64,000 nt of DNA, taken from contig JASMKH010000002.1 in the NCBI GenBank assembly GCA_030749435.1, positions 62,001 through 126,000 of the forward strand. Reading direction: 5' to 3'. Position numbers and translations under genes: made by a program. Positions 1 through 64,000 of this stretch are shown here, one piece after another; the stretch's first letter is position 1; each line of letters begins with the position of its first letter. The notes beneath the pieces are model-generated. The model saw nothing but the letters and a program-made list of their open reading frames with translations, was not told the DNA's origin and searched no databases. Origin of the DNA: Phycisphaerales bacterium (GTDB lineage Bacteria > Planctomycetota > Phycisphaerae > Phycisphaerales > SM1A02).

Positions 1-2335
1 CCAGAACGTCACGCTGGGCGGTGAGATCGGCGCGTCGAACCTGCAGATCGCGACGTTCGTCCTCGATCTCAGATCGCTCGTGCTGCAGCCGCGTGAGCTC
101 GTTTGCGATGCCCTGGAGCCCGTACTCCAGATCGACGACCTGATTGCTCGCCTGCTGCAGCGCATCGGCGGCGTCTCGTCGTCGGCGGTCCGCTTCTGAC
201 GAGGCTGACTTGAGTCCGGCGAGGTCCCGTTCGAGTCCGGCGATCCGAACATCAAAGGCGCAGACCGAGGCCTCCAGGTCCTCCATTTCCATGCGGCGCG
301 AGATCCATCCGGCCGCCGTGGGTTGGCCGATTCTGATTCGTCCATCTGGCTCGATGACTTCGCCGCTCATGGCGGCCAGTCGCCAGTCACGCATGGATGC
401 GCGGGAGAGATGAAGTGCCTGCTCGAATGTCGGAACAACGGCTGTGCGTCCGAGCAGACTCGTTGCGATGCCCCGGGCCTCCGGTCGCACTTCGACAAGG
501 TCGAGTACGTGGCGCACGCCGTCGAGTCCCGGTGGAAGGGGGGTCCGGTTGTTGCCCTCGTCGAATGAACCGCCAACCGCGCACACCAGCGCAAGGTCCT
601 GCCCGCGGCACCAATCGACCAGCCCGGAAGCAGCCTCGTCATCCTCGGCGATGACGATTTCAACGTCGCGGCCGAGGATCGTTTCGATGAGGTTCGCCCA
701 CTCGCGTGAGGTATGCACGCAGTCACCGAGGACGCCGAGGATGTTCTTTCCGGACTCGTCGAGTGCACGCTTGACATCATCGCCAAGCCCTTCGTGGGCG
801 TGCTGCATCTCTTCCAGCAGGTGCAGCCTCGAGCCCGCGCTGGCCCGGTCGTGGCGGACGTCGGCCAACGCATCGGCAATCGAATCGTGCCGCTTTCCGA
901 GATCGGTGGCGTCATCGTCATGGCGGCGGAGATTCTGCTCGGCCTCTTCGACCTGGGACCTGACCCCTGAGAGCGATTCGTGGTGGGAGTGTCGCTTCGC
1001 TTCAGCACCGTCGATCTTCGCGTTGATCGACTCGATTCCGGGCTCAACCCGGTCCAATTGCTCGTCGATGGACCGGAGTCGCTCGGACGTGGCGGAGTGG
1101 TCAGCCTGAGCGGCGGCCTGACGCTCGGCGATGCCAGCCTGGCTGCGGCGGGCCTCTCTCAGTGACGCCGATGCAGCTTCAACCTCGTGTTTCGTCGTCG
1201 AGACCGTCTCGGCCAGTTCGGCGAGGCGGGACTCCGAGGAGGTCAGTTGAGCCTCGATCGACTCGGACTCCGCGGACACGCGGTCCAACTCATCGGCGAG
1301 TTCGGTGGTTCTCGATTCGATCTCGACCAGCGACTCGCGATCGGTCCTGATCTGGTCCGAGGCATCCTGTTGCTGCTGTGAAATGAATCGCACCTGTTGG
1401 AGCGATCGAGCGGCGATGGCCTCCTGTTCGGCGACGTGCCGTTCCAGTTCCACGCGGTTGTCCATCGCCTCATGGCGGCGAATGTCGGCGTCCTGCTGCG
1501 CATCCTCGAGTTCCGTGAGGGTGGTCTGCAGTGCGGTCTTCTGCTGTCCGAGATCGGCAAGCCGGCTGGTCAATCCGACCAGCCGATCCTGCAATTCGTC
1601 AAACTGATCAAACACGAGGTCGCGTCGAAGGTCCCGGTATCGGGCGTCAAGTTCCTGGAATGTCCGCGCCTTGCGGGCCTGGCCTCGCACGAGACGGAGA
1701 CGACGCTCGGTGTTCTCAAGCTGTTCCCGCACACGCACCAGATTGACTTCGGTGCGCTCGAGCTTCCGCTGAGACTCGACCCGACGGAGTTTGAAGCGTG
1801 CGACCCCAGCGGCTTCCTCGAGGATGGTTCTTCGTTCGGTCGGGCTCGCTTGAAGCATGGCCGAGACCCGGCCCTGCTCGATGATGCAGTATGCGGCGTT
1901 GCCGATGCCGGTATCAAGGAACAGGTCCTTGACGTCCTTGAGCCGGACCTTGCGATCATTGATGATGTACTCGCTTCGACCGTCGCGGTACAGCCGCCTT
2001 CCAACGGCGACCTGATCGGTGTCGATGGCCAGGCCCCGTCGGCCGGCAGCGATGGTCGCTTTTCGGTCGATGATCGGGTTGTCGAAAGTGAGCGTGACCG
2101 AGGCCATGCCCAGCGGCTTTCTTCCCGCCGATCCCGCGAAGATGACGTCGAGCATGGCGCCTCCGCGGAGGCTCTTGGCAGATCGTTCGCCCAGGACCCA
2201 CTTCACCGCGTCCACGACATTGGACTTGCCGCAGCCATTGGGGCCGACAATGCCCACCTTGGGCTCGTCGAACTGGAAATCGACGGTGTCGGCGAACGAC
2301 TTGAATCCTGAAACTGTGACGTTGGTCAGACGCAT
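1..2335 (-). CDS. smc: Chromosome segregation protein SMC (N-terminal 778 residues, cut by window edge)
   Basis: Structural maintenance of chromosomes ATPase, the condensin core that organises and segregates the chromosome. The reading frame opens with ATG at 2335 and stays open to base 1, so the C-terminal arm and head are outside the window. Visible in order: head domain with the Walker A motif GPNGCGKS at about residues 31-38, the usual N-terminal SMC segment with an FKSF motif at about residues 11-14, a long Glu/Arg-rich coiled coil from about 170 to 505, a globular hinge at about 510-660 rich in Gly and hydrophobic residues, then the start of the returning coiled coil. The start is fixed by the conserved MRLTNVTVSGFKSF beginning. 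No clear Shine-Dalgarno sequence lies close to the ATG. Identification is secure; ScpA/ScpB are not in view. Confidence 0.95.
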   Translation of the reverse strand, partial: MRLTNVTVSGFKSFADTVDFQFDEPKVGIVGPNGCGKSNVVDAVKWVLGERSAKSLRGGAMLDVIFAGSAGRKPLGMASVTLTFDNPIIDRKATIAAGRRGLAIDTDQVAVGRRLYRDGRSEYIINDRKVRLKDVKDLFLDTGIGNAAYCIIEQGRVSAMLQASPTERRTILEEAAGVARFKLRRVESQRKLERTEVNLVRVREQLENTERRLRLVRGQARKARTFQELDARYRDLRRDLVFDQFDELQDRLVGLTSRLADLGQQKTALQTTLTELEDAQQDADIRRHEAMDNRVELERHVAEQEAIAARSLQQVRFISQQQQDASDQIRTDRESLVEIESRTTELADELDRVSAESESIEAQLTSSESRLAELAETVSTTKHEVEAASASLREARRSQAGIAERQAAAQADHSATSERLRSIDEQLDRVEPGIESINAKIDGAEAKRHSHHESLSGVRSQVEEAEQNLRRHDDDATDLGKRHDSIADALADVRHDRASAGSRLHLLEEMQHAHEGLGDDVKRALDESGKNILGVLGDCVHTSREWANLIETILGRDVEIVIAEDDEAASGLVDWCRGQDLALVCAVGGSFDEGNNRTPLPPGLDGVRHVLDLVEVRPEARGIATSLLGRTAVVPTFEQALHLSRASMRDWRLAAMSGEVIEPDGRIRIGQPTAAGWISRRMEMEDLEASVCAFDVRIAGLERDLAGLKSASSEADRRRRDAADALQQASNQVVDLEYGLQGIANELTRLQHERSEIEDERRDLQVRRADLTAQRDVL

Positions 2336-2511
2336 TGGCTGAGTTGGACCTCCGTGCCCAGATCCCGCTCGTCCTGAGCAGGTCCCCGATCTATGGTTGC
2401 CAGCGAGCACCCGTCGCCAGTGCCCGCACTATATGTCGTCCGGGAACGGTTTGAAACGCCAGAATCAGCGTTTTTCGGGGTTCGAAGGCCTCTGAGCCCG
2501 GTGGCCGCGGA

Positions 2512-4314
2512 TCACTCAGGCCTGGGTTGGTAGTTGCTGGTCGTGGCCGCACGCCGGAGTTCCGCAAGAACGCGGTCCTGCTGCGCCTTGAAGTCGGCGG
2601 CCACGTACTGTCGCTTCCACAACGCGTGGAGCACGCCGACGACTTTGCTGTAGGAGAGCCCGAGACCAGCGGCGGGATCTTCAATGGTCGGGGCGTGCCC
2701 AAGCAGCAGAATCATCTCTCGGAGTACCGGCGCGACCTGGTTGACCTCCGGAGGACCGCCCGGATCGACGCGATGAAAGACTTCGATCCGCGCACCATCC
2801 TTGGACTCCCGCATCAGCAGGCTGTTCTCCCACATTCCCAGGGTCATCGGCCGCTCGATCGGGACATCCTCACCAAGCACGACGATTCGGGGCGCTCGAA
2901 CCTGCGTGACGTAAATCGCGGGATAGGCCGAGGGGATCTGGTGCAGTTCAAACCGGCCGGGAACGAGGTGCCGATGCACGATGGGCGATCGGAGCTGCTC
3001 GAGGGCCTCGTAGGCGCGGAGGCGAACCTCGACGCTCTCGTCGTTGAGCGCGGATCTGAGCACGTCTTCGGTGCGGGGATCTGAGGGCAGTTTCGCCAGG
3101 AGCGTGGTTGCTTCCAGCCGTTCTGCGAGTGTGCCCCCTTTCAGCATGCGACGAAGCGATTCGGCGGCGATGGCGTCACCGAGTTCCGCCCCCGCGCGGA
3201 GGGCTGCCAGTCGCGGCAGTGCCTCGGGATAGTCGTACATCTTGCGGACCATCGGGAGCGCCTGCGGTCCCATCGCAACCCACCGCCAATAGGCGGATGC
3301 CGCCTCGGAGGGGTCCCGCTGGAGCGATCTCCGAATCGTGTTGGCGACTCGGTCCGTATCGACCTGGCGAAGCGTGATGTGCCGCACGATGTGCACGAAG
3401 TCGTTGGGCTTCTCCCGCATTGAGGGCGGCACCGTCAACTCGATGGCCGCATCGTTGACGGCGTGCGCGGTTGGTCTGGCCTGGCCGCGTTCCAGCGGAA
3501 ATCTCCGGTTGATGGCATCCTGAACGATGCGGACTCGCGAGTGGCTTGGATTGATCATCCGCAGTTTCAGCGGCATGTCCTCAAGCACCTGCCCGCCGTT
3601 GAGGATGCGTCCATGGAGCGTATTGATGTCGCCCGCGGAGACGTTTTCGTTCTCGAGGAACGGATTGAGAAAGATGGGGCCAGCGGCCTGCCCGAGGATC
3701 CGCGCCTGCCTGTCGCCGGTGAGCAGCGGCCCAGGGCTCAGGTCGGTCGTGTAGAGTCGTCCTCCCTCCAGACTGGTCGTGCCGGTGCGTGGGTCTGCAT
3801 GCACGTGAACGTCGAACGTCGTTCCGGGGAGCATTTCGGGCAGTCGGCCCGATGCGCTTGGAGGTGTTCGGCGACGTCCGACCGCACCCGGGGGCACGAC
3901 GCCTTCAACGATGACAATTGCCGTGTTCTGAGAATCGAGCATCGACTCGGGGGAGATGTCCCCGAAGCCGATCCGCTCGCTCCCGATGCCCTGCCGGGCC
4001 ATCAACTGAAGCATGTGGGCGCGGACGTTGGGGGGGACGTCGCGGGATCCGGTGCCCTCAAGCCCGACGACCAGCCCGTAGCCACGGATTCGGACCGGCC
4101 TGTAGGTGGGACTGGTGCTGTCGTCCCATCCCAGGATGACCGTCTCTGCGCCGACGGTTCCCCGCATGATGCTGGCCGTCTCCATGCCGTCGAGTTCCCT
4201 GATGGTCGACGAGGCCTGGGGCCGCGGTCGGGCCTTCTCCACGGAACTGCAGCCTGCGGCGAGGATCGCCGCAAGCGTGACGTGGATCGGATTGAGACAT
4301 CGAGTGATCGCCAT
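2512..4314 (-). CDS. FlgI-like (flagellar P-ring family) lipoprotein with HEAT-type repeats
   Basis: A 600-residue predicted lipoprotein: the start at 4314 gives a short hydrophobic signal ending in a lipobox (ILAAGC, Cys22). Residues about 75-290 resemble the flagellar P-ring protein FlgI: GYGLVVGLEGTG, then NTAIVIVEGVVPPGA, then FDVHVHADPRTGTTSLEGG. FlgI is normally about 360 residues and cleaved by signal peptidase I. Here the homology is followed by a helical region of HEAT-like repeats (about 330-480, with phrases such as DESVEVRLRAYEALEQL), then a beta-rich tail. No other flagellar gene is nearby, so a role as the true P-ring is doubtful; an envelope ring or scaffold role is only a guess. 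The frame stays open upstream to 4437, but that extension has no signal peptide and is unlikely to be translated. Confidence 0.8.
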   Translation of the reverse strand: MAITRCLNPIHVTLAAILAAGCSSVEKARPRPQASSTIRELDGMETASIMRGTVGAETVILGWDDSTSPTYRPVRIRGYGLVVGLEGTGSRDVPPNVRAHMLQLMARQGIGSERIGFGDISPESMLDSQNTAIVIVEGVVPPGAVGRRRTPPSASGRLPEMLPGTTFDVHVHADPRTGTTSLEGGRLYTTDLSPGPLLTGDRQARILGQAAGPIFLNPFLENENVSAGDINTLHGRILNGGQVLEDMPLKLRMINPSHSRVRIVQDAINRRFPLERGQARPTAHAVNDAAIELTVPPSMREKPNDFVHIVRHITLRQVDTDRVANTIRRSLQRDPSEAASAYWRWVAMGPQALPMVRKMYDYPEALPRLAALRAGAELGDAIAAESLRRMLKGGTLAERLEATTLLAKLPSDPRTEDVLRSALNDESVEVRLRAYEALEQLRSPIVHRHLVPGRFELHQIPSAYPAIYVTQVRAPRIVVLGEDVPIERPMTLGMWENSLLMRESKDGARIEVFHRVDPGGPPEVNQVAPVLREMILLLGHAPTIEDPAAGLGLSYSKVVGVLHALWKRQYVAADFKAQQDRVLAELRRAATTSNYQPRPE

Positions 4315-4343
4315 GAGGGTTTGCCCGGCGAGGGGAACTTGTG

Positions 4344-4349
4344 AGTCTA
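4344..4349 (-). promoter_or_regulatory. -10 box TAGACT upstream of the FlgI-like gene
   Basis: TAGACT on the minus strand, 29 bases before the ATG at 4314. It matches the TANNNT pattern seen at other starts in this window and is identical to the rpmH -10 box. No convincing -35 element and no Shine-Dalgarno sequence in the leader. Confidence 0.4.
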
Positions 4350-4497
4350 GCAGGCCTCCCCTGCGGGTCCCGATTCGGGGTATGCCCGAGGTCGCCGGGA
4401 GGGGAGGGGTCAACCCGCCGCTGTGATGATCCCCCATGAGGACTCGACCCCGGTCTGGCCGGAATCGTCAGGCCCATGCCCGATGCCATTGCGACAA

Positions 4498-4520
4498 CCG
4501 CCCTGATTGAATCAGGGCGG
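4498..4520. repeat. Perfect 23-base inverted repeat, possible terminator
   Basis: Two 11-base arms (CCGCCCTGATT and its exact complement) around a single central G. The folded hairpin would have a GC-rich lower stem and an A/T-rich loop. On the minus strand it is followed by TTGTCG, a weak U-tract, and it lies downstream of the FtsK-type gene and the small ORF, so it may end their transcript. Perfect symmetry also fits a dimeric protein binding site. Confidence 0.45.
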
Positions 4521-4638
4521 TGGGGTGGCTGCGATGGCAGGTGTTCACCGGATGGTGCTGCCTGCAGCGGCCTTCGAGTTTGCCGGACGCTGCGATCCGG
4601 CGTACAGCGGGTGGTCAACGCAATCCGGTGCGAAGCCT

Positions 4639-4824
4639 CTATGCCGCTCTGGTACCCACTCGGTGCTCATGGTCAGCCTGCCACTGCACCGCATCCTGCC
4701 GCTTCGGGAATCGAGCGAGGATGACGGGAACCGCGGTTCGCGTGCATACCGCCCATGTGGAGCCGATCTGAAGCAGCATGGTCTTTGCGGATGAAGCAGT
4801 CGGTTCGGGTGAGTAGGCGGGCAT
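4639..4824 (-). CDS. Candidate 61-residue small protein
   Basis: A short frame between the FtsK-type gene and the FlgI-like gene. Its ATG at 4824 is preceded by AGGAG with a 7-base spacer, one of the clearer Shine-Dalgarno sites in the window. The predicted protein has a balanced composition, unlike shadow frames, and its second half (ILARFPKRQDAVQWQADH) resembles small proteins with a short strand followed by an A-x2-W helix. It has no signal peptide or membrane segment. I do not recognise a family. It could be the last gene of the WXG/FtsK operon, since it lies 165 bases beyond the stop at 4990. Coding status is unproven. Confidence 0.4.
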   Translation of the reverse strand: MPAYSPEPTASSAKTMLLQIGSTWAVCTRTAVPVILARFPKRQDAVQWQADHEHRVGTRAA

Positions 4825-4989
4825 GAGGCGTCTCCTGACAGTCGATAATGACCCAAGTGATTGCGACGGCCCGTGTCGAGGGCCCTCGTCTCCACATCTA
4901 TTGGGAAGACAGCCGGCATGTATGAGCCATTTCAGCCATTCCGCACTTCTTCCTTCGGAATCTGACGGCGTGACCCGCAATGCAGGCTG

Positions 4990-7900
4990 TTATCGGGTTC
5001 GGATCTTCGCGGCCGCGGCCCTCAGCCAGTCCTCATCGGGCATCGCCCATGGTCGGAACTTCTCGATGACGCCGGTTTCTTCCCGGTGGATGATCGCTCG
5101 GCCCGGCCCCAGATCGGCTGCCGCGGTCGAATCAATCAACTGGCCCGAGTCATTGGCGCCCATCTGAAAGAGCACCTTGATGTCGAACTCCCGCTGGCTG
5201 GCCCTGCTCAGACCTCGATTGACGTTGTTGAGGCCGTCGTACCAGAGCATCGCGTGAATGCCCGCAATGGGACCCTCGCGGAGCAGCTCCGCGAATTGAC
5301 GGTCCGGCTTCGGGGTGGCATCTTCATCCATCGAGAACGCGAAGTCGTCGTCGGCCGGACGCAGCGGCGCGATTCGATTGGGCTCGAGCCCAATCACGAG
5401 GATCGTCGCCCGGTCGGCGTTCTCGCCATCGCTTCGTGAAGTGAGGATGTCGGTCAAGCGGGCCAACGACTCGGCTGCGTTGCGGGCCGTGACGCGTGTG
5501 ACTTGATGTGGGAGGTTGGACGCGAAACTCGCAAGACGCCCGGAGAACAGCGCATCGGGCGGCGAGCCATCCAGAATCCACACCATCAATCCGGGCGTGT
5601 TGGGATCGTCCGTCGGCTTCATCGACGCCGCGGCCTGAAGCAGCGCGGCGGTCAGCACGGCGTTGGCCCGCTCCGGGCTCTGGCCAACCAGCATCGCGTT
5701 GCAGCCGGTTTGCCGCCGCAACTGCATTGAAGTCTGGTCCTTGATGGCGATCGGATCCCCCAGCACCAGGTCCAGCGTCGATGCCTGATCGCCTCCTCGG
5801 CCTTCCAGCATGGCGAGGACGCCAGGGTCTGCGTGAAGGATCGAGGGGATGTTGCCCCTGAATACGAATTGGGATCGTGGTGCCTCGGTTGGATGCGATG
5901 AGGCACACTTGGCGATCTGTTCCAGTGCCTCATCTCGTTCCCGGTCATCCAGCCAGACCACCTGGAAAGGGGAGTTGCCCTCGATCTTGCCGCCCGCGTC
6001 GTTGTAGATGGCATCACCCGGGCGGCGAAGCAGTCTGGCCGCCGGATTGTCATCACTCAGAATGAGATAGGAGTCCGCTTCCGCGCACTGCAAGGCGACC
6101 CGCACGCCCATCTGCCCCAACGTGCTTCGCGCCAGCGAGAAGGCACCGTCCAGCGTCTGAGAGCCCATCAGTACGTGCATGCCGAAGGCACGCCCCTGCC
6201 GCACGAGGCGGTCGAGCAGGAGTGAGGCCTCCTGCGCGAGGGCATCGTCGTTGACGAAGAACTCCTGGAACTCGTCGACGACCAGCAGCACCCGTGGCAT
6301 CGATTCGGACGTCTGCGATCGCCACCCGGACAGGTCCTGCACGCCAGCGTCGCGAAACTGGTCGCCGCGGCGACGAAGTTCGAGGTCGAGCTTCCGCAGC
6401 ACGCTCAGGCCAAACTCGCGGTCGCTCTCGATGGCGATCACGCGTGCGTGGGGCAGTGCGTGAGCGGCGTAGGTCTGAAACTCGACGCCCTTCTTGAAGT
6501 CGACGAGGTAGAACTCCACTTCGTCGGGTGAGTACCACAACGCCAGATTGGTGATCAGCACATGCAGGAGGGTGGACTTGCCCGAGCCGGTTCGCCCGGC
6601 GATGAGGGCGTGTTGCGTCGTTCCCCGTCCGAGCCGGAGTTCCTGAAACCGGGTGGCACCACTCTGTCCGAGCGCCACCCGAAGGTCCTCGGTCGTGGAT
6701 CGAGTCCACATCTCCTCCGTCGAGGGCGCCACGAGGGAGAACGGGACCTCGACCCGGTTGGCCCCGGCGCATGCTTCTCCGTATCGGGACACAATGGTCG
6801 TGAGCATGGCGTCGGGCGGCGGCGAGTCGGGCGTGAAGTCAAAGTCGCCCAGCGGTGGGTTCACAACCGACCAACCGGTCGAGGTTGCCGCAATCCTGAC
6901 ACGGTGCTGGTCCCACTCCACCTCATTGAGCAACTCGGGAACGTCTCGGGATGGATCCTGGACGATGCAGGCGAAGACGCCGCATCGAGGACCACTCGAG
7001 AGAATGCTGGCCAGTCGCCGCGCGGCAGACTCAGTGATTCCTTCCGGGAAGTCGGTCAATACGAGAATGTGATACGGCTCGGCAATATGGCCCGCCGCCT
7101 GATTGTAGTCGTCGATGGTCTCGTACTCATTTCGAAGGTAGGTCTGAATGACCTTCTCCATGTGTTCGGTGATGTCCGAGAGTTTCTGCTCGAGGTGACG
7201 CGGCTCGGTCCAGACCCGCTCGAGGACGCCCGCGTCCTCGTGATCGGCCAGATGCATGAATCCCGCAAAGGTCTGGCCGATGCCGACCGGGTCGTACAGC
7301 GTGAGCCGGACACGGCCGGCGGGGAGGGTCGTGAGCGTCCGAGCGAGCAGCGCCTGGGCCATGGCAATGGCCTCGGGCCTGCGGGACTCCGAAGACTCGA
7401 TGACCAGTGATCCACGACCGTGGAAGTTCAGGGCGATGGGGAGCGTCAGTGTGTGCGGCGCGTGCCACTCGAATCTGGGGTCGTCTGGTGGGTTGACGCC
7501 CAACGCCTCGACATCGCACGTGATGGAGCCGATGCCGACATCGCCACTGAATGCCACAGGGGGGGCCCACGAGTCCCAATCGCCGGACCACGTCGGCCAC
7601 TGTGGGGCGAGCGCCTGTTGCAGGTGTTCAATCGTCCGGAGGTCCGAGGCGATGTCAGCTTCTGCGGCCACCCAATCGGTGGCGGCCTTCGCCCAGGCCG
7701 AATCGCAAGCTTCGGTTGCGGCGAGGCATGCTGCATCGCACTCGGACTTGATGGCAACACGTTGGCGCTTCAGTTCGGCTTCGGCCTGCTGCGTGGACTT
7801 CACCAGCGCGAGTTCGCTTGCTTCAAGTCTGGAGTCGCGTTTGGCCGTTGCGTTCTGCTGTGCCGAGTCGATGTGTGTCTGCAACTTCTCGAGCCGCCGT

Positions 7901-8871
7901 CTGGTGCGGGGGCCGGCGGCATCGAGATGCCGGTCACGCTCGTCGACGGCCGAACTGCGTTGAGCGTCGCGCTCCTTGCGAGACTCGTGTTCCTTCTGCT
8001 GGAACTGCATATCCGCCACCTGAAGTCGTCGGCGGGCGAGTTCGAACCCCTGCATGCTGAGTTGCTCGGCGCGGAGCGTCTTGGCCCTCGCCTGTGAACG
8101 CAGGGCCAGCCGCAGCCCGACGAACAGTCCGGCGCCGACGCCGCCTCCCACGGGCAGACTGACGGCGAGCGTGCCTGTGAGTGTCCCGATCGTCGCTCCT
8201 GCGGCGATGGGGAGGAGTAGACATGCGTACAGCCAGATCTGTCGGAGTAACCGGCTTCGAAGCGAGCCCTGCAGTTCGCCGAGCAGTCGGTCCGCGGCGT
8301 CCTGACGGGAGTCGATTTCCCGGTCGCTCGCCAACTCGGGCCCCTCGAAGGGACTCAACGTCACCGCATCGGTCGTGGGGAGCCGAAGTTGGGAACGCCA
8401 GAATGACGCCTTCTTCAGTACATCCCGCTGGCGGTACTCCGCCTCCGATGCCACCGCCTCCGCATGTTTGCGATCCCCGGACGTGCCCTCGATGCCCGCT
8501 TCGTAGAGCGTCTCAGCGAGCCAACTGGCCTCAGCCTCCTTGGAGGCGGCCGTCGATCTGATCGACATCGCCTCGTCGAGAATGACCTCCCGCCGTTCCT
8601 TGGCCTGCATGGCAAGGTCTCGCCGGGTCGCTTCCCATCGCTGATGGGCCTCGGCGGTGGCGGCTTCACACGCGGCCTTGGCGTTCTGGATCGTCTGACC
8701 GGCTCGCGCTTCAAGCTGGTTCCGGGCGTGCGACTCCTTCTCGCGGGCCGACGCGACGCATTGGTCCCGTTGCGTGTCCGCAGCAGCGCAGTTGGCAGCG
8801 GTTCGGTCAAACAACGTCACGATCGCCGTGATGGTGTTCTGTACCAGATCAATGAGCCGTGTGTCTGCCAT
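4990..8871 (-). CDS. Membrane-anchored FtsK/SpoIIIE-family ATPase, EccC/EssC-like
   Basis: A 1293-residue protein. In order: a Glu/Ala/Arg-rich coiled coil (about 30-155), two adjacent membrane segments (about 211-229 and 233-256), a second coiled coil (about 258-430), then three ATPase-like modules. The first (about 480-700) lacks a Walker A. The second is complete: Walker A GRTGSGKST with Lys765, and Walker B VLLVVDEFQEF with Asp866-Glu867. The third (from about 1040) has a degenerate P-loop (GQSPERAN). Tandem FtsK modules after paired N-terminal membrane helices are the plan of the type VII secretion ATPases EccC/EssC, not of the DNA translocase FtsK, which has four N-terminal helices and a gamma domain. 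The FHA domains of EssC are absent and coiled coil takes their place. Two WXG100-like proteins are encoded just upstream, supporting a secretion role. Function is inferred. Confidence 0.8.
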   Translation of the reverse strand: MADTRLIDLVQNTITAIVTLFDRTAANCAAADTQRDQCVASAREKESHARNQLEARAGQTIQNAKAACEAATAEAHQRWEATRRDLAMQAKERREVILDEAMSIRSTAASKEAEASWLAETLYEAGIEGTSGDRKHAEAVASEAEYRQRDVLKKASFWRSQLRLPTTDAVTLSPFEGPELASDREIDSRQDAADRLLGELQGSLRSRLLRQIWLYACLLLPIAAGATIGTLTGTLAVSLPVGGGVGAGLFVGLRLALRSQARAKTLRAEQLSMQGFELARRRLQVADMQFQQKEHESRKERDAQRSSAVDERDRHLDAAGPRTRRRLEKLQTHIDSAQQNATAKRDSRLEASELALVKSTQQAEAELKRQRVAIKSECDAACLAATEACDSAWAKAATDWVAAEADIASDLRTIEHLQQALAPQWPTWSGDWDSWAPPVAFSGDVGIGSITCDVEALGVNPPDDPRFEWHAPHTLTLPIALNFHGRGSLVIESSESRRPEAIAMAQALLARTLTTLPAGRVRLTLYDPVGIGQTFAGFMHLADHEDAGVLERVWTEPRHLEQKLSDITEHMEKVIQTYLRNEYETIDDYNQAAGHIAEPYHILVLTDFPEGITESAARRLASILSSGPRCGVFACIVQDPSRDVPELLNEVEWDQHRVRIAATSTGWSVVNPPLGDFDFTPDSPPPDAMLTTIVSRYGEACAGANRVEVPFSLVAPSTEEMWTRSTTEDLRVALGQSGATRFQELRLGRGTTQHALIAGRTGSGKSTLLHVLITNLALWYSPDEVEFYLVDFKKGVEFQTYAAHALPHARVIAIESDREFGLSVLRKLDLELRRRGDQFRDAGVQDLSGWRSQTSESMPRVLLVVDEFQEFFVNDDALAQEASLLLDRLVRQGRAFGMHVLMGSQTLDGAFSLARSTLGQMGVRVALQCAEADSYLILSDDNPAARLLRRPGDAIYNDAGGKIEGNSPFQVVWLDDRERDEALEQIAKCASSHPTEAPRSQFVFRGNIPSILHADPGVLAMLEGRGGDQASTLDLVLGDPIAIKDQTSMQLRRQTGCNAMLVGQSPERANAVLTAALLQAAASMKPTDDPNTPGLMVWILDGSPPDALFSGRLASFASNLPHQVTRVTARNAAESLARLTDILTSRSDGENADRATILVIGLEPNRIAPLRPADDDFAFSMDEDATPKPDRQFAELLREGPIAGIHAMLWYDGLNNVNRGLSRASQREFDIKVLFQMGANDSGQLIDSTAAADLGPGRAIIHREETGVIEKFRPWAMPDEDWLRAAAAKIRTR

Positions 8872-8905
8872 GGAGGGATGCGAATCCGTTCTGGGAGTTG
8901 GTCCG

Positions 8906-8911
8906 ATTATG
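8906..8911 (-). promoter_or_regulatory. -10 box CATAAT upstream of the FtsK-type ATPase gene
   Basis: CATAAT within TATGGCATAAT on the minus strand, 34 bases before the ATG at 8871 and inside the 66-base gap after the small WxD gene's stop (the gap itself is 8872-8937). It may be an internal promoter of the operon. No clear -35 box. Confidence 0.35.
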
Positions 8912-8937
8912 CCATACCTTGGCCTGGCGGCGGAGGC

Positions 8938-9150
8938 TCAGCCGCAGTCACGCTCCACCTGATGGATAATCTCGTTCATGGTCTCAATGGCGGCGTCGGC
9001 GCTGCGTTGCGACTGCTGAAGTGGCACCAGGAACCGCTCTGCAAGCAGGCGGTGCTGCGCGTCGCTCCACTGGTGGCCGGCCTGCTCCCAGGCGAGCATC
9101 AGCGCGCGGCAGCCCTCGCGGAGCCTGGCTCGTTCCGAGTTGAGATTCAC
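8938..9150 (-). CDS. Small WXG100-like helical protein (70 residues, WxD motif)
   Basis: Starts with GTG at 9150, overlapping the preceding stop by four bases (GTGA). The protein is all-helical in character and carries W28-x-D30-x2-H33-x4-E38-x-F40. The same residues at the same spacing occur in the 90-residue protein encoded at 9735-10007. In WXG100 proteins a W-x-G turn joins two helices; here the third position is Asp. At 70 residues it is shorter than the usual 95-100. Likely a secreted substrate or partner of the FtsK-type ATPase encoded next; this is inference from size, motif and neighbourhood. Confidence 0.6.
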   Translation of the reverse strand: MNLNSERARLREGCRALMLAWEQAGHQWSDAQHRLLAERFLVPLQQSQRSADAAIETMNEIIHQVERDCG

Positions 9151-9725
9151 GGCTCCACCTCCTCGGTGGCACCGTCCGTCCCGTGCCGCCCACGCGAGTT
9201 CAGTTGCTGCTCGTCCTCCGAAGGGGTTGTCTCGGGCATGGGCGGGGCAACCTCGAGGTACCCCTCCAGATGCCGCACCAGTTCGGCGAGCCATCCGGCC
9301 GCTCTGGGAAGGTCTGCCTCGACGGCGGTTGACAGTGGCCGCAGCCCGCCGCGGAAGAGCGTGACCTGGCGGTCAAGCTCCCTGGACCAGCGTGCGATCA
9401 ACTTCAGTTTCTCGGTGGCCTCGTCGGCCGCCGCCTTCGCCTTGCGGATGGCCCGCTGCTGATCAACGAAGCTTCTCGGGTCGGCGTCCGGACGGGAGAT
9501 CTTCGCCCGTTCCAGATCACTGCGAGCCGACGCCAACCGCTGATCTCGCTTTCGTTTCTGCCCTCGCCAGTGCTGCAGCTGCGGCCCCTGGACCCAGGCA
9601 AGCAGTCGCGTGGTGCGATTGACGCACTCGTCGATGGTGCGGGCCATCGACTCGCTTGCTTCGACGATTCTGCCGCGAAGCTCCGCGATCGCATCGATAC
9701 TTCGGACGTTAGCCTGGTCACGCAT
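9147..9725 (-). CDS. Coiled-coil protein of the WXG/FtsK locus
   Basis: 192 residues, start ATG at 9725, nine bases after the stop of the 90-residue WxD protein gene. Mostly helical and highly charged with long heptad-like stretches (about 10-140), no signal peptide and no membrane segment; the last 40 residues are acidic, Pro/Thr-rich and probably disordered. It contains W-x-G-like and W-x-R sites (LQHWRGQKRKRDQ), but no motif I can assign. Placement between two WXG100-like genes suggests a chaperone, adaptor or substrate for the same machine. I do not recognise the family. Confidence 0.6.
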   Translation of the reverse strand: MRDQANVRSIDAIAELRGRIVEASESMARTIDECVNRTTRLLAWVQGPQLQHWRGQKRKRDQRLASARSDLERAKISRPDADPRSFVDQQRAIRKAKAAADEATEKLKLIARWSRELDRQVTLFRGGLRPLSTAVEADLPRAAGWLAELVRHLEGYLEVAPPMPETTPSEDEQQLNSRGRHGTDGATEEVEP

Positions 9726-9734
9726 CCAGATGAT

Positions 9735-10007
9735 CTACCGCTGATTGAGGTAGTCGTCCGCCCGCTGCGCCTTTCGCAGCAGGAACGGCACATGTTCGGA
9801 GACGTCGCTTCGGAACCGTCCGAGCGTTCGCATGGTGTGTTCGAATTCCTCGGAGAACTTCTGGTGCTCCTGATCCCGCCAACTCTGGCCAAGCGTCCTG
9901 TGCCGTGACATGAGCGCATTCATCTGCTCATGCATGGTGTCGGTAAATCGTTTCAGTTCGCTCGCGAAACGCCGTACTTCGTCCGGATCGATGATCGCCT
10001 TGGCCAT
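9735..10007 (-). CDS. WXG100-like protein (90 residues, WxD motif)
   Basis: First gene of the locus. ATG at 10007 is preceded by AAGGAG with a 10-base spacer. The 90-residue protein fits the WXG100 (ESAT-6/EsxA) size class: helix about 8-37, turn with W43-x-D45, helix about 46-85, no signal peptide. The motif W43-x-D45-x2-H48-x4-E53-x-F55 matches the spacing in the 70-residue neighbour exactly. WXG100 proteins form helical-hairpin dimers and leave the cell through EccC/EssC ATPases, and such an ATPase is encoded three genes downstream. Asp instead of Gly at the turn occurs in some divergent members of the family. Family assignment is probable, secretion is inferred. Confidence 0.7.
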   Translation of the reverse strand: MAKAIIDPDEVRRFASELKRFTDTMHEQMNALMSRHRTLGQSWRDQEHQKFSEEFEHTMRTLGRFRSDVSEHVPFLLRKAQRADDYLNQR

Positions 10008-10044
10008 TGTTGGGCGGCTCCTTGTGCAGCACCTGACTCGTGAC

Positions 10045-10050
10045 ACGGTA
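10045..10050 (-). promoter_or_regulatory. -10 box TACCGT of the WXG/FtsK operon
   Basis: TACCGT on the minus strand, 37 bases before the ATG at 10007, directly after the hairpin that follows the respiratory operon. The same hexamer serves coxB and moaE in this window. No -35 match. Confidence 0.4.
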
Positions 10051-10055
10051 GCACC

Positions 10056-10076
10056 CGCTCGCCAGGGCGGCGAGCG
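10056..10076 (-). terminator. Hairpin after the respiratory operon
   Basis: Eight-base perfect stem (CGCTCGCC with GGCGAGCG) around a five-base loop, 21 bases past the last stop of the cytochrome operon (10098) and just before the next promoter. It lacks a U-tract, so it is only a probable terminator. Confidence 0.45.
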
Positions 10077-10097
10077 AATCCCGGCCTCCTCGGACTC

Positions 10098-10610
10098 TCA
10101 CTCCGCTGTGTCCGCCCGTGCTGCCGGATCCTGCTGCTCGGTCGGACCAAAGAGCCGATCCCACGAACCCTCGACACCGCCTTCAACAGTTCCTCTGACG
10201 GAGACGTATCTGGCGCCGGCGATGATCAGTCGTCCCTCGATGTGGGCGTCCGGATGAATGTCGAGATTGCGACCGAGAAAGGAGACGTCGCCGGAGTAGC
10301 GGTCCATGAGCACCGCGTCACCACCGAGGAGCGCGATGTCGGCGGTCGCTCCGCTCAGCGTGATGTCGCTGGCGAAAATGAGCGTGGGCGTTGTGATCGC
10401 GGTCTCCTCGGTGATCGTGGATCCATCCAATTGCGCCCACCCCTGATCGCGAAAGCGGGCCTCATACTCGGTGACGAAGGCGTTGAGCCGCCACGCGGAG
10501 ACTGCGACCAGGACCGCGCCGGTCATGAGAATGCCTGCAAGCGCGATGCAGCCGATGTGATTCCGCCAGGTTGGCAGGACGTCGGTTCGGCTTCCTGAGG
10601 CGTCGGTCAT
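10098..10610 (-). CDS. Membrane-anchored protein with bactofilin-like beta repeats, last gene of respiratory operon
   Basis: 170 residues; ATG at 10610 overlaps the preceding stop (ATGA at 10607-10610). One N-terminal membrane anchor (about residues 21-42), then an extracytoplasmic region whose second half alternates short strands and turns (LTLSGATADIALLGGDA and VSFLGRNLDIHP), like the beta-helix of bactofilins or polymer-forming proteins. No haem, copper or thiol motif is present. It closes the respiratory operon, so it may help assemble or stabilise the complex, but I cannot assign a function. Confidence 0.6.
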   Translation of the reverse strand: MTDASGSRTDVLPTWRNHIGCIALAGILMTGAVLVAVSAWRLNAFVTEYEARFRDQGWAQLDGSTITEETAITTPTLIFASDITLSGATADIALLGGDAVLMDRYSGDVSFLGRNLDIHPDAHIEGRLIIAGARYVSVRGTVEGGVEGSWDRLFGPTEQQDPAARADTAE

Positions 10611-11113
10611 GATGTGCTGGCAGATCTTCCTGCGTGGAGTCGGCGGTTGACACCGTACAACACCAGCGCCGCTGGAACCGGAAGCAGCCACGGCCATGCC
10701 GATGCAAACGGTGGAAGTGCCTCGGCGGCGGAGAAGGACCAGGCCACGCTCGCCTCGGTCGTTTCCGAGGCGACATCCGTGTGGACCTCCCATGCGCCGG
10801 CGGACGGGAGGATGAACTTCGCGGCATGGAGCAGGCGGTTGTCGGCCTGGGGTCGAGTTGCGGCGGTCTTGACCCTCGTGCCGCTGTCCACGTGCAACAG
10901 TGTGAGTTCGACGCTGACTTCAAGTTCGGGCGCGCCGCTGTGGGCGTCCTGAACCATGACGGCAATGTCGATTGGCCCCTGACGCACAGGCGTCGGATCG
11001 GTCATGACCGTCACCTTCCACGGTCCGCAGGTCTCGCTGAGGCGTACCAGGCCACTGTCCGCCCGGGCGGCGGCCGCTGCAGCGATGAGCATGATGACCG
11101 CCGAGCGTTTCAT
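10607..11113 (-). CDS. FixH/YtkA-like periplasmic protein with C-terminal anchor
   Basis: 168 residues with a cleavable-looking signal (about 1-19), an immunoglobulin-like beta domain (about 25-125) with the pattern W-K-V-T-V-M-x-D-P-x-P-x2-G found in YtkA/FixH proteins, and one C-terminal membrane helix (about 134-152). FixH-type proteins take part in copper handling and oxidase maturation. It overlaps the CtaG fusion gene by four bases (ATGA) and the next gene likewise, so all three are probably translationally coupled. No metal-binding Cys or Met cluster is obvious, so its exact role is open. Confidence 0.65.
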   Translation of the reverse strand: MKRSAVIMLIAAAAAARADSGLVRLSETCGPWKVTVMTDPTPVRQGPIDIAVMVQDAHSGAPELEVSVELTLLHVDSGTRVKTAATRPQADNRLLHAAKFILPSAGAWEVHTDVASETTEASVAWSFSAAEALPPFASAWPWLLPVPAALVLYGVNRRLHAGRSASTS

Positions 11114-13437
11114 GGGAGAATCGTTCCCCTCATCTGCATCGGCTGGAGCGTGATCCAGACACCGATCGCAAAGAGCAGGATGCCGGGAAGCGAGAGCACC
11201 GCCGTCGCGAGAAGCGGACGTCGCTGCGTGGCGGCCCTGGCCAGCCGGTGCGCGGCGATGAGCGTCAGGACGAGCCCCGCATCAAGAAGCAGCAGTTCCA
11301 GCGGCAGCAGCCACGTCGGAACATTGAGGCAGCATGCCAGAACCCACGCGGGCGGTCCGAAGTCGAGCCCCACGTCGTTGGCGAGGCGTTGCGAGACCGG
11401 GACGATTGTGCCCAGACTCGTCAGAAAGTGAAACAGCATATGGACGACCCACATCGCGAACCCGATCGGCACGAGGGTGAAGGCGAGGCGGCAGGTTGTC
11501 TGCAGTACGCCTTCGCGGAGCCGGCAGATCGCAGCGGTCGCCACCACGATGAGCGGAAGCAGCAGCACCGGCAAGGCGACGGCGACCGCGACCAGCACCA
11601 GCGTGGCGGCGAGCACGGGGGTCGCCGCGCCGATCGAGGCGCTGAAGCGGTCTTCGAGTTCGAGAACGGGCCCGACCATGCCCAGCGCATTGGCGAAGGC
11701 CCCGAATGTCAGCACCGCCGCGAGCGCCGCCAGATCAGGTCGCTTTGAGAGGCGGCCGATTCCACCACGCCACGGGTTGCTTGAGACGTCCCGGAGCAGA
11801 GGCCGCGGGAGAACGCCGACATTATCGTGTGGACATGCCCGCGCGCAGTCCATACACCAGGTGCAGTCGATGTTGCCCTGTTTGGTCGGCACGTAGAGGT
11901 CCAGTTCGCAGCCCCGGCCGCCGGGACCACCGCGAATGCAGTCCCGTGTTCGGCAGGTCCCGCATACCGAGCGGTCGATGACCGCGACGTCGCGAGGCGA
12001 GGCCATCGATTCGATGAAGTGAAACTGCCCGATCGGGCAGACCCATCGGCAGAACGCGGCGCCACGGAAGAGGGCGTCAATGGTGAACGCCGCAGCGAAG
12101 TACCCGATGACGACCCATGCGGTCCACCAGGTCGAGTCCCAGAGGCTGAACGCCTCGTAGGCCCACAGGTAGAGCAGCAGCAGGCTCACGGCGAGCCATT
12201 TGCTTCGCAGGTGACGCGGCCATCGCCGAACGGGTCGAAAGAGCCACTTGCCCAGTTCCCGGGGAATCATGAACGGGCATGCCCAGCAGAACGCATTGCC
12301 TGCGACGAGCAGCGCGATGACGACGAAGCCTCGCCAGTGCGTCCATGGCAGGACGCCCGCCAGATTCATCGGGCTCAGCGTCGGGCCAAGCAGTCCGTCA
12401 ACCACGATGGCCGCCGCGATGGCGAGCAGCGTCCACTGCACGGTCCGCCGAACGCGGAGCGACTTCAATGCCGATCCGAGCATCGGGAGGCGAAGCAGAT
12501 CCGATCGTCGCCGCGAGGGCTTCGGCGTCCACCCGCTGCCGAGTGTTCCACCCTGGATTGGCAGGGAGATCTCGACGGGAGGTCTGTGGAGGCCATGACC
12601 GGCCAGTGCCGGAACTGCCGAGAGCCTCGGCTGCAACAGGCGTTTGATGATGAGTCCGACGGGGAGCAGGAACGCGGCCGATCCGGCGACCCACATGACG
12701 CCGCCCGCCGCAGCCTGATCGTGCAGGGTCGTGATGCCCAGAAGCTCAGGGGCTGCCGCGTAGGCGCCGTAGATCGGGGTCCCGAGAAACACGAAAATGG
12801 CTGAGAACAGGGTGTTCTGAAGGTCCGCGGCCAGGAGGTAGGGAAGCATGGCCCAACGCGGCCAGACCGACCTGCTCGGCCAGGGCTGCACGACCGGCCA
12901 CCAGAACAGGAGCGCGGTCGTGATGAACGTGAAGTGCTCCACCTCGTGCCAGAAACTGCTGCGAAGCGCGCGTTCGTAGAACGCGGGGTAGTGCCATACC
13001 CAGGTCGCGACAATAAAGAGGGCAAGCGTGACGACAGGATGCGTCACGACCCGGATGATGCTGCGGAATCCCGGTGATGCCAGGAACGGGCCGAGCCAGT
13101 CGGTACGAATGCTCGCTGGAAGGCCGCGAAGCATGGGGATGCCCGGCAGTGCCAGCAGAATGAGTGGTGGTCCGACCATCATCAGCATGACGTGCTGCAG
13201 CATGTGGACCTGTAGCAGCATCGATGCGATCGGGTCGATCGGGGAGGCAATCGCCAGCCAGCATGTGGCGACTCCGGCAATGAGTGAGGCGAGCCGCCAC
13301 CGCGAGAAACGTCGCGGCATCGTCCGGTGCAGGCCACGCCATCCTCGCCAGTAGATCAGCACCGCAATGAGCGAAATCGCCAGTGGCCAGGGCTCGATGG
13401 TCCAGGACGTCAGGATGGCGCGGGCCACATCGGACAT
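11110..13437 (-). CDS. CtaG-type oxidase assembly protein fused to a NapH/CcoG-like polyferredoxin
   Basis: 775 residues in two recognisable parts. Residues 1-270 form a multi-helix CtaG-like (caa3 assembly) domain with LLQVHMLQHVML and a W-H-E-V-E-H segment whose histidines could bind copper. Residues about 330-620 form a polyferredoxin-type membrane module: CWACP (384-388), CRWVCP (463-468), a Cys cluster at 492, 495, 500 and 510, and a 4Fe-4S signature C525-x2-C528-x2-C531-x3-C535-P. Further membrane helices run to the end. CtaG proteins deliver copper to the oxidase; NapH/CcoG-type proteins move electrons or reduce copper. The fusion suggests copper delivery and reduction in one polypeptide. 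Starts at 13437, 54 bases after the cytochrome b stop. Confidence 0.85.
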   Translation of the reverse strand: MSDVARAILTSWTIEPWPLAISLIAVLIYWRGWRGLHRTMPRRFSRWRLASLIAGVATCWLAIASPIDPIASMLLQVHMLQHVMLMMVGPPLILLALPGIPMLRGLPASIRTDWLGPFLASPGFRSIIRVVTHPVVTLALFIVATWVWHYPAFYERALRSSFWHEVEHFTFITTALLFWWPVVQPWPSRSVWPRWAMLPYLLAADLQNTLFSAIFVFLGTPIYGAYAAAPELLGITTLHDQAAAGGVMWVAGSAAFLLPVGLIIKRLLQPRLSAVPALAGHGLHRPPVEISLPIQGGTLGSGWTPKPSRRRSDLLRLPMLGSALKSLRVRRTVQWTLLAIAAAIVVDGLLGPTLSPMNLAGVLPWTHWRGFVVIALLVAGNAFCWACPFMIPRELGKWLFRPVRRWPRHLRSKWLAVSLLLLYLWAYEAFSLWDSTWWTAWVVIGYFAAAFTIDALFRGAAFCRWVCPIGQFHFIESMASPRDVAVIDRSVCGTCRTRDCIRGGPGGRGCELDLYVPTKQGNIDCTWCMDCARACPHDNVGVLPRPLLRDVSSNPWRGGIGRLSKRPDLAALAAVLTFGAFANALGMVGPVLELEDRFSASIGAATPVLAATLVLVAVAVALPVLLLPLIVVATAAICRLREGVLQTTCRLAFTLVPIGFAMWVVHMLFHFLTSLGTIVPVSQRLANDVGLDFGPPAWVLACCLNVPTWLLPLELLLLDAGLVLTLIAAHRLARAATQRRPLLATAVLSLPGILLFAIGVWITLQPMQMRGTILP

Positions 13438-13491
13438 GGCCTCAGGCTATCAGCAGGTCTGCGTGGCGCGAGCCGAAGTGATGACGGGGCA

Positions 13492-14973
13492 TCAGGAGTC
13501 GGGAAGGATCGGTGGGACCGGGTCCTGCGTCGGACGGGGATTCATCGAGTACCCCGCTCTGGGCTCGTGTTCCCAGGCGTTGGTCAGCGTGAGCAGGAAC
13601 GCAGTGAGCGCCGTGGTCTCCTCGGGCGAGAGGTGCTTGCCGTAGGCCGGCATGTTGCCGCCGCCCTGCAGGACCTGCCTGATCAACTGATCGCCGTTGA
13701 GTCGGGATGCAACGCCATCGAGCGCCGGGCCGCGTTCGCCTCCTCTGCCATCGAGCATGTGGCAGTTGCGGCACTGCTTGTTCTGCACAACGATCGCGCC
13801 CTGCAGTTCAAGTGGCGATCTTCCCTTGACATACTGGGGCGGGGTTGGGATGCCGCTCCACGCATCCATGACCGGCGACCAGGGTGCGCGGTACCCCAGA
13901 TAGGTGAGCGTACTGAGGGACAGCAGCAGCAGAATGACAGCAACCACCGAAACAGGCCTTCTCCTCCAGTGCTTCTCGCCACCTCCTGAGAGGAATGGGA
14001 GCAGGACGAGTACGGCGACTGCCAGAATGGGGGCGCCCAGAATCAGGAACGTCTCCATGTAGGGCGGCAGCAGCGCGAGCACGGCAAACAGGGACTGGAA
14101 GTAGAAGTCTGGCCGGGGCGCCGTCTGCACGAACGCCGGGTTGGGTTCGCCCGCGGGGCCTGCCGGTCCGAACATCATCGCGCAGAAGAACAGGAGGCCC
14201 AAGGTCAGCCCACAGGCGATCATGTCCCGGCCCGCCGCATTGGGGAAGAAGGGCATGCCTCGCTTCTCGACCAGTTCGTGATACTTCTCTTCGTATGTCG
14301 CCTTCTCGACGAGCACGCCCGGCGTCGGCTTCTCGTTGATGCCGCACTTGATGACCAGCAGCAGGTGCAGGCCGATTAGGCCAATGAGTGCGGCCGGAAT
14401 CATGAAGACGTGCAGCGTGAAAAACCGGCTCAGCGTCTGCCCACCGATGATCGGCCCGCCAAGCACGAAGTGGACGAGACCCGGCCCGATCCACGGGACG
14501 CGGCCGGCCATCGACATGCCGACGCCGAGTCCCCAGTATGAATCCTGATCCCATCGCAGGACCTGTCCTGTGAACGCCATGCCGAGCGTGCAGAAGAACA
14601 GAAGCACACCGCAGATCCACGTGAGTTCTCTCGGGTACTTGAAGGCACCGAAGAGGAAGACCTGAATCATGTGGATGGTCATCGCGGCGACCATCAGGTG
14701 CGAGCCCCAGACATGAAGGGCTCGCAGGAACCATCCCATCTCGGCCTGGAATGTGATGTACTCAAGCGACTCGAACGCTTCGCCGGCGGAGGGGACGTAG
14801 AGCAGCGAGAGTGAGATGCCGGTGACGATCTGGCAGATGAACAGCACGAGCGTCATCGACCCGAACACGTACCACCACTTGGCACTCCGGGGGACGGGAT
14901 GCGTGACGCTCGGCCCCATCACCTCCGCGAGATGCGTGCGAGATTCAAGCCATTTGAGAAGGGGAATGTTCAT
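13492..14973 (-). CDS. Cytochrome b of the bc complex with C-terminal cytochrome c domain
   Basis: 493 residues. The full-length cytochrome b part (1-365) binds two haems b through His87/His101 (13 residues between) and His188/His203 (14 between, the b6f-like spacing). The quinol-site motif is PDFY (288-291) in place of PEWY. The C-terminal domain (from about 385) is a cytochrome c with CRNCH (401-405). The start at 14973 follows the Rieske stop by four bases. Oxidises quinol in the membrane and, with the Rieske protein, passes electrons to c-type haems. The fused haem c could pass electrons straight on to the oxidase encoded in the same operon. Confidence 0.93.
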   Translation of the reverse strand: MNIPLLKWLESRTHLAEVMGPSVTHPVPRSAKWWYVFGSMTLVLFICQIVTGISLSLLYVPSAGEAFESLEYITFQAEMGWFLRALHVWGSHLMVAAMTIHMIQVFLFGAFKYPRELTWICGVLLFFCTLGMAFTGQVLRWDQDSYWGLGVGMSMAGRVPWIGPGLVHFVLGGPIIGGQTLSRFFTLHVFMIPAALIGLIGLHLLLVIKCGINEKPTPGVLVEKATYEEKYHELVEKRGMPFFPNAAGRDMIACGLTLGLLFFCAMMFGPAGPAGEPNPAFVQTAPRPDFYFQSLFAVLALLPPYMETFLILGAPILAVAVLVLLPFLSGGGEKHWRRRPVSVVAVILLLLSLSTLTYLGYRAPWSPVMDAWSGIPTPPQYVKGRSPLELQGAIVVQNKQCRNCHMLDGRGGERGPALDGVASRLNGDQLIRQVLQGGGNMPAYGKHLSPEETTALTAFLLTLTNAWEHEPRAGYSMNPRPTQDPVPPILPDS

Positions 14974-14977
14974 GGAG

Positions 14978-15532
14978 TCAGGCCGTCTGCTGCAGTGTCG
15001 GAAGTCGCCCGGCCTTGATCTGCAGCGATCCATTCTTGATGCGTGTCTGGTAGGTGTAGAGTCCGCGGGGCGGCGGCCCCGCGGCGTGTGAGCCGTCGGC
15101 GTAATACACGCCGCCGTGACAGGGGCACATGAAGAGGTTGCTCTCCGGGAACCACCTGACAGGGCAGCCCAGATGCGTGCAGTTGATGGCGAACACGGTG
15201 AACGCGCCCGAGTCCTCGCGGCGAACCCAGCATGGGGTTTCGGCCACGTACCCATCCCAAGGTGTCCGGACTGGATTGACGTACGTCGCCAGCCGCGTCT
15301 GCCCCTTGGGGAAACGGGCCGGATCGCCCAGATCGGTCCACTTCTGCCAGCCGGTAGATCGCCACGGGCTGAAGAGGTAGCCGAGAATCGGAATGGCGAT
15401 CAGCAGCGACGCAATGGCGGTGAGGGCGCCCCCAAGCCAGAACAGGAACCCTCGCCGCGAAGGCTCGGGGCCGGAGGCATCGCCCATCATCTCGGGGTCG
15501 GGGGCACTTCGATAGTCGAACTTCTCGCCCAT
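14978..15532 (-). CDS. Rieske iron-sulphur protein of the bc complex
   Basis: 184 residues. N-terminal twin-arginine signal-anchor (SRRGFL at 25-30, followed by a hydrophobic helix to about 54), so it is probably exported folded by Tat. The 2Fe-2S cluster ligands are Cys118 and His120 (in CTHLGC) and Cys136 and His139 (in CPCHGG); Cys123 and Cys138 form the usual disulphide. The last Gly of the second box replaces the more common Ser, which tends to go with a lower cluster potential in this family. It is encoded directly upstream of cytochrome b and three bases after the dihaem cytochrome gene. Confidence 0.95.
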   Translation of the reverse strand: MGEKFDYRSAPDPEMMGDASGPEPSRRGFLFWLGGALTAIASLLIAIPILGYLFSPWRSTGWQKWTDLGDPARFPKGQTRLATYVNPVRTPWDGYVAETPCWVRREDSGAFTVFAINCTHLGCPVRWFPESNLFMCPCHGGVYYADGSHAAGPPPRGLYTYQTRIKNGSLQIKAGRLPTLQQTA

Positions 15533-15535
15533 GGC

Positions 15536-16297
15536 TCAGGTGCCTCCTCGGAAGCCGGGGTCGTTATTGCCGGAAGCCGGGTAGGGCTGCCCGGGGAACT
15601 CCACGCGGTGGGATGTGATCCACGCCAGCAGATCGGCCACCTGACCCACGGTCAGGGGCGGAAGGCCGTCCCGCTGCGGTACGGGCTTGCCGTTGAGGTT
15701 GCCGTACCAGTCCGGCATGCCGACGTCGGGTCGGCCGCACACGATGGTGGCCCGAATCATCTGGTCGCTCGCCAGGGCGAGGAAGGATGGGTCGATCGGA
15801 CTGCCGGCCATGGCGCCCACGCCGTTCTCACCGTGGCACGGGCTGCAGTAGGAGTTGAACACCACGAGTCCTCGGTCGGCATTGCCCGGCGACTGCCTCC
15901 AGTTGATGATGGCCGGGGACGCGGCGGCGTAGCTGGGGGGAGTGCCGCCCCAGTTCGTTCGCATGCCCGCCACCACCGCGTCGATCTGCTCATCGGTCAT
16001 CCATCCACCGTTCGCGGTCGAATGGGGGGGCATGAGCGTTCCGTTGATGCCATCTGCAATCGTCGTTCGGAGCCACTGGTCGGTCACGAGGGATTGGTAC
16101 AGCGGGTCATTCAGTGGCCTGGCAGGACCCCACGTGCCGTTTTCGCCGTGGCAACCTTGACAGTTGGTGGCCCACAGCGGGGCGAAGCCGTGCACGGTTG
16201 TCGGGTTGCCCCGATCAACCTCCGGCGTCGTCGGGCGGCCGGGCATCCAGTCGCAGCCGGCGGTGGCGAGCAGCAGCAGGGCGATCAGGCGATTCAT
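15536..16297 (-). CDS. Dihaem cytochrome c lipoprotein
   Basis: 253 residues. Lipoprotein signal with Cys15 (ATAGC), then two cytochrome c domains with CQGCH (46-50) and CSPCH (151-155). Each domain is followed by a candidate axial Met (GTLMPPHS and VGMPDWY). Start ATG at 16297 overlaps the preceding stop by four bases. Such membrane-tethered dihaem cytochromes link a bc complex to an oxidase, replacing cytochrome c1 or soluble cytochrome c. Position between subunits of both complexes supports that role. Confidence 0.9.
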   Translation of the reverse strand: MNRLIALLLLATAGCDWMPGRPTTPEVDRGNPTTVHGFAPLWATNCQGCHGENGTWGPARPLNDPLYQSLVTDQWLRTTIADGINGTLMPPHSTANGGWMTDEQIDAVVAGMRTNWGGTPPSYAAASPAIINWRQSPGNADRGLVVFNSYCSPCHGENGVGAMAGSPIDPSFLALASDQMIRATIVCGRPDVGMPDWYGNLNGKPVPQRDGLPPLTVGQVADLLAWITSHRVEFPGQPYPASGNNDPGFRGGT

Positions 16298-17124
16298 GAG
16301 TTGCCTCCCGTGCGCTGCGTCTCGAGGCCGATTCGATCCACGTAATGCCAGTTCTGCATGGTGCCGATCTTCTCGCTGCGAATGATCCACCAGCCGGTCG
16401 TGACCCCATACACCACTTGCGAGGCGATAAACCAGATCCACTCGACGTGGTCACCCAACGCGGGATTGACAACCGATACAGCGGCCCATGTCAGCCCGGA
16501 CCACATGAGCGGCACGATGATCGCCGCGAATACCAGCGGCGCTCTGGGAACCAGTGGAAGGACGACGCCATAGAGGAGCCCGACGGTGATGGCCATGACT
16601 GCCTGAATGATGATGCCCACAATGAGTCCCTCGGTGCTGAATGCGGCGAGTTCTTCCATGGACAGATCGGCGACGCCCGAGCGGAGCGTTCCGGCGAGCA
16701 GGTTGACCGCATACCAGAGGGAGCCGTGGGCAATGAGCCCCCAGAGCGATGCGAAGATCGCCATGACGACCCCACCGATGGCGCCCCCAATCATGCCGTC
16801 GCGATACCGGTGAATCTCCATCGGAATGCGGGCGCGATGGCTTGAGTCACCGAGCAGGTGGTCCACCGATCCGGGGCGAGGCACGATTGGGGTCGGTTTC
16901 TCCCGAGCCGGGGGTGCGACCATCTCCAGCGAATCCGGGTTGGCGTTTCTGAACCAGTCGACGGCGCCCGCCAGAAGCGCGGTCAGTCCGACGACGGCGA
17001 CGATCCAGTTCGTGACGATGCCTGCGGCCATCAGCGTGAATCCGAAGGCGCAGATCATCGGTCCAGCGGTCGGCTGCGGCAATTCGATGCCGTGCGTCTT
17101 CTCGTTGGGGGGGATGCTGTTCAT
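16294..17124 (-). CDS. Multi-helix membrane protein of the respiratory operon
   Basis: 276 residues, ATG at 17124 overlapping the subunit III stop (ATGA). The N-terminal part (about 20-62) has two membrane helices and resembles the small subunit IV sometimes found after oxidase subunit III. After a Pro/charged linker (about 70-105) come five or so more helices, starting with GMIGGAIGGVVMAIFASLWGL (about 110-130, Gly-zipper-like). No haem- or metal-binding motif is evident. It sits between oxidase and bc genes, so it may hold the two complexes together. I do not recognise a family for the second part. Confidence 0.7.
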   Translation of the reverse strand: MNSIPPNEKTHGIELPQPTAGPMICAFGFTLMAAGIVTNWIVAVVGLTALLAGAVDWFRNANPDSLEMVAPPAREKPTPIVPRPGSVDHLLGDSSHRARIPMEIHRYRDGMIGGAIGGVVMAIFASLWGLIAHGSLWYAVNLLAGTLRSGVADLSMEELAAFSTEGLIVGIIIQAVMAITVGLLYGVVLPLVPRAPLVFAAIIVPLMWSGLTWAAVSVVNPALGDHVEWIWFIASQVVYGVTTGWWIIRSEKIGTMQNWHYVDRIGLETQRTGGNS

Positions 17125-17750
17125 GAGACCGGCATGTTTCCAAAGATGTACACGACGAAGAACACGATGATCCAGATGCCGTCGACGAAGTGCCAGTACC
17201 AGGACACCAGATCCACCTTCTCGACGTTGCGGGGCGTGACGTGACCGAGCAGCGCGAGAACGAGTACCAGCGTCAGGACCAGCAGCCCCATCGTGACATG
17301 GAATGCGTGGAATCCGACAAGCGTGTAGAAGCAGCTTCCGAAGAGATTGGTGCCCATCCATACGCCGTCGTCGACGATCATGCCGTACCACTCGAAGCCC
17401 GTACCGACGAGAAACTCGGCGCCGCAGAGTACCGTGAGCGCCCACCAGAAAACGAAGGCACCCATTCGGCCGCGCCGCATCGAGCGAATGGCCAGCCAGA
17501 TCCAGACGCTGCTGATCAGCAGGAAGATGCTATTGAAGAGCACCTTCAGCGGCGCAATGGAGACGTCGAGCACGTCCTGCGGGTACGGGCCGTTGATGTC
17601 GCGACCGATGTAGAACAGGTATGCGGCAATGAGCGTGCCGAAGAATGCGATCTCCGAGATGATCATGCACGCGATGCCGATCTTCCCGTTGACGATACCG
17701 TCCTGCGGGAGTGCTTCCGGCGGCGCGAGCGCTGCGGGGGCAGTGGTCAT
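17121..17750 (-). CDS. coxC: Cytochrome c oxidase subunit III
   Basis: 209 residues with five membrane helices, the short bacterial form of subunit III. Typical features are KIGIACMIISEIAFFGT near the N-terminus, GTGFEWYGMI in the centre, and the C-terminal Y-W-H-F-V-D-G-I-W segment. I chose ATG at 17750 because GAGGA lies seven bases upstream; an upstream in-frame ATG at 17774, inside the coxA end, is possible but has a poorly spaced ribosome site. It supports stability and proton uptake of the haem-copper oxidase. Confidence 0.93.
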   Translation of the reverse strand: MTTAPAALAPPEALPQDGIVNGKIGIACMIISEIAFFGTLIAAYLFYIGRDINGPYPQDVLDVSIAPLKVLFNSIFLLISSVWIWLAIRSMRRGRMGAFVFWWALTVLCGAEFLVGTGFEWYGMIVDDGVWMGTNLFGSCFYTLVGFHAFHVTMGLLVLTLVLVLALLGHVTPRNVEKVDLVSWYWHFVDGIWIIVFFVVYIFGNMPVS

Positions 17751-17766
17751 GGTCGAGTCCTCGGCA

Positions 17767-19431
17767 TCACTCATACTTCCAATCGGGATCATCCGGATGT
17801 TTGAGGTCCCACAGCGGGCGGCGGCTGTGGACAATCGGGTCCTCGTCGAAGTTGTGGGGCGGCGGAGGTGAGGTCGTCGACCACTCCAGCGTCCACGCGT
17901 CCCATGGGTCATCCCCGGCCTTCCTGCCTCTGAAGAGCGAGTGCACCAGATTCAGCGCAAAGAGGGAGAACCCGAGAATCTGGACGATCACGCCTAACGA
18001 CGTGAGCAGATTCCAGAAGTCCCATCCCCGATCGGCGTGGTACGTGTAGACCCGGCGGGGCATGCCGAGGAATCCAGACACGTGCATGGCGCCGAACGTG
18101 ATATTGAAACCGATCACAAGCAGCCAGAACTGCCACTTGCCCAGCGTTTCATTCATCATCCGGCCTGAGACTTTGGGGAACCAGTAGTACACGGCCGCGA
18201 AGATCGCGAAGACGAGCCCGCCAAAGAGTACGTAGTGGAAGTGGCCCACGACGAAGTAGGAGTCACTGACCTGCCAGTCGAATGGAACCGTGGCGAGGAA
18301 GATTCCAGTCAGGCCCCCAAGCAGGAACTGGCAGAGGAACCCGGTGGCGTAGAGCATCGGTGTATCGAATCGAATGCGACCACCGATCATCGTGGCAACC
18401 CAGTTGAACATCTTGATCCCGGTCGGCACGCCCACAAGCATGGTCGATCCCATGAAGATGGCGTTGAGCATCGGGCTGAGTCCGACGACGAACATGTGGT
18501 GGACCCAGACACCGACGCTGATGAATCCAATCGCCACCGTGGCTGCCACCATGAGCGGGTACCCGAAGATCACCTTGCGGCTGAACACCGGGATGATTTC
18601 GGTGACGAAGGCGAAGCCAGGGAGGATCAGGATGTAGACCTCAGGGTGACCGAAGAACCAGAAGAGGTTCTGCCAGAGCAGGGCCGACCCGCCCGCCTGT
18701 GTATCGAAGAAGTGCGCGCCGAGTTGCCTGTCGAAGAGCAGCAGAATCTGAGCGGCGGCGAGCGGTGGAAGCGCCACCAGAATGAGTACGCAGTCCACCA
18801 GCATGATCCATGCCAGCAGTGGCATCTTCATGAGGGACATGCCACGGCAGCGCATCCCGAGAATGGTGGCGATGAAGTTGACGGCCGTGGCTGTACTCCC
18901 GATGCCCGCTACGAAGATGCCGAGAATCCAGTAGTCGGTGCTGTGACCCCTTGAGAATGTTCGTTCCGTCAGCGGGGCGTATGCAAACCACCCGACGTCC
19001 GGCGCCGACCCCATGCCATAGAGACCCTGTCCGCCGAAGTACGAGAAGTACAGCAGCAGAGACCCGAAGAAGAAGAGCCAGAAACTGAAGGCGTTGAGCC
19101 TCGGGAATGCCAGATCACGCGCACCGATCATCAGCGGGACGAGGTAGTTGGCCGACCCAAGCAGAATCGGCATGCCCACGAAGAAGACCATCGTGGTCCC
19201 GTGCATGGTGAAGAGTCGATTGAACTCGGCGGGTGTCAGGACCTCCATGCCCGACCAGGCGAGTTGCCACCGCATCATCGTGGCCTCGAGCCCGGCGACG
19301 ATCAGATAGATGATGCCGCACACGATGTACATCGTGCCGAGTTTCTTGTGGTCGACCGTCGCGACCCACTCATGCAGGCGCGAGAGGAAGGGGACCGGTC
19401 CGGCGGCGGCGGGAGGTTGCAAGGCGCTCAC
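17767..19431 (-). CDS. coxA: Cytochrome c oxidase subunit I (caa3/aa3 type)
   Basis: 554 residues, start GTG at 19431 overlapping the coxB stop (GTGA). Catalytic subunit that reduces oxygen to water and pumps protons. Ligands visible: His77 and His399 (low-spin haem), His397 (high-spin haem), His262, His311 and His312 (CuB). Tyr266 lies four residues after His262 (HPEVY) as in A-type oxidases, with Glu264 of the D-channel. Lys340 (VPTGIK) marks the K-channel and Asp106 with RLN the D-channel entry. These place it in the A1 class. The long open frame upstream of 19431 belongs to coxB in another frame. Confidence 0.97.
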   Translation of the reverse strand: MSALQPPAAAGPVPFLSRLHEWVATVDHKKLGTMYIVCGIIYLIVAGLEATMMRWQLAWSGMEVLTPAEFNRLFTMHGTTMVFFVGMPILLGSANYLVPLMIGARDLAFPRLNAFSFWLFFFGSLLLYFSYFGGQGLYGMGSAPDVGWFAYAPLTERTFSRGHSTDYWILGIFVAGIGSTATAVNFIATILGMRCRGMSLMKMPLLAWIMLVDCVLILVALPPLAAAQILLLFDRQLGAHFFDTQAGGSALLWQNLFWFFGHPEVYILILPGFAFVTEIIPVFSRKVIFGYPLMVAATVAIGFISVGVWVHHMFVVGLSPMLNAIFMGSTMLVGVPTGIKMFNWVATMIGGRIRFDTPMLYATGFLCQFLLGGLTGIFLATVPFDWQVSDSYFVVGHFHYVLFGGLVFAIFAAVYYWFPKVSGRMMNETLGKWQFWLLVIGFNITFGAMHVSGFLGMPRRVYTYHADRGWDFWNLLTSLGVIVQILGFSLFALNLVHSLFRGRKAGDDPWDAWTLEWSTTSPPPPHNFDEDPIVHSRRPLWDLKHPDDPDWKYE

Positions 19432-20453
19432 CGAAGTGTCTCCAGATAGGCGCAGACAAGATCGACCTCGCTGCGAGAGAGTTTCATGGAAGGCATGTCG
19501 CATCCGGGCTTGATGTTCTGGGGATCCCACACCCACTCGCGGAGGTTCTCGGGTGTATTGGCGATTGCCCCCGATCCGATCGTCGAACGGCTCATGAGGT
19601 GGGTGAGGTCGGGGGCGAATGTTCCGTTTGCGACCGTACCTCGAACCGTGTGGCAGTTGATGCAGGCCGTCCGCAGGAAGAGCCGTTTGCCGGCGGCGAC
19701 CGTCGTGTCCGCCGCGGCGTCCTGCTGCTGGTTGCGGACCCATGCCTCGAAGTCCTCGCGTGGTTCCACGACGACCGTGATGAGCATGTTGGCGTGCTGG
19801 TTCCCGCAGTACTCGGCGCACTGCCCGACGAAGGTGCCCGGACGATTGGCCTGCAGCCAGAGGTGATTGACTCGATCAGGGATCACGTCCATCTTGGGCC
19901 CCAACTGTGGAACCCAGAACGAGTGAGCCACATCGGCGGACTTGAGCGTCAGGTACAGGTCCGCAACGCCGCCCTCGTCGATGGGGACGTGCAGTTCGCC
20001 CGCGGTCACGATTCCCAGATCGCCGTAGTCGAACTCCCACCACCAGCGATGTCCCGTAACAGTCAGTTCCGTGGCCCCCTCGGACGGACTCGTTCGCTCG
20101 AGTTCGAAGATCCCGCGGGCGGACACCATGAAGAGCACGAACACGATCATCAGGGGCACCACAGTCCACGCCAGTTCGATCGGGTTGGAGCCGTAGACCT
20201 GTGGTGGTTCCCGGTCATCGCCCTCGGGGCGTCTGCAGCGGACGATGGCGAAGCCGATCAGGCAGAACATCACGACGCCAATGGCGCCGCAGATGCCGAT
20301 CAGAAGCCAGGTGATGTCCAGAATGGTCTCGGCGGGAACGCCGACCGGATCAAACATTGTCGGCGTGGGCGCGGGAGCGAGTTGGGGTGGGGCGTGGGCC
20401 GTCCCGAATGCAGCCGCCAACCATGGTCCACCCAGTCCAGCCTGCAACGTCAC
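19428..20453 (-). CDS. coxB: Cytochrome c oxidase subunit II with fused cytochrome c domain
   Basis: 341 residues, first gene of the respiratory operon. GTG start at 20453 has GGGAG seven bases upstream. A signal-like N-terminus (1-20), two membrane helices (about 46-72 and 92-113), and a cupredoxin domain with the CuA ligands His177, Cys212, Glu214, Cys216, His220 and Met223 (CAEYCGNQHANM). The C-terminal cytochrome c domain has CINCH (264-268) and a candidate axial Met in DMPSMK. The fusion defines a caa3-type oxidase that can take electrons without soluble cytochrome c. Confidence 0.96.
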   Translation of the reverse strand: MTLQAGLGGPWLAAAFGTAHAPPQLAPAPTPTMFDPVGVPAETILDITWLLIGICGAIGVVMFCLIGFAIVRCRRPEGDDREPPQVYGSNPIELAWTVVPLMIVFVLFMVSARGIFELERTSPSEGATELTVTGHRWWWEFDYGDLGIVTAGELHVPIDEGGVADLYLTLKSADVAHSFWVPQLGPKMDVIPDRVNHLWLQANRPGTFVGQCAEYCGNQHANMLITVVVEPREDFEAWVRNQQQDAAADTTVAAGKRLFLRTACINCHTVRGTVANGTFAPDLTHLMSRSTIGSGAIANTPENLREWVWDPQNIKPGCDMPSMKLSRSEVDLVCAYLETLR

Positions 20454-20491
20454 AACAGGTCTCCCTTGCTCCGGCCCGCAGGCCCGCCCGG

Positions 20492-20521
20492 ACGGTAGCA
20501 CACTCGTCTACCGAGTTGCAA
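20492..20521 (-). promoter_or_regulatory. Sigma70-like promoter of the respiratory operon
   Basis: On the minus strand TTGCAA (20516-20521), an 18-base spacer, then TACCGT (20492-20497), 38 bases before the coxB GTG. The gap to the divergent hrpA start is only 89 bases. Confidence 0.6.
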
Positions 20522-20527
20522 GGAGCG

Positions 20528-20533
20528 TATCTT
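20528..20533 (+). promoter_or_regulatory. Possible -10 box TATCTT for hrpA
   Basis: TATCTT nine bases before the hrpA ATG at 20543, a near-leaderless spacing. An AAGGAG sequence sits 18 bases before the ATG, too far for a normal ribosome site. Confidence 0.35.
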
Positions 20534-20542
20534 GCCCCATTC

Positions 20543-23500
20543 ATGTCTCGTTCCGAGCATTTACCGTCAGTGCGCGCCATTGCGAATCAGTTGCAAGGAT
20601 TGCTCGATGGCTGCATGTGCGCAGATCGAAGGCGCCTTGCTCGGCGGATCAGACGCCTCAAGGGTCGGCGGGACCAGCGTGTGGCCCGGAAGGGACTCGA
20701 GCGGGTCGAGTCGCAGATCTGCGAGTCGGCGGCGCGAGCCGAGCGGCGCCGCGCGAAGATTCCACCGCTTCCGCCCGACCCCGACCTGCCGATTGCGTCG
20801 CACAAATCAGAGATCATCGATGCGATCACATCCTCGCAGTGCCTCATCGTCTGCGGTGAAACCGGATCGGGAAAGACGACCCAGTTGCCCAGGTACTGCC
20901 TCGAGGCGGGCCGCGGCGTCTTCGGGGCCGTGGCACATACCCAGCCACGCCGCGTTGCGGCCCGATCGGTGGCCGCGAGGATTGCGGCCGAATCCAGGAC
21001 GCCTTTGGGAGCGGTCATCGGGCATCAGGTGCGATTCGATCGCTCCGGCGGCAGGGACGCGCTCATCACCGTCATGACCGATGGGATGCTGCTGGCGCAG
21101 CTGGCCTCGGATCCGAGGCTTGAGCACTATGACACGATCATTCTCGATGAGGCCCACGAGCGAAGCCTCAACATCGACTTCATGCTGGGCGTGGCGCATC
21201 GTCTGCTGGAGAAGCGGCCCGAACTTCGACTCATCATCACGTCGGCGACCATTGACGCGGACCGTTTCTCGAAGCACTTCGGTGGCGCGCCGGTGGTCGA
21301 AGTCTCGGGGCGGGCGTTCCCTGTCGAGGTTGTTCACGCCGAGACGCCGATAGACCTGGAAGGTCCGGATGCGATCAGCAGGGCTGTGACCGACGCCGTC
21401 CGTCGTGCCGACGCTGCGACAGACCAGCAGGGCGACATCCTCGTGTTTCTGCCGGGCGAGCGTGAAATCAGGGCCTGTGTCCGGCGGCTCATGGGGGCCT
21501 GTCCCGGCCGTGAGGTGCTGCCCCTGTACGCCAGGCTCTCGCTCGCTGCACAGGAACGGGTGCTTACTCCAACCGCGGCCCGCCGAATCATCTGTTCGAC
21601 CAATGTTGCGGAGACATCGCTCACGGTTCCATCAATTCGGGCCGTCGTGGATGTTGGGCTCGCCCGCGTCGGCCGATGGTCGGCAAAGCGGCATGTGCAG
21701 CGTCTTCCTGTAGAACCGATCTCGCGGGCATCGTCAGTGCAGCGAGCAGGCCGCGCTGGCAGGGTGGCGGCCGGAGTCTGTGTTCGGCTGTACACATCGT
21801 CTGATCTGGCTGATCGGCCCGAGGAAGTGGAGCCCGAGATTCGCCGAACGGACCTCGCTGGCGTCCTGCTTCGCATGGCGCAACTCGAATTGGGTGATCC
21901 ATTCGCCTTTCCGTTTCTGGACGGCCCGAGGCGAACCAGCGTGCACGAAGCGCACCGGCTGCTCGAGGATCTCGGCGCGATGGAATCGGGACGGCTCACG
22001 GCCGTCGGTCGCGAGATGGCGGATCTTCCGGTCGAGCCACGGGTCGCGCGGATGCTGCTGGCCGCCCGGGAGGGACGGTGTCTGGACGCGGTACTGATCA
22101 TCGCTGCCGGGCTTGCGATTCCCGACCCTCGGCTCAGGCCTCCCGGCCAGGAGACTCAGGCCGACGCGGCCCATCGAGCGCTGATCGGTGGAGGAGACTC
22201 CGACTTTCTCGGTCTGCTTCGGCTCTGGCAGCACCTGGTCCGGAGATGGCAGGACGAGGGCGCTGCCGCGACCCGGCGGTGGTGCGTGGCCAACCATCTT
22301 TCATGGGTCCGGATGTTGGAGTGGCGGGACATTCATGGCCAACTGCGCCGGGCGTTACGCACGCCTGGCATGCTGGATGCCAAGGACCCGCCGGTGCGGC
22401 CGGGCCCGGTGCACCGCGCTCTGCTGAGTGGGCTCGTCTCGCACATCGGCCGCCGCACGGACGAGGGCGATTACGAGGGACCGAGCGGTCGCCGCTTTCA
22501 TCTCCATCCATCCAGCGTGCTTGCCCGGGAGCGACCGACCTGGGTAATGGCTGGCGAACTGGTTGAAACCACGCGGCTCTGGGCGCGAACCTGCGCGGTC
22601 ATCCATCCCTCGTGGATCGCTCGCGTCGCGCCGCACCTGGTCAGACGCCGGTACCACAAGCCACGATGGGATGCCCGGCGCGGCTTTGCTACTGGGGCCG
22701 AAGAAGTCTCTCTGCGGGGACTGGTGGTGTCGAAGGGCCGACGCGTCAATCTGGAACCGATCGATCCGGTTCTGGCTCGTAGCGTGTTTATCGATCATGT
22801 GTTCGTCTGTGGTGGCGATGACTTCGGGGTCAAGGCGATCGCTGAGAGCCGTGCGGCCAGACGTGTGGTCGAGTCCGCCGAGGATCGTCTGCGCACACGC
22901 ACCCTGCTTCTGCCGGCTCATCGCCGTGAAGAACTCTGGCAGCAACGCATTCCCTCACATGTGATCGGAATACAGTCACTGCAGGCCTGGCTCCGCACCG
23001 CGAGTCGCGAAGAAGTCAACGCGCTCCGCATCCGACCCCGGGAACTCGTGCGGGATCCCCAGCACAATCTGTACGACCCGGTGGAGTATCCGGACACATT
23101 CGATCCGGGCTGCGGCCCTGTGCCGGTGCAGTATCGATTTGCCCAGGGCGAGCCAGAGGATGGACTGACCATCACGATTCCACTTGCCCGGCTTGGTGAC
23201 ATCGACGCCTCCCGGGTGGAGTGGCTTGTGCCCGGTCTTCGGCGGAAGCGGATCGAGGCGATTCTGCGGGGGCTTCCCAAGGACATCCGCCGCAGCCTGG
23301 TTCCGCTGCACGACTCGGTTCGGTCCTGCTGCGAGGCGTTGATCGATGTGACCGGTGACTTCTACGAGCGGCTCGCCGAGGCTGTCGCGCGGTGCGGCGG
23401 CACATCGGTGTCAGCCGCTCAGTGTCGACGCGTGGATCTGCCCGAAGCATTGATGCCACGGTGGCAGGTCATCGCCGGTGGGGCCGTTCTGGCAAGCGGC

Positions 23501-24418
23501 CGCGACCTGGCTGCGATCCGCGGGCGGCTCCGTCACCGATACCGCGATGCGCTGGCCTCCGCTGCCGCGGCCCATCCGCTGGCCTCTCAGGGCCATGTGG
23601 TCTGGGATCTGGGCGAACTGCCAGCGGTGCTCACGCTCGACGTGGAAGGGGAGGGAGTGCCCGCGGAACTGGTGTGCATCGATCGCGGTGTGGCGGTGGA
23701 TGTGGAAGTGCGGCCCCGTTGTGGTGGCCTGCGGGCCCTGCACCGGCTGGGGGTGCGGCGACTGGTGGCGCTTGCACTGCGGGGGGAGCTTGAGGCGGCG
23801 CTCATGGCCGCAGGTGACTTCGATCGTCTCGCGGTCCTGGCGGCTCGGTGGGGAGGAGCGCGCCGGGTGCGGCAGGATGCCGAGGCACTTGCCATCGATC
23901 TGGCCGGTCTCGGCGATGGCGACATTCGGACCGCCGCGGCGTTTCGAGCGGCGTGCGATCGGGTCTGGCCGGAACTGGCAGCCGCCGCGGAGCGGGCGAC
24001 CACGCACCTGAGACGCCTCTTCGAGGAGGCAGTGAGCGTGGAGCAGGCTGCCGGGCAGCGTGGAGGTGATGACCCGCTGCGGCTCGAGGCCGAGGCGCTC
24101 CTGAGTCGGCTGCTCGGAGGCGCGCTGCTCGTCACCGCGGGGCAGGCATGGCTCACCCGCGTGCCAGTGTGGCTGCATGCCATGGCGGGCAGGCTCTCGC
24201 GACCGAGTGCCGGGGCCGATGCGGAACTCGCCCGATGGGACCAGGTGGTTGACGGCGGCCTGGCGGGAACGGTGGTGCTGACGCCCAGCCTGGCGCAGAT
24301 GGTCTGCCTGCTGGAGGAGTACCGCGCCGCTCGAGGCGGCACCAGGCCCCGGGTCACGGTGACGCCGGACGTGCTTCGCCAGCAGTGGGACGCGGTGATT
24401 CGGGACGCGCTGCTGTAA
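20543..24418 (+). CDS. hrpA: DEAH-box ATP-dependent RNA helicase HrpA
   Basis: 1291 residues, close to the 1300 of E. coli HrpA. Motifs in order: Walker A GETGSGKTT (about 112-120), Q-P-R-R-V-A-A-R-S-V-A (motif Ia), DEAH in ILDEAHERSLNIDF, SAT (motif III), FLPGEREI, and QRAGRAGR (motif VI), then winged-helix, ratchet and OB-fold regions and the long C-terminal DUF3418-type extension specific to HrpA. It unwinds or remodels RNA and in E. coli rescues collided ribosomes. ATG at 20543 gives the usual N-terminus; an open upstream extension overlaps the divergent coxB and is rejected. Confidence 0.95.
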   Translation: MSRSEHLPSVRAIANQLQGLLDGCMCADRRRLARRIRRLKGRRDQRVARKGLERVESQICESAARAERRRAKIPPLPPDPDLPIASHKSEIIDAITSSQCLIVCGETGSGKTTQLPRYCLEAGRGVFGAVAHTQPRRVAARSVAARIAAESRTPLGAVIGHQVRFDRSGGRDALITVMTDGMLLAQLASDPRLEHYDTIILDEAHERSLNIDFMLGVAHRLLEKRPELRLIITSATIDADRFSKHFGGAPVVEVSGRAFPVEVVHAETPIDLEGPDAISRAVTDAVRRADAATDQQGDILVFLPGEREIRACVRRLMGACPGREVLPLYARLSLAAQERVLTPTAARRIICSTNVAETSLTVPSIRAVVDVGLARVGRWSAKRHVQRLPVEPISRASSVQRAGRAGRVAAGVCVRLYTSSDLADRPEEVEPEIRRTDLAGVLLRMAQLELGDPFAFPFLDGPRRTSVHEAHRLLEDLGAMESGRLTAVGREMADLPVEPRVARMLLAAREGRCLDAVLIIAAGLAIPDPRLRPPGQETQADAAHRALIGGGDSDFLGLLRLWQHLVRRWQDEGAAATRRWCVANHLSWVRMLEWRDIHGQLRRALRTPGMLDAKDPPVRPGPVHRALLSGLVSHIGRRTDEGDYEGPSGRRFHLHPSSVLARERPTWVMAGELVETTRLWARTCAVIHPSWIARVAPHLVRRRYHKPRWDARRGFATGAEEVSLRGLVVSKGRRVNLEPIDPVLARSVFIDHVFVCGGDDFGVKAIAESRAARRVVESAEDRLRTRTLLLPAHRREELWQQRIPSHVIGIQSLQAWLRTASREEVNALRIRPRELVRDPQHNLYDPVEYPDTFDPGCGPVPVQYRFAQGEPEDGLTITIPLARLGDIDASRVEWLVPGLRRKRIEAILRGLPKDIRRSLVPLHDSVRSCCEALIDVTGDFYERLAEAVARCGGTSVSAAQCRRVDLPEALMPRWQVIAGGAVLASGRDLAAIRGRLRHRYRDALASAAAAHPLASQGHVVWDLGELPAVLTLDVEGEGVPAELVCIDRGVAVDVEVRPRCGGLRALHRLGVRRLVALALRGELEAALMAAGDFDRLAVLAARWGGARRVRQDAEALAIDLAGLGDGDIRTAAAFRAACDRVWPELAAAAERATTHLRRLFEEAVSVEQAAGQRGGDDPLRLEAEALLSRLLGGALLVTAGQAWLTRVPVWLHAMAGRLSRPSAGADAELARWDQVVDGGLAGTVVLTPSLAQMVCLLEEYRAARGGTRPRVTVTPDVLRQQWDAVIRDALL

Positions 24419-24420
24419 CG

Positions 24421-24461
24421 CTGCGGGGGCACGCCAGCTTCCTGGTGGCGGCTCGCCGCAG
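24421..24461. terminator. Branched hairpin between convergent hrpA and ugd
   Basis: Outer arms CTGCGG and CCGCAG enclose a second small stem (CGCCA with TGGCG). It lies in the 53-base gap between two converging genes and could end transcription from both sides. No T-run on either strand, so the call is weak. Confidence 0.3.
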
Positions 24462-24471
24462 TTCCGAGGGC

Positions 24472-25815
24472 TCAGCCGGTCTGGACCGAGTCGTGCAGCG
24501 GGCGGCGGCCGACGCTGTAGTAGGCGAACCCCTGATCGTGCATCGCATCATCATGCCAGACGTTGCGGCCATCGAAAATGACCGGCGTGGTCAGTCTGGC
24601 TCGCATCAGGTCGATGTCGGGTGTGCGGAACTCGTCCCACTCGGTGCAAAGCACCAGCGCGTGGCAGCCCTCGAGGCACTCGTACATGTCGTCCACGTAG
24701 TCGATGTCCAGCCCGTACTGGGGGAAGGTCTCCCGGGCGATGGGATCGAAGGCCCGAATCGCGGCGCCGCGTCGGAGAAGTTCCTCGATGATCGTCTGTG
24801 CGGGGGCCTCGCGGACATCGTCGGTCCGTGGTTTGAATGCCAGACCCCAGATGGCGAAGGTATGGCCTGAGAGATCTTCGCCGAAGTGCTTCAGCATGCG
24901 AGCCAGGAACCAGTGCCGCTGCTGCTGATTGACTTCGTGAACGGCCTCATTGAGCAGGCATGGGATTCCCGAGTCCTGCCCCATCTCGATCACAGCGAGG
25001 GTGTCCTTCGGGAAACACGATCCGCCGTATCCGAGACCCGGGAAGAGGAACTTGTCGCCGATCCGCTTGTCGGCGCACATGCCTTCGCGGACTCGGGCGA
25101 TGTCGGCGCCGAAGTGTTCGGCCAGACGGGCGATCTCGTTGATGAACGAAATCTTCGCAGCCAGCATGGCGTTGCTGGCGTACTTCACCATCTCGGACGA
25201 CTCGATGTCCATGAACATGAGCGGGTTCGATTGAGTGACGAATGGTTCGTACAGCTTTGTGAGCAGCGTTCGGCCTCGCTCACTCTCGACACCGCAGACG
25301 ACGCGGTCCGGATGCTGGAAGTCCTGGATGGCGTCGCCTTCCTTGAGGAACTCGGGGTTGTCGGCGACCGAGAACGGCTTGCTGGTGATCTCAGCAATCG
25401 CGTCGCGGACCTTGGCGGTGGTGCCGACCGGAACAGTGGACTTGACGACGATGACCGGGTCATCAACCGTGCAGACGCCCGACTCAATGGCTTCGCCGAT
25501 GTCTCGGGCGACGGCCATCACCGCCGAGAGGTCCGAGCGTCCATCGGCCCCGGTGGGTGTGCCGACGCAGATGAAGATCAGTTCGCCGTCGGCATAGCCC
25601 TCGGCCTTGTCTCCGGTGAAGTGCAGCCGCCCACCCTTGATGTTCAGCGTCATGAGTTCGGACAGACCCGGCTCGAAGATCGGGCATTCACCGCGGCGCA
25701 TCATCTCGACCCGTGCCGGATCGATGTCCAGGCAGGTCACTTGATTGCCGGTATTGGCAAAGCAGGTTCCGGTGACGAGGCCAACGTAGCCGCTGCCGAC
25801 GATGGTGAGATGCAT
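24472..25815 (-). CDS. ugd: UDP-glucose 6-dehydrogenase
   Basis: 447 residues. Oxidises UDP-glucose to UDP-glucuronate with two NAD+, supplying uronic acid for exopolysaccharide and envelope glycans. An N-terminal Rossmann fold starts MHLTIVGSGYVGLVTG; the substrate region has the catalytic Cys in YGGSCFPKDT; a third domain follows with GLAFKPRTDDVREAP. Length matches the bacterial family. The start at 25815 has GAGAGGA about nine bases upstream and a TAAACT box farther out. No other polysaccharide genes adjoin it. Confidence 0.95.
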   Translation of the reverse strand: MHLTIVGSGYVGLVTGTCFANTGNQVTCLDIDPARVEMMRRGECPIFEPGLSELMTLNIKGGRLHFTGDKAEGYADGELIFICVGTPTGADGRSDLSAVMAVARDIGEAIESGVCTVDDPVIVVKSTVPVGTTAKVRDAIAEITSKPFSVADNPEFLKEGDAIQDFQHPDRVVCGVESERGRTLLTKLYEPFVTQSNPLMFMDIESSEMVKYASNAMLAAKISFINEIARLAEHFGADIARVREGMCADKRIGDKFLFPGLGYGGSCFPKDTLAVIEMGQDSGIPCLLNEAVHEVNQQQRHWFLARMLKHFGEDLSGHTFAIWGLAFKPRTDDVREAPAQTIIEELLRRGAAIRAFDPIARETFPQYGLDIDYVDDMYECLEGCHALVLCTEWDEFRTPDIDLMRARLTTPVIFDGRNVWHDDAMHDQGFAYYSVGRRPLHDSVQTG

Positions 25816-25858
25816 TGGGAATGATCCTCTCTGGTGGGAAATCAGGACAGAATGGAGC

Positions 25859-25864
25859 AGTTTA
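25859..25864 (-). promoter_or_regulatory. -10 box TAAACT of ugd
   Basis: TAAACT on the minus strand, 43 bases before the ATG at 25815, inside the 96-base gap downstream of ogt. Fits the TANNNT pattern of this window; -35 not recognised. Confidence 0.4.
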
Positions 25865-25911
25865 GCGTGACGCAGGCGTCGCCGTATGCCGATCCATCGC
25901 GATGAGCCGGG

Positions 25912-26400
25912 CTATGAGGCGATGACCCGCTCAAGTTCAAGTATGCGACGCTTCAATCGCAGACTCGGAGTGTCGCTGCCAACCCGGCCCGCGTAGCCGC
26001 CCCAGCCGTTCGCCGCCACCACGCGGTGGCAGGGCGTGAGGAGCGACATCGGGTTGTTCCGCATCGCGCTTCCGGCCGCCCTGGCGGCCCTGCCGTTGCC
26101 AGCCATGCTGGCGAGCAGCGTGTAGGTCCGGGTCTCTCCCACCGGGATGTCCCGGCACGCCAGCCAGCATCGGCGGCGAAATGAACTGGCGGCAGGCACG
26201 GGAATGGGCGGGGGGCCGACCCGCTCGCGCAGGCAGGCAGTGAGCCACGCGGCGGCTTCGGGGAGCAGGCCCGGGTCTTGGCGGCCGACCGGCGGCTCAT
26301 CATGCAGCGCGGTGAACTCCGCCCTCACGCGGTGGTCTGCATCGACGGCGAGCAGCACGGTGCCTACGGGTGTCTCAACGCTCCGCCAGAATGTTCCCAT
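25912..26400 (-). CDS. ogt: Methylated-DNA--protein-cysteine methyltransferase
   Basis: 162 residues. Transfers the methyl group from O6-methylguanine in DNA to its own Cys and is consumed. The acceptor Cys lies in PCHRVV, followed by GGYAG and the usual R-L-K-x-R-I-L-E-L-E end. The N-terminal half is short and divergent. ATG at 26400 is one base past the glyA stop, so the two genes are probably co-transcribed. The conserved start of the family fits MGTFWRSVETPVG. Confidence 0.92.
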   Translation of the reverse strand: MGTFWRSVETPVGTVLLAVDADHRVRAEFTALHDEPPVGRQDPGLLPEAAAWLTACLRERVGPPPIPVPAASSFRRRCWLACRDIPVGETRTYTLLASMAGNGRAARAAGSAMRNNPMSLLTPCHRVVAANGWGGYAGRVGSDTPSLRLKRRILELERVIAS

Positions 26401-26401
26401 G

Positions 26402-27694
26402 TCAGTGCGGGAGCGGGTGGGCATCGCACAGTTCGTGGATTTCGGCGCGGACCTCACGGGCGACGGCTTCGTCGCCCTTGCTCGCCATGACGCGGTCGAG
26501 CCACGCGGCGATCCGCTTCATGTCATCCACGCCCAGGCCCCGGGTTGTGAGCGCTGCCGTGCCGAGTCGCAGGCCGCTGGTCACCATCGGTGGGCGTGGA
26601 TCATTCGGAATGCCGTTCTTGTTCGTAATGATGCCCGCGGCTTCGAGCCACTGCTCCGCGTCGGCGCCTGTGAGATCGGCGTCACGTGGTTGCAGATCGA
26701 CCAGCAGGAGGTGATTGTCTGTGCCGCCGGTGCACAGGCGGTAGCCGTGCTCGACGAGTCCTTCGGCAAGGGCAGCCGCATTGGAGACGACCTGCGCGGC
26801 ATACTGCTTGAAGGACGGCTGGAGCGCCTCGCCGAAAGCCACGGCCTTCGCCGTGATGATGTGCATGAGCGGGCCGCCCTGCGAACCAGGGAAGACCTTG
26901 CGATCGACCATCTTGGCGACGTCCTCGTCGTTGGACAGGATGAGACCGCCACGGGGACCTCGGAGTGTCTTGTGCGTCGTCGTTGTGACGACATGAGCGT
27001 GCGGGAAGGGAGAGGGATGCACGCCCCCCGCGACGAGCCCGGCGATGTGGGCGATGTCCGCCATCAGAACAGCACCGACATCGTCCGCGATTGCGCGGAA
27101 TCGCTCGAAGTCGATGGTCCTCGGGTAGGCCGAGTACCCGCAGATGATCATCTTTGGTTGTACCTCCCGCGCCCGTGCAGCGATGGCGTCGTAGTCGAGT
27201 CGCTCGGAAGCCGGATCCACGTCGTAGTCGTGGATCTCATAGAACGTCCCGGAGAAGTTCGGCTTCAGTCCGTGGCTCAGGTGGCCACCAGACTTGATCG
27301 GCAACGACAGAATGCGATCGCCCGGACTGCACATCGCCATAAAGGCGGCGATGTTCGCATTGGCGCCGCAATGCGGCTGGACGTTGGCGAACGCGCATCC
27401 GAAGAGTTCCTTCGCTCGGTCTCGGGCAAGGCACTCTGCAGTGTCATGATGTTCGCACCCACCGTAGTACCGCTTTCCCGGATACCCCTCGGCGTACTTG
27501 TTGGTCATCCACGTTCCGGCAGCATGCATCACTGCAGCGCTCACGTGGTTCTCCGAAGCGATCAACTCGAGCGTGTGGGCCTGCCGATCCGCCTCGGCGG
27601 TGAGCAATGCGGCCACTGCGGGGTCGGCGTGCTCCAGCAGGTCCAGCAGGTCCAGGGAGATGGGGTCGAGCGATGGGTGGTCAGTCGTCTTCAT
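26402..27694 (-). CDS. glyA: Serine hydroxymethyltransferase
   Basis: 430 residues from ATG at 27694. A PLP enzyme interconverting serine and glycine with tetrahydrofolate, the main source of one-carbon units. Recognisable segments: LIASENHVS, NKYAEGYPGKRYYGG, and the PLP lysine in VVTTTTHKTLRGPRGG. The start is chosen because TACGAT ends exactly six bases before it; a 14-residue upstream extension (from 27736) would include that box and reach into the trmL promoter. No Shine-Dalgarno sequence, consistent with a leaderless mRNA. Confidence 0.96.
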   Translation of the reverse strand: MKTTDHPSLDPISLDLLDLLEHADPAVAALLTAEADRQAHTLELIASENHVSAAVMHAAGTWMTNKYAEGYPGKRYYGGCEHHDTAECLARDRAKELFGCAFANVQPHCGANANIAAFMAMCSPGDRILSLPIKSGGHLSHGLKPNFSGTFYEIHDYDVDPASERLDYDAIAARAREVQPKMIICGYSAYPRTIDFERFRAIADDVGAVLMADIAHIAGLVAGGVHPSPFPHAHVVTTTTHKTLRGPRGGLILSNDEDVAKMVDRKVFPGSQGGPLMHIITAKAVAFGEALQPSFKQYAAQVVSNAAALAEGLVEHGYRLCTGGTDNHLLLVDLQPRDADLTGADAEQWLEAAGIITNKNGIPNDPRPPMVTSGLRLGTAALTTRGLGVDDMKRIAAWLDRVMASKGDEAVAREVRAEIHELCDAHPLPH

Positions 27695-27700
27695 GGCGGA

Positions 27701-27706
27701 ATCGTA
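27701..27706 (-). promoter_or_regulatory. Leaderless-type -10 box TACGAT of glyA
   Basis: TACGAT, then six bases, then the ATG at 27694. Back to back with the trmL box 21 bases away in a 46-base divergent gap. Confidence 0.55.
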
Positions 27707-27727
27707 CGTCGAATCGTCGGCAGACGG

Positions 27728-27733
27728 TATCGT
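27728..27733 (+). promoter_or_regulatory. Leaderless-type -10 box TATCGT of trmL
   Basis: TATCGT, then seven bases, then the ATG at 27741. The spacer reads CACAGGG, so a weak ribosome-site match cannot be excluded. Confidence 0.5.
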
Positions 27734-27740
27734 CACAGGG

Positions 27741-28226
27741 ATGTCCGATGACCGATTTCATATCGTGCTCGTCAGCCCTGAGATCCCCCCGAACACGGGC
27801 ACGATTGGACGAACCGCTGCCGCGACGAATGCGGTCCTGCACATCGTGCATCCCATTGCGTTCGACATGTCGGAGAAGGCGCTCCGGCGGGCGGGGCTGG
27901 ACTACTGGGCGCAGCTCGACTGCCGGGAGCACGTCGACTGGGAGGCATTCCTGCGGGCCGAGAACCCGGCTCGGTTGTGGATCCTGACAGCCCGTGCGGA
28001 CCGGCCCGTCTGGGAGGCCGACCTGCGCGGCGGCGACTACCTGGTGTTCGGGGGAGAAGCCGCGGGGCTAGCCAAGCCACTCCAGGACTGGGCCGTCCGG
28101 CGATGGGGGGCCGAGTGCCGCATCGGGCTTCCCGTGCACCCACCGGCTCGGAGCGTCAATTTGGCCTGCGCGGTGACCGCGGTGGTCTACGAGGCCATGC
28201 GGCAGCGCACCCACACGCCCTCGTAA
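27741..28226 (+). CDS. trmL: tRNA (cytidine/uridine-34 2'-O)-methyltransferase
   Basis: 161 residues, the short SPOUT-class form. Methylates the ribose of the wobble base in tRNA-Leu isoacceptors using S-adenosylmethionine. N-terminal IVLVSPEIPPNTGTIGRT is the family signature; the knotted cofactor site includes DYLVFGGEAAGL and the C-terminal RIGLPVHPPARSVNLACAV corresponds to the R-S-L-N-L-S motif. ATG at 27741 yields the canonical start. It is divergent from glyA. Confidence 0.93.
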   Translation: MSDDRFHIVLVSPEIPPNTGTIGRTAAATNAVLHIVHPIAFDMSEKALRRAGLDYWAQLDCREHVDWEAFLRAENPARLWILTARADRPVWEADLRGGDYLVFGGEAAGLAKPLQDWAVRRWGAECRIGLPVHPPARSVNLACAVTAVVYEAMRQRTHTPS

Positions 28227-28254
28227 CCGGTCCCGTGTTCCGCTCAGGCTTCGT

Positions 28255-28260
28255 TATAGT
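28255..28260 (+). promoter_or_regulatory. -10 box TATAGT of the EF-G-like gene
   Basis: TATAGT 50 bases before the ATG at 28311, the closest match to TATAAT in the window. The leader carries GGAG eight bases before the ATG. Confidence 0.5.
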
Positions 28261-28310
28261 GGATGATTCTGGCCCGTTTTTCTGTAGCCCCCACGTCCGG
28301 AGTTCACACC

Positions 28311-30365
28311 ATGGCAGCCTACGGCACTGAACAGATTCGAAACCTCGCCCTCGTTGGAACCAGTTCCGCCGGGAAGACGACTATTGCTGAGGTGATGCTC
28401 GCCAAGGCGGGTGTCATCGGGCGTGCGGGAACTGTCGAAGACGGCAACACCGTGAGCGACTGGGAAGACCTTGAGCACGCGTTCGGCCACAGCGTCGATT
28501 CGAGCGTGTTGAATCTTGAGCATGCAGCGTGCCACTTCAACATCATCGATACGCCAGGTCGCGGCGACTTCATTGGGAAGGCAATGACATCACTCCCTGC
28601 CGTGGAGACGATGGTGCTGGTCGTCGATCCGGGGACCGGCATCGACCCGGTGGCCCGCCGCATGATGAAGACCGCCCGCGAACGCAATCTGCCGCAGGCG
28701 ATCGTCATCAACAAGATCGACGCCGCTGGTGATCTGAACGAGACGCTGGAGTCCATTCGAGGAACCTTCGGGAGCGAGTGCTGCCCGATCAACCTTCCCT
28801 GTGGTGGCGGTGCATCGGTCGTGTCCTGCTTCCAGGAATCCTCCGGCGACTCAGACCTCGGGGACATTGCGGACTTTCACACTGCGTTGGTCGACCAGAT
28901 CGTCGAAGTCGACGAGGCGTTGATGGAGAAGTACCTGGAGGCCGGCGAGGTCGCGCCCGAGGATCTCCTTCAGCCGTTCCGCCGCGCCATGCGGGAGGGG
29001 CATCTGGTTCCCGTCTGCTTCGCGTCCGCCCGGAATGACATCGGCGTGACCGAGTTGATGGCGCAGATCGCGCGGCTCTTCCCGAACCCGGCCGAGGGCA
29101 ATCCACGGCCACTGGAACGCGTGGCGGGCGATGAGCGAACTGGAATCACCGCCGCCGCCGACCCATCCGAGTCGCCGATCGGCCACTGCTTCAAGGTGGC
29201 ATCCGACCCATTTGTCGGAAAGTTGTGCTTCTTCCGCGTGCATCAGGGGACCTTCAACAACTCGACGAACCCCCGCGTGGCGGATCACAAGAAGGGCGTG
29301 CGGCTTGCGCACCTGTACCACTATTGCGGAAAGGGCCACGATGAGGTGCATACCGCCGTGCCCGGCGACATCGTGGCCGTCTCCAAGATCGAGGAGATCG
29401 CCTACGACGATGTCCTCCACTCGGACGGGGAGGGCTGGATCGCGATGCACTCGATCGCATTGCCCAAGCCGATGTACGGGCTGGCCATTGAGCCGGCCAC
29501 CAAGGGAACGGAAGCCAAACTCGGCGATGCGCTGGCCAAGATGCTGGCCGAAGACCCGACCTTTGTAGTCGAGCGAAACACAACGACCCATGAGATGGTG
29601 ATCCGGGGAATCGGCGAGTTGCACCTTCGGGCCAAGTTGCAACTGCTCAAGGAGCGGTACGGCGTCGAAGTCGAGACGCGACCGCCCAAGGTCGCCTACA
29701 AGGAGACCATCACGGGCAAGGCCGAGGGCCATCACCGACACAAGAAGCAGTCTGGTGGTTCGGGTCAGTTCGGTGAGGTCTACCTCCGGGTGGAACCGGT
29801 GCTCGAAGAGACCGAGGCGATGGTCAACGGTCTGGAGTTCGTTGACGACACATTCGGCGGGTCGGTTCCGAAGCAGTTCCTCCCCGCGATCGAGAAGGGG
29901 GTTCGGCGGGTGATGCTGGAGGGCGCCATTGCGGGCTACCCGATGCAGAACATCAGAGTCTCCGTGTATGACGGGAAGCACCACCCCGTGGACTCCAAGG
30001 AAGTCGCATTCGTGACAGCGGGACGCCGCGCGTTCATCGATGCCGTCCAGAAGGCATCGCCGGTGCTGCTGGAGCCGTTTGTGCGTCTGGAGATTACGAT
30101 TCCGTCAGGAAGCATCGGAGACATTTCCTCTGATATCTCCGGAAGGCGTGGTCGTATTCAGGGCACCGACATGCTCCCGGGCGATCTGGCCGTCGTGCAT
30201 GCCGAGGCGCCGCTGTCCGAGGTCATGACCTATGCAAATCAGTTGAAGTCGATGACGGGAGGGGCGGGGAGTTACGTGATGGAGTACTCCCACGACGAGA
30301 ACACGCCGCCGAACGTGCAGGCCAGCGTCATCTCGGCCTTCAAGCCTCAGGACGACGAGGACTGA
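28311..30365 (+). CDS. Elongation factor G-like GTPase (FusA2 type)
   Basis: 684 residues. Full EF-G domain order: GTPase, beta-barrel II, domains III, IV and V. The P-loop is GTSSAGKTT rather than the AHIDAGKTT of canonical EF-G, the switch II box is DTPGRGDF and the base-recognition motif is NKID. Domain III-IV carries GHHRHKKQSGGSGQFG, typical of the EF-G paralogue often named FusA2. These points and the absence of rpsL, rpsG or tuf neighbours argue against it being the main translocase. Its role in bacteria is poorly known. Start ATG at 28311 has GGAG eight bases upstream; an in-frame ATG at 28263 only two bases after the -10 box is unlikely. Confidence 0.88.
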   Translation: MAAYGTEQIRNLALVGTSSAGKTTIAEVMLAKAGVIGRAGTVEDGNTVSDWEDLEHAFGHSVDSSVLNLEHAACHFNIIDTPGRGDFIGKAMTSLPAVETMVLVVDPGTGIDPVARRMMKTARERNLPQAIVINKIDAAGDLNETLESIRGTFGSECCPINLPCGGGASVVSCFQESSGDSDLGDIADFHTALVDQIVEVDEALMEKYLEAGEVAPEDLLQPFRRAMREGHLVPVCFASARNDIGVTELMAQIARLFPNPAEGNPRPLERVAGDERTGITAAADPSESPIGHCFKVASDPFVGKLCFFRVHQGTFNNSTNPRVADHKKGVRLAHLYHYCGKGHDEVHTAVPGDIVAVSKIEEIAYDDVLHSDGEGWIAMHSIALPKPMYGLAIEPATKGTEAKLGDALAKMLAEDPTFVVERNTTTHEMVIRGIGELHLRAKLQLLKERYGVEVETRPPKVAYKETITGKAEGHHRHKKQSGGSGQFGEVYLRVEPVLEETEAMVNGLEFVDDTFGGSVPKQFLPAIEKGVRRVMLEGAIAGYPMQNIRVSVYDGKHHPVDSKEVAFVTAGRRAFIDAVQKASPVLLEPFVRLEITIPSGSIGDISSDISGRRGRIQGTDMLPGDLAVVHAEAPLSEVMTYANQLKSMTGGAGSYVMEYSHDENTPPNVQASVISAFKPQDDED

Positions 30366-30397
30366 TCACGGTGAACTCGCGGCCCCCGCAGGGTCGG

Positions 30398-30403
30398 TAC
30401 CCT
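30398..30403 (+). promoter_or_regulatory. Leaderless-type -10 box TACCCT of the cupin gene
   Basis: TACCCT, then seven bases, then ATG at 30411, in the 45-base gap after the EF-G-like gene. Supports separate transcription of the cupin operon. Confidence 0.5.
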
Positions 30404-30410
30404 GTTGGCC

Positions 30411-30779
30411 ATGTTGGTTCGCCGATGTGATCCAGAGACAGCCACGGAGGTCTCCATGCAGGGGGCTTCCGGGGTCTCGATGCAGGTCATGGTAGGCCGG
30501 AACGACGGTGCCCCGTCCTTTGCGATTCGGCACTTCATCGTCGAGCCAGGGGGCCATACGCCCCGTCACAACCACCCCTACGAGCATGAGGTCTACATCG
30601 TGTCCGGCACGCTGGCCGTTGCGTGCGGGGAGTCGTTTGAGCAGGTGTCCGCAGGCGACGTGCTCCTGGTTCCGAGCGGGGCGGTTCACCAGTTCACAAA
30701 TCAATCCGATACGCCCGCTCGATTCCTCTGTGCGGTTCCACTGGAATCCGACTGCGGCCGCGACGTGCCGGGGAGTTGA
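30411..30779 (+). CDS. Small single-domain cupin
   Basis: 122 residues. Both cupin motifs are present: G-G-H-T-P-R-H-N-H-P-Y-E-H-E-V-Y-I-V-S-G (metal ligands His, His, Glu) and GDVLLVPSGAVHQFTN (ligand His). This is a small metal-binding beta barrel; substrate cannot be told from sequence. ATG at 30411 is supported by the upstream TACCCT box; a TTG two codons earlier is an alternative. First gene of a plus-strand run ending with a MATE transporter. Confidence 0.85.
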   Translation: MLVRRCDPETATEVSMQGASGVSMQVMVGRNDGAPSFAIRHFIVEPGGHTPRHNHPYEHEVYIVSGTLAVACGESFEQVSAGDVLLVPSGAVHQFTNQSDTPARFLCAVPLESDCGRDVPGS

Positions 30780-30781
30780 CG

Positions 30782-31882
30782 ATGGAGTATCGGCCGCCCA
30801 ATCGCGACTGGGGAATGCCCGGGGTCGTCCTCCTGCTTGCTGGTTCCGCGCTCATCCTGGTGATCGGGCTGGCGTTCATCTCGGAGTCATGGGGCGTGGT
30901 CGTGGCGGTCTCCGGGGCCGGTGCTGCGGCGACCTGTCTCTCAGGGCTCATGCTCCGGCAGCCAGCGGTCGCCTTTCTGGGGATGGTCATCTGCTTCTGC
31001 TGCGGCATGGTGGCCGCGGCAATCGTGTCACCGCAGGCCCTGTGGGCCTCACCCGTGTTGACGGCCGGGCTTCTGGGCCTGGTCGGGCTCGGACTCCTGG
31101 GCTCGTACCGACTGCTCGCACGGCAAGGCAGAACGTCGGGCGTCAGTCGTGAATCGTCCATTCTCGCGCAGGTGCTCGAAGCGAGCATGTTGAGCGACAC
31201 CGCCAAACGGCTGATCTACCGGGAACGGGAGATGGGTCTGCTTCGCCGCACCATTGAAGAGGACATAGAACGCGGCGACTTCAACTCGGGGCTCATGCTG
31301 TGCCGGGATATGGAACGGCTGTTCGGATACAACGAAGAGGCTGAGCAACTTCGGAATCGCGTGCTGCTCGCCAGGAACAGCCAACTCGCTGCTCGGATCG
31401 ACGAGGAAGTCGCCAAGGTCGCTGCGCTTCTGGACCGTGGCGAACTTGACGCCGCCGAGCAGGCCGGACACAGGGTGCAGCGGATGTACCCGGATTCACC
31501 CGGGCTGCATGGACTGGAGGCGCGGATTCGGGGTGCCCGGCAACAGGCCAGGCGCGACCTCAAGGCCAGATTCATGACTGCGGCCGAGCGAGGCGACTCT
31601 CGCGGTGCCATGTCACTTCTGAGGGAACTCGATCGTCAGTTGGGGCATGCCGAGGCCATGGAGATTCAGGCTGCGGCCGCCGAAGTGATCTCGCAGCACC
31701 GTGAGTCGCTTTCCGCCCGCTTCAAGATGGCCGTCAGTGATCACCGGTGGTCCGAGGCGTTGGCCGCTGGCGAGGAGATTGTTGCGGACTTCCCCAATGA
31801 TCGCATGGCGCACGAAGTCCGGGAGATGCTGCCCAAACTTCATGACCGTGCCGGTGAAGGGGCTGAGGAGACGAACGCATGA
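30782..31882 (+). CDS. Membrane protein with helical repeat domain
   Basis: 366 residues from ATG at 30782, two bases after the cupin stop. About four closely spaced membrane helices (roughly 15-110), then a cytoplasmic or periplasmic region rich in charged helical pairs of TPR character (DRGELDAAEQAGHRVQRMYP; WSEALAAGEEIVADFPND). No catalytic motif. Probably a scaffold; I do not recognise a family. An in-frame TTG at 30776 overlapping the cupin stop is another possible start. Confidence 0.7.
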   Translation: MEYRPPNRDWGMPGVVLLLAGSALILVIGLAFISESWGVVVAVSGAGAAATCLSGLMLRQPAVAFLGMVICFCCGMVAAAIVSPQALWASPVLTAGLLGLVGLGLLGSYRLLARQGRTSGVSRESSILAQVLEASMLSDTAKRLIYREREMGLLRRTIEEDIERGDFNSGLMLCRDMERLFGYNEEAEQLRNRVLLARNSQLAARIDEEVAKVAALLDRGELDAAEQAGHRVQRMYPDSPGLHGLEARIRGARQQARRDLKARFMTAAERGDSRGAMSLLRELDRQLGHAEAMEIQAAAAEVISQHRESLSARFKMAVSDHRWSEALAAGEEIVADFPNDRMAHEVREMLPKLHDRAGEGAEETNA

Positions 31883-32736
31883 GAGCCTTGCTGTTGTCAG
31901 GAGCGATGCTCGCAACCGGTCTGACGCCTGCCGGGTGCGTCATGGACGATCTCGACGACATCGGTCAGATGTTTGAGACGCCCACACCCGGTCAGGCCGC
32001 CCGCTGGGCGCTTGATCAACACGACCCCGACCGGCGGCGGGAAGGGCTGGTGCTGCTGTCGACCGCGACGTTCGGCGGCGCGGAGGTCTACCAGCAACTG
32101 TATCGCGACTACGTCGAGAATGATCCCGACCCGCTCGTCAAGTCTGCGGCCATCGCGGCGCTCGCTCGGCACGGCACACCCGAGGATGCAGTTCTGATCG
32201 TTCCATGGGCTGACCGCCGCGTCAGTTCCAGTGAGACAGTTCGCTGGGCGGCGGTCAAGGGGCTGCAGCGGCTGCACAATCCGGAGGTCGTGCCCACGCT
32301 TGTCGCGGTGGCGCTCGATCGTGAAGAGCAGGGCGAAGTGCGAAGCGCCGCATGCGTCGCGATGGGGCAGTATCCCGAAGATCGGGTGGTGCAGGCGCTC
32401 ATTACCGCGCTCGACGCCCGCCAACTCGCCGTCAACGCGGATGCAGCGGAGTCACTGACGCTGCTGACCGGCCAGCGATTCGGTATGGACATCGCCGTCT
32501 GGCAGCACTGGTATGACACAGCCCGCGCGGAGGGCAATCCCTTCGCTGGCCAGTTGGAGTACCGCTACCCGACCTACAGCCGCAGCACCGCCTGGTGGGA
32601 GCAGATCGCGTTCTGGCTCGACGAGCAGCAAGAGCCGTCGTTGAGACCGATCGGGTTGCGTGAGGTCAACGAGCAGCGGACCTGGGAGGACTTCGGCCCC
32701 TCCGATGACCTTGTCGAACGGGTCGATGATGGCTGA
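31879..32736 (+). CDS. HEAT-repeat lipoprotein
   Basis: 285 residues; ATG at 31879 overlaps the preceding stop by four bases. A signal with lipobox ending at Cys20 (LTPAGC), then HEAT-like helical repeats (about 50-190), e.g. DPLVKSAAIAALARHG and GEVRSAACVAMGQYPED, and a Trp/Tyr-rich C-terminal part. HEAT repeats bind other proteins. It may work with the membrane repeat protein encoded just before it. Function unknown. Confidence 0.75.
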   Translation: MRALLLSGAMLATGLTPAGCVMDDLDDIGQMFETPTPGQAARWALDQHDPDRRREGLVLLSTATFGGAEVYQQLYRDYVENDPDPLVKSAAIAALARHGTPEDAVLIVPWADRRVSSSETVRWAAVKGLQRLHNPEVVPTLVAVALDREEQGEVRSAACVAMGQYPEDRVVQALITALDARQLAVNADAAESLTLLTGQRFGMDIAVWQHWYDTARAEGNPFAGQLEYRYPTYSRSTAWWEQIAFWLDEQQEPSLRPIGLREVNEQRTWEDFGPSDDLVERVDDG

Positions 32737-34246
32737 CCCGGTCCGCCGGGAACCCGAGACTTCAGCGCCCAACCGCTCCGACAAACGCATCCAGTCCGGC
32801 GCGCTCGTTGGTCGGTCCCTCTTTGGAGCCATTCTGATCGTTGGTCTCCCCGTCTTGCTTCAGCAACTGCTGGGGGCCACGGTCGGGCTGTTCGACAAGA
32901 TGCTCGCGGGTGGGTTGGCCGAAGACGTCGTGTTACCCGCCATGGACGGTCTGGGTGTCGGCTCCTACGTCGGGTGGTTCATCGGAATCGCCATGGGCGG
33001 GCTCGGAATCGGAGGTCAGGCCATCATTGCCCGCGCCATCGGCCGGGGTGATGTGGTGGAAGCTGAGCATGCGCTCGGGCAGGCCATGGCGATCAGTTTC
33101 GGCTGGGGGACCCTGGTGGGTATCGCAGCCTGGTGGCTCGCTCCGGCGATGGCGGCGCTGTGTGAGCTGCAGGGGGCCTCGGCGTCATACTTCGTCGAAT
33201 ACGTGCGTGTGCTGTCCTGGTCAATGCCCTTCTGCGGGTTGATGATGGTTGGGGCGATGTGTCTGACCGGGGCGGGGGAGACGATCCGTCCGGCCTTGAT
33301 CGCGGTGATCGTCAACGTCGTCAATGTGGGCCTGAGCTGGTTGCTCTCTGGGGCAGTTCTCAGGCTCCCGGGCGTGACATTCCAGAATCCGACCGGACTG
33401 AACTTCGAAGTGGCTGGCATCGCAGCTGGGACCGCTGCGGGCTACGTCTGCGGAGGGCTGTTGACCCTGCTGGTGCTGTTTCGCGGAGTTCGCGACTTGA
33501 AACTGCGGCTGAGGTTGATGCCTCCCGTGCGATCACTCGTCGCGAGAATCGTGCGTATCGGTGTACCCAACTTCCTTGAAGGCGTCTCGATGTGGACCGC
33601 CAATCTGGGCGTGCTCGCCATCATCGGCCTCATCGCTGGGCGGGAAGCTCGGGCGGCATTTCTGGCGACCAGCGGCATGGGCGCGATGTCGCAACCGACC
33701 GCTGGCGAGGGATTGGCAGGCGCGCACATCATCGCAGTCCAGTGGGAGTCGTTCAGCTTTCTGCCCGGGTTTGCGATCGGTACCGCCGCGGCCGCATTGG
33801 CCGGTCAGTTCCTGGGAGCGGGCAATGTCGCTATGGCCAAGCGCGCCGTCGTGGTGTGCACGATTCTGGCGATCGTACTCATGGGATCACTCGGGCTGGT
33901 GTACATGGTGTTCGGCTCCGAACTGACCGGCCTGATCAGCACCCAGTCGAAGCATCTGGGGCTGGTCCCGAAGCTTCTGTTCATCTGCGGCACGACGCAG
34001 GTGTTCTTCGCCACGTCGATGGTGGTGCGTCAGGCCCTGCGCGGCGCAGGAGACACCGTCTGGACCTTCCTCATTACAACGTTCTCGTGCTATGGAATCC
34101 GGCTGCCCGCCGCGTGGTTTCTCGGCATGGCGATGGACATGGGGCTCGTCGGTGTGTGGATCGCGCTCTGCGGCGAACTTGCGATTCGCGCCTTGCTCTT
34201 TCTGGCGCGATTCCTGCACGGCGGGTGGATTCTGCGCAAGGTCTGA
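32726..34246 (+). CDS. MATE-family multidrug efflux transporter
   Basis: 506 residues, about 12 membrane helices in two related halves. MATE hallmarks include G-L-P-V-L-L-Q-Q-L-L-G near helix 1, GLGIGGQAIIARAIGRGD after helix 2, and the matching R-Q-A-L-R-G-A-G-D-T segment in the second half. Exports drugs or metabolites in exchange for Na+ or H+. The first ATG (32726) lies inside the end of the lipoprotein gene (11-base overlap); a second ATG three bases on is equally possible. It converges on infC with a 61-base gap. Confidence 0.9.
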   Translation: MMADPVRREPETSAPNRSDKRIQSGALVGRSLFGAILIVGLPVLLQQLLGATVGLFDKMLAGGLAEDVVLPAMDGLGVGSYVGWFIGIAMGGLGIGGQAIIARAIGRGDVVEAEHALGQAMAISFGWGTLVGIAAWWLAPAMAALCELQGASASYFVEYVRVLSWSMPFCGLMMVGAMCLTGAGETIRPALIAVIVNVVNVGLSWLLSGAVLRLPGVTFQNPTGLNFEVAGIAAGTAAGYVCGGLLTLLVLFRGVRDLKLRLRLMPPVRSLVARIVRIGVPNFLEGVSMWTANLGVLAIIGLIAGREARAAFLATSGMGAMSQPTAGEGLAGAHIIAVQWESFSFLPGFAIGTAAAALAGQFLGAGNVAMAKRAVVVCTILAIVLMGSLGLVYMVFGSELTGLISTQSKHLGLVPKLLFICGTTQVFFATSMVVRQALRGAGDTVWTFLITTFSCYGIRLPAAWFLGMAMDMGLVGVWIALCGELAIRALLFLARFLHGGWILRKV

Positions 34247-34307
34247 GGGGCAACTGGAGCCGGCGAGGGGACAGGCCAGCGGCACGCCCCGCCATCATGA
34301 GACTGCC

Positions 34308-35006
34308 TCAGTTGGACGGAATCGCCGCGTCTGAGCCACCAACCTGCTCGGGTGATGTGTCGGACTCCGCCGGTGGCGGTTCAGTACTCGCTGCTGATTC
34401 GGACTGTCGGGCGGTCCGCGCTGCTGCGGCTTTGATCCGATCAATCTTGCCCTTGTCTGGTCCCAGAATGAGCGTCATGCGTCGGCCCGCCATGCGGGGC
34501 GTCATTTCAACGCGAGCGATGTCCGAGAGCTGCTCGATGACGTCCGCCATTCGCTGGTTTCCGCGTTCCTTGTGCAGCATCTCACGGCCGCGGAAATTCT
34601 GGACAATCTGCACCTTGTGGCCGTCCATCAGAAACTTTCTCGCCTGTTCCATTCGAATGGCGATGTCGTGCGGATCGATCTTCATTGATCTGCCGAGCCG
34701 GACTTCCTTCATCTCCGCCGCCTTGGACTTGGCGCGGTTCGACTTCTCCTTCTTCGACTGCTCGTAGCGGTACTTGCCGAAGTCGAGAATCCGGCACACG
34801 GGCGGATCTGCCTCCGGTGAGACTTCGACGAGGTCCAGCCCCGCCTCGCCGGCCATCTGGATGGCGTCCCGGACGTCAACGACGCCGACCATGTTTTCGT
34901 CCTGATCAATCAACCGGACAGGGGATTTGCGAATCTGATCATTGATCCGGGGGAGTTTGCGGATGTTCTCCTGTTGTCCAAAGTAGCGTCGTCGGCGGGC
35001 GATGAT
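34308..35006 (-). CDS. infC: Translation initiation factor IF-3, probable non-canonical ATC start
   Basis: About 232 residues. Contains the whole N-domain (RINDQIRKSPVRLID ... PPVCRILDFGKYRYE), the linker KKEKSNRAKSK, and the C-domain (KEVRLGRSMKIDPHD ... GREMLHKERG), plus an Ala/Ser/Pro tail of about 40 residues. The first ATG, GTG or TTG in frame (TTG at 34913) would cut off the conserved RINDQIR segment. Upstream the frame has only CTG and two adjacent ATC codons (35006 and 35003), with AGGAG five to eight bases before them. infC is known to use rare start codons such as AUU for autoregulation, so ATC is the likely start. rpmI and rplT, which usually follow infC, are not here. Confidence 0.9.
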   Translation of the reverse strand: MIARRRRYFGQQENIRKLPRINDQIRKSPVRLIDQDENMVGVVDVRDAIQMAGEAGLDLVEVSPEADPPVCRILDFGKYRYEQSKKEKSNRAKSKAAEMKEVRLGRSMKIDPHDIAIRMEQARKFLMDGHKVQIVQNFRGREMLHKERGNQRMADVIEQLSDIARVEMTPRMAGRRMTLILGPDKGKIDRIKAAAARTARQSESAASTEPPPAESDTSPEQVGGSDAAIPSN

Positions 35007-35315
35007 TCGTTCTCCTCGGTCTGTCAGTCAATCAGTCAGCGCGCAACCGCACTCAGTCCCGGGGGAGTGGAGGCAGATGGTGATGCATTGCGGGGCGCAG
35101 CAGCGACTCATGCGCGATGGTCGTCGTATCGGCTCGAAGGGCTCGGCATAGTGAGACTCGGCATGGGTCGATCGAAGGTGCGGTGAAACGTCCACCGCGA
35201 ATGCGCAGGCTAGCCGCAGAGCGGGCGTGGAGCAAGAACCAAGGGGCTCCATCCCTCGCAACAGGGGCCATGGAGGGGCCAGTGATCCCCCCCGGGACCG
35301 GGGAGCGGCCTGGGA
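35007..35315 (-). other. thrS-infC intergenic region with infC leader
   Basis: 309 bases without a convincing gene. Just after the thrS stop is a C/G-rich self-complementary element (about 35290-35303). At 35021-35039 tandem TGAC/TGAT repeats place a TGA stop in all three minus-strand frames directly before the infC ribosome site AGGAG (35012-35016). The middle contains no clear promoter; an infC promoter is expected somewhere here unless it is co-transcribed with thrS. Confidence 0.5.
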
Positions 35316-37397
35316 TCACGCCACGCCAGCATCGGCAAACAGACTCTGGACCACACCCTCACAGCGGTCCCGCGTTTCGGTGGCGATCGCGTCGACGAAG
35401 GCCTGCAACTGGACGGCACCGAGGTCCCGTTCGATTCCGCGGGCGCGGACGCTGACGGTGCCGGCCTCGGCATCACGCGGCCCGACGATCAGGAGGTAGG
35501 GGATCTTTTCCTCGGCGGCGGTGCGGATTCGCGCCTGCAATCGTTCGTTGCCTTCGTCGAGCGTGACCCGCTGGCCAGCGGCGCGAAGGGCATCATGCAC
35601 TTCCGCGGCGTAGGCACTGGACTTCTCGCTGACCGGAAGCACGCGAACCTGCTCGGGCGCGAGCCACGCTGGAAAGGCGCCGGCAAAGTGTTCGATGAGG
35701 AATCCGACGAACCGCTCCATCGATCCGAAAGGCGCCCGGTGAATCATCACCGGCCGATGAGGTGCATTGTCGGGGCCGATGTAGGAGAGGTCGAATCGCT
35801 CGGGCAGGTTGTAGTCGACCTGGACCGTGCCAAGTTGCCATGATCGGCCGATCGCGTCTTGAACGATGAAGTCGATCTTCGGTCCGTAGAACGCTGCCTC
35901 GCCCTCTTCGGCATGCCATGCGTCGCCGAGCGTCTCGGCCGCGGCGCGGCAGGCCTCTTCGGCTCGATCCCAGAGGTCCGGGCTGCCCACGTACTTGGTT
36001 GCCTCGGGGTCTCTCAGGCCCACACGCACATCGAAGGACTCGATGCCGAGCGTATTGAAGATGATTCGTACCAGTTCCAGACAGCCGGCGATCTCGTCCT
36101 GGAGCTGCGATTCGGTACAGAAGAGGTGCGCGTCATCCTGCGTGAATCCGCGGACTCGGAGCATTCCGCCGAGTTCTCCGGACTGCTCATAGCGGTAGAC
36201 GGTGCCGAACTCCGAGAGTCTGACGGGGAGGTCCCGGTAACTCCGCGGCTCGCCGGCGAAGATCCGAATATGCATCGGGCAGTTCATCGGCTTGAGCAGG
36301 TAGCCCTCGACTTCGCCCTCGTGCAGTCGGTTGGACAGGTCTGCGCACGAACAGCCTTCATCAACCAGTCGGTTCATCGCCTCGGGGTCGACGACCGGTG
36401 GGTATTGGCTGTCCTGGTAATAGGGGTAGTGCCCAGACGTCCGGAACAGATCAAGTTTTCCGATGTGCGGCGTGAAGACCGGCTCGTAGTTCTGCCGCTT
36501 CAACTCGGTGCTGATGAAGTCCTGCAGTTCCTGTCGAATGATGGCTCCCTTGGGAGTCCAGAGCACCAGTCCCTGCCCGACCATGTCGTCGATCCTGAAC
36601 AAGCCGAGCTTTCTGCCGATGGCGCGGTGGTCTCGCTTTCGGGCCTCCTCGAGTCGCTCAAGATGCGCGGCGAGGCGCTTGCGATCAGGAAAGGCGGTTC
36701 CGTAGAGTCTGGTCAGACGATCGGAGTCGGCATCACCGTGCCAGTGGCTGGCCGCGACGGACATGACCTTGAACCCGCCGACGCGACCCGTGGATGGCAC
36801 GTGCGGTCCGCGGCAGAGATCATCCCAGTGTTCGCCCGGGTTGCCTGTGGCGTACCACGACAACGTGTCTGCCCCCGCCTCGAGGGCTCTCCGGGCATTG
36901 TCGATCTTGTACTTGCTGCCTTCACCCTCCAGGCGGGCCATCCCCTCCTCGGCACTCATGGTGCATCGCGAGAAAGGGCGGTCCTCCTTGACGATCGCGT
37001 CCATCTCGACCTCGATTCGCTCGAAGTCGCCCGAACTGATCGTCTGGCCCTCGGGCATCGCGATGTCGTAGTAGAACCCGTCATCGACCGGCGGCCCGTA
37101 GACCAGCTGCGCTTCGGGGAACACCCGCTGAACAGCCTCGGCCATGATGTGCGCGGCGCTGTGGCGGATCAGCCACAAGGCGTCCTCACTGCATGGGTCC
37201 TTGCCGCGGGGGCCGGTGATCAGCGAAATCGTCGCGTCACGGTCGATCACATGGTCCAGTCCCACCAGTTCACCGTCCACCCGTGCTCCAAGTGCCGCCT
37301 TTGCGAGGCCCGGGCCGATGTCTGCAGCAACGCCGCCCGGCGTCGTCGCGTCATCAAAGCTGCGGGTTGATCCATCTGGAAGCGTCAGCGTCGGCAT
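35316..37397 (-). CDS. thrS: Threonyl-tRNA synthetase
   Basis: 693 residues, class II synthetase. Order: TGS domain (1-62, MPTLTLPDGSTRSF), editing domain with HSAAHIMAEAV and the C-R-G-P-H-V box, the catalytic core with zinc ligand Cys in LKPMNCPMHIRIF, motif 2 (FGTVYRYEQSGELGGMLRVRGF) and motif 3 (HRAPFGSMERF), then the anticodon-binding domain. AAGGA sits upstream of the ATG at 37397, eight bases after the nrdR stop. The order thrS then infC is the common bacterial one. Confidence 0.97.
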   Translation of the reverse strand: MPTLTLPDGSTRSFDDATTPGGVAADIGPGLAKAALGARVDGELVGLDHVIDRDATISLITGPRGKDPCSEDALWLIRHSAAHIMAEAVQRVFPEAQLVYGPPVDDGFYYDIAMPEGQTISSGDFERIEVEMDAIVKEDRPFSRCTMSAEEGMARLEGEGSKYKIDNARRALEAGADTLSWYATGNPGEHWDDLCRGPHVPSTGRVGGFKVMSVAASHWHGDADSDRLTRLYGTAFPDRKRLAAHLERLEEARKRDHRAIGRKLGLFRIDDMVGQGLVLWTPKGAIIRQELQDFISTELKRQNYEPVFTPHIGKLDLFRTSGHYPYYQDSQYPPVVDPEAMNRLVDEGCSCADLSNRLHEGEVEGYLLKPMNCPMHIRIFAGEPRSYRDLPVRLSEFGTVYRYEQSGELGGMLRVRGFTQDDAHLFCTESQLQDEIAGCLELVRIIFNTLGIESFDVRVGLRDPEATKYVGSPDLWDRAEEACRAAAETLGDAWHAEEGEAAFYGPKIDFIVQDAIGRSWQLGTVQVDYNLPERFDLSYIGPDNAPHRPVMIHRAPFGSMERFVGFLIEHFAGAFPAWLAPEQVRVLPVSEKSSAYAAEVHDALRAAGQRVTLDEGNERLQARIRTAAEEKIPYLLIVGPRDAEAGTVSVRARGIERDLGAVQLQAFVDAIATETRDRCEGVVQSLFADAGVA

Positions 37398-37405
37398 GGT
37401 GTCGA

Positions 37406-37900
37406 TCAGTCCTTGAAGAGGTCCTGTTGGCCGGGGTCGTCTTTGGGCTGCGACTGCAGGCTTGACACTTCCGAGGCCAACTCATTGAGGCTTTCGAAGC
37501 CCCGGTACTCGCTCGCGTATCGAATATAGGAGATTTCGTCGAGATCCTTGAGTTGCTGAGCGACCCGAAGACCGATCTCCTGACTGGGAACTTCCAGATC
37601 GAAGTCGCGGCGGATGTCACGCTCCACGACTTCGACGACGGTTTCCTTTGCGGATTCGGATACCGGTCGTTTTCCACAGGCCGCAAGGATGCCGCGAAGA
37701 ATGTTGGACCGATCAAACGGCACGCGGGAGCCGTCCTTCTTGACGACGACCAGCCGTCCCGACGACTCGCAGCGTTCGTAGGTCGTGAACCGCCAGCCGC
37801 ACCCCTGGCATTCGCGGCGTCTGCGAACAACATGCCCGCCGTCGGATCCTCGGCTGTCGATGACCTTGTCATCATCCTGATTGCAGCGTGGGCAGATCAT
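37406..37900 (-). CDS. nrdR: Transcriptional repressor NrdR
   Basis: 164 residues. N-terminal zinc ribbon (CPRC at 3-6 and CQGC at about 32-35) followed by an ATP-cone with VVVKKDGSRVPFDRSNI and the E-I-S-Y-I-R-Y-A-S-E-Y-R-G-F segment. Senses ATP/dATP and represses ribonucleotide reductase operons. Family length is about 150-160; here a Gln/Asp-rich tail adds a few residues. No nrd gene is in view. A TACCAT box lies 15 bases before the ATG. Confidence 0.95.
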   Translation of the reverse strand: MICPRCNQDDDKVIDSRGSDGGHVVRRRRECQGCGWRFTTYERCESSGRLVVVKKDGSRVPFDRSNILRGILAACGKRPVSESAKETVVEVVERDIRRDFDLEVPSQEIGLRVAQQLKDLDEISYIRYASEYRGFESLNELASEVSSLQSQPKDDPGQQDLFKD

Positions 37901-37978
37901 CGGTGGAGGCCAGCCATGGTACCCGGGTGGGCAGCACCGATGGGGACGGGTTGGTGGTGAGCGGGGCCCGCGGCCTGG

Positions 37979-38728
37979 TTACCCGACGAGGGCTTCGCGA
38001 GCGTTGTCGCTTGCATAGAGAATGCGCAGGCATCCCTGGCACTGAACGATCTCGTCGGGCCGACCAGTCACTCTGTTGACGATGTCGAAGGGGAGGTGGA
38101 CATTGCACGTGTCACAGGCGTACTCGCGGCGGCGTTTGTCGATGAGTTCGATGCTCGCCATGACCTCGCCGTCAAAGTCCTCCGATAGACCGTCGAAGAG
38201 TTGCTGCGTGTCACTCGGAATGTTCGCGGCCTTGGCGGCCCGCTCTGAATCAAGTTCCGCGAGGGAGTCCTTGATCTCCTCCCGCCTGCCCGTCAGTTCG
38301 GTTTCGGCGGACTCGAGTACCGTTCGTCGTTCAGCGATCTTCTCGTCGAGTTCGGTCAATTCAGCATCGATCTGATCTGCGCCGGTCAGTTCGACAAGCG
38401 TCTGTTCGTCGATTTCAGATCGCTTGTCCTTGAGACTGTTGACCTCGTTGAGCACGGCGTGATACTGCCGCGTGTTCGAGGCTGCATTGAGTTCCTCGCG
38501 AAGTTTCTCGGTTCGCTCATCGATGCCAGCCGCTTCAGTCTCGAGATTGGCGGCGTGTGCCTTGCGTTGTCGCTTTCGCGTCTCCAGTTCGTCCCGCCGC
38601 TCCTGCAGCGTCAGCATCTGGCGAGTTTGAACCGCGAGATAGGTCTCGGCGGAATCAACACGGCTCCGCAGGCTGCGGAGCCGTCTCTCGACGTGAAAGA
38701 GTTCGAGCAGGTCTTCAATGAGCGTCAT
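37979..38728 (-). CDS. Coiled-coil protein with C4 zinc ribbon (zf-RING_7/DUF164 type)
   Basis: 249 residues. Residues 1-185 form a long coiled coil, followed by a C-terminal zinc ribbon CDTC ... CQGC (about 205-232). This is the architecture of the widespread CT398/DUF164 family, whose suggested roles are nucleic-acid binding and an interaction with secretion or flagellar parts. GGAG seven bases before the ATG at 38728, with TACGAT (38755-38760) and TACACT (38763-38768) farther upstream as possible -10 boxes. Confidence 0.88.
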   Translation of the reverse strand: MTLIEDLLELFHVERRLRSLRSRVDSAETYLAVQTRQMLTLQERRDELETRKRQRKAHAANLETEAAGIDERTEKLREELNAASNTRQYHAVLNEVNSLKDKRSEIDEQTLVELTGADQIDAELTELDEKIAERRTVLESAETELTGRREEIKDSLAELDSERAAKAANIPSDTQQLFDGLSEDFDGEVMASIELIDKRRREYACDTCNVHLPFDIVNRVTGRPDEIVQCQGCLRILYASDNAREALVG

Positions 38729-38785
38729 GGGGTACTCCGGCAGGCGAGGAAACGATCGTAAAGTGTAACAGGATGCCTCGCGGAT

Positions 38786-39631
38786 TCACATGATTGCGTG
38801 CAAGATCACCCACGCAACCGGTGCGGCCAGGAGCGGTGAGTCCAGCACATCCATGATGCCGCCCATGCCCGGTAGGATTGCGGCGCTGTCCTTGACGCCG
38901 GCATCGCGCTTGACGAGGCTCATGCAGAGATCGCCTGCCTGTCCTGCCACCGCCAACGATCCGCCGAGAAGAACCGCCCACGGCATGGAAACCACCAAGT
39001 GCCCGGTTTCCCGCAATGCCCACGAGGCCAGCATGGACACGAGGATTGCCGTCACGATACCGCCAGCAAGTCCTTCAACGGTCTTCCCTGGACTGAGCCA
39101 CGGAATGAGTTTGTGTCGTCCGATGAGCGACCCCGTGAAATAGGCGCCAATGTCGCAGGACTTGGTGATCAGGACGACGGCAGCGATCCACCACGCCGAG
39201 ACGTCCTGGCGGAGCAGCAGGTAGAACGACAAAAGGCCCCCGAGGTACAGCACCATCGTGGTTGTGGCGGCGGCCTCCGCGGGGACGCCCTCGGTCTGCC
39301 GGCCCCGCGCGGAGGTGCAGATTGAGGCGAACCATGTGGCGGCAAGCGCGACGAGCGTCCATGCCGGTCCTCCGAGCCACGTGGCGAGAAGCGTGGCCTG
39401 CGCGCCGAGAATGACGAGCACGGGCGATGTACGTCTGCCGGCGTGCCGGGCGATCGCCGCCAGTTCAGCGCCGGCAAACCCCACCACGAACAGGCACAGC
39501 GCCAGAAGCCCGACGCCTCTGGGCCATGCATCTGCGTCCATCGATGTGGGGTCAAGCAACTGGTCGAGCCACACCACCGCCACGAGCGCGGCGATGAGGA
39601 GTGGGCCGGTCACCAGGCGAGCCTTCAACAT
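38786..39631 (-). CDS. cdsA: Phosphatidate cytidylyltransferase
   Basis: 281 residues, about eight membrane helices. Makes CDP-diacylglycerol from phosphatidate and CTP, the branch point of phospholipid synthesis. The C-terminal signature is present in a divergent form: SLVKRDAGVKDSAAILPGMG then GGIMDVLDS, where the classic motif has K-R ... K-D ... H-G-G ... D-R. The helix KSCDIGAYFTG is also typical. ATG at 39631 overlaps the rhodanese stop by seven bases. Confidence 0.9.
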   Translation of the reverse strand: MLKARLVTGPLLIAALVAVVWLDQLLDPTSMDADAWPRGVGLLALCLFVVGFAGAELAAIARHAGRRTSPVLVILGAQATLLATWLGGPAWTLVALAATWFASICTSARGRQTEGVPAEAAATTTMVLYLGGLLSFYLLLRQDVSAWWIAAVVLITKSCDIGAYFTGSLIGRHKLIPWLSPGKTVEGLAGGIVTAILVSMLASWALRETGHLVVSMPWAVLLGGSLAVAGQAGDLCMSLVKRDAGVKDSAAILPGMGGIMDVLDSPLLAAPVAWVILHAIM

Positions 39632-40005
39632 GCGCAGGCCTCGGGGTCGTGCTGCTCCCACGACTCGATGCCGCCCGCGACCGAGCGTACGCAGGCGAAG
39701 CCGCGCTCGGAGAGGTAGCGAGCCACGATGCGTGAGCGGCGGCCCGTACGGCAGTAAATGAGAACGAGCCGCCGCCTCCAGTGATCCAATTCGGATGCGC
39801 GAATGCTCATCTCCTGAAGCGGTATCAGCATGGCGTCGTGGACGTGACGCTCGCGGTACTCAAGTTCGGTGCGGCAGTCCAGAATCAGCAGATCCTCAAA
39901 CTGCGCTCGCAGTCCCGCGACGTCCGCCGGAGTCACCTCCCACGTGTCCTGATGGTCCGCGTGGGCTGGCGAATGGCACGTCATGGGCGGTGATACTACC
40001 GTCAC
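39625..40005 (-). CDS. Rhodanese-domain protein
   Basis: 126 residues. Single rhodanese domain with the active-site loop CRTGRRS and the LILDCRTELEYRERHV segment of the family. The catalytic Cys would carry a persulphide in sulphur transfer. GTG at 40005 overlaps the recX stop as GTGA, the junction used throughout this window; ATG at 39984 is the alternative start and loses seven residues. Confidence 0.88.
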   Translation of the reverse strand: MTVVSPPMTCHSPAHADHQDTWEVTPADVAGLRAQFEDLLILDCRTELEYRERHVHDAMLIPLQEMSIRASELDHWRRRLVLIYCRTGRRSRIVARYLSERGFACVRSVAGGIESWEQHDPEACAC

Positions 40006-40658
40006 TTCGGCGGTTGATCGTGTTCAGCCAACCATGCTTCGACCGCATCAGAAACATCCTCGTCGGCGAATCCCCGCCTGGCGAGGCGGCCAGCCAACCT
40101 CCGGGCTGCGGTGTCGCGCGGCAGGGACTGCAGATCCCGGGCGCACCGCTGTGTGGCCTCCTGAACGTCCCGGTGCGCATCGCGGGTGGCGAGGACTTCT
40201 TCGAGGGCGTGTTCCGTGACGGTCGCTTCAAACCCACGTTTCCGGAGCACTGCGGTCAGTCGCCGCCGGCCCACGGGTCCGCTTCGAAGCGCATCAGCCG
40301 CCGTGCGGCGAGCCGTGTCAAGGTCGTCCAGAATGCCCTCCTCCGCAAGTGCCCCAAGTACGGTGCCAACATCGTCGGGGTCTCCGCCGCCTCTGACGAG
40401 CCGTTCGGCGAGCCTTGCGGAACTGGCCGGAGCGCGGGAGAGCGACCGAATTGCCTTGAGTCGGAGCTCGGTCAGCCGATGGGCCTCGTCGAGGAGGAAG
40501 CGGGTGGCATCATCGACGACGTCCCCGACGCGTATCGATGTCGTCTCGATGAGCTGCCGCTGCACCCGTCCCAGCAGTCGCGTTCCTGCCATGACCAGTC
40601 GCAGGCCCGGTTCGCTCGGATCGACGTCGATGGCGGTGATGACAACTGTGTCAGCCAC
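40002..40658 (-). CDS. recX: RecX-family regulatory protein
   Basis: 218 residues, helical three-repeat architecture. Phrases typical of RecX include SSARLAERLVRGG, G-I-L-D-D-L-D-T-A-R-R and RRLAGRLARRGF. RecX binds RecA filaments and inhibits recombination. It begins with GTG at 40658, overlapping the TPR gene stop by eight bases. recA itself is not in the window. The N-terminal 60 residues are beta-rich, as in longer family members. Confidence 0.85.
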   Translation of the reverse strand: MADTVVITAIDVDPSEPGLRLVMAGTRLLGRVQRQLIETTSIRVGDVVDDATRFLLDEAHRLTELRLKAIRSLSRAPASSARLAERLVRGGGDPDDVGTVLGALAEEGILDDLDTARRTAADALRSGPVGRRRLTAVLRKRGFEATVTEHALEEVLATRDAHRDVQEATQRCARDLQSLPRDTAARRLAGRLARRGFADEDVSDAVEAWLAEHDQPPK

Positions 40659-40974
40659 GGCGATGCAGCAATTCCCGAAGGTCCGCCAGTTCGTCCGCGG
40701 CCTTGCGTTCGCCCAGCGATTCGGCAGTCTCGATTCCGGAATCGATCGCGGCGGCGGCCTCCTCGATCAGTCCCATGGACATGAGACTTCTCGCCCGATG
40801 GAAGTGGGCATAGGGCTGGTCCGGATCCGTCGCCAGCGACTGATCCAGATGCGCTGCCGCCGCCTCGTGTTCGCCGCGTCCGGCATACTCCATTCCAATG
40901 GCATAGTGGCAGAAGGCATCGGTCGGATCGCCCGCCAGCATCCGCTGCAGTTGTTCCAGCCGGTCGGTCGTCAT
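40651..40974 (-). CDS. Small TPR protein
   Basis: 107 residues, two to three tetratricopeptide repeats (DAFCHYAIGMEYAGRGEHEA; QPYAHFHRARSLMSMGLIEE). Cytoplasmic, no signal. AGGAGG lies 11 bases before the ATG at 40974. First gene of an overlapping run TPR-recX-rhodanese-cdsA. Probably a protein-interaction module; partner unknown. Confidence 0.8.
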   Translation of the reverse strand: MTTDRLEQLQRMLAGDPTDAFCHYAIGMEYAGRGEHEAAAAHLDQSLATDPDQPYAHFHRARSLMSMGLIEEAAAAIDSGIETAESLGERKAADELADLRELLHRRG

Positions 40975-41001
40975 GGCACCGGGTTCCTCCTGAGTCCGAA
41001 G

Positions 41002-41007
41002 TATGCT
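41002..41007 (+). promoter_or_regulatory. Leaderless-type -10 box TATGCT of the propeller lipoprotein gene
   Basis: TATGCT, then exactly six bases, then ATG at 41014. No Shine-Dalgarno sequence. Confidence 0.55.
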
Positions 41008-41013
41008 GCGCCG

Positions 41014-42501
41014 ATGCGGAATCGCCTGACCATCCTACTCATGGCCGTTGTGTTCGTGGGAACTGGCTGCAACCGGACATGGAAACCATCCGTTTCAAGC
41101 AGGCCGGCCACCGAGGCGATCGTCGTGGAGCACCAGACTGAGGGAACGCACCGGACGTTGCGGGTCGACGGGCCGGTGTGGTACCAGTTGACCGGTTCCG
41201 ATCTGGTGGTGCTGGACGACCTGGGGCGGCAGATCTCGTGGCTCGAACTCGCTCGCCCGGGCACGGCCGCCGCGGGAAACGACATGGAGATCGCCGGCGA
41301 TTCCATGGCGGTGCTTCTGGGTGAAGAGGAGGTCATTGTGCTTGACCTCGCGGACCCGTGGCGACCGGACGTGCTCGAACGCGTCGATGCGCGAACGATC
41401 GGCGTCTGGCCCGAGTCGCTCGCCGTATTGGACGACACCTTTGTCGCGATGGGACAGGGAACCGCCCGCACGCTTGATGGTGATGTCGTAGCGCGATCGG
41501 AAGGGGGCGTGATCACATCTGTGGTGGACCACGATGGGCGACTGTTGTACGTCAGTGATCGCAGGATTCACCGGCGGGCCGGGAACGCCTATCTGGGGAC
41601 GGCTTCGCTTCTGAAGCCCGCGACTGCGCATCGGTATCTGCCCACGGGCGCCCTGCTGTTTGCGCGGCATGAGCGTACCGGTTCCCTGGTTGGCTTCCTG
41701 GGACCAGACTGCCGGGAGATCGATGCCGAAGTCTGGACCGCCGGTGTGCCGGGCCGCGTTCATACGCTTGAGCAACGTGAAGGCAGGGTGTTGGCGGCGT
41801 CCGACGAAGGAGTCTTCGTCTTCGGTATGACGCCCGATGGCCTGGCGCGGATGTGGTCCTGGCCCAGACCGGGCATGGAGGCTGCGGACTGGATCGATGA
41901 GGATCGGCTGGCGGTAGCCGGGTCGTTCGGCCGCGGTGTCGTTCAGATCGGTGCTGCTGATCCCGTCGCGACTGCGGCCGGGTGGACTCCGGTTCCGGCC
42001 GGTCTGGTGCGGGCAATGTCCGACGGGGATGCGATCATTGCCGAATCGGGCGACGGATTCTGGTCCTATCGGGTGGGGCGGGATCCGGAACGGATACCAC
42101 CTCCAGAGACGCCGATCGAACCACCTCGGACCGACGCGGCGGTGCTGGGATGGTCGATCGACATCGATGAGGACGGCACGGCCATCCTCTCGTCACCCTC
42201 CGGCCAGCAGCACCTGCAGCCGCCTGGCGATGGCCGCTTCCGTTGCGTTGCCGCGACCGACGAGGCCTTCTGGTTGGGCCACGACCATGGCATTCTGGTG
42301 GTCATGTTCGGCAGCGGGGACGAGGACGCTGACCGGGTTGATGTCCGACGCCTCGGTGTGCTGATCGATGGACCGGTCATCTGCATCGAGCCCCTGATGC
42401 TCGGGGGAGGCGTTGCCTATGCCGCCACGCATGCAGGCTTCGGCGTCGTTCGAGAGGTGTATCAGGCCTCATCGCAGGCGCAGCGACCGGGCACCCGGTA
42501 G
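41014..42501 (+). CDS. Lipoprotein, probable beta-propeller of LVIVD character
   Basis: 495 residues. Signal with lipobox VGTGC (Cys19). The mature part is made of repeated four-strand units (LVVLDDLGRQISWLELARPG; EVIVLDLADPWRPDVLERVD; GVFVFGMTPDGLARMW), suggesting a surface or periplasmic beta-propeller. No catalytic residues recognised. Its 3' end overlaps the converging nth gene by 40 bases. The open frame continues upstream to 40186, but that is a shadow of recX and the TPR gene. Confidence 0.75.
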   Translation: MRNRLTILLMAVVFVGTGCNRTWKPSVSSRPATEAIVVEHQTEGTHRTLRVDGPVWYQLTGSDLVVLDDLGRQISWLELARPGTAAAGNDMEIAGDSMAVLLGEEEVIVLDLADPWRPDVLERVDARTIGVWPESLAVLDDTFVAMGQGTARTLDGDVVARSEGGVITSVVDHDGRLLYVSDRRIHRRAGNAYLGTASLLKPATAHRYLPTGALLFARHERTGSLVGFLGPDCREIDAEVWTAGVPGRVHTLEQREGRVLAASDEGVFVFGMTPDGLARMWSWPRPGMEAADWIDEDRLAVAGSFGRGVVQIGAADPVATAAGWTPVPAGLVRAMSDGDAIIAESGDGFWSYRVGRDPERIPPPETPIEPPRTDAAVLGWSIDIDEDGTAILSSPSGQQHLQPPGDGRFRCVAATDEAFWLGHDHGILVVMFGSGDEDADRVDVRRLGVLIDGPVICIEPLMLGGGVAYAATHAGFGVVREVYQASSQAQRPGTR

Positions 42502-43136
42502 CGGCGACAGACTGCGTGGGTACCGCAGGTGCAGTTCCGCGCCTTGCACGCGTACCGCCCGTGGAAAATGAGCAGGTGACTGAGCATCGTCCATCTGGAC
42601 CTCGGAAACCGGGCCATGAGGTCCTTCTCGATCCGGTCGGCCCTGCCCTCGTGGTCGGTGAGTCCGAATCGCCATGAGAGTCGCATGACGTGCGTGTCGA
42701 CGACGACCCCCTCGTTGATGCCAAACGCGTTGCCAAGAACGACGTTGGCGGTCTTGCGGGCCACGCCCCTCAGGGTGAGGAGATCCTCCATCGTCGGTGG
42801 GACCTCGCCGCCGTAGACCTCGACGACCCGCTGCATGGACTCGACGACGCTCCTGGCCTTGTTTCGGAAGAGACCGATCGTGGCGATGAGCGGTTCGACA
42901 TCGGCCGGGCTCGCGGCAGCGAAAGCTTCGGCCGTCGGAAATGCCTCGAACAACGTGGTTGACGCTGCATTGACCGCCTTGTCGGTGCTCTGGGCCGAGA
43001 GGATCGTCGCAACAAGCAACTCGTGCGGTTTCGTCCAGACCAGTTCACACGCGGCGTCCGGCCACGCTTTCTCAAGCGCCCGGTACAACCGCATGGCGCG
43101 CGCCCGCTGGGCGGCGGTGGCTGAGCCCCCGGCCAT
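42462..43136 (-). CDS. nth: Endonuclease III with atypical iron-sulphur loop
   Basis: 224 residues. DNA glycosylase/AP lyase for oxidised pyrimidines. The catalytic Lys and Asp regions are both present: LRGVARKTANVVLGNAF (helix-hairpin-helix) and VVVDTHVMRLSWRFG. The C-terminal cluster loop differs from the usual C-x6-C-x2-C-x5-C: here the cysteines are spaced C-x4-C-x-C-x5-C, then two more (C-x8-C-x-C). The start at 43136 overlaps the moaE stop (TGATG). The converging lipoprotein gene overlaps its 3' end, including that Cys-rich tail. Confidence 0.92.
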   Translation of the reverse strand: MAGGSATAAQRARAMRLYRALEKAWPDAACELVWTKPHELLVATILSAQSTDKAVNAASTTLFEAFPTAEAFAAASPADVEPLIATIGLFRNKARSVVESMQRVVEVYGGEVPPTMEDLLTLRGVARKTANVVLGNAFGINEGVVVDTHVMRLSWRFGLTDHEGRADRIEKDLMARFPRSRWTMLSHLLIFHGRYACKARNCTCGTHAVCRRYRVPGRCACDEA

Positions 43137-43579
43137 CAGGAGCCAGTGTCCACGGGCGTTCCGTCCACCCAGGTCGTTCCGTCCTGCCAGACTTCACGCT
43201 TCCAGATCGGCACCCGGATCTTCAGCGTGTCGATGAGCCAGCGGCATGCCTCGAAGCCTTCGCCGCGATGCCCTGCCAGCACTTCGATCGCGACGCTCGC
43301 CTCGCCGGGTGCAATCCGCCCGGAGGCATGCTGGATTCTGACGGCGAGCAGGGGCCACCGGCCTGCCGCTTCCCGGGCGAGATCGGCAAGCTGCTGCTCG
43401 GCCATGTCGGCGTGTACCTCGTAGTCGAGGCAGACGAGGCTGCCATGTCGCGGATGCGTCTCTGCCCGCGTGCGGCCGAGAAAGCACACGTCTGCGCCCC
43501 CACTCGGATGGAGGTCGAAGCCGCGGCCCCGAACAGGTCCGTCATGAAGGGTTGTCTCGATCAGCGGTGCGGTAGCCAT
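43136..43579 (-). CDS. moaE: Molybdopterin synthase catalytic subunit MoaE
   Basis: 147 residues. Inserts sulphur from MoaD thiocarboxylate into precursor Z to make molybdopterin. Family features: FLGRTRAETH near the N-terminus, HASGRIAPGEASVAIEV, HRGEGFEACRWLID, and the active-site Lys region LKIRVPIWKRE. No moaD or other moa gene is adjacent. Transcribed from a leaderless-type box (TACCGT six bases before the ATG). Confidence 0.94.
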   Translation of the reverse strand: MATAPLIETTLHDGPVRGRGFDLHPSGGADVCFLGRTRAETHPRHGSLVCLDYEVHADMAEQQLADLAREAAGRWPLLAVRIQHASGRIAPGEASVAIEVLAGHRGEGFEACRWLIDTLKIRVPIWKREVWQDGTTWVDGTPVDTGS

Positions 43580-43585
43580 GGCAAC

Positions 43586-43591
43586 ACGGTA
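43586..43591 (-). promoter_or_regulatory. Leaderless-type -10 box TACCGT of moaE
   Basis: TACCGT, six bases, then ATG at 43579. Only nine bases separate it from the divergent TACAGT box of the next gene. Confidence 0.55.
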
Positions 43592-43600
43592 CCGCGTCGA

Positions 43601-43606
43601 TACAGT
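43601..43606 (+). promoter_or_regulatory. Leaderless-type -10 box TACAGT of the TIM-barrel gene
   Basis: TACAGT, eight bases, then ATG at 43615, inside a 35-base divergent gap. Confidence 0.45.
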
Positions 43607-43614
43607 GGGCGGGA

Positions 43615-44346
43615 ATGGACCGCCCAGTCACGCCGCTGGCACCGACCGCAGCCGAACTCGGAAGTGATCTTCGCCGCGTGCTCGCCGAGTTGGGGAGGCG
43701 ACGTTTTGCTGCGGTGCAACTCACCGCATCGGGGTCTCACGGCCTGCGACCCCGGTCGATGAGTGCGTCCTCGCGGCGGGACCTCGCGCTCACGCTGCGG
43801 CGGCACGGGCTGGTCTGCGCCGGGGTGGATCTCTGGATTCCCACGAAGCACTTCTCAGACCCCTCAACCCTCGAGCGGGCGATCGACGCCGTAGGCGAGT
43901 CGTGCCAGTTGGCCGCAATGATCGGAGCAGTCGCGGTCTGCATCGAACTGGATCTCGCCGGCGATCCACCGTCGAGCCAGACCGCCGAGGCGCTGCTGCG
44001 TGTTTCGAACGAGTCCGGCGTTCGCCTCGCGGTATGCGCCCCGCCGCCAACGTCGCTTCCCTCCGGCATGGTTCGGTGTGTGGATCCGGCCCGCTGGTTG
44101 GCCGCAGGAGCGGATCCTGTGGTTTCGGTCGCGGACCCGGCCGCTGTGCCGAGGCTCAGTGATCTCGTTGGTGGGGCCCGGGCGGCACCTGCCAGTGGTG
44201 GCGGCCTGGACGTCACCGCGTATCGCATCGGGTGCGAGGTCGCGGCGGAGGATCGGCCCGTCGTGGCGGATCTGCGGGGATTGGGAAATGCCCGGCAGGC
44301 GCTTCAGGCGATGGAGTCCGCGTGGGCGGCCGGGGCACTGGAGTAA
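43615..44346 (+). CDS. TIM-barrel sugar phosphate isomerase/epimerase-like protein
   Basis: 243 residues. Resembles the xylose isomerase-like TIM-barrel family: RFAAVQLTASGSHGLRPRSM at strand 1, RRHGLVCAGVDLWIP at strand 2, later short strands ending in parallel beta order. The usual metal-binding Glu/Asp/His set is hard to place and the barrel is a little short (most members are 260-300), so it may be a diverged member without metal. Substrate unknown. Confidence 0.7.
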   Translation: MDRPVTPLAPTAAELGSDLRRVLAELGRRRFAAVQLTASGSHGLRPRSMSASSRRDLALTLRRHGLVCAGVDLWIPTKHFSDPSTLERAIDAVGESCQLAAMIGAVAVCIELDLAGDPPSSQTAEALLRVSNESGVRLAVCAPPPTSLPSGMVRCVDPARWLAAGADPVVSVADPAAVPRLSDLVGGARAAPASGGGLDVTAYRIGCEVAAEDRPVVADLRGLGNARQALQAMESAWAAGALE

Positions 44347-44364
44347 GGGCACGCCGGCGGGCGA

Positions 44365-44370
44365 TACACT
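44365..44370 (+). promoter_or_regulatory. Leaderless-type -10 box TACACT of acpS
   Basis: TACACT, exactly six bases, then ATG at 44377. No ribosome site between. Confidence 0.55.
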
Positions 44371-44376
44371 TTCCGG

Positions 44377-44757
44377 ATGGCCGAACGAGTCCATGGCATC
44401 GATCTTGTCGAGATTGACCGCATCGAGGCGCTGCTGGAATCGCATGGCTGCCGGTTTCTTGAACGGGTCTTCACCGAGGACGAGCAGCGGTACGCTGAGC
44501 GTTCGACGGGACTCCGCTCAGAGCGATACGCGGCACGATTTGCGGCCAAGGAGGCCGTATTCAAGGCGTTGGGGTGTGGATGGGCTGGCGGGACGGCTTG
44601 GACCGACGTCGGAGTCAGGCACGCTGCGGGAGGCGCGCCCACCATCGTGCTCAGCGGGCACACTGCGGAGATCGCCACCGCTCGCGGCATCTCGACGTGG
44701 CTCGTCAGCCTGTCTCACACGAACGGCCTGGCGATGGCGAGCGTCATCGGTACCTGA
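44377..44757 (+). CDS. acpS: Holo-[acyl-carrier-protein] synthase
   Basis: 126 residues, normal length. Transfers phosphopantetheine from CoA to apo-ACP. Mg-binding residues lie in the two hallmark segments: GIDLVEIDRI (Asp) and FAAKEAVFKALG (Glu, Lys). The C-terminal WLVSLSHTNGLAMASVI matches the family. Followed 21 bases later by a membrane-anchored protein gene. Confidence 0.94.
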   Translation: MAERVHGIDLVEIDRIEALLESHGCRFLERVFTEDEQRYAERSTGLRSERYAARFAAKEAVFKALGCGWAGGTAWTDVGVRHAAGGAPTIVLSGHTAEIATARGISTWLVSLSHTNGLAMASVIGT

Positions 44758-44778
44758 ACGAATCTCGAGGACTGCATC

Positions 44779-45492
44779 ATGGCACGACGAAGTTCCAGAC
44801 CATCACTCTATGAGGTCGCCCAGCAGCGGCTCGATCGGGCCGGTCAGGGGGTTGATCAGCCGGACGACGCTGCTGTCCCGTCATTGCCGCCTTCGAGGAT
44901 CACGCCCGGCAGCAGCGTGCGGCTTCCCTTCGGATTCATCATTGTTGGCGTGGTGGTGGTCATCGGCACGGTCATCGGTGCGTGGTGGATCGGCCGGGGG
45001 GCTGGCGTGCAGGAGGTCCAGCGGGATCTCAGGGCAGCCGGCCAGGGCAGGGTCGGGTTGGATCCGCTGGCCCGGCCGCAGCCGCTCGGGGTGATTCAGG
45101 AGCCCCCCCCGGCACCCGTCTCCCCGACCCCGGCAGGGGCCGAACCCGAGCCCCCTCCCGTGAGGGCAGCCGCACTGCCGCAGGCCCCCGAGGGCGACCC
45201 GAGGATTCCCGGGCAGTGGTACTTCGTGCTTGCCGAGACCAGGAGGGGGGGCGCAGAGGAGATTGCTGCATTCTGCAGGCAGGAGGGACTTGATGTCGCG
45301 GTCGTTTCGGGGCACAATGCCCGGCTCGCGAAAGTGATTGCCCTGCCAGGGCTCTCGTCTGCTCGCGCGACCGACCCGGCGTTCCAGGAACTCGACGCCA
45401 GCATTGCATCGGTCGGACGGCGATGGAGAGAATCCGGGCGGCGGACAAGTTTCGCAGATCGGTACTTGCAATTGAAGGGCGACACCCCATGA
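44779..45492 (+). CDS. Single-pass membrane protein with SPOR-like C-terminal domain
   Basis: 237 residues. Basic N-terminus, one membrane helix (about 53-74), a Pro/Ala/Gln-rich linker (about 90-145) and a C-terminal domain of about 80 residues with the alternating strand-helix pattern of SPOR or related domains (WYFVLAETRRGGAEEIAAFCRQEGLDVAVV). SPOR domains bind denuded peptidoglycan. The assignment rests on pattern only. Its stop overlaps the next start as ATGA. Confidence 0.65.
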   Translation: MARRSSRPSLYEVAQQRLDRAGQGVDQPDDAAVPSLPPSRITPGSSVRLPFGFIIVGVVVVIGTVIGAWWIGRGAGVQEVQRDLRAAGQGRVGLDPLARPQPLGVIQEPPPAPVSPTPAGAEPEPPPVRAAALPQAPEGDPRIPGQWYFVLAETRRGGAEEIAAFCRQEGLDVAVVSGHNARLAKVIALPGLSSARATDPAFQELDASIASVGRRWRESGRRTSFADRYLQLKGDTP

Positions 45493-45725
45493 GTCTTCAT
45501 CGCAGCCTGAAAACGAAGCCCGCCGGGCTGAACCAGCATCGCAACGTCCTGAAGCGGGCTGAGCGCGTCGCGCGGCTCACCGAGAACGGTGAGTTTGATC
45601 CCGAACGCGATTCGCCCATTGGCATTGTCAAGGTTGGCAATCGGGCCGTCGTGACGAAGAAGCCGAAGAAGGCCGCTGAAGAGGAAGTTGGCGGCGAAGA
45701 GGCCGCGGCCGAAGTCACCGAGTGA
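45489..45725 (+). CDS. Small basic protein (Planctomycetes/Verrucomicrobia/Chlamydiae type)
   Basis: 78 residues. N-terminal MSLHRSLKTKPAGLNQHRNV followed by LKRAERVARLTENGEF and a short G-I-V-K-V-G-N-R motif is characteristic of a small basic protein family restricted to the PVC group, with a possible ribosome- or RNA-related role. A Lys-rich stretch then an acidic tail (EEEVGGEEAAAEVTE) follow. ATG at 45489 overlaps the preceding stop; an upstream in-frame extension is not needed. Confidence 0.85.
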   Translation: MSLHRSLKTKPAGLNQHRNVLKRAERVARLTENGEFDPERDSPIGIVKVGNRAVVTKKPKKAAEEEVGGEEAAAEVTE

Positions 45726-45775
45726 GTTCCGCCGGCGGTGGACGCCGTTGTGCCGGACGCCGCGAGCCGCCGTTG

Positions 45776-45781
45776 TAAGAT
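45776..45781 (+). promoter_or_regulatory. Leaderless-type -10 box TAAGAT of the aminotransferase gene
   Basis: TAAGAT, six bases, then GTG at 45788. The spacing favours the GTG over the later ATG at 45809. Confidence 0.5.
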
Positions 45782-45787
45782 GGCATC

Positions 45788-46951
45788 GTGACCACGCCAG
45801 AAAGACTGATGACCGACCGGGCTCGCTGCGTCGACGGTTCCGGTATTCGACGCGCCTTCCAGTTGGGCGCGACGCTCGAGGACCCGATCAACCTCTCCAT
45901 CGGCCAGCCGGACTTCGAGGTCCCCGAGCCGCTCCGCCGCGCCGCGATCGAGGCGATTGAGCAGGGCCGCAACGGCTACACCTTGACCGGAGGGGCCGAT
46001 GACCTCAGAGCCGCCATCAGTGCGCATCTCCAGGTGGATCCGGGGTGGCGCGTTGACGGCGACAATCTTGAATTGCTCGTGACGAGCGGGACCAGCGGCG
46101 GCCTGCTTCTGGCCATGCTGGTGCTCTGCGAATCCGGGTGCGAGGCAATCATCCCGGATCCGTACTTCGTGGTCTATCCGGCGCTCGGCCCGATGACCGG
46201 CGCGACGATGGTGACGTGCGACACCTACCCCGACTTTCGAATGACGGCCGATCGGGTGGAGCCGCTGATCACCGACCGAACCAAAGTGGTGCTTGTGAAC
46301 TCTCCGGCCAACCCGACCGGAGTCGTGCTTCGAGATGACGAGCTCAGAGATCTGGCCGACCTGTGCGAATCGCGTGGCGTCATGCTGATCGCCGATGAGA
46401 TTTACGACCTGTTCACCTACCGGGACGGCCTGGGTGCCTCGGGGACCTGCCCGAGCCCTGCGCGGTATACCGAGAACATGCTGCTTGTGCGTGGGTTTGG
46501 AAAGACCTACGGTTGCACGGGGTGGCGTATGGGATACGCCGCGGGACCATCGTGGCTCATCGCTGAGATGGCCAAGTTCCAGCAGTACTCGTTCGTATGT
46601 GCGCCGTCGATCTCGCAGGCCGGCCTGGTTGGCGCCTTCGACGTCGATATGTCTGGCGTGGTCGATGCATTTGAGCGTCGCCGGGATCTTCTTCGCGAGG
46701 CCTTCGCGGAGGTTGCCGACGTCTCGGATTGCTGCGGCGCGTTTTATGGGTTCGTCAAGGTGCCCGAGCATCTCGGCATGACCGCCACCCGATTCTGCGA
46801 GGAGGCGATCAAGCACAACGTCGTGGTGATTCCGGGCAACGTGTTCAGCGATCGCGACACGCATCTCCGCATCAGCTTCGCCTGTCCCGACGAGAAGTTG
46901 GAAGCGGGGCTCTCGATTCTCGCGGACATGATGCGGCCTGCCTGCGTGTAG
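45788..46951 (+). CDS. PLP-dependent class I aminotransferase
   Basis: 387 residues from GTG at 45788. Fold-type I aminotransferase: INLSIGQPDFEVPEPL (substrate loop), NSPANPTG (PLP phosphate Asn), D-E-I-Y-D (Asp pairing with the pyridine N, Tyr), and GFGKTYGCTGWRMGY with the PLP Lys and the carboxylate-binding Arg region. Belongs to the aspartate/aromatic aminotransferase group; the amino donor and acceptor cannot be told apart from sequence. Confidence 0.92.
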   Translation: MTTPERLMTDRARCVDGSGIRRAFQLGATLEDPINLSIGQPDFEVPEPLRRAAIEAIEQGRNGYTLTGGADDLRAAISAHLQVDPGWRVDGDNLELLVTSGTSGGLLLAMLVLCESGCEAIIPDPYFVVYPALGPMTGATMVTCDTYPDFRMTADRVEPLITDRTKVVLVNSPANPTGVVLRDDELRDLADLCESRGVMLIADEIYDLFTYRDGLGASGTCPSPARYTENMLLVRGFGKTYGCTGWRMGYAAGPSWLIAEMAKFQQYSFVCAPSISQAGLVGAFDVDMSGVVDAFERRRDLLREAFAEVADVSDCCGAFYGFVKVPEHLGMTATRFCEEAIKHNVVVIPGNVFSDRDTHLRISFACPDEKLEAGLSILADMMRPACV

Positions 46952-46996
46952 GCCACCGGAAGGCGGAAGCGTCCCCGCGCCGTGCGATGTCAAAGA

Positions 46997-47027
46997 CCCC
47001 CGTCCCGACACGAGGCCGAGACGGGGG
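46997..47027. terminator. Hairpin between converging aminotransferase and glycosyltransferase genes
   Basis: Eight-base stem (CCCCCGTC with GACGGGGG) with a 15-base loop. On the minus strand it is followed by TCTTTG. Located 46 bases after the aminotransferase stop and about 160 bases after the glycosyltransferase stop, so it may serve both directions. Confidence 0.45.
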
Positions 47028-47068
47028 GGAGGGGAGAAAGATCCCTGAAACGCAACGTTGGCTGTACT

Positions 47069-47167
47069 TCAGGTGCCGTCATGCTTGTTCGGCCGATTGT
47101 GCGGGTTGCGATGAACTTTCCATGCGCGCCGCAAGGCGTCTTCGGGCCTCTTCAGGCCCTTGCTCAT
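47069..47167 (-). CDS. Candidate 32-residue basic peptide
   Basis: ATG at 47167, 20 bases beyond the glycosyltransferase stop, followed by 32 sense codons. The peptide is strongly basic (MSKGLKRPEDALRRAWKVHR, then Asn/His/Pro-rich). There is no Shine-Dalgarno sequence, and codons 4-9 overlap a perfect GGGCCT-loop-AGGCCC hairpin (47144-47159), which could instead be a plus-strand terminator. Listed as a candidate only. Confidence 0.2.
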   Translation of the reverse strand: MSKGLKRPEDALRRAWKVHRNPHNRPNKHDGT

Positions 47168-47187
47168 GTGCTGACAACGAGATAGCC

Positions 47188-48234
47188 CTACCGCGCAGAT
47201 TCCGTCGATGATGTGATCGCCGTGATCCAGGCCGCAAGGGCGGTTTCCTCACGGCAGGCATCGGTGGCGCGTGATCGGCCTGTCCGGGCGAGCCGCTGCC
47301 GAAGCGGCGGGTCTGAGAGGAGCGCACCGAGGGCCGCGGCCCAGGTGTCGGCGTCGCCCGGCCCGAGCACCAACGCGGTCTCGTTGTGAATCAACAACTC
47401 GTCGCACGCAGTCGATGCTGCGACGACGGCGGCGCCTCCGCACATCGACAGGGGAATGAGACTTCGCGCGGGCCCCTGCGGCGCAGGTGCGACCACGACG
47501 GATGCTTTGGCCACCAGCGGGACCAGCGCGCCGACGTGATCAAGCACGGTCACGGTGTCGAGAAGTCCCGACTTCTGGAGCATCTGCCACAGTCGATGTG
47601 ATGCGCCGCTTCGCAACTCCACGAACACCTCAAGGTCGGGCCGCTGCTCAATGACGCGGCCCAGTGCCCCAACCAGATACTGGGCTTCGCGCGGCGGGCC
47701 CCCCGGATCGAGGATGACCATCGAGGGTCTGGTATCGGGGAGTCGTGTCATCGCGTTGAGGTCGACCGGGGGTCGGGCCGTGACGACGGTGCCGTGCTTG
47801 AGGACCTCCCGGAGCAGATTGCCGATACGTTCCGTTCGCGCTACCCAGGTATCGACCCACGGGGTTCTCCGAGCATGCTGGACCTGATCGAGCCGCCATG
47901 TGTCGGCGATCAGCGGCACTTCCAGATGGGCGGCAAGATCGCGAGCCAGCAGGGCGGCAGCATCACCGCTCCAGAAGATCGCTTCGACGGGTTGGTTCTC
48001 GATTCGATCAACCAGCATCGCCACCTGATTGCCCCGCCGCCACCATCGGGAGGGCATGACGGTGGCGATTGGGTCGACGCTGTCGAGGATCGGCTCCACC
48101 GGCGCGGTGTCATCCTCCGCCCCAAGTATGTGCGACTGCTCGATCGACGCGTCGAGGAGGCCTCGAGCAACGCCTCGCAGGGTCCGCCGGTCATCGTCGA
48201 GGCGGGCCGCGTCGATCACCATCAGGAGGTGCAT
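47188..48234 (-). CDS. Glycosyltransferase-like protein (GT-B, GT4-type C-terminus)
   Basis: 348 residues. N-terminal Rossmann-like part (MHLLMVIDAARLDDD) and a GT4-like C-terminal part with the pattern SLIPLSMCGGAAVVAAST and DELLIHNETALVLGPGD, matching the nucleotide-sugar binding region and the E-x7-E area in spacing. The usual catalytic Glu is less clear. Acceptor unknown. ATG overlaps the thioesterase stop by one base (TGATG). Confidence 0.75.
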   Translation of the reverse strand: MHLLMVIDAARLDDDRRTLRGVARGLLDASIEQSHILGAEDDTAPVEPILDSVDPIATVMPSRWWRRGNQVAMLVDRIENQPVEAIFWSGDAAALLARDLAAHLEVPLIADTWRLDQVQHARRTPWVDTWVARTERIGNLLREVLKHGTVVTARPPVDLNAMTRLPDTRPSMVILDPGGPPREAQYLVGALGRVIEQRPDLEVFVELRSGASHRLWQMLQKSGLLDTVTVLDHVGALVPLVAKASVVVAPAPQGPARSLIPLSMCGGAAVVAASTACDELLIHNETALVLGPGDADTWAAALGALLSDPPLRQRLARTGRSRATDACREETALAAWITAITSSTESAR

Positions 48235-48752
48235 CACGCGCGCTCCCGCCACGGTGAATCGCCATCCCGTCCAAGCGGTGCGAGCGCCTCGGCCATCTCG
48301 GTTGGCGGGCGTGTCGGCCGCCTCGTGTCGAGATTGACATGAACCCACAGCGTCGAGGCGGTGCAGACGACTTCGCCATCTTCGTGTGGCCGCCAGACGA
48401 TCGTGTCGCGCCACGACTTGACGCGACGGAGCGATCGCACCCACGTGGCGACCAGCAATACCTCTCCGGCCGTCGCTTCGCGTCTGTAGTCGATCTCGTG
48501 CCGCGCGACGAACCACATGGCGCCGGATGCGAGCAGTGCGTCTGCAGGCCAGCCAAGTTCTTCAAGGTGCAATTGGCCAACCCGATCGAGCCACCTGACG
48601 TATTCCACGTTTGAGACATGAGCCACCACATTGTTGGCGGCATCTTCACCGGGAGCGATGCGACCGAACCAGGGACTCGCCCCCTCCGGAAGCGGTGGAT
48701 CGGGCATGGATTCCGGCGGTTCGCTCAGCCGCTCAATGCAGGTGGTCCTCAC
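48234..48752 (-). CDS. Acyl-CoA thioesterase of the 4HBT hot-dog family
   Basis: 172 residues from GTG at 48752 (GTGA overlap with the stop of the DUF971 gene). Hot-dog fold with VVAHVSNVEYVRWLDRV, the 4-hydroxybenzoyl-CoA thioesterase active-site region (H-V-S-N where the family has D-x-N or H-x-N), and RHEIDYRREATAGEVLLVAT. Cleaves acyl-CoA; chain length unknown. The 25-residue N-terminal extension is Pro-rich. Confidence 0.85.
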   Translation of the reverse strand: MRTTCIERLSEPPESMPDPPLPEGASPWFGRIAPGEDAANNVVAHVSNVEYVRWLDRVGQLHLEELGWPADALLASGAMWFVARHEIDYRREATAGEVLLVATWVRSLRRVKSWRDTIVWRPHEDGEVVCTASTLWVHVNLDTRRPTRPPTEMAEALAPLGRDGDSPWRERA

Positions 48753-49078
48753 GGCTGACTGCCCTGAGATTCGGAGGGTGCGATGGATCGCAGCCACTGC
48801 CACGAGTACAGGCCGGTGCGGTGTCCGTCGCTGAATGTGATCCGAATGGCATAGTGACCGACCCGCTCGATGTCGGTCGCCTCAAGTTCGTCCGGATCAT
48901 CACCTCCCGACAGGACCGCCAATGGATTCTGATCCAGTTCCCGCCGAGTCTGGACGGCTTCGGCCGATGGAGACCACCGACGCAGGTGCGCAACGGGGTA
49001 CGTGGAGGTTGACCCGTCCGACCACGTGACGGTCAAGCCGGTGCGCCGGTCCAGATGGAGATGTGCCGGTGCCTCCAT
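48749..49078 (-). CDS. DUF971 (GBBH-like N-terminal domain) protein
   Basis: 109 residues. Matches the DUF971 plan: LTVTWSDGSTSTYPVAHLRR, then HYAIRITFSDGHRTGLYSWQWLRSI, a conserved small domain also found at the N-terminus of gamma-butyrobetaine hydroxylase and linked elsewhere with iron-sulphur maturation. First gene of a three-gene run with the thioesterase and glycosyltransferase. Leaderless-type start. Confidence 0.9.
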   Translation of the reverse strand: MEAPAHLHLDRRTGLTVTWSDGSTSTYPVAHLRRWSPSAEAVQTRRELDQNPLAVLSGGDDPDELEATDIERVGHYAIRITFSDGHRTGLYSWQWLRSIAPSESQGSQP

Positions 49079-49085
49079 GTCACAG

Positions 49086-49091
49086 AGGGTA
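49086..49091 (-). promoter_or_regulatory. Leaderless-type -10 box TACCCT of the DUF971 gene
   Basis: TACCCT, seven bases, then ATG at 49078. The divergent pyrF promoter lies 14 bases away. Confidence 0.5.
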
Positions 49092-49105
49092 CACCCCGCC
49101 GCCGG

Positions 49106-49111
49106 TATCAT
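49106..49111 (+). promoter_or_regulatory. -10 box TATCAT of the pyrF operon
   Basis: TATCAT 30 bases before the pyrF ATG at 49142. Unlike the leaderless starts, the leader carries AGGAG (49131-49135). Confidence 0.5.
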
Positions 49112-49141
49112 GTGCGGCGAGACGAGGAACAGGAGCCGAAC

Positions 49142-50014
49142 ATGAGCACAGTCCAGAGAGCGATCGACCCCGCGACGCGGTTGCTTCGCTCGATGGACCG
49201 TACCGGGGGCGCCGTGTGCGTTGGGCTGGATCCGGTTCTCGACCGACTTCCATCCGCCATCGGCGCATCCGACCCGGTCGATCGGATCCGGTCCTTTTCC
49301 CTTGGCGTGGTCGATGCGGTCAGCGAGATTGCAGCATGCCTGAAGGTGCAATCGGCCTGTTACGAGCGATACGGAGCGGCCGGTGTCGGCGTCGTGTCCG
49401 ACATCATTCGGGCAGCGGGCGAACGTGATCTTCCCGTCATCCTCGATGCCAAGCGGGGCGACATCGGCATCACCGCCCGGCATTACGCGGCTGCCGCATT
49501 CGGGGGCGCCGGCCACGGGGCGGATTGGCTGACGGTCAACGGCTACCTCGGGGGCGAGACGGTCGAGCCGTATCTCGAGCGGGGGGGCGTCTTCGTATTG
49601 GTTCGTACTTCCAACAGCGGCTCTGGAGAACTCCAGCAACTGGCGCTTGCGGACGGTCGCACTGTGTCGGAGGCAATGGCGGACATTGTCGCCGCGCTCG
49701 CCGCCCCTCGGATTGGCCCCGGAGGATGGAGCGATGTCGGCGCCGTTGTCGGGGCGACGCATCCGGCGGAGGCAGCGTCGCTGCGGGCGAGAATGCCGGG
49801 GGTCATTTGTCTGGTACCCGGCATCGGGGCCCAGGGGGGCCGCATGGAGGACGTTGCGGATCTGTGCGGTCCCGACGGGCATGGCGCACTGTTCACGGCG
49901 AGTCGATCGATCATTTACGCTGACCCGAAGTCGGGGCACGACTGGCTGGTCGCCATTCGCGATGCTGCCAGCGCGTTGTCCGACGCATCTGGAGTGGTTG
50001 CGGGCCTGCAATGA
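49142..50014 (+). CDS. pyrF: Orotidine 5'-phosphate decarboxylase (type 2)
   Basis: 290 residues, the longer type-2 (mycobacterial-like) form. Decarboxylates OMP to UMP, last step of pyrimidine synthesis. Catalytic motif DAKRGDIG with Lys; VCVGLDPVLDRLP at the N-terminus and LVPGIGAQGG for phosphate binding. Start ATG at 49142 has AGGAG six bases upstream. First gene of a five-gene operon whose junctions are all 4-base overlaps. Confidence 0.95.
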   Translation: MSTVQRAIDPATRLLRSMDRTGGAVCVGLDPVLDRLPSAIGASDPVDRIRSFSLGVVDAVSEIAACLKVQSACYERYGAAGVGVVSDIIRAAGERDLPVILDAKRGDIGITARHYAAAAFGGAGHGADWLTVNGYLGGETVEPYLERGGVFVLVRTSNSGSGELQQLALADGRTVSEAMADIVAALAAPRIGPGGWSDVGAVVGATHPAEAASLRARMPGVICLVPGIGAQGGRMEDVADLCGPDGHGALFTASRSIIYADPKSGHDWLVAIRDAASALSDASGVVAGLQ

Positions 50015-51720
50015 AACGAATCACGCCAATGTGGTTGGGTTGGAAGGAGACCACTGTGGTGGTGCTCTTTCTGTTGGTGCTGCTGCTGCCGTTGATCTTC
50101 GAAAGCGAAGGCGCGGCCGGGTCGGAGGCCGACCGCACGCTGGTGATCATCACACCGCACAACGAGCAGATTCGCTACGAGTTCGAGCACGCCTTCGAGT
50201 CCTGGCATGAGCGCACGTTCGGGGAACCGGTAGACGTGGTCTGGAGTGTCCCGGGCGGTACCAGCGAGATTCGCCGCATGCTCATCGCCCAGTGGAGCGC
50301 CGCGATGGACCAGGGGCGAGCGCCGGGCGGGGATGCGGACCTCGTCTTCGGCGGCGGCTCGTACGAGCATGGGCGGCTCAAGGGAGGCGCGACCAGGGTG
50401 ATTGCCGGACTGAGCCGGGCGGAGGCGCTTGACTGGCTTGCAGGCATCGGCGTGGTGGATCCGGAGTCCGCGCTGAACGCGGGTCGAGCCGCCGTGGGCG
50501 TCGTTGAAGCGGCCGTGACCTCCGATCCCGGCGGGACCTTCACCATCGAGGCCGCCGCCGGCATCAGCGACGTGCCGCCGATCGACCTGGCTACGCTGCC
50601 CGAGATTTATGGACGGCGTGAAGTGGCCGGTACGGCGCTGTGGGATCCGGACGGCCGATGGTTCGGCACCGCGCTCTCCAGCTTCGGTCTTGTCGCCAAC
50701 AGCGACGAGTTGGCCGTTCGGGGCATCGAACGGCCCGACTCGTGGGCCGATCTGGCGGACCCCCGCTTGCGTTCGGCGGTGTCGATGGTCAATCCCGCGC
50801 AGTCGGGATCGGTGACGACCGCATTCGAGACGATTCTCAGCCGTCTTGGGTGGACGCCCGGATGGCGGATCCTCCGAAGGGCGGCAGCGAACGCGCGTAC
50901 GTTTTCAGCCTCCTCGCTTCGCGGGCCGACCGATGTGGCGGCTGGTGACGCAGCCATGGGTGTGTGCATCGACTTCTTTGGACGGTACCAGCAGCAGGCG
51001 CTGGCAGACCATGGCGCCGCCGGGCGGCTCGTCTATGTCGATCCGCCGGGAGAGACGACGCTTGACCCCGACCCGATCTCGATGCTCGCCAACCCACCGG
51101 ATCCCGAACTGGCTGCGAGGTTCATCGAGTTCACGCTTTCGGAGGAGGGGCAGGCCTTGTGGCAATTCTCCCCCGGCGCCCGCGAGCCGGGCGGATTGGG
51201 ACCGCGGCGATTTGCGTTGCGGCGACTGCCGGCGCGTGCGTCCATGTATGCCGATCACTTCGACCGCTTTGTCGACCAGGTGGATCCGTTCGCCAACGCC
51301 GCCGAGCCGGAGCATGCTGATCGGGCAATGCGGGCGTTCATCGCCCCGCTGATGCAGGCGATGGCGATGGACGAGCGGGATCGGCTCCGTGAGGCATGGG
51401 CCGCGATCACGACGCACCCGGCCTACCCCCAGGATGCAACCGGGATCGTGTCGGCCGAGGATGTCGACGATCCGGAACTGGCCGCCATGCTTGAGGCCTT
51501 CGACGCCATGCCCGAGATCACGGCGCCGGACGGCGTGGTGTGGTCACTCGACACGCCCGAGGGCCGCAGCGTGGTGAAACGCGGGTGGCTTCGCGGCGGC
51601 TGGTCCAGTGAGGCCCTCTGGCATGAGCAGGCCGACCCCGCCACGGCCTTTCGCCGCCACGCGGGAGCCTACTTCAGAGACCGCTTCAATGCGGTGACTG
51701 GCAAGTCGGGCACGCCGTGA
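50011..51720 (+). CDS. Membrane-tethered extracellular solute-binding protein
   Basis: 569 residues, ATG overlapping the pyrF stop (ATGA). One N-terminal membrane segment (about 14-32) with no lipobox, then a two-lobed binding protein fold of the iron/spermidine class: TLVIITPHNEQIRYEFEHAF, W-x-V-P-G-G-T-S-E-I-R, ALSSFGLVANSDEL and AMGVCIDFFGRYQQQ. Family members are about 330-370 residues; here some 170 C-terminal residues are added. No permease or ATPase gene is adjacent. Ligand unknown. Confidence 0.85.
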   Translation: MKRITPMWLGWKETTVVVLFLLVLLLPLIFESEGAAGSEADRTLVIITPHNEQIRYEFEHAFESWHERTFGEPVDVVWSVPGGTSEIRRMLIAQWSAAMDQGRAPGGDADLVFGGGSYEHGRLKGGATRVIAGLSRAEALDWLAGIGVVDPESALNAGRAAVGVVEAAVTSDPGGTFTIEAAAGISDVPPIDLATLPEIYGRREVAGTALWDPDGRWFGTALSSFGLVANSDELAVRGIERPDSWADLADPRLRSAVSMVNPAQSGSVTTAFETILSRLGWTPGWRILRRAAANARTFSASSLRGPTDVAAGDAAMGVCIDFFGRYQQQALADHGAAGRLVYVDPPGETTLDPDPISMLANPPDPELAARFIEFTLSEEGQALWQFSPGAREPGGLGPRRFALRRLPARASMYADHFDRFVDQVDPFANAAEPEHADRAMRAFIAPLMQAMAMDERDRLREAWAAITTHPAYPQDATGIVSAEDVDDPELAAMLEAFDAMPEITAPDGVVWSLDTPEGRSVVKRGWLRGGWSSEALWHEQADPATAFRRHAGAYFRDRFNAVTGKSGTP

Positions 51721-52985
51721 ACGTCGCGGTTGTCTCGATCGGCGATGAGTTGCTTGGCGGCAGGATTCTGGATACCAACGCGGCATTCCTGTCCTCCGAA
51801 GTGAGCAGCCTTGGTGGGCGTACTGCGATGCGAATGACCGTGGGCGACTGCCGCGAGGCGATTGTCTCGGCCCTGCAGCAGTGCGTCCACAGGACAGACG
51901 TTGTGCTTGTGACGGGCGGCTTGGGGCCTACGCCTGATGATCTCACCCGCTACGCAGCGGCCGATCTCAGTGATCGCGGCCGCCTGGTCGATGACGTGGC
52001 CGCCATGGAGGACGTGCGGGCGTGGTGCGCCGCTGCTGGACTGCCGACGACCGAAGCGCGTGAAGCCGTTGCGAAGCGTCCGCCCTCAGCCTCGTTCATG
52101 TCCAACGACCGAGGTACGGCGCCCGGCATCGCGTTGACGGTAGACGGATCGCGGATCTACATGCTCCCCGGACCGCAGACCGAGATGCAGTCGATGTGGC
52201 GACGGCACGTCCGTCCGGATCTCTGTGTGATGACGCGGCTGCGAACGCCGCCGACTGAGGTGATCGCTGCCGGATTGACCGAGGTCGAGGCGGCGGATCG
52301 GCTTGGCGATCTTCTCGATCGTGAGCGGCGACCGCGGCTGGGTATTCGTGTCGGCCGCGGGCTCGTTCGGGTGTCGGTGGAGGATCCCGCCGGGGACCTC
52401 GACCAGGATGCCATGGAGGCGGCCGCCTGCGACGTGCGAGCGAGGCTCGCGCCGTGGTCGTTTGACTCCGGTCTGAGGAGCCTGCCCGAGGTCCTGGGGC
52501 GGTGCCTGGTCCAACGCGGCTGGGTGTTGGCCACTGCGGAGTCATGCACGGGCGGCGGCGTGGGGGCGGCGGTGACATCGCAGTCGGGGTCCAGCGGGTG
52601 GTACGCAGGCGGGTGGGTGACCTACACCAACGAGATGAAACGGGATCAACTGGGCGTGCCTGCGTCCTTGCTCAGCCGGAGTGGCCCGGGGGCGGTGAGT
52701 GCCGAAGTGGTGCGGGCGATGGCGGAGGGGGCTCTGGGGCGATCCGGAGCCGACCTCGCGGTGGCCGTCAGCGGCATTGCCGGGCCTGACGGGGGAAGCG
52801 AAGCCAAACCAGTCGGGACCGTGTGGATCGGGCTGGCCTGCGAGGGTGCCGTTGACGCCAGACTGATCCGGCCGCCGGGTGATCGCGGCCTCGTCCGTCG
52901 TGCGACCGTCGACGCGGCCCTCCAGTGGGCGCGGTGGCGGGCAGCCGACATCGATGCGCCGCTGCAATGGGAGGTGCCTTCGTGA
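51717..52985 (+). CDS. cinA: CinA-family protein (MoCF domain plus nicotinamide-nucleotide amidase)
   Basis: 422 residues, GTG start overlapping the previous stop (GTGA). N-terminal molybdopterin-binding-like domain (VVSIGDELLGGRILDTN; VTGGLGPTPDD) and C-terminal CinA/PncC domain (TAESCTGGGVGAAVT with the catalytic Ser; VSGIAGPDGGSEAKPVGTVW). Hydrolyses ADP-ribose and deamidates NMN in pyridine nucleotide recycling; in some species it is linked with competence. Confidence 0.94.
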   Translation: MNVAVVSIGDELLGGRILDTNAAFLSSEVSSLGGRTAMRMTVGDCREAIVSALQQCVHRTDVVLVTGGLGPTPDDLTRYAAADLSDRGRLVDDVAAMEDVRAWCAAAGLPTTEAREAVAKRPPSASFMSNDRGTAPGIALTVDGSRIYMLPGPQTEMQSMWRRHVRPDLCVMTRLRTPPTEVIAAGLTEVEAADRLGDLLDRERRPRLGIRVGRGLVRVSVEDPAGDLDQDAMEAAACDVRARLAPWSFDSGLRSLPEVLGRCLVQRGWVLATAESCTGGGVGAAVTSQSGSSGWYAGGWVTYTNEMKRDQLGVPASLLSRSGPGAVSAEVVRAMAEGALGRSGADLAVAVSGIAGPDGGSEAKPVGTVWIGLACEGAVDARLIRPPGDRGLVRRATVDAALQWARWRAADIDAPLQWEVPS

Positions 52986-53551
52986 CGACGACGGCCTATA
53001 TCGGTATGGGATCGAATCTCGGCGCTCGCGCGGTTGCACTCTTCGAAGCGTTGGAGCGACTGGATGCCTGCGCCGGAGTGGAGATTGCGCGAACCAGCAC
53101 GCTCCTGGAGAGTACGGCGGTCGATGTCGAAGACCAGCCGGACTTCGTCAATGCCGTGGCGGTGGTTCGTACGAGTCTGGAGCCGGTTCGCCTGCTCGAG
53201 GCGATGTTGTCCGTCGAGGCTGAGATGGGGCGCGATCGCAGTGGCGACGTTGTGCCACGCGGTCCACGGGTCATCGATCTTGATCTGCTCCTGTATGGTG
53301 ATCGCTGCGAAGACCTGCCGGGTCTGACGCTGCCGCATCCCCGCATGCATCAGCGGGCGTTTGTGCTCGTGCCGCTGGTTGAGTTGTGCCCGGATCTCGT
53401 CCATCCAGTCCTGCGGTGTACCATGACGGAGTTGCTGCAGCGGCACATCGATGAGGCTGGCCCGCTGGATACACGATGCCGGGTGATGGCGCGAGGATCG
53501 CTTCAAGGTGAGCACGACGTGCCGGGACCGGGGTTGGAGGATGGAAGTTGA
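52982..53551 (+). CDS. folK: 2-amino-4-hydroxy-6-hydroxymethyldihydropteridine pyrophosphokinase
   Basis: 189 residues from GTG at 52982 (GTGA overlap). Transfers pyrophosphate from ATP to the pterin in folate synthesis. Motifs: AYIGMGSNLG, PDFVNAVAVVRT, and the family signature RGPRVIDLDLLLYGD with HPRMHQRAFVLVPL. The last 30 residues (after about 160) extend beyond the usual C-terminus. folP and folB are not in view. Confidence 0.95.
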   Translation: MTTTAYIGMGSNLGARAVALFEALERLDACAGVEIARTSTLLESTAVDVEDQPDFVNAVAVVRTSLEPVRLLEAMLSVEAEMGRDRSGDVVPRGPRVIDLDLLLYGDRCEDLPGLTLPHPRMHQRAFVLVPLVELCPDLVHPVLRCTMTELLQRHIDEAGPLDTRCRVMARGSLQGEHDVPGPGLEDGS

Positions 53552-54785
53552 AGCGTCTGAGTGTGATTCTGGCAGCGGTGGGAACGTCATGGCTCACGGG
53601 TTGCGGTGATTCGCAAGGCACCTCTGCGGAGGCGGACTCCACGTCCGATGCGATGGTCGTATCGACGGCCGCCGAAGCGGATCTCGAACGCATGCACGCG
53701 GCCCTTGTCTCGCCGGCAGCGCTTCGTGTTTCAGTTGCCAAGACGATGAAGCGAGGCCAGCAGGAACTGTCGCTGGACGAGACGATGGACATCGGCCCCG
53801 CAGACCGATTCGACTGGACCGGCACGGGGTTCAGAATGACAGTTGAGGACGGCCAGCTTCGCGGCCTGCTCGGACAGGTGGACGATCGAGTCATCGACGT
53901 TCCCACGTCGGGTGCCACACTGGCCGAGTCGGTCAGGCAGGCGCTGGGCGATTACGGGTCACTTCCACCCGAACTGCTCATGCGAACAGACGCAGCATGG
54001 CGTGAGTGGGCGGACCTGCTGTTTGGTGATGTGCTCGGCACACCGGTCCGGCCGACGGCGCGGGTCGAGGAAGAGGGGGAGATTCACATCACATTCGAGG
54101 GGCCGATCGGTTTCGGGTTTCTGCGGATCGATCCGACGACAATGTTCCCGCTGGCGGCCGAAGGGAGCGGTACGCGGATCGACGGGCCCGTGCAGACGCC
54201 CGTACGCATGGTCTCGAAGTACGCCATCAGTCCGATCGGGACCAGTGACCTGGCGCCGGGCATTCCGCTCGGTGGGCGGACGACCGTGCCCGATGTGGCC
54301 GGCTTGCTGACGGCGACTTCGGATCGCCCGCACGTCGACCCCGGTGAACCAATGCCGGCCTTCTCCATGCCCTCAAGCGACGGGGGCGTCGTGGACTCGC
54401 AGTCGCTTGCAGGCAAGTGGGTCGTCGTCGACTTCTGGGCTTCGTGGTGCACCCCCTGCAAGCAGGGGCTGCCGGAGATTCAGAGGCTGTGGGAAGCGAC
54501 CGGCCGCAACGGCGGGGATGTTCGAATCTACGCGGTCAATGTGCTCGATGGAGCGGGTCCGGCCGAGCCCAGGCTCGATCGCATTCGCACCTACTGGGAA
54601 AAGGCCGGGTATGGATTCCCCTCGCTGCTGGCTGTGGACGCCGACGATGTTCGGGAGTGGGGGTTGCTCGGCATTCCCGTCACCGTACTGGTCAATCCCG
54701 AGGGTGTTGTCGTGAGTCGGGCGGATGGGTACACCCCCGGCGAGTGGAAGCACCTGCTGAAGATCATCGAGGGCGGCGAGCCCGA

Positions 54786-54798
<13 letters not shown>
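53548..54798 (+). CDS. Lipoprotein with C-terminal thioredoxin (TlpA/ResA-like) domain
   Basis: 416 residues, TTG start overlapping the folK stop (TTGA). Lipobox SWLTGC (Cys19). Residues about 45-245 form a beta-rich domain like outer-membrane-lipoprotein carrier or DUF2092 proteins; residues about 265-410 a thioredoxin fold with active site WCTPCK in VDFWASWCTPCKQGLP. Probably reduces disulphides outside the cytoplasm, for example apocytochromes c. Its last 13 bases overlap the converging dacB. Confidence 0.9.
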
Positions 54799-58267
<3,469 letters not shown>

Positions 58268-58282
58268 CCAGCCTCTGCCTGC

Positions 58283-58288
58283 TACCTT
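58283..58288 (+). promoter_or_regulatory. Leaderless-type -10 box TACCTT before a small membrane-anchored gene
   Basis: TACCTT, six bases, then ATG at 58295. Confidence 0.5.
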
Positions 58289-58294
58289 GTGGGC

Positions 58295-58714
58295 ATGGGT
58301 CAGGTGGCGCTGGGACTTCGAAGCCTCGTTGTACGAACCATCGTGTTCGTGGTGATGGCTGCGCTGCTCGCCTGGGCGCTTGGTGGCACGCTGTGGCCCC
58401 GGCCCGTCTCAGCGATCCAGCGGCCCGTCGTCGATGCTTCCGGCAGCCAGTGGGGCTGGATGGTGACGGTGAGTTCAGTCGATCAGGAAGTGTTCTACAC
58501 CTTGGCGAGAAGGCGGGAGGGCCAGTGGGAACTGATCGAAGGAGGGGGCCCGTTCCCTGCGGTTGAACCGCTGGTGACGCCGGTCGGCACCCTTCCCGAA
58601 GGCGTCGTCTTCATGGCGACCCTCCGCGATGACAACGCGGCACGTCACGTCCTGGTTGGATCCGATGGCAAGGCTTTCGTGTCGACGACGCTCGACGCTG
58701 CGTCAGCCGACTGA
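58295..58714 (+). CDS. Small membrane-anchored protein of unknown function
   Basis: 139 residues, 27 bases after ligA. One N-terminal signal-anchor (about 12-34) and a small beta-rich extracytoplasmic domain (WGWMVTVSSVDQEVFYTLAR; GVVFMATLRDDNAARHVLVG). No Cys and no catalytic motif. Not recognised. Its 3' end overlaps the converging uppP gene by 70 bases. The TACCTT box six bases upstream supports a real start. Confidence 0.6.
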   Translation: MGQVALGLRSLVVRTIVFVVMAALLAWALGGTLWPRPVSAIQRPVVDASGSQWGWMVTVSSVDQEVFYTLARRREGQWELIEGGGPFPAVEPLVTPVGTLPEGVVFMATLRDDNAARHVLVGSDGKAFVSTTLDAASAD

Positions 58715-59595
58715 CCGGTCTGTTCGTCCGGAGCGATCGAAACGACGCCGCCGATGGCCAGGGCGAGCAGCACCGCCGCCAGCACGATCCGGTACCAACC
58801 AAATACTGCCAGCCCGTGTGTGGTGAGGTATCCGACGAGCCATCGGATGGCGAGCGCGGCCGAGATCGTGGCGACGATGATGCCGACCGTGACCGGCATC
58901 CACCCGAGCACCGCGAACATGTTGGGCTCGTCGCCGAGCAGATTGCCTGCGAGTTTGTAGACGGTGGCGCCGCCGAGCGTCGGCAGGCCGAGCAGAAACG
59001 AGAACTCCGCGGCGCGGGCGGGTCGGAGCCCGACCATCATGCCACCGAGAATCGTCACCATGGACCGGCTGGTTCCGGGCCACATGGCGACGCACTGGAG
59101 CAGTCCGATCTGGAGCGCAGCGAGGGCCGAGAGATCGGCGCCGGTTCGGTCGGTGTCGTGTTCCGCGTCGCTGCGAAACCGTCGATCGGCCAGAATCATG
59201 ATGACGCCACCGAGGGCGAGTGCCAGCAGGACCGGTCCGATGTGCATGAGCCGCTGCTCGATCCATGAGTCGAGCAGTGGCCCGAGGACCATGGCGGGAA
59301 GAAAGGCGATCACGATGTTGCGCAGGAGCACGAGCCCTTGCCGGTCCTTCCCGAGGAGGCCGAGGATCATCCGGCCGACGGCGCTGCGGTACAGTCCGAG
59401 CACGGCCAGAATGGCACCACCCTGGATGACGATCAGCAGTGCATCGACGTTGCGGCGGACGTCCTCCGGGCTGTCCAGTCCGAGCAACGAGCGGGCCAGC
59501 ACGAGGTGCCCGGTTGAACTGATCGGAAGGTATTCCGTGACACCTTCCACGATGCCCAGAATGACGGCGTCGATGATTCCAAGCGCGGTGCTCAC
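58645..59595 (-). CDS. uppP: Undecaprenyl-diphosphatase
   Basis: 316 residues from GTG at 59595. Integral membrane phosphatase recycling the undecaprenyl lipid carrier for peptidoglycan and other envelope polymers. Both active-site motifs are present: GVTEYLPISSTGH and WPGTSRSMVTILGG. Eight or so helices. The family is about 270-280 residues; an extra polar C-terminal tail of about 25 residues covers the overlap with the converging gene. Complements dacB and ugd as envelope functions. Confidence 0.95.
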   Translation of the reverse strand: MSTALGIIDAVILGIVEGVTEYLPISSTGHLVLARSLLGLDSPEDVRRNVDALLIVIQGGAILAVLGLYRSAVGRMILGLLGKDRQGLVLLRNIVIAFLPAMVLGPLLDSWIEQRLMHIGPVLLALALGGVIMILADRRFRSDAEHDTDRTGADLSALAALQIGLLQCVAMWPGTSRSMVTILGGMMVGLRPARAAEFSFLLGLPTLGGATVYKLAGNLLGDEPNMFAVLGWMPVTVGIIVATISAALAIRWLVGYLTTHGLAVFGWYRIVLAAVLLALAIGGVVSIAPDEQTGQSADAASSVVDTKALPSDPTRT

Positions 59596-59747
59596 GGGCG
59601 AGGGGCTCCGAGGTACGGTGAGGACGGATTCGGGCGTCGGGGGCGTATCATGAATCGGTCCATGCGTACCGCTCCCGCCACCTTCGGTTTTGGAATGGCA
59701 GATCCCTGCGCGGTGGCGTCGGCCAGATTGCGGCAGGGTGGCTGCCG

Positions 59748-60269
59748 GTGAGTGTCATCCTGCTGATTGGTGCCAGGGGTTCGGGAAAGACCGCTGTGGG
59801 GTCGGTGCTGGCCACGTTGCTGGGGCGACCATTGGTCGATCTCGACGAGGCCGCGTTGGCGCTCACTGGACTTGAGCGGGTGAGCGACGTGTTTGAGCAG
59901 GCTGGCGAGCACGCATGGCGTCAGGCCGAAGCGGCGGCGCTTGAGGACGCGATCCGCACGCCCCGGGCAATCATTGCGACGGGAGGCGGCGTGCCCTGCG
60001 TCGACCCACCGCGGGTGGTCCTGCAGCGTGCCCGCGGCGAGGGCGGGGTGACAACGGTCTGGTTGCGGTGTACGCCTGAAGTGCTTGCTGCTCGGCTCGC
60101 GGTGGACCTCGGAGACAGGCCGTCGCTGACTGGAGGCGATCCGGTGCAGGAATCCGTGGGCGTCGCGGAATCGCGGGCGAGCCTGTACGCCGCCGCAGCG
60201 GACCTTGAGGTCGACGGGGACGGTTCGATCGCCGAGGTCGCCGAGGCGATTGCGGCAGTCATCGCGTAG
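59748..60269 (+). CDS. aroK: Shikimate kinase
   Basis: 173 residues from GTG at 59748. Phosphorylates shikimate in the aromatic amino acid pathway. Walker A GARGSGKT; D-L-D in PLVDLDEAA; shikimate-binding Arg in GEHAWRQAE; and ATGGGVP. The 152-base gap to the divergent uppP holds no further gene; a possible TATCAT box lies about 95 bases upstream. No clear ribosome site. Confidence 0.92.
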   Translation: MSVILLIGARGSGKTAVGSVLATLLGRPLVDLDEAALALTGLERVSDVFEQAGEHAWRQAEAAALEDAIRTPRAIIATGGGVPCVDPPRVVLQRARGEGGVTTVWLRCTPEVLAARLAVDLGDRPSLTGGDPVQESVGVAESRASLYAAAADLEVDGDGSIAEVAEAIAAVIA

Positions 60270-60292
60270 GGTCCGCCGGGATTGGGCGGCGA

Positions 60293-60436
60293 TCACATGT
60301 CGGGGGTGAGTCGACGTCCCAGGGCCCGTTTGCGGTTGATGAGTTTGCGACCGGCCTTGGTCTTCATTCGAGCCCTGAAACCGAACTGGCGGGCCCGCTT
60401 GATCTTGCTGACGCGGCGGGGATAGTGCATCGCCAT
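60293..60436 (-). CDS. rpmH: Ribosomal protein L34
   Basis: 47 residues. Matches L34 in length and sequence: a basic protein with the core GFRARMKTKAGRKLINRKRA and the final R-R-L-T region. The N-terminus MAMHYPRR differs from the usual MKRT-F-Q-P, keeping the Y-P-R pattern. GGAAG nine bases before the ATG at 60436 could serve as a ribosome site. rnpA, the usual next gene, is absent; aroK converges 23 bases away. Confidence 0.93.
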   Translation of the reverse strand: MAMHYPRRVSKIKRARQFGFRARMKTKAGRKLINRKRALGRRLTPDM

Positions 60437-60777
60437 GACGTGGTCTTCCGTACTGGGGGCCGAGTGAGGTCCCGGGCATTCCGGGGGGATCGCGGAGTCT
60501 AGCACATACGCCCGGTTGTTCCAAGTTCGAGGCAGATCGGGCACGGAGGAGGCGAGGTGAGCCGCTTTCTGCTGGCCTGGCCGAATCGTGGGTGGTACAT
60601 TGAGCGAGCCGCGGGCGGGCGGGCGGGCCTCCGGAGTGGGCCACCCCGTCCTCGCGTGGCGAGAAGGCGGAAACGCCGTGTTTTCGCTCATCCACAGCGT
60701 TGCCGTGGCCGCGATTCCTCCGCAGGGGCATCGGGCCGGGAGCGGTGACTCCGGGGTCGCGAGGAGCCGTCGCCCGA
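60437..60777. other. Divergent rpmH-rnc intergenic region
   Basis: 341 bases. Contains the rpmH promoter (60496-60524). The rest toward rnc is GC-rich with a run of GGGC/GCGGGC repeats (about 60610-60630) and GAGGAG about 11 bases before the rnc ATG. I see no gene in it. Confidence 0.5.
60496..60524 (-). promoter_or_regulatory. Sigma70-type promoter of rpmH
   Basis: TTGGAA (60519-60524), a 17-base spacer, TAGACT (60496-60501), 59 bases before the rpmH ATG. The best two-box promoter in the window. Confidence 0.7.
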
Positions 60778-61503
60778 ATGGACGATGCCACATTGGACCG
60801 CGCAGAGGATCTGCTGGAGTACGACTTCGCCGATCGCTCGATCCTCAACCGTGCTTTGACGCACGCGTCAACCGCTGCCACGCGGCATGAGAGCAATGAA
60901 CGGCTGGAGTTTCTGGGCGACTCGGTGCTGGGGCTCGTCGTATGCCAGCACTTGCATCGCAACTTCCCCGATCTTCTGGAAGGCGACATGACCAAGGTCA
61001 AGTCGGCGGTGGTCAGCCGCCGGGTATGCGCCGAGGAGGCGAGGCGACTCGGGCTCGATCAACTGCTGGTACTGGGCAAGGGCATGGCCGCGGCGCGGGA
61101 GTTGCCCTCGTCCGTGGCCGCGGCGGTATGGGAGTCGGTGATCGGGGCGTTGTATGTAGACGGCGGTCTGGAGGTGGCGGAGGACTTCATCCTCGCGGCG
61201 CTCCGCGAGCGCATCGAACAGGCTGTTGCGTCGGGGCATCATCACAACTTCAAGAGCGTGCTTCAGCAGGTCGCCCAGCAGGACTTCGCTTCGACGCCCG
61301 TCTACAGCGTGCTCGATGAGAAGGGGCCGGACCACGCCAAGTGCTTCGAGGTTTCGGTGGCGATTGCAGGGCGGGCGTTTCCGCCGAGGTGGGGTCCGAA
61401 CAAAAAGCGGGCGGAGCAGGACGCGGCGCTCGCGGCGCTCGAGGAACTCTCAATCGCCCGCATTTCGGATAACGGGGATGTGCACGTCGACTTGACGCCC
61501 TGA
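60778..61503 (+). CDS. rnc: Ribonuclease III with altered active-site residue
   Basis: 241 residues. Cleaves double-stranded RNA in rRNA and mRNA processing. The signature NERLEFLGDS (40-49) supplies Glu41, Glu44 and Asp48; LEGDM holds the next Glu (about 68); the second metal-site helix reads SSVAAAVWESVIGALYVDGG, where Glu119 matches E. coli Glu117 but Ala116 stands in place of the metal-binding Asp114. A dsRNA-binding domain follows (about 165-232, ending ... GPNKKRAEQDAALAAL). ATG at 60778 gives the standard length. Confidence 0.94.
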   Translation: MDDATLDRAEDLLEYDFADRSILNRALTHASTAATRHESNERLEFLGDSVLGLVVCQHLHRNFPDLLEGDMTKVKSAVVSRRVCAEEARRLGLDQLLVLGKGMAAARELPSSVAAAVWESVIGALYVDGGLEVAEDFILAALRERIEQAVASGHHHNFKSVLQQVAQQDFASTPVYSVLDEKGPDHAKCFEVSVAIAGRAFPPRWGPNKKRAEQDAALAALEELSIARISDNGDVHVDLTP

Positions 61504-61510
61504 CCGCCCC

Positions 61511-63124
61511 TTACTCGGTCACGACGATTCGACCCGTGTTGTCGTGGGTGCTGCCCGCGGCCACGACGGTGTCCCCGTTGCCATTTTGAAAAGCGGCAGC
61601 GCCGCCCGGTCCGTCGGCGGTGATCCCGGCCAGAACGACTGGCGTTCCATCGGAGTTCATGAGATTGAGTGCGCCCCCACGCGCCGTTGCTGCGAGCGCG
61701 GCCCTCGTTCGCCCGTCGGTGCTGATCAGCGCGAACTCGGGTGTGCCGTCAGCGGCGGCGGTTGCGACCGCGGACCCACCCCGACCGTGCACGGCGAGCC
61801 GGGCTCGGCCCTGCTCCGCGGCGTGCAGGAGGCCGACCGGCGCACCGCTGGCATCCGCGACTGCAAGCATGCCCAGTCCCGAGCCGGTGCTGGAGAGCGT
61901 CGCGATTCGGGTGCGGTCCGCAGCGAGAATGTCCACGGCTGGGCGCATGCCATCGGTGCCCCCCGTGAGCCGAACCTGCCCGCCCTCGCCGCTGCCGAGC
62001 ACGACCCTGCCAGCCCCGCCCGAGGCGTACATCGAGATCGCATCGTCGGAGGTGCTGAGGATTGGCATGGTGGCGCCGCTGGCAATGGCGACGGACTCGG
62101 TCGCCTGTCCTGTCAGATGAATCGATGCCTCGGGGCCGTGAAGATCCAGCGACGCGGCGGCGCCGGCGCGGATCGCGGCGGAGCCATCGGGCGCGGTGAG
62201 TTGCAGTGAGACTTCCCCGTCGACGGCGGTGGTTCGCAGCAGCGTCTCGCCGTGGTGCGTGAGTGCCAGATCGGCTCCTGAGAGCTGCAGTGCCCCTTCG
62301 CCGGCGCGCCACGCACCGCCGCCTTCGGAGGCGTGTAGTGAAGTGCGCGTGCCAGCTTGCGAGAGTTCCATCGAGTGGCCGGTGATTGTCGCTGCGGCGG
62401 TATCCGAGGTGATCGTGACGAGTCCACCGTCGGCTGTGAACGCCGCGGCGATCTGGTGCGGGCCGCTGGCGGCAGGGGTTCCGGGGGCGGTGAGGAGCAG
62501 GGGCGGTCCCTGGGCGAGGCTCGAGAGCGTGACGCGGGCGGCGCCATCGTCGCCGCTGAGGACGGCCAGCCCGGGCTCGATTCGAGCGCGTTCGCCGTGC
62601 TCATCCAGCAGGCGAATGGCGGGTGACTCGCCAGCGTTGAGTTGAATCTGCGGCGCGCCGCTGCGTTCGGCGATGGCCACGTGACCGCCGGTTGGTGTGG
62701 CGGCCATGGTCGCGGCCCGCTTTCCGTTGGAGTTCCAGGCGCCGAACTCGCCGCCGTCCGCGGTGGCCCACACGCCAGCGACGTTGGCTCCGCGGGTGTT
62801 CCAGACGGCGAGGTCACCTCCACTCTGGTTGGCACCCATGCGGATGAGGTTGGCGCCGTCGGGTGACCAGAGGTCCAGTTGCCCGCCGGCCGCCCGTCCC
62901 GAAGCGGCGAGGACGACGTGCCCGTCTGCGTCGATGATTTCAAGCCGGTGTGCTCGCAGCGTGTCAACCCGCGTGATGTCGGAGGCTGCCAGGAGTACGA
63001 CCAGCCCAGCGGCGGTCAGGCACCCGACCTGCAGCCACCGGGTTCTCCGTCGGAGTCGGGCGTGGTCGGCTTCGATCTGCCCGAGCCGCCTGTGCAGCGT
63101 CGCGATGTGATCACTTGGGTTCAT
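61511..63124 (-). CDS. Membrane-anchored repetitive beta-rich protein
   Basis: 537 residues. Short cytoplasmic helix, one membrane anchor (about 31-49), then some 480 residues of degenerate repeats of about 20-30 residues, each a pair of short strands with Gly-Ala-Asp turns (GGDLAVWNTRGANVAGVWAT; GGEFGAWNSNGKRAATMAAT; GGHVAIAERSGAPQIQLN). Like a beta-helix or phage-tail-fibre-type surface protein. No catalytic motif. The ATG at 63124 has AGGAGG five to eight bases upstream and lies 31 bases after the nitrilase gene. Confidence 0.7.
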   Translation of the reverse strand: MNPSDHIATLHRRLGQIEADHARLRRRTRWLQVGCLTAAGLVVLLAASDITRVDTLRAHRLEIIDADGHVVLAASGRAAGGQLDLWSPDGANLIRMGANQSGGDLAVWNTRGANVAGVWATADGGEFGAWNSNGKRAATMAATPTGGHVAIAERSGAPQIQLNAGESPAIRLLDEHGERARIEPGLAVLSGDDGAARVTLSSLAQGPPLLLTAPGTPAASGPHQIAAAFTADGGLVTITSDTAAATITGHSMELSQAGTRTSLHASEGGGAWRAGEGALQLSGADLALTHHGETLLRTTAVDGEVSLQLTAPDGSAAIRAGAAASLDLHGPEASIHLTGQATESVAIASGATMPILSTSDDAISMYASGGAGRVVLGSGEGGQVRLTGGTDGMRPAVDILAADRTRIATLSSTGSGLGMLAVADASGAPVGLLHAAEQGRARLAVHGRGGSAVATAAADGTPEFALISTDGRTRAALAATARGGALNLMNSDGTPVVLAGITADGPGGAAAFQNGNGDTVVAAGSTHDNTGRIVVTE

Positions 63125-63155
63125 GGAGCACCTCCTGGAGGCGGATTGGTGGTGG

Positions 63156-64000
63156 TCAGGGAGTCGCAATGGGGCCGTGGGCTGGGCGGGCTGGCACCGT
63201 GGCCCAGGCGCGGGCGTAGAGGTCGGTCGGGAAGGCGAGGTACCCCGGATAGTCGGCGCGGGCCCGATCGACTGAGCCGGTGTCCATCGTGACGAGGGCC
63301 ACCGCGTTCTCTGATTCGAGCACGACGGTGCCGTCGGGCGCCACGGCAATGCTCGGGCCGCCGATGGCGACATCCGCTTCGGGGCCGGGGCGATTGACAG
63401 AGAGCACCCAGCATCCGCTCGTCAGCGCATTGGCCTGGAAAATCAGCCGCCACTTGGCGTAGGTGCTGGTCTCGGAGGATCGCGGCACAAGAATCGCGTG
63501 CGCGCCTTGGGCTCCAAGAATATGACTTCCGAACGGCCGGTTGTTATCGCTGCAGATCTGGCACCCCAGTCGCATTCCAAATGCATCGATCGGTGTCGGG
63601 ACGGCGTCGCTGGCCTGATAGTGGTCCGCCTCCCAGAACCCCGGCTCATCCGGAATATGGATCTTGCGATAGGCATGGAGGAACGCGCCGTCGGGGCCGA
63701 AGAGCAGGGCGGTATTGAACCGGCGTCCCTGATCGTCGCGGACGATGGCCCCGCCGAGCAGGCCGATGCCGCACTCGGCGGCAATGGACGCCTGCAGTTG
63801 GTGTCGAGGGCCCAGCGGCGGCTCGGCATCCTCGTCCCGCGTCTGCTTCGTTGCAGGGACCCACGGCAACATCGCCAGTTCGGGAAGGACGGCAAGCGAG
63901 GCGCCAGCGGCGCGTGCTTCTTCGAGGCGACCTCGGAGTCGGTCCGGCCCGGTCGCGTCATGGAAGACATCGCGGATCAGCGCGATGGTGTGCGAGGTTT
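63156..64000 (-). CDS. Nitrilase-family carbon-nitrogen hydrolase (N-terminus outside window)
   Basis: About 281 residues visible; the frame is open to the last base, so the 5' end lies beyond 64000. The catalytic triad of the family is seen: Glu in AVLPELAML, Lys in YRKIHIPDEPGF, and Cys in GCQICSDNN. The Y-R-K-I-H-I-P-D-E-P-G-F segment is closest to the N-carbamoylputrescine amidase/beta-ureidopropionase branch, but SDNN after the Cys is not the usual D-x-W-F-P-E, so the substrate is uncertain. Confidence 0.9.
   Translation of the reverse strand, partial: TSHTIALIRDVFHDATGPDRLRGRLEEARAAGASLAVLPELAMLPWVPATKQTRDEDAEPPLGPRHQLQASIAAECGIGLLGGAIVRDDQGRRFNTALLFGPDGAFLHAYRKIHIPDEPGFWEADHYQASDAVPTPIDAFGMRLGCQICSDNNRPFGSHILGAQGAHAILVPRSSETSTYAKWRLIFQANALTSGCWVLSVNRPGPEADVAIGGPSIAVAPDGTVVLESENAVALVTMDTGSVDRARADYPGYLAFPTDLYARAWATVPARPAHGPIATP

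What the first reader, a model, noticed from the sequence alone, without database searches (positions are those of the whole stretch)
4990..10007. Compact WXG100/FtsK locus resembling a minimal type VII secretion module
In one operon: two tiny proteins, a coiled-coil protein and a 1293-residue ATPase with two membrane helices and three FtsK-like modules, only the middle one with intact Walker A and B. This is the EccC/EssC plan, but without FHA domains, without EccB/EccD/EsaA-like membrane partners and in a lineage with an outer membrane. It may be a reduced or diverged secretion machine in which one polypeptide takes over several parts. WXG100-like genes have been noticed outside Gram-positive bacteria, but how they export across two membranes is unknown.
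Basis: partly seen in the sequence, partly recalled or inferred. Interest (0 to 1): 0.7.

Follow-up and report, generated by a model that had tools for sequence, protein, structure and literature searches.

The report
Type VII-like protein pump in planctomycetes
Four neighbouring genes encode a membrane-anchored motor related to the type VII secretion motor plus three small helical partner proteins; the kind was noted in 2012, but here it keeps all four parts together in a two-membraned bacterial phylum, even in genomes where the genes have scattered, so whether it exports proteins can now be tested.

Summary
On the minus strand lie WXGA (90 aa, a true WXG100 protein), COIL (192 aa helical hairpin), WXGB (70 aa, divergent WXG100-like) and a 1293-aa ATPase. 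The ATPase has two membrane helices and three modules: module 1 matches the EccC stalk+DUF region, module 2 is the only intact FtsK motor, module 3 matches EccC/EssC ATPase3, which binds EsxB in mycobacteria. In a tree it joins neither DNA translocases nor EccC but forms a clade with plasmid proteins from Helicobacter, Caballeronia, Rhodococcus and Deinococcus, some beside toxin and immunity genes. In 294 Planctomycetota genomes ATPase and WXGA co-occur almost perfectly (38 both, 1 and 2 alone). All four proteins persist even where the genes lie at three or four unlinked places, so they probably work together. No EssB is found, and each genome has one WXG100 protein. Most likely this is a reduced T7SS-like exporter of the WXGA/COIL/WXGB set; export is unproven. 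The kind is not new: Zhang et al. 2012 noted solo WXG plus a three-FtsK ATPase with only the middle active, planctomycetes included. New here are the anchored, mostly toxin-free, co-retained four-part form and the evidence that its parts belong together.

The parts
9735..10007 (-). WXGA, 90-aa WXG100 protein with W-R-D in the turn (SWRDQEHQKF)
   Evidence: Pfam WXG100 29.3 bits over cut-off; profile hits HP0062 3fx7 E 2.9e-12 and EsxB/EsxA structures; W43, D45, F51, Y86 invariant in 26 sequences
9147..9725 (-). COIL, 192-aa helical hairpin with a disordered tail; occupies the gene position that carries nuclease effectors in Helicobacter/Caballeronia-type relatives
   Evidence: AlphaFold2 pLDDT 89, helices 7-77 and 83-159; family members beside the ATPase in most loci; domain fusions in relatives
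8938..9150 (-). WXGB, 70-aa divergent WXG100-like protein, GTG start overlapping the end of COIL
   Evidence: W28 and D30 invariant in 26 sequences; iterated WXGA profile finds it; profile vs PDB ranks WXG100 structures 4lws, HP0062 and EsxA among the top, but only at E 0.03-0.4; no Pfam hit
4990..8871 (-). ATPase, 1293 aa: coiled coil 1-208, membrane hairpin about 211-257, long coil 260-421, DUF-like module about 444-704, active FtsK motor about 718-1000, ATPase3-like module about 1002-1275

Best explanation
A reduced type VII-like protein export system of the inner membrane. The ATPase is anchored by its membrane hairpin and probably forms a hexamer. Its DUF-like module and coils form the neck, the ATPase3-like module docks the conserved C-terminal tail of the WXGA-containing helical complex (WXGA, WXGB and COIL, arranged like an LXG effector with its two Lap partners), and the single active FtsK motor drives the folded helical bundle across the inner membrane. 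Shown here: anatomy, predicted fold, clade, conserved residues, and co-retention of the four parts. Inferred: hexamer, docking, complex formation, translocation. Unknown: crossing of the outer membrane and the role of the cargo. Because the planctomycete COIL usually carries no toxin domain and no immunity gene follows, an envelope or housekeeping role is likelier than killing.
For: WXGA is a WXG100 protein. The motor's best NCBIfam match is EccCa, 108 bits vs 22 for FtsK. Foldseek over the whole model ranks EccC 4nh0 first (E 1.5e-28), ahead of FtsK (3e-11). Module 1 aligns to the stalk+DUF of ESX-5/ESX-3 EccC and YukB (Z about 14-16) and module 3 to ATPase3 domains (Z about 18-21); ATPase3 binds the EsxB tail (PMC6954902). 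The WXGA C-terminus EYLxQR is strongly conserved. Planctomycete motors examined keep one or two hydrophobic segments at the same place. ATPase and WXGA co-occur 38/1/2/253 in 294 genomes, Fisher p 3e-44, not corrected for shared ancestry. COIL and WXGB also persist when unlinked. Homologous operons in Helicobacter and Caballeronia put a coil protein with an effector-like end (Helicobacter: WHH nuclease, then a SUKH immunity gene) between the WXG100 gene and the small gene before the motor. LXG+Lap1+Lap2 precedent PMC9600955.
Against: No export has been shown. No EssB in 15 genomes. No toxin or other WXG100 cargo over cut-off. Motors of the Caballeronia and Deinococcus relatives lack a clear membrane hairpin, and PMC11090510 takes the lack of membrane helices in such motors to mean a different mechanism. 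The single motor domain by itself aligns best to FtsK (Z 26). Only one active ATPase domain. No recurrent neighbour gene.
Confidence: 0.6

Rival explanations
1. A membrane-tethered or cytosolic ATPase complex that does not export: WXGA, WXGB and COIL are subunits or adaptors of a remodelling, stress or defence machine, as suggested by relatives next to TerY-P, TerD, CARF or Hsp70 genes.
For: Relatives lie beside TerD/DUF475, VWA-PP2C-kinase-CARF and Hsp70/GrpE genes; CoCoNuT authors note that the coiled coils may join defence complexes; no toxin or second WXG100 cargo in planctomycetes.
Against: No Ter, VWA, CARF or restriction partner recurs in planctomycete neighbourhoods; the planctomycete motor has a membrane hairpin, an EccC-like DUF neck and an ATPase3-like module; PADLOC has no specific system for it.
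Confidence: 0.27
2. A DNA translocase (FtsK/SpoIIIE or coupling-protein like) with helical accessory proteins.
For: The middle module alone resembles the FtsK motor most (Z 26); the window's own 84%-complete genome shows no other FtsK.
Against: Of 15 genomes searched, 13 have a separate true FtsK, E 1e-57 to 1e-66; the tree keeps the clade apart from FtsK/SpoIIIE; WXG100 co-occurrence; NCBIfam FtsK score only 22 bits.
Confidence: 0.06
3. A decayed remnant of a mobile toxin or defence cassette that lost its nuclease and immunity genes.
For: COIL lacks the nuclease found in the homologous position in Helicobacter; 2012 authors called such modules mobile; patchy presence in 39 of 294 genomes.
Against: Catalytic and many other residues are invariant in 53 aligned motors; all four proteins are kept although the genes are scattered.
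Confidence: 0.05

Closest known systems
Solo-WXG with YueA-like three-FtsK ATPase ('mobile versions of T7SS', Zhang et al. 2012, PMC3482391 Table 1 footnote 6; H. pylori HP0062/HP0066 in PMC4978471; EssC-like extension of type III-A CoCoNuTs in PMC11090510)
   Same: Three FtsK-like modules with only the middle active, N-terminal coiled coil, WXG100 protein(s), a coiled-coil gene, same gene order; planctomycetes are named in 2012.
   Different: Here a membrane hairpin in the motor, usually no effector domain, no immunity gene, no TerY/CoCoNuT partners, chromosomal and in many genomes scattered rather than mobile.
T7SSa motor EccC (ESX) and T7SSb motor EssC/YukBA
   Same: Two-pass anchor, stalk, DUF-like module, active FtsK motor and an ATPase3-like end domain; works with WXG100 proteins.
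   Different: One ATPase domain fewer, extra coiled coils around the anchor, below the EccC/EssC model cut-offs, separate clade from EccC, no EssB found, no FHA (FHA is also absent from EccC).
LXG effector with Lap1/Lap2 partners (PMC9600955)
   Same: A larger helical protein encoded with two small WXG100-like proteins.
   Different: COIL is not shown to be an LXG domain and usually carries no toxin here.
FtsK/SpoIIIE DNA translocases
   Same: RecA-type FtsK motor.
   Different: Different clade, different membrane part, partnered with WXG100.

Membership tests
T7SSa/T7SSb proper | WXG100 (PF06013) protein encoded | tested here: met
   WXGA 29.3 bits vs cut-off 27.3; HP0062/EsxB/EsxA structural relatives
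T7SSa/T7SSb proper | Motor is an EccC or EssC orthologue (NCBIfam cut-offs 346-778 bits) | tested here: not met
   Best 108.5 bits to EccCa, 84 to EssC, 79 to EccCb; separate clade from EccC in the tree (no EssC row in that tree)
T7SSa/T7SSb proper | EccC-like domain order: anchor, stalk, DUF, tandem FtsK modules | tested here: met
   one ATPase domain fewer than EccC
T7SSb | EssB/YukC | tested here: not met
   0 of 15 genomes; control B. subtilis rings
T7SSb | YukD/EsaB | tested here: inconclusive
   4 of 15 genomes; not in the window's genome and does not follow the motor's distribution
T7SSa | EccB | tested here: inconclusive
   0 of 15 genomes but no positive control rang
T7SS | ATPase-dependent export of WXG100 proteins | not testable with these tools
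   needs experiment
Solo-WXG / three-FtsK YueA-like kind | Three modules, only the middle with intact Walker motifs | tested here: met
   81 of 81 keep the motifs in module 2; modules 1 and 3 lack the Walker lysine
Solo-WXG / three-FtsK YueA-like kind | Shares ancestry and gene order with Helicobacter and Caballeronia modules | tested here: met
   Clade support 98/99; order WXG100, coil gene, extra gene, small gene, motor
Solo-WXG / three-FtsK YueA-like kind | Mobile, toxin/immunity or TerY-P linked (in the published descriptions) | tested here: not met
   Unrelated neighbours; scattered, mostly single-copy chromosomal genes
FtsK/SpoIIIE translocase | Groups with DNA translocases | tested here: not met
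   true FtsK present separately in 13 of 15 genomes

The most novel reading that the evidence does not exclude
A complete WXG100 exporter in a diderm phylum built from only four proteins, with one polypeptide replacing the usual membrane scaffold, serving an envelope or housekeeping role rather than toxin delivery and inherited vertically for long enough that its genes have scattered.
Probability: 0.3. Interest if true: 0.8.

Novelty: new variant of a known kind. Interest (0 to 1): 0.52.

Why it matters
Whether WXG100/FtsK modules of two-membraned bacteria export anything has been open since they were noted. The planctomycete set is compact and almost always one copy each, is defined here by near-perfect co-retention, and occurs in cultured species, so deletion and localisation can settle it. 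If it exports, it shows the smallest machinery a type VII motor needs.

Tried and rejected
Conserved neighbours as functional clue: 57 adjacent proteins, no family in more than 4 of them. PADLOC: only generic FtsK/HerA-type matches. COIL fold search: generic helical hairpins, uninformative. Extra WXG100 cargo: each planctomycete genome searched has a single protein over the cut-off, WXGA. COIL or WXGB next to unlinked WXGA: none in most such loci, neighbours are unrelated genes such as sulfatase or ThuA. EccB absence cannot be claimed, no control rang. The 23-genome co-occurrence set was chosen because its genomes held one of the genes, so the independent test is the 294-genome draw.

Full report
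What is there. Four genes lie head to tail on the minus strand: WXGA 9735-10007, COIL 9147-9725, WXGB 8938-9150 and the ATPase 4990-8871. WXGB begins with GTG and overlaps the end of COIL by four bases, which suggests translational coupling (sequence). The finding's coordinates are right.

Small proteins. WXGA passes the Pfam WXG100 cut-off. A 26-sequence profile finds HP0062 of Helicobacter pylori first (3fx7, E 2.9e-12), then EsxB and EsxA structures. HP0062 is a dimeric helical hairpin with W-R-D in the turn and a neighbouring FtsK gene (PMC3397514); WXGA has the same W-R-D. WXGB is more diverged: no Pfam hit, but W28 and D30 are invariant, the iterated WXGA profile reaches it, and WXG100 structures are among its top though insignificant PDB matches. 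COIL is predicted with good confidence as two long helices (7-77 and 83-159) with a disordered tail. Its fold matches are generic.

The motor. Sequence searches put it nearest EccC. The predicted structure (residues 200-1293, mean pLDDT 82) matches EccC 4nh0 best over its whole length. In parts, module 1 matches the stalk and DUF region of ESX-5/ESX-3 EccC and of YukB, module 2 is a full FtsK motor, and module 3 matches ATPase3 domains. In EccCb1, ATPase3 binds the C-terminal tail of EsxB (PMC6954902), so module 3 is the expected docking site for WXGA, whose C-terminus EYLxQR is strongly conserved. Docking is inference. A hydrophobic hairpin near residues 211-257 of the window protein is kept in planctomycete motors (one or two peaks at the hydropathy threshold used) but was not found in the Caballeronia, Deinococcus or divergent G107 motors. 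In G107 a following 983-aa gene has coils and two hydrophobic stretches, as if the anchor were a separate protein there (inference).

Relatives. A tblastn search of plasmids found motors similar far beyond the P-loop in Rhodococcus, Caballeronia and Deinococcus, and a relative in Helicobacter. In Caballeronia and Helicobacter the order is WXG100, coil gene, extra gene, small gene, motor, which matches the window apart from the extra gene. The coil gene of Helicobacter ends in a WHH/colicin-type nuclease and is followed by a SUKH immunity gene. The Caballeronia set sits beside a VWA, PP2C and kinase triad, and one Rhodococcus set beside TerD genes. So the COIL position is an effector position elsewhere. 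In a Phycisphaerae locus COIL carries a possible Imm33-like domain (E 7e-5, below the Pfam cut-off). Most planctomycete COIL proteins have only a low-complexity tail.

Tree. The planctomycete motors, G107 and the five plasmid motors form one clade (98/99), apart from FtsK/SpoIIIE (100/98) and from EccC. Some joins involve long branches and no EssC row was available, so the position relative to EccC is open, but grouping with DNA translocases is not supported.

Do the four belong together? In one draw of 294 Planctomycetota genomes the motor was found in 39 and WXGA strongly in 40; 38 have both, one has only the motor, two have only WXGA, and those three are incomplete assemblies (72-87%). Fisher p is 3e-44, not corrected for shared ancestry. 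In 23 genomes chosen because they hold one of the genes, WXGA is in 23, COIL in 21 and a genuine WXGB in 21. The genes are often far apart: in G105, a single contig, the motor is at 0.24 Mb, WXGA 0.71, WXGB 1.94 and COIL 2.66 Mb; in G024 they lie at three places. Retention without linkage is good evidence that the products act together. Two Singulisphaera genomes have two sets of motor, COIL and WXGB but one WXGA.

What is missing. EssB was absent from 15 genomes with a working control. EccB was not seen, but no control rang. YukD appears in four genomes without following the motor. Each planctomycete genome searched has one WXG100 protein over cut-off. Neighbouring genes are unrelated.

Known or new. 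Zhang et al. [quoted passage not shown] PMC4978471 and PMC11090510 describe the same kind in H. pylori and in CoCoNuT loci. I found no paper on the planctomycete operon itself in the library. New here: the anchored, mostly toxin-free, scattered but co-retained form, the assignment of modules to EccC domains, and COIL/WXGB as constant parts.

Mechanism. The best reading is a small inner-membrane exporter of a WXGA/COIL/WXGB complex, in analogy to LXG with Lap1 and Lap2 (PMC9600955). Anatomy and partnership are shown; transport is inferred; passage of the outer membrane is unknown.

Noticed in passing
window 2512-4437 (-): FlgI-like (flagellar P-ring) domain joined to HEAT repeats in a probable lipoprotein; the gene after the motor in L003 and L007 is of similar size and place, and FlgI appears in two neighbours scanned.
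   Followed up: partly
window 11110-16441 (-): Respiratory cluster: CtaG-type protein with a ferredoxin-like region, cytochrome b with a cytochrome c domain, further cytochrome c-like protein.
   Followed up: no
window 10098-10793 (-): Unassigned membrane protein just upstream of WXGA; a same-strand gene stands at that place in L003 and L007; no Pfam match.
   Followed up: no
L170:5611-11569: Divergent motor without membrane hairpin beside WXGA, followed by a 983-aa coiled-coil protein with two hydrophobic stretches and HEAT repeats: anchor possibly encoded separately.
   Followed up: partly
L035:8314-9348: COIL with a C-terminal Imm33-like domain (E 7e-5, below cut-off); similarly long COIL genes in L023, L027, L028, L030, L032.
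   Followed up: partly
G294 C1:2165659, G299 C3:102772, G295 C1:1770757, G056 C1:145443: YukD-like ubiquitin-fold genes away from the motor.
   Followed up: no
L115:11250-12068: Rhodococcus relative carries, near the motor, a helical protein with an unassigned C-terminal domain that may be an effector.
   Followed up: no
phage record MT836827.1:3567-5339: Human-gut phage record with a motor homologue over query residues 477-1067.
   Followed up: no
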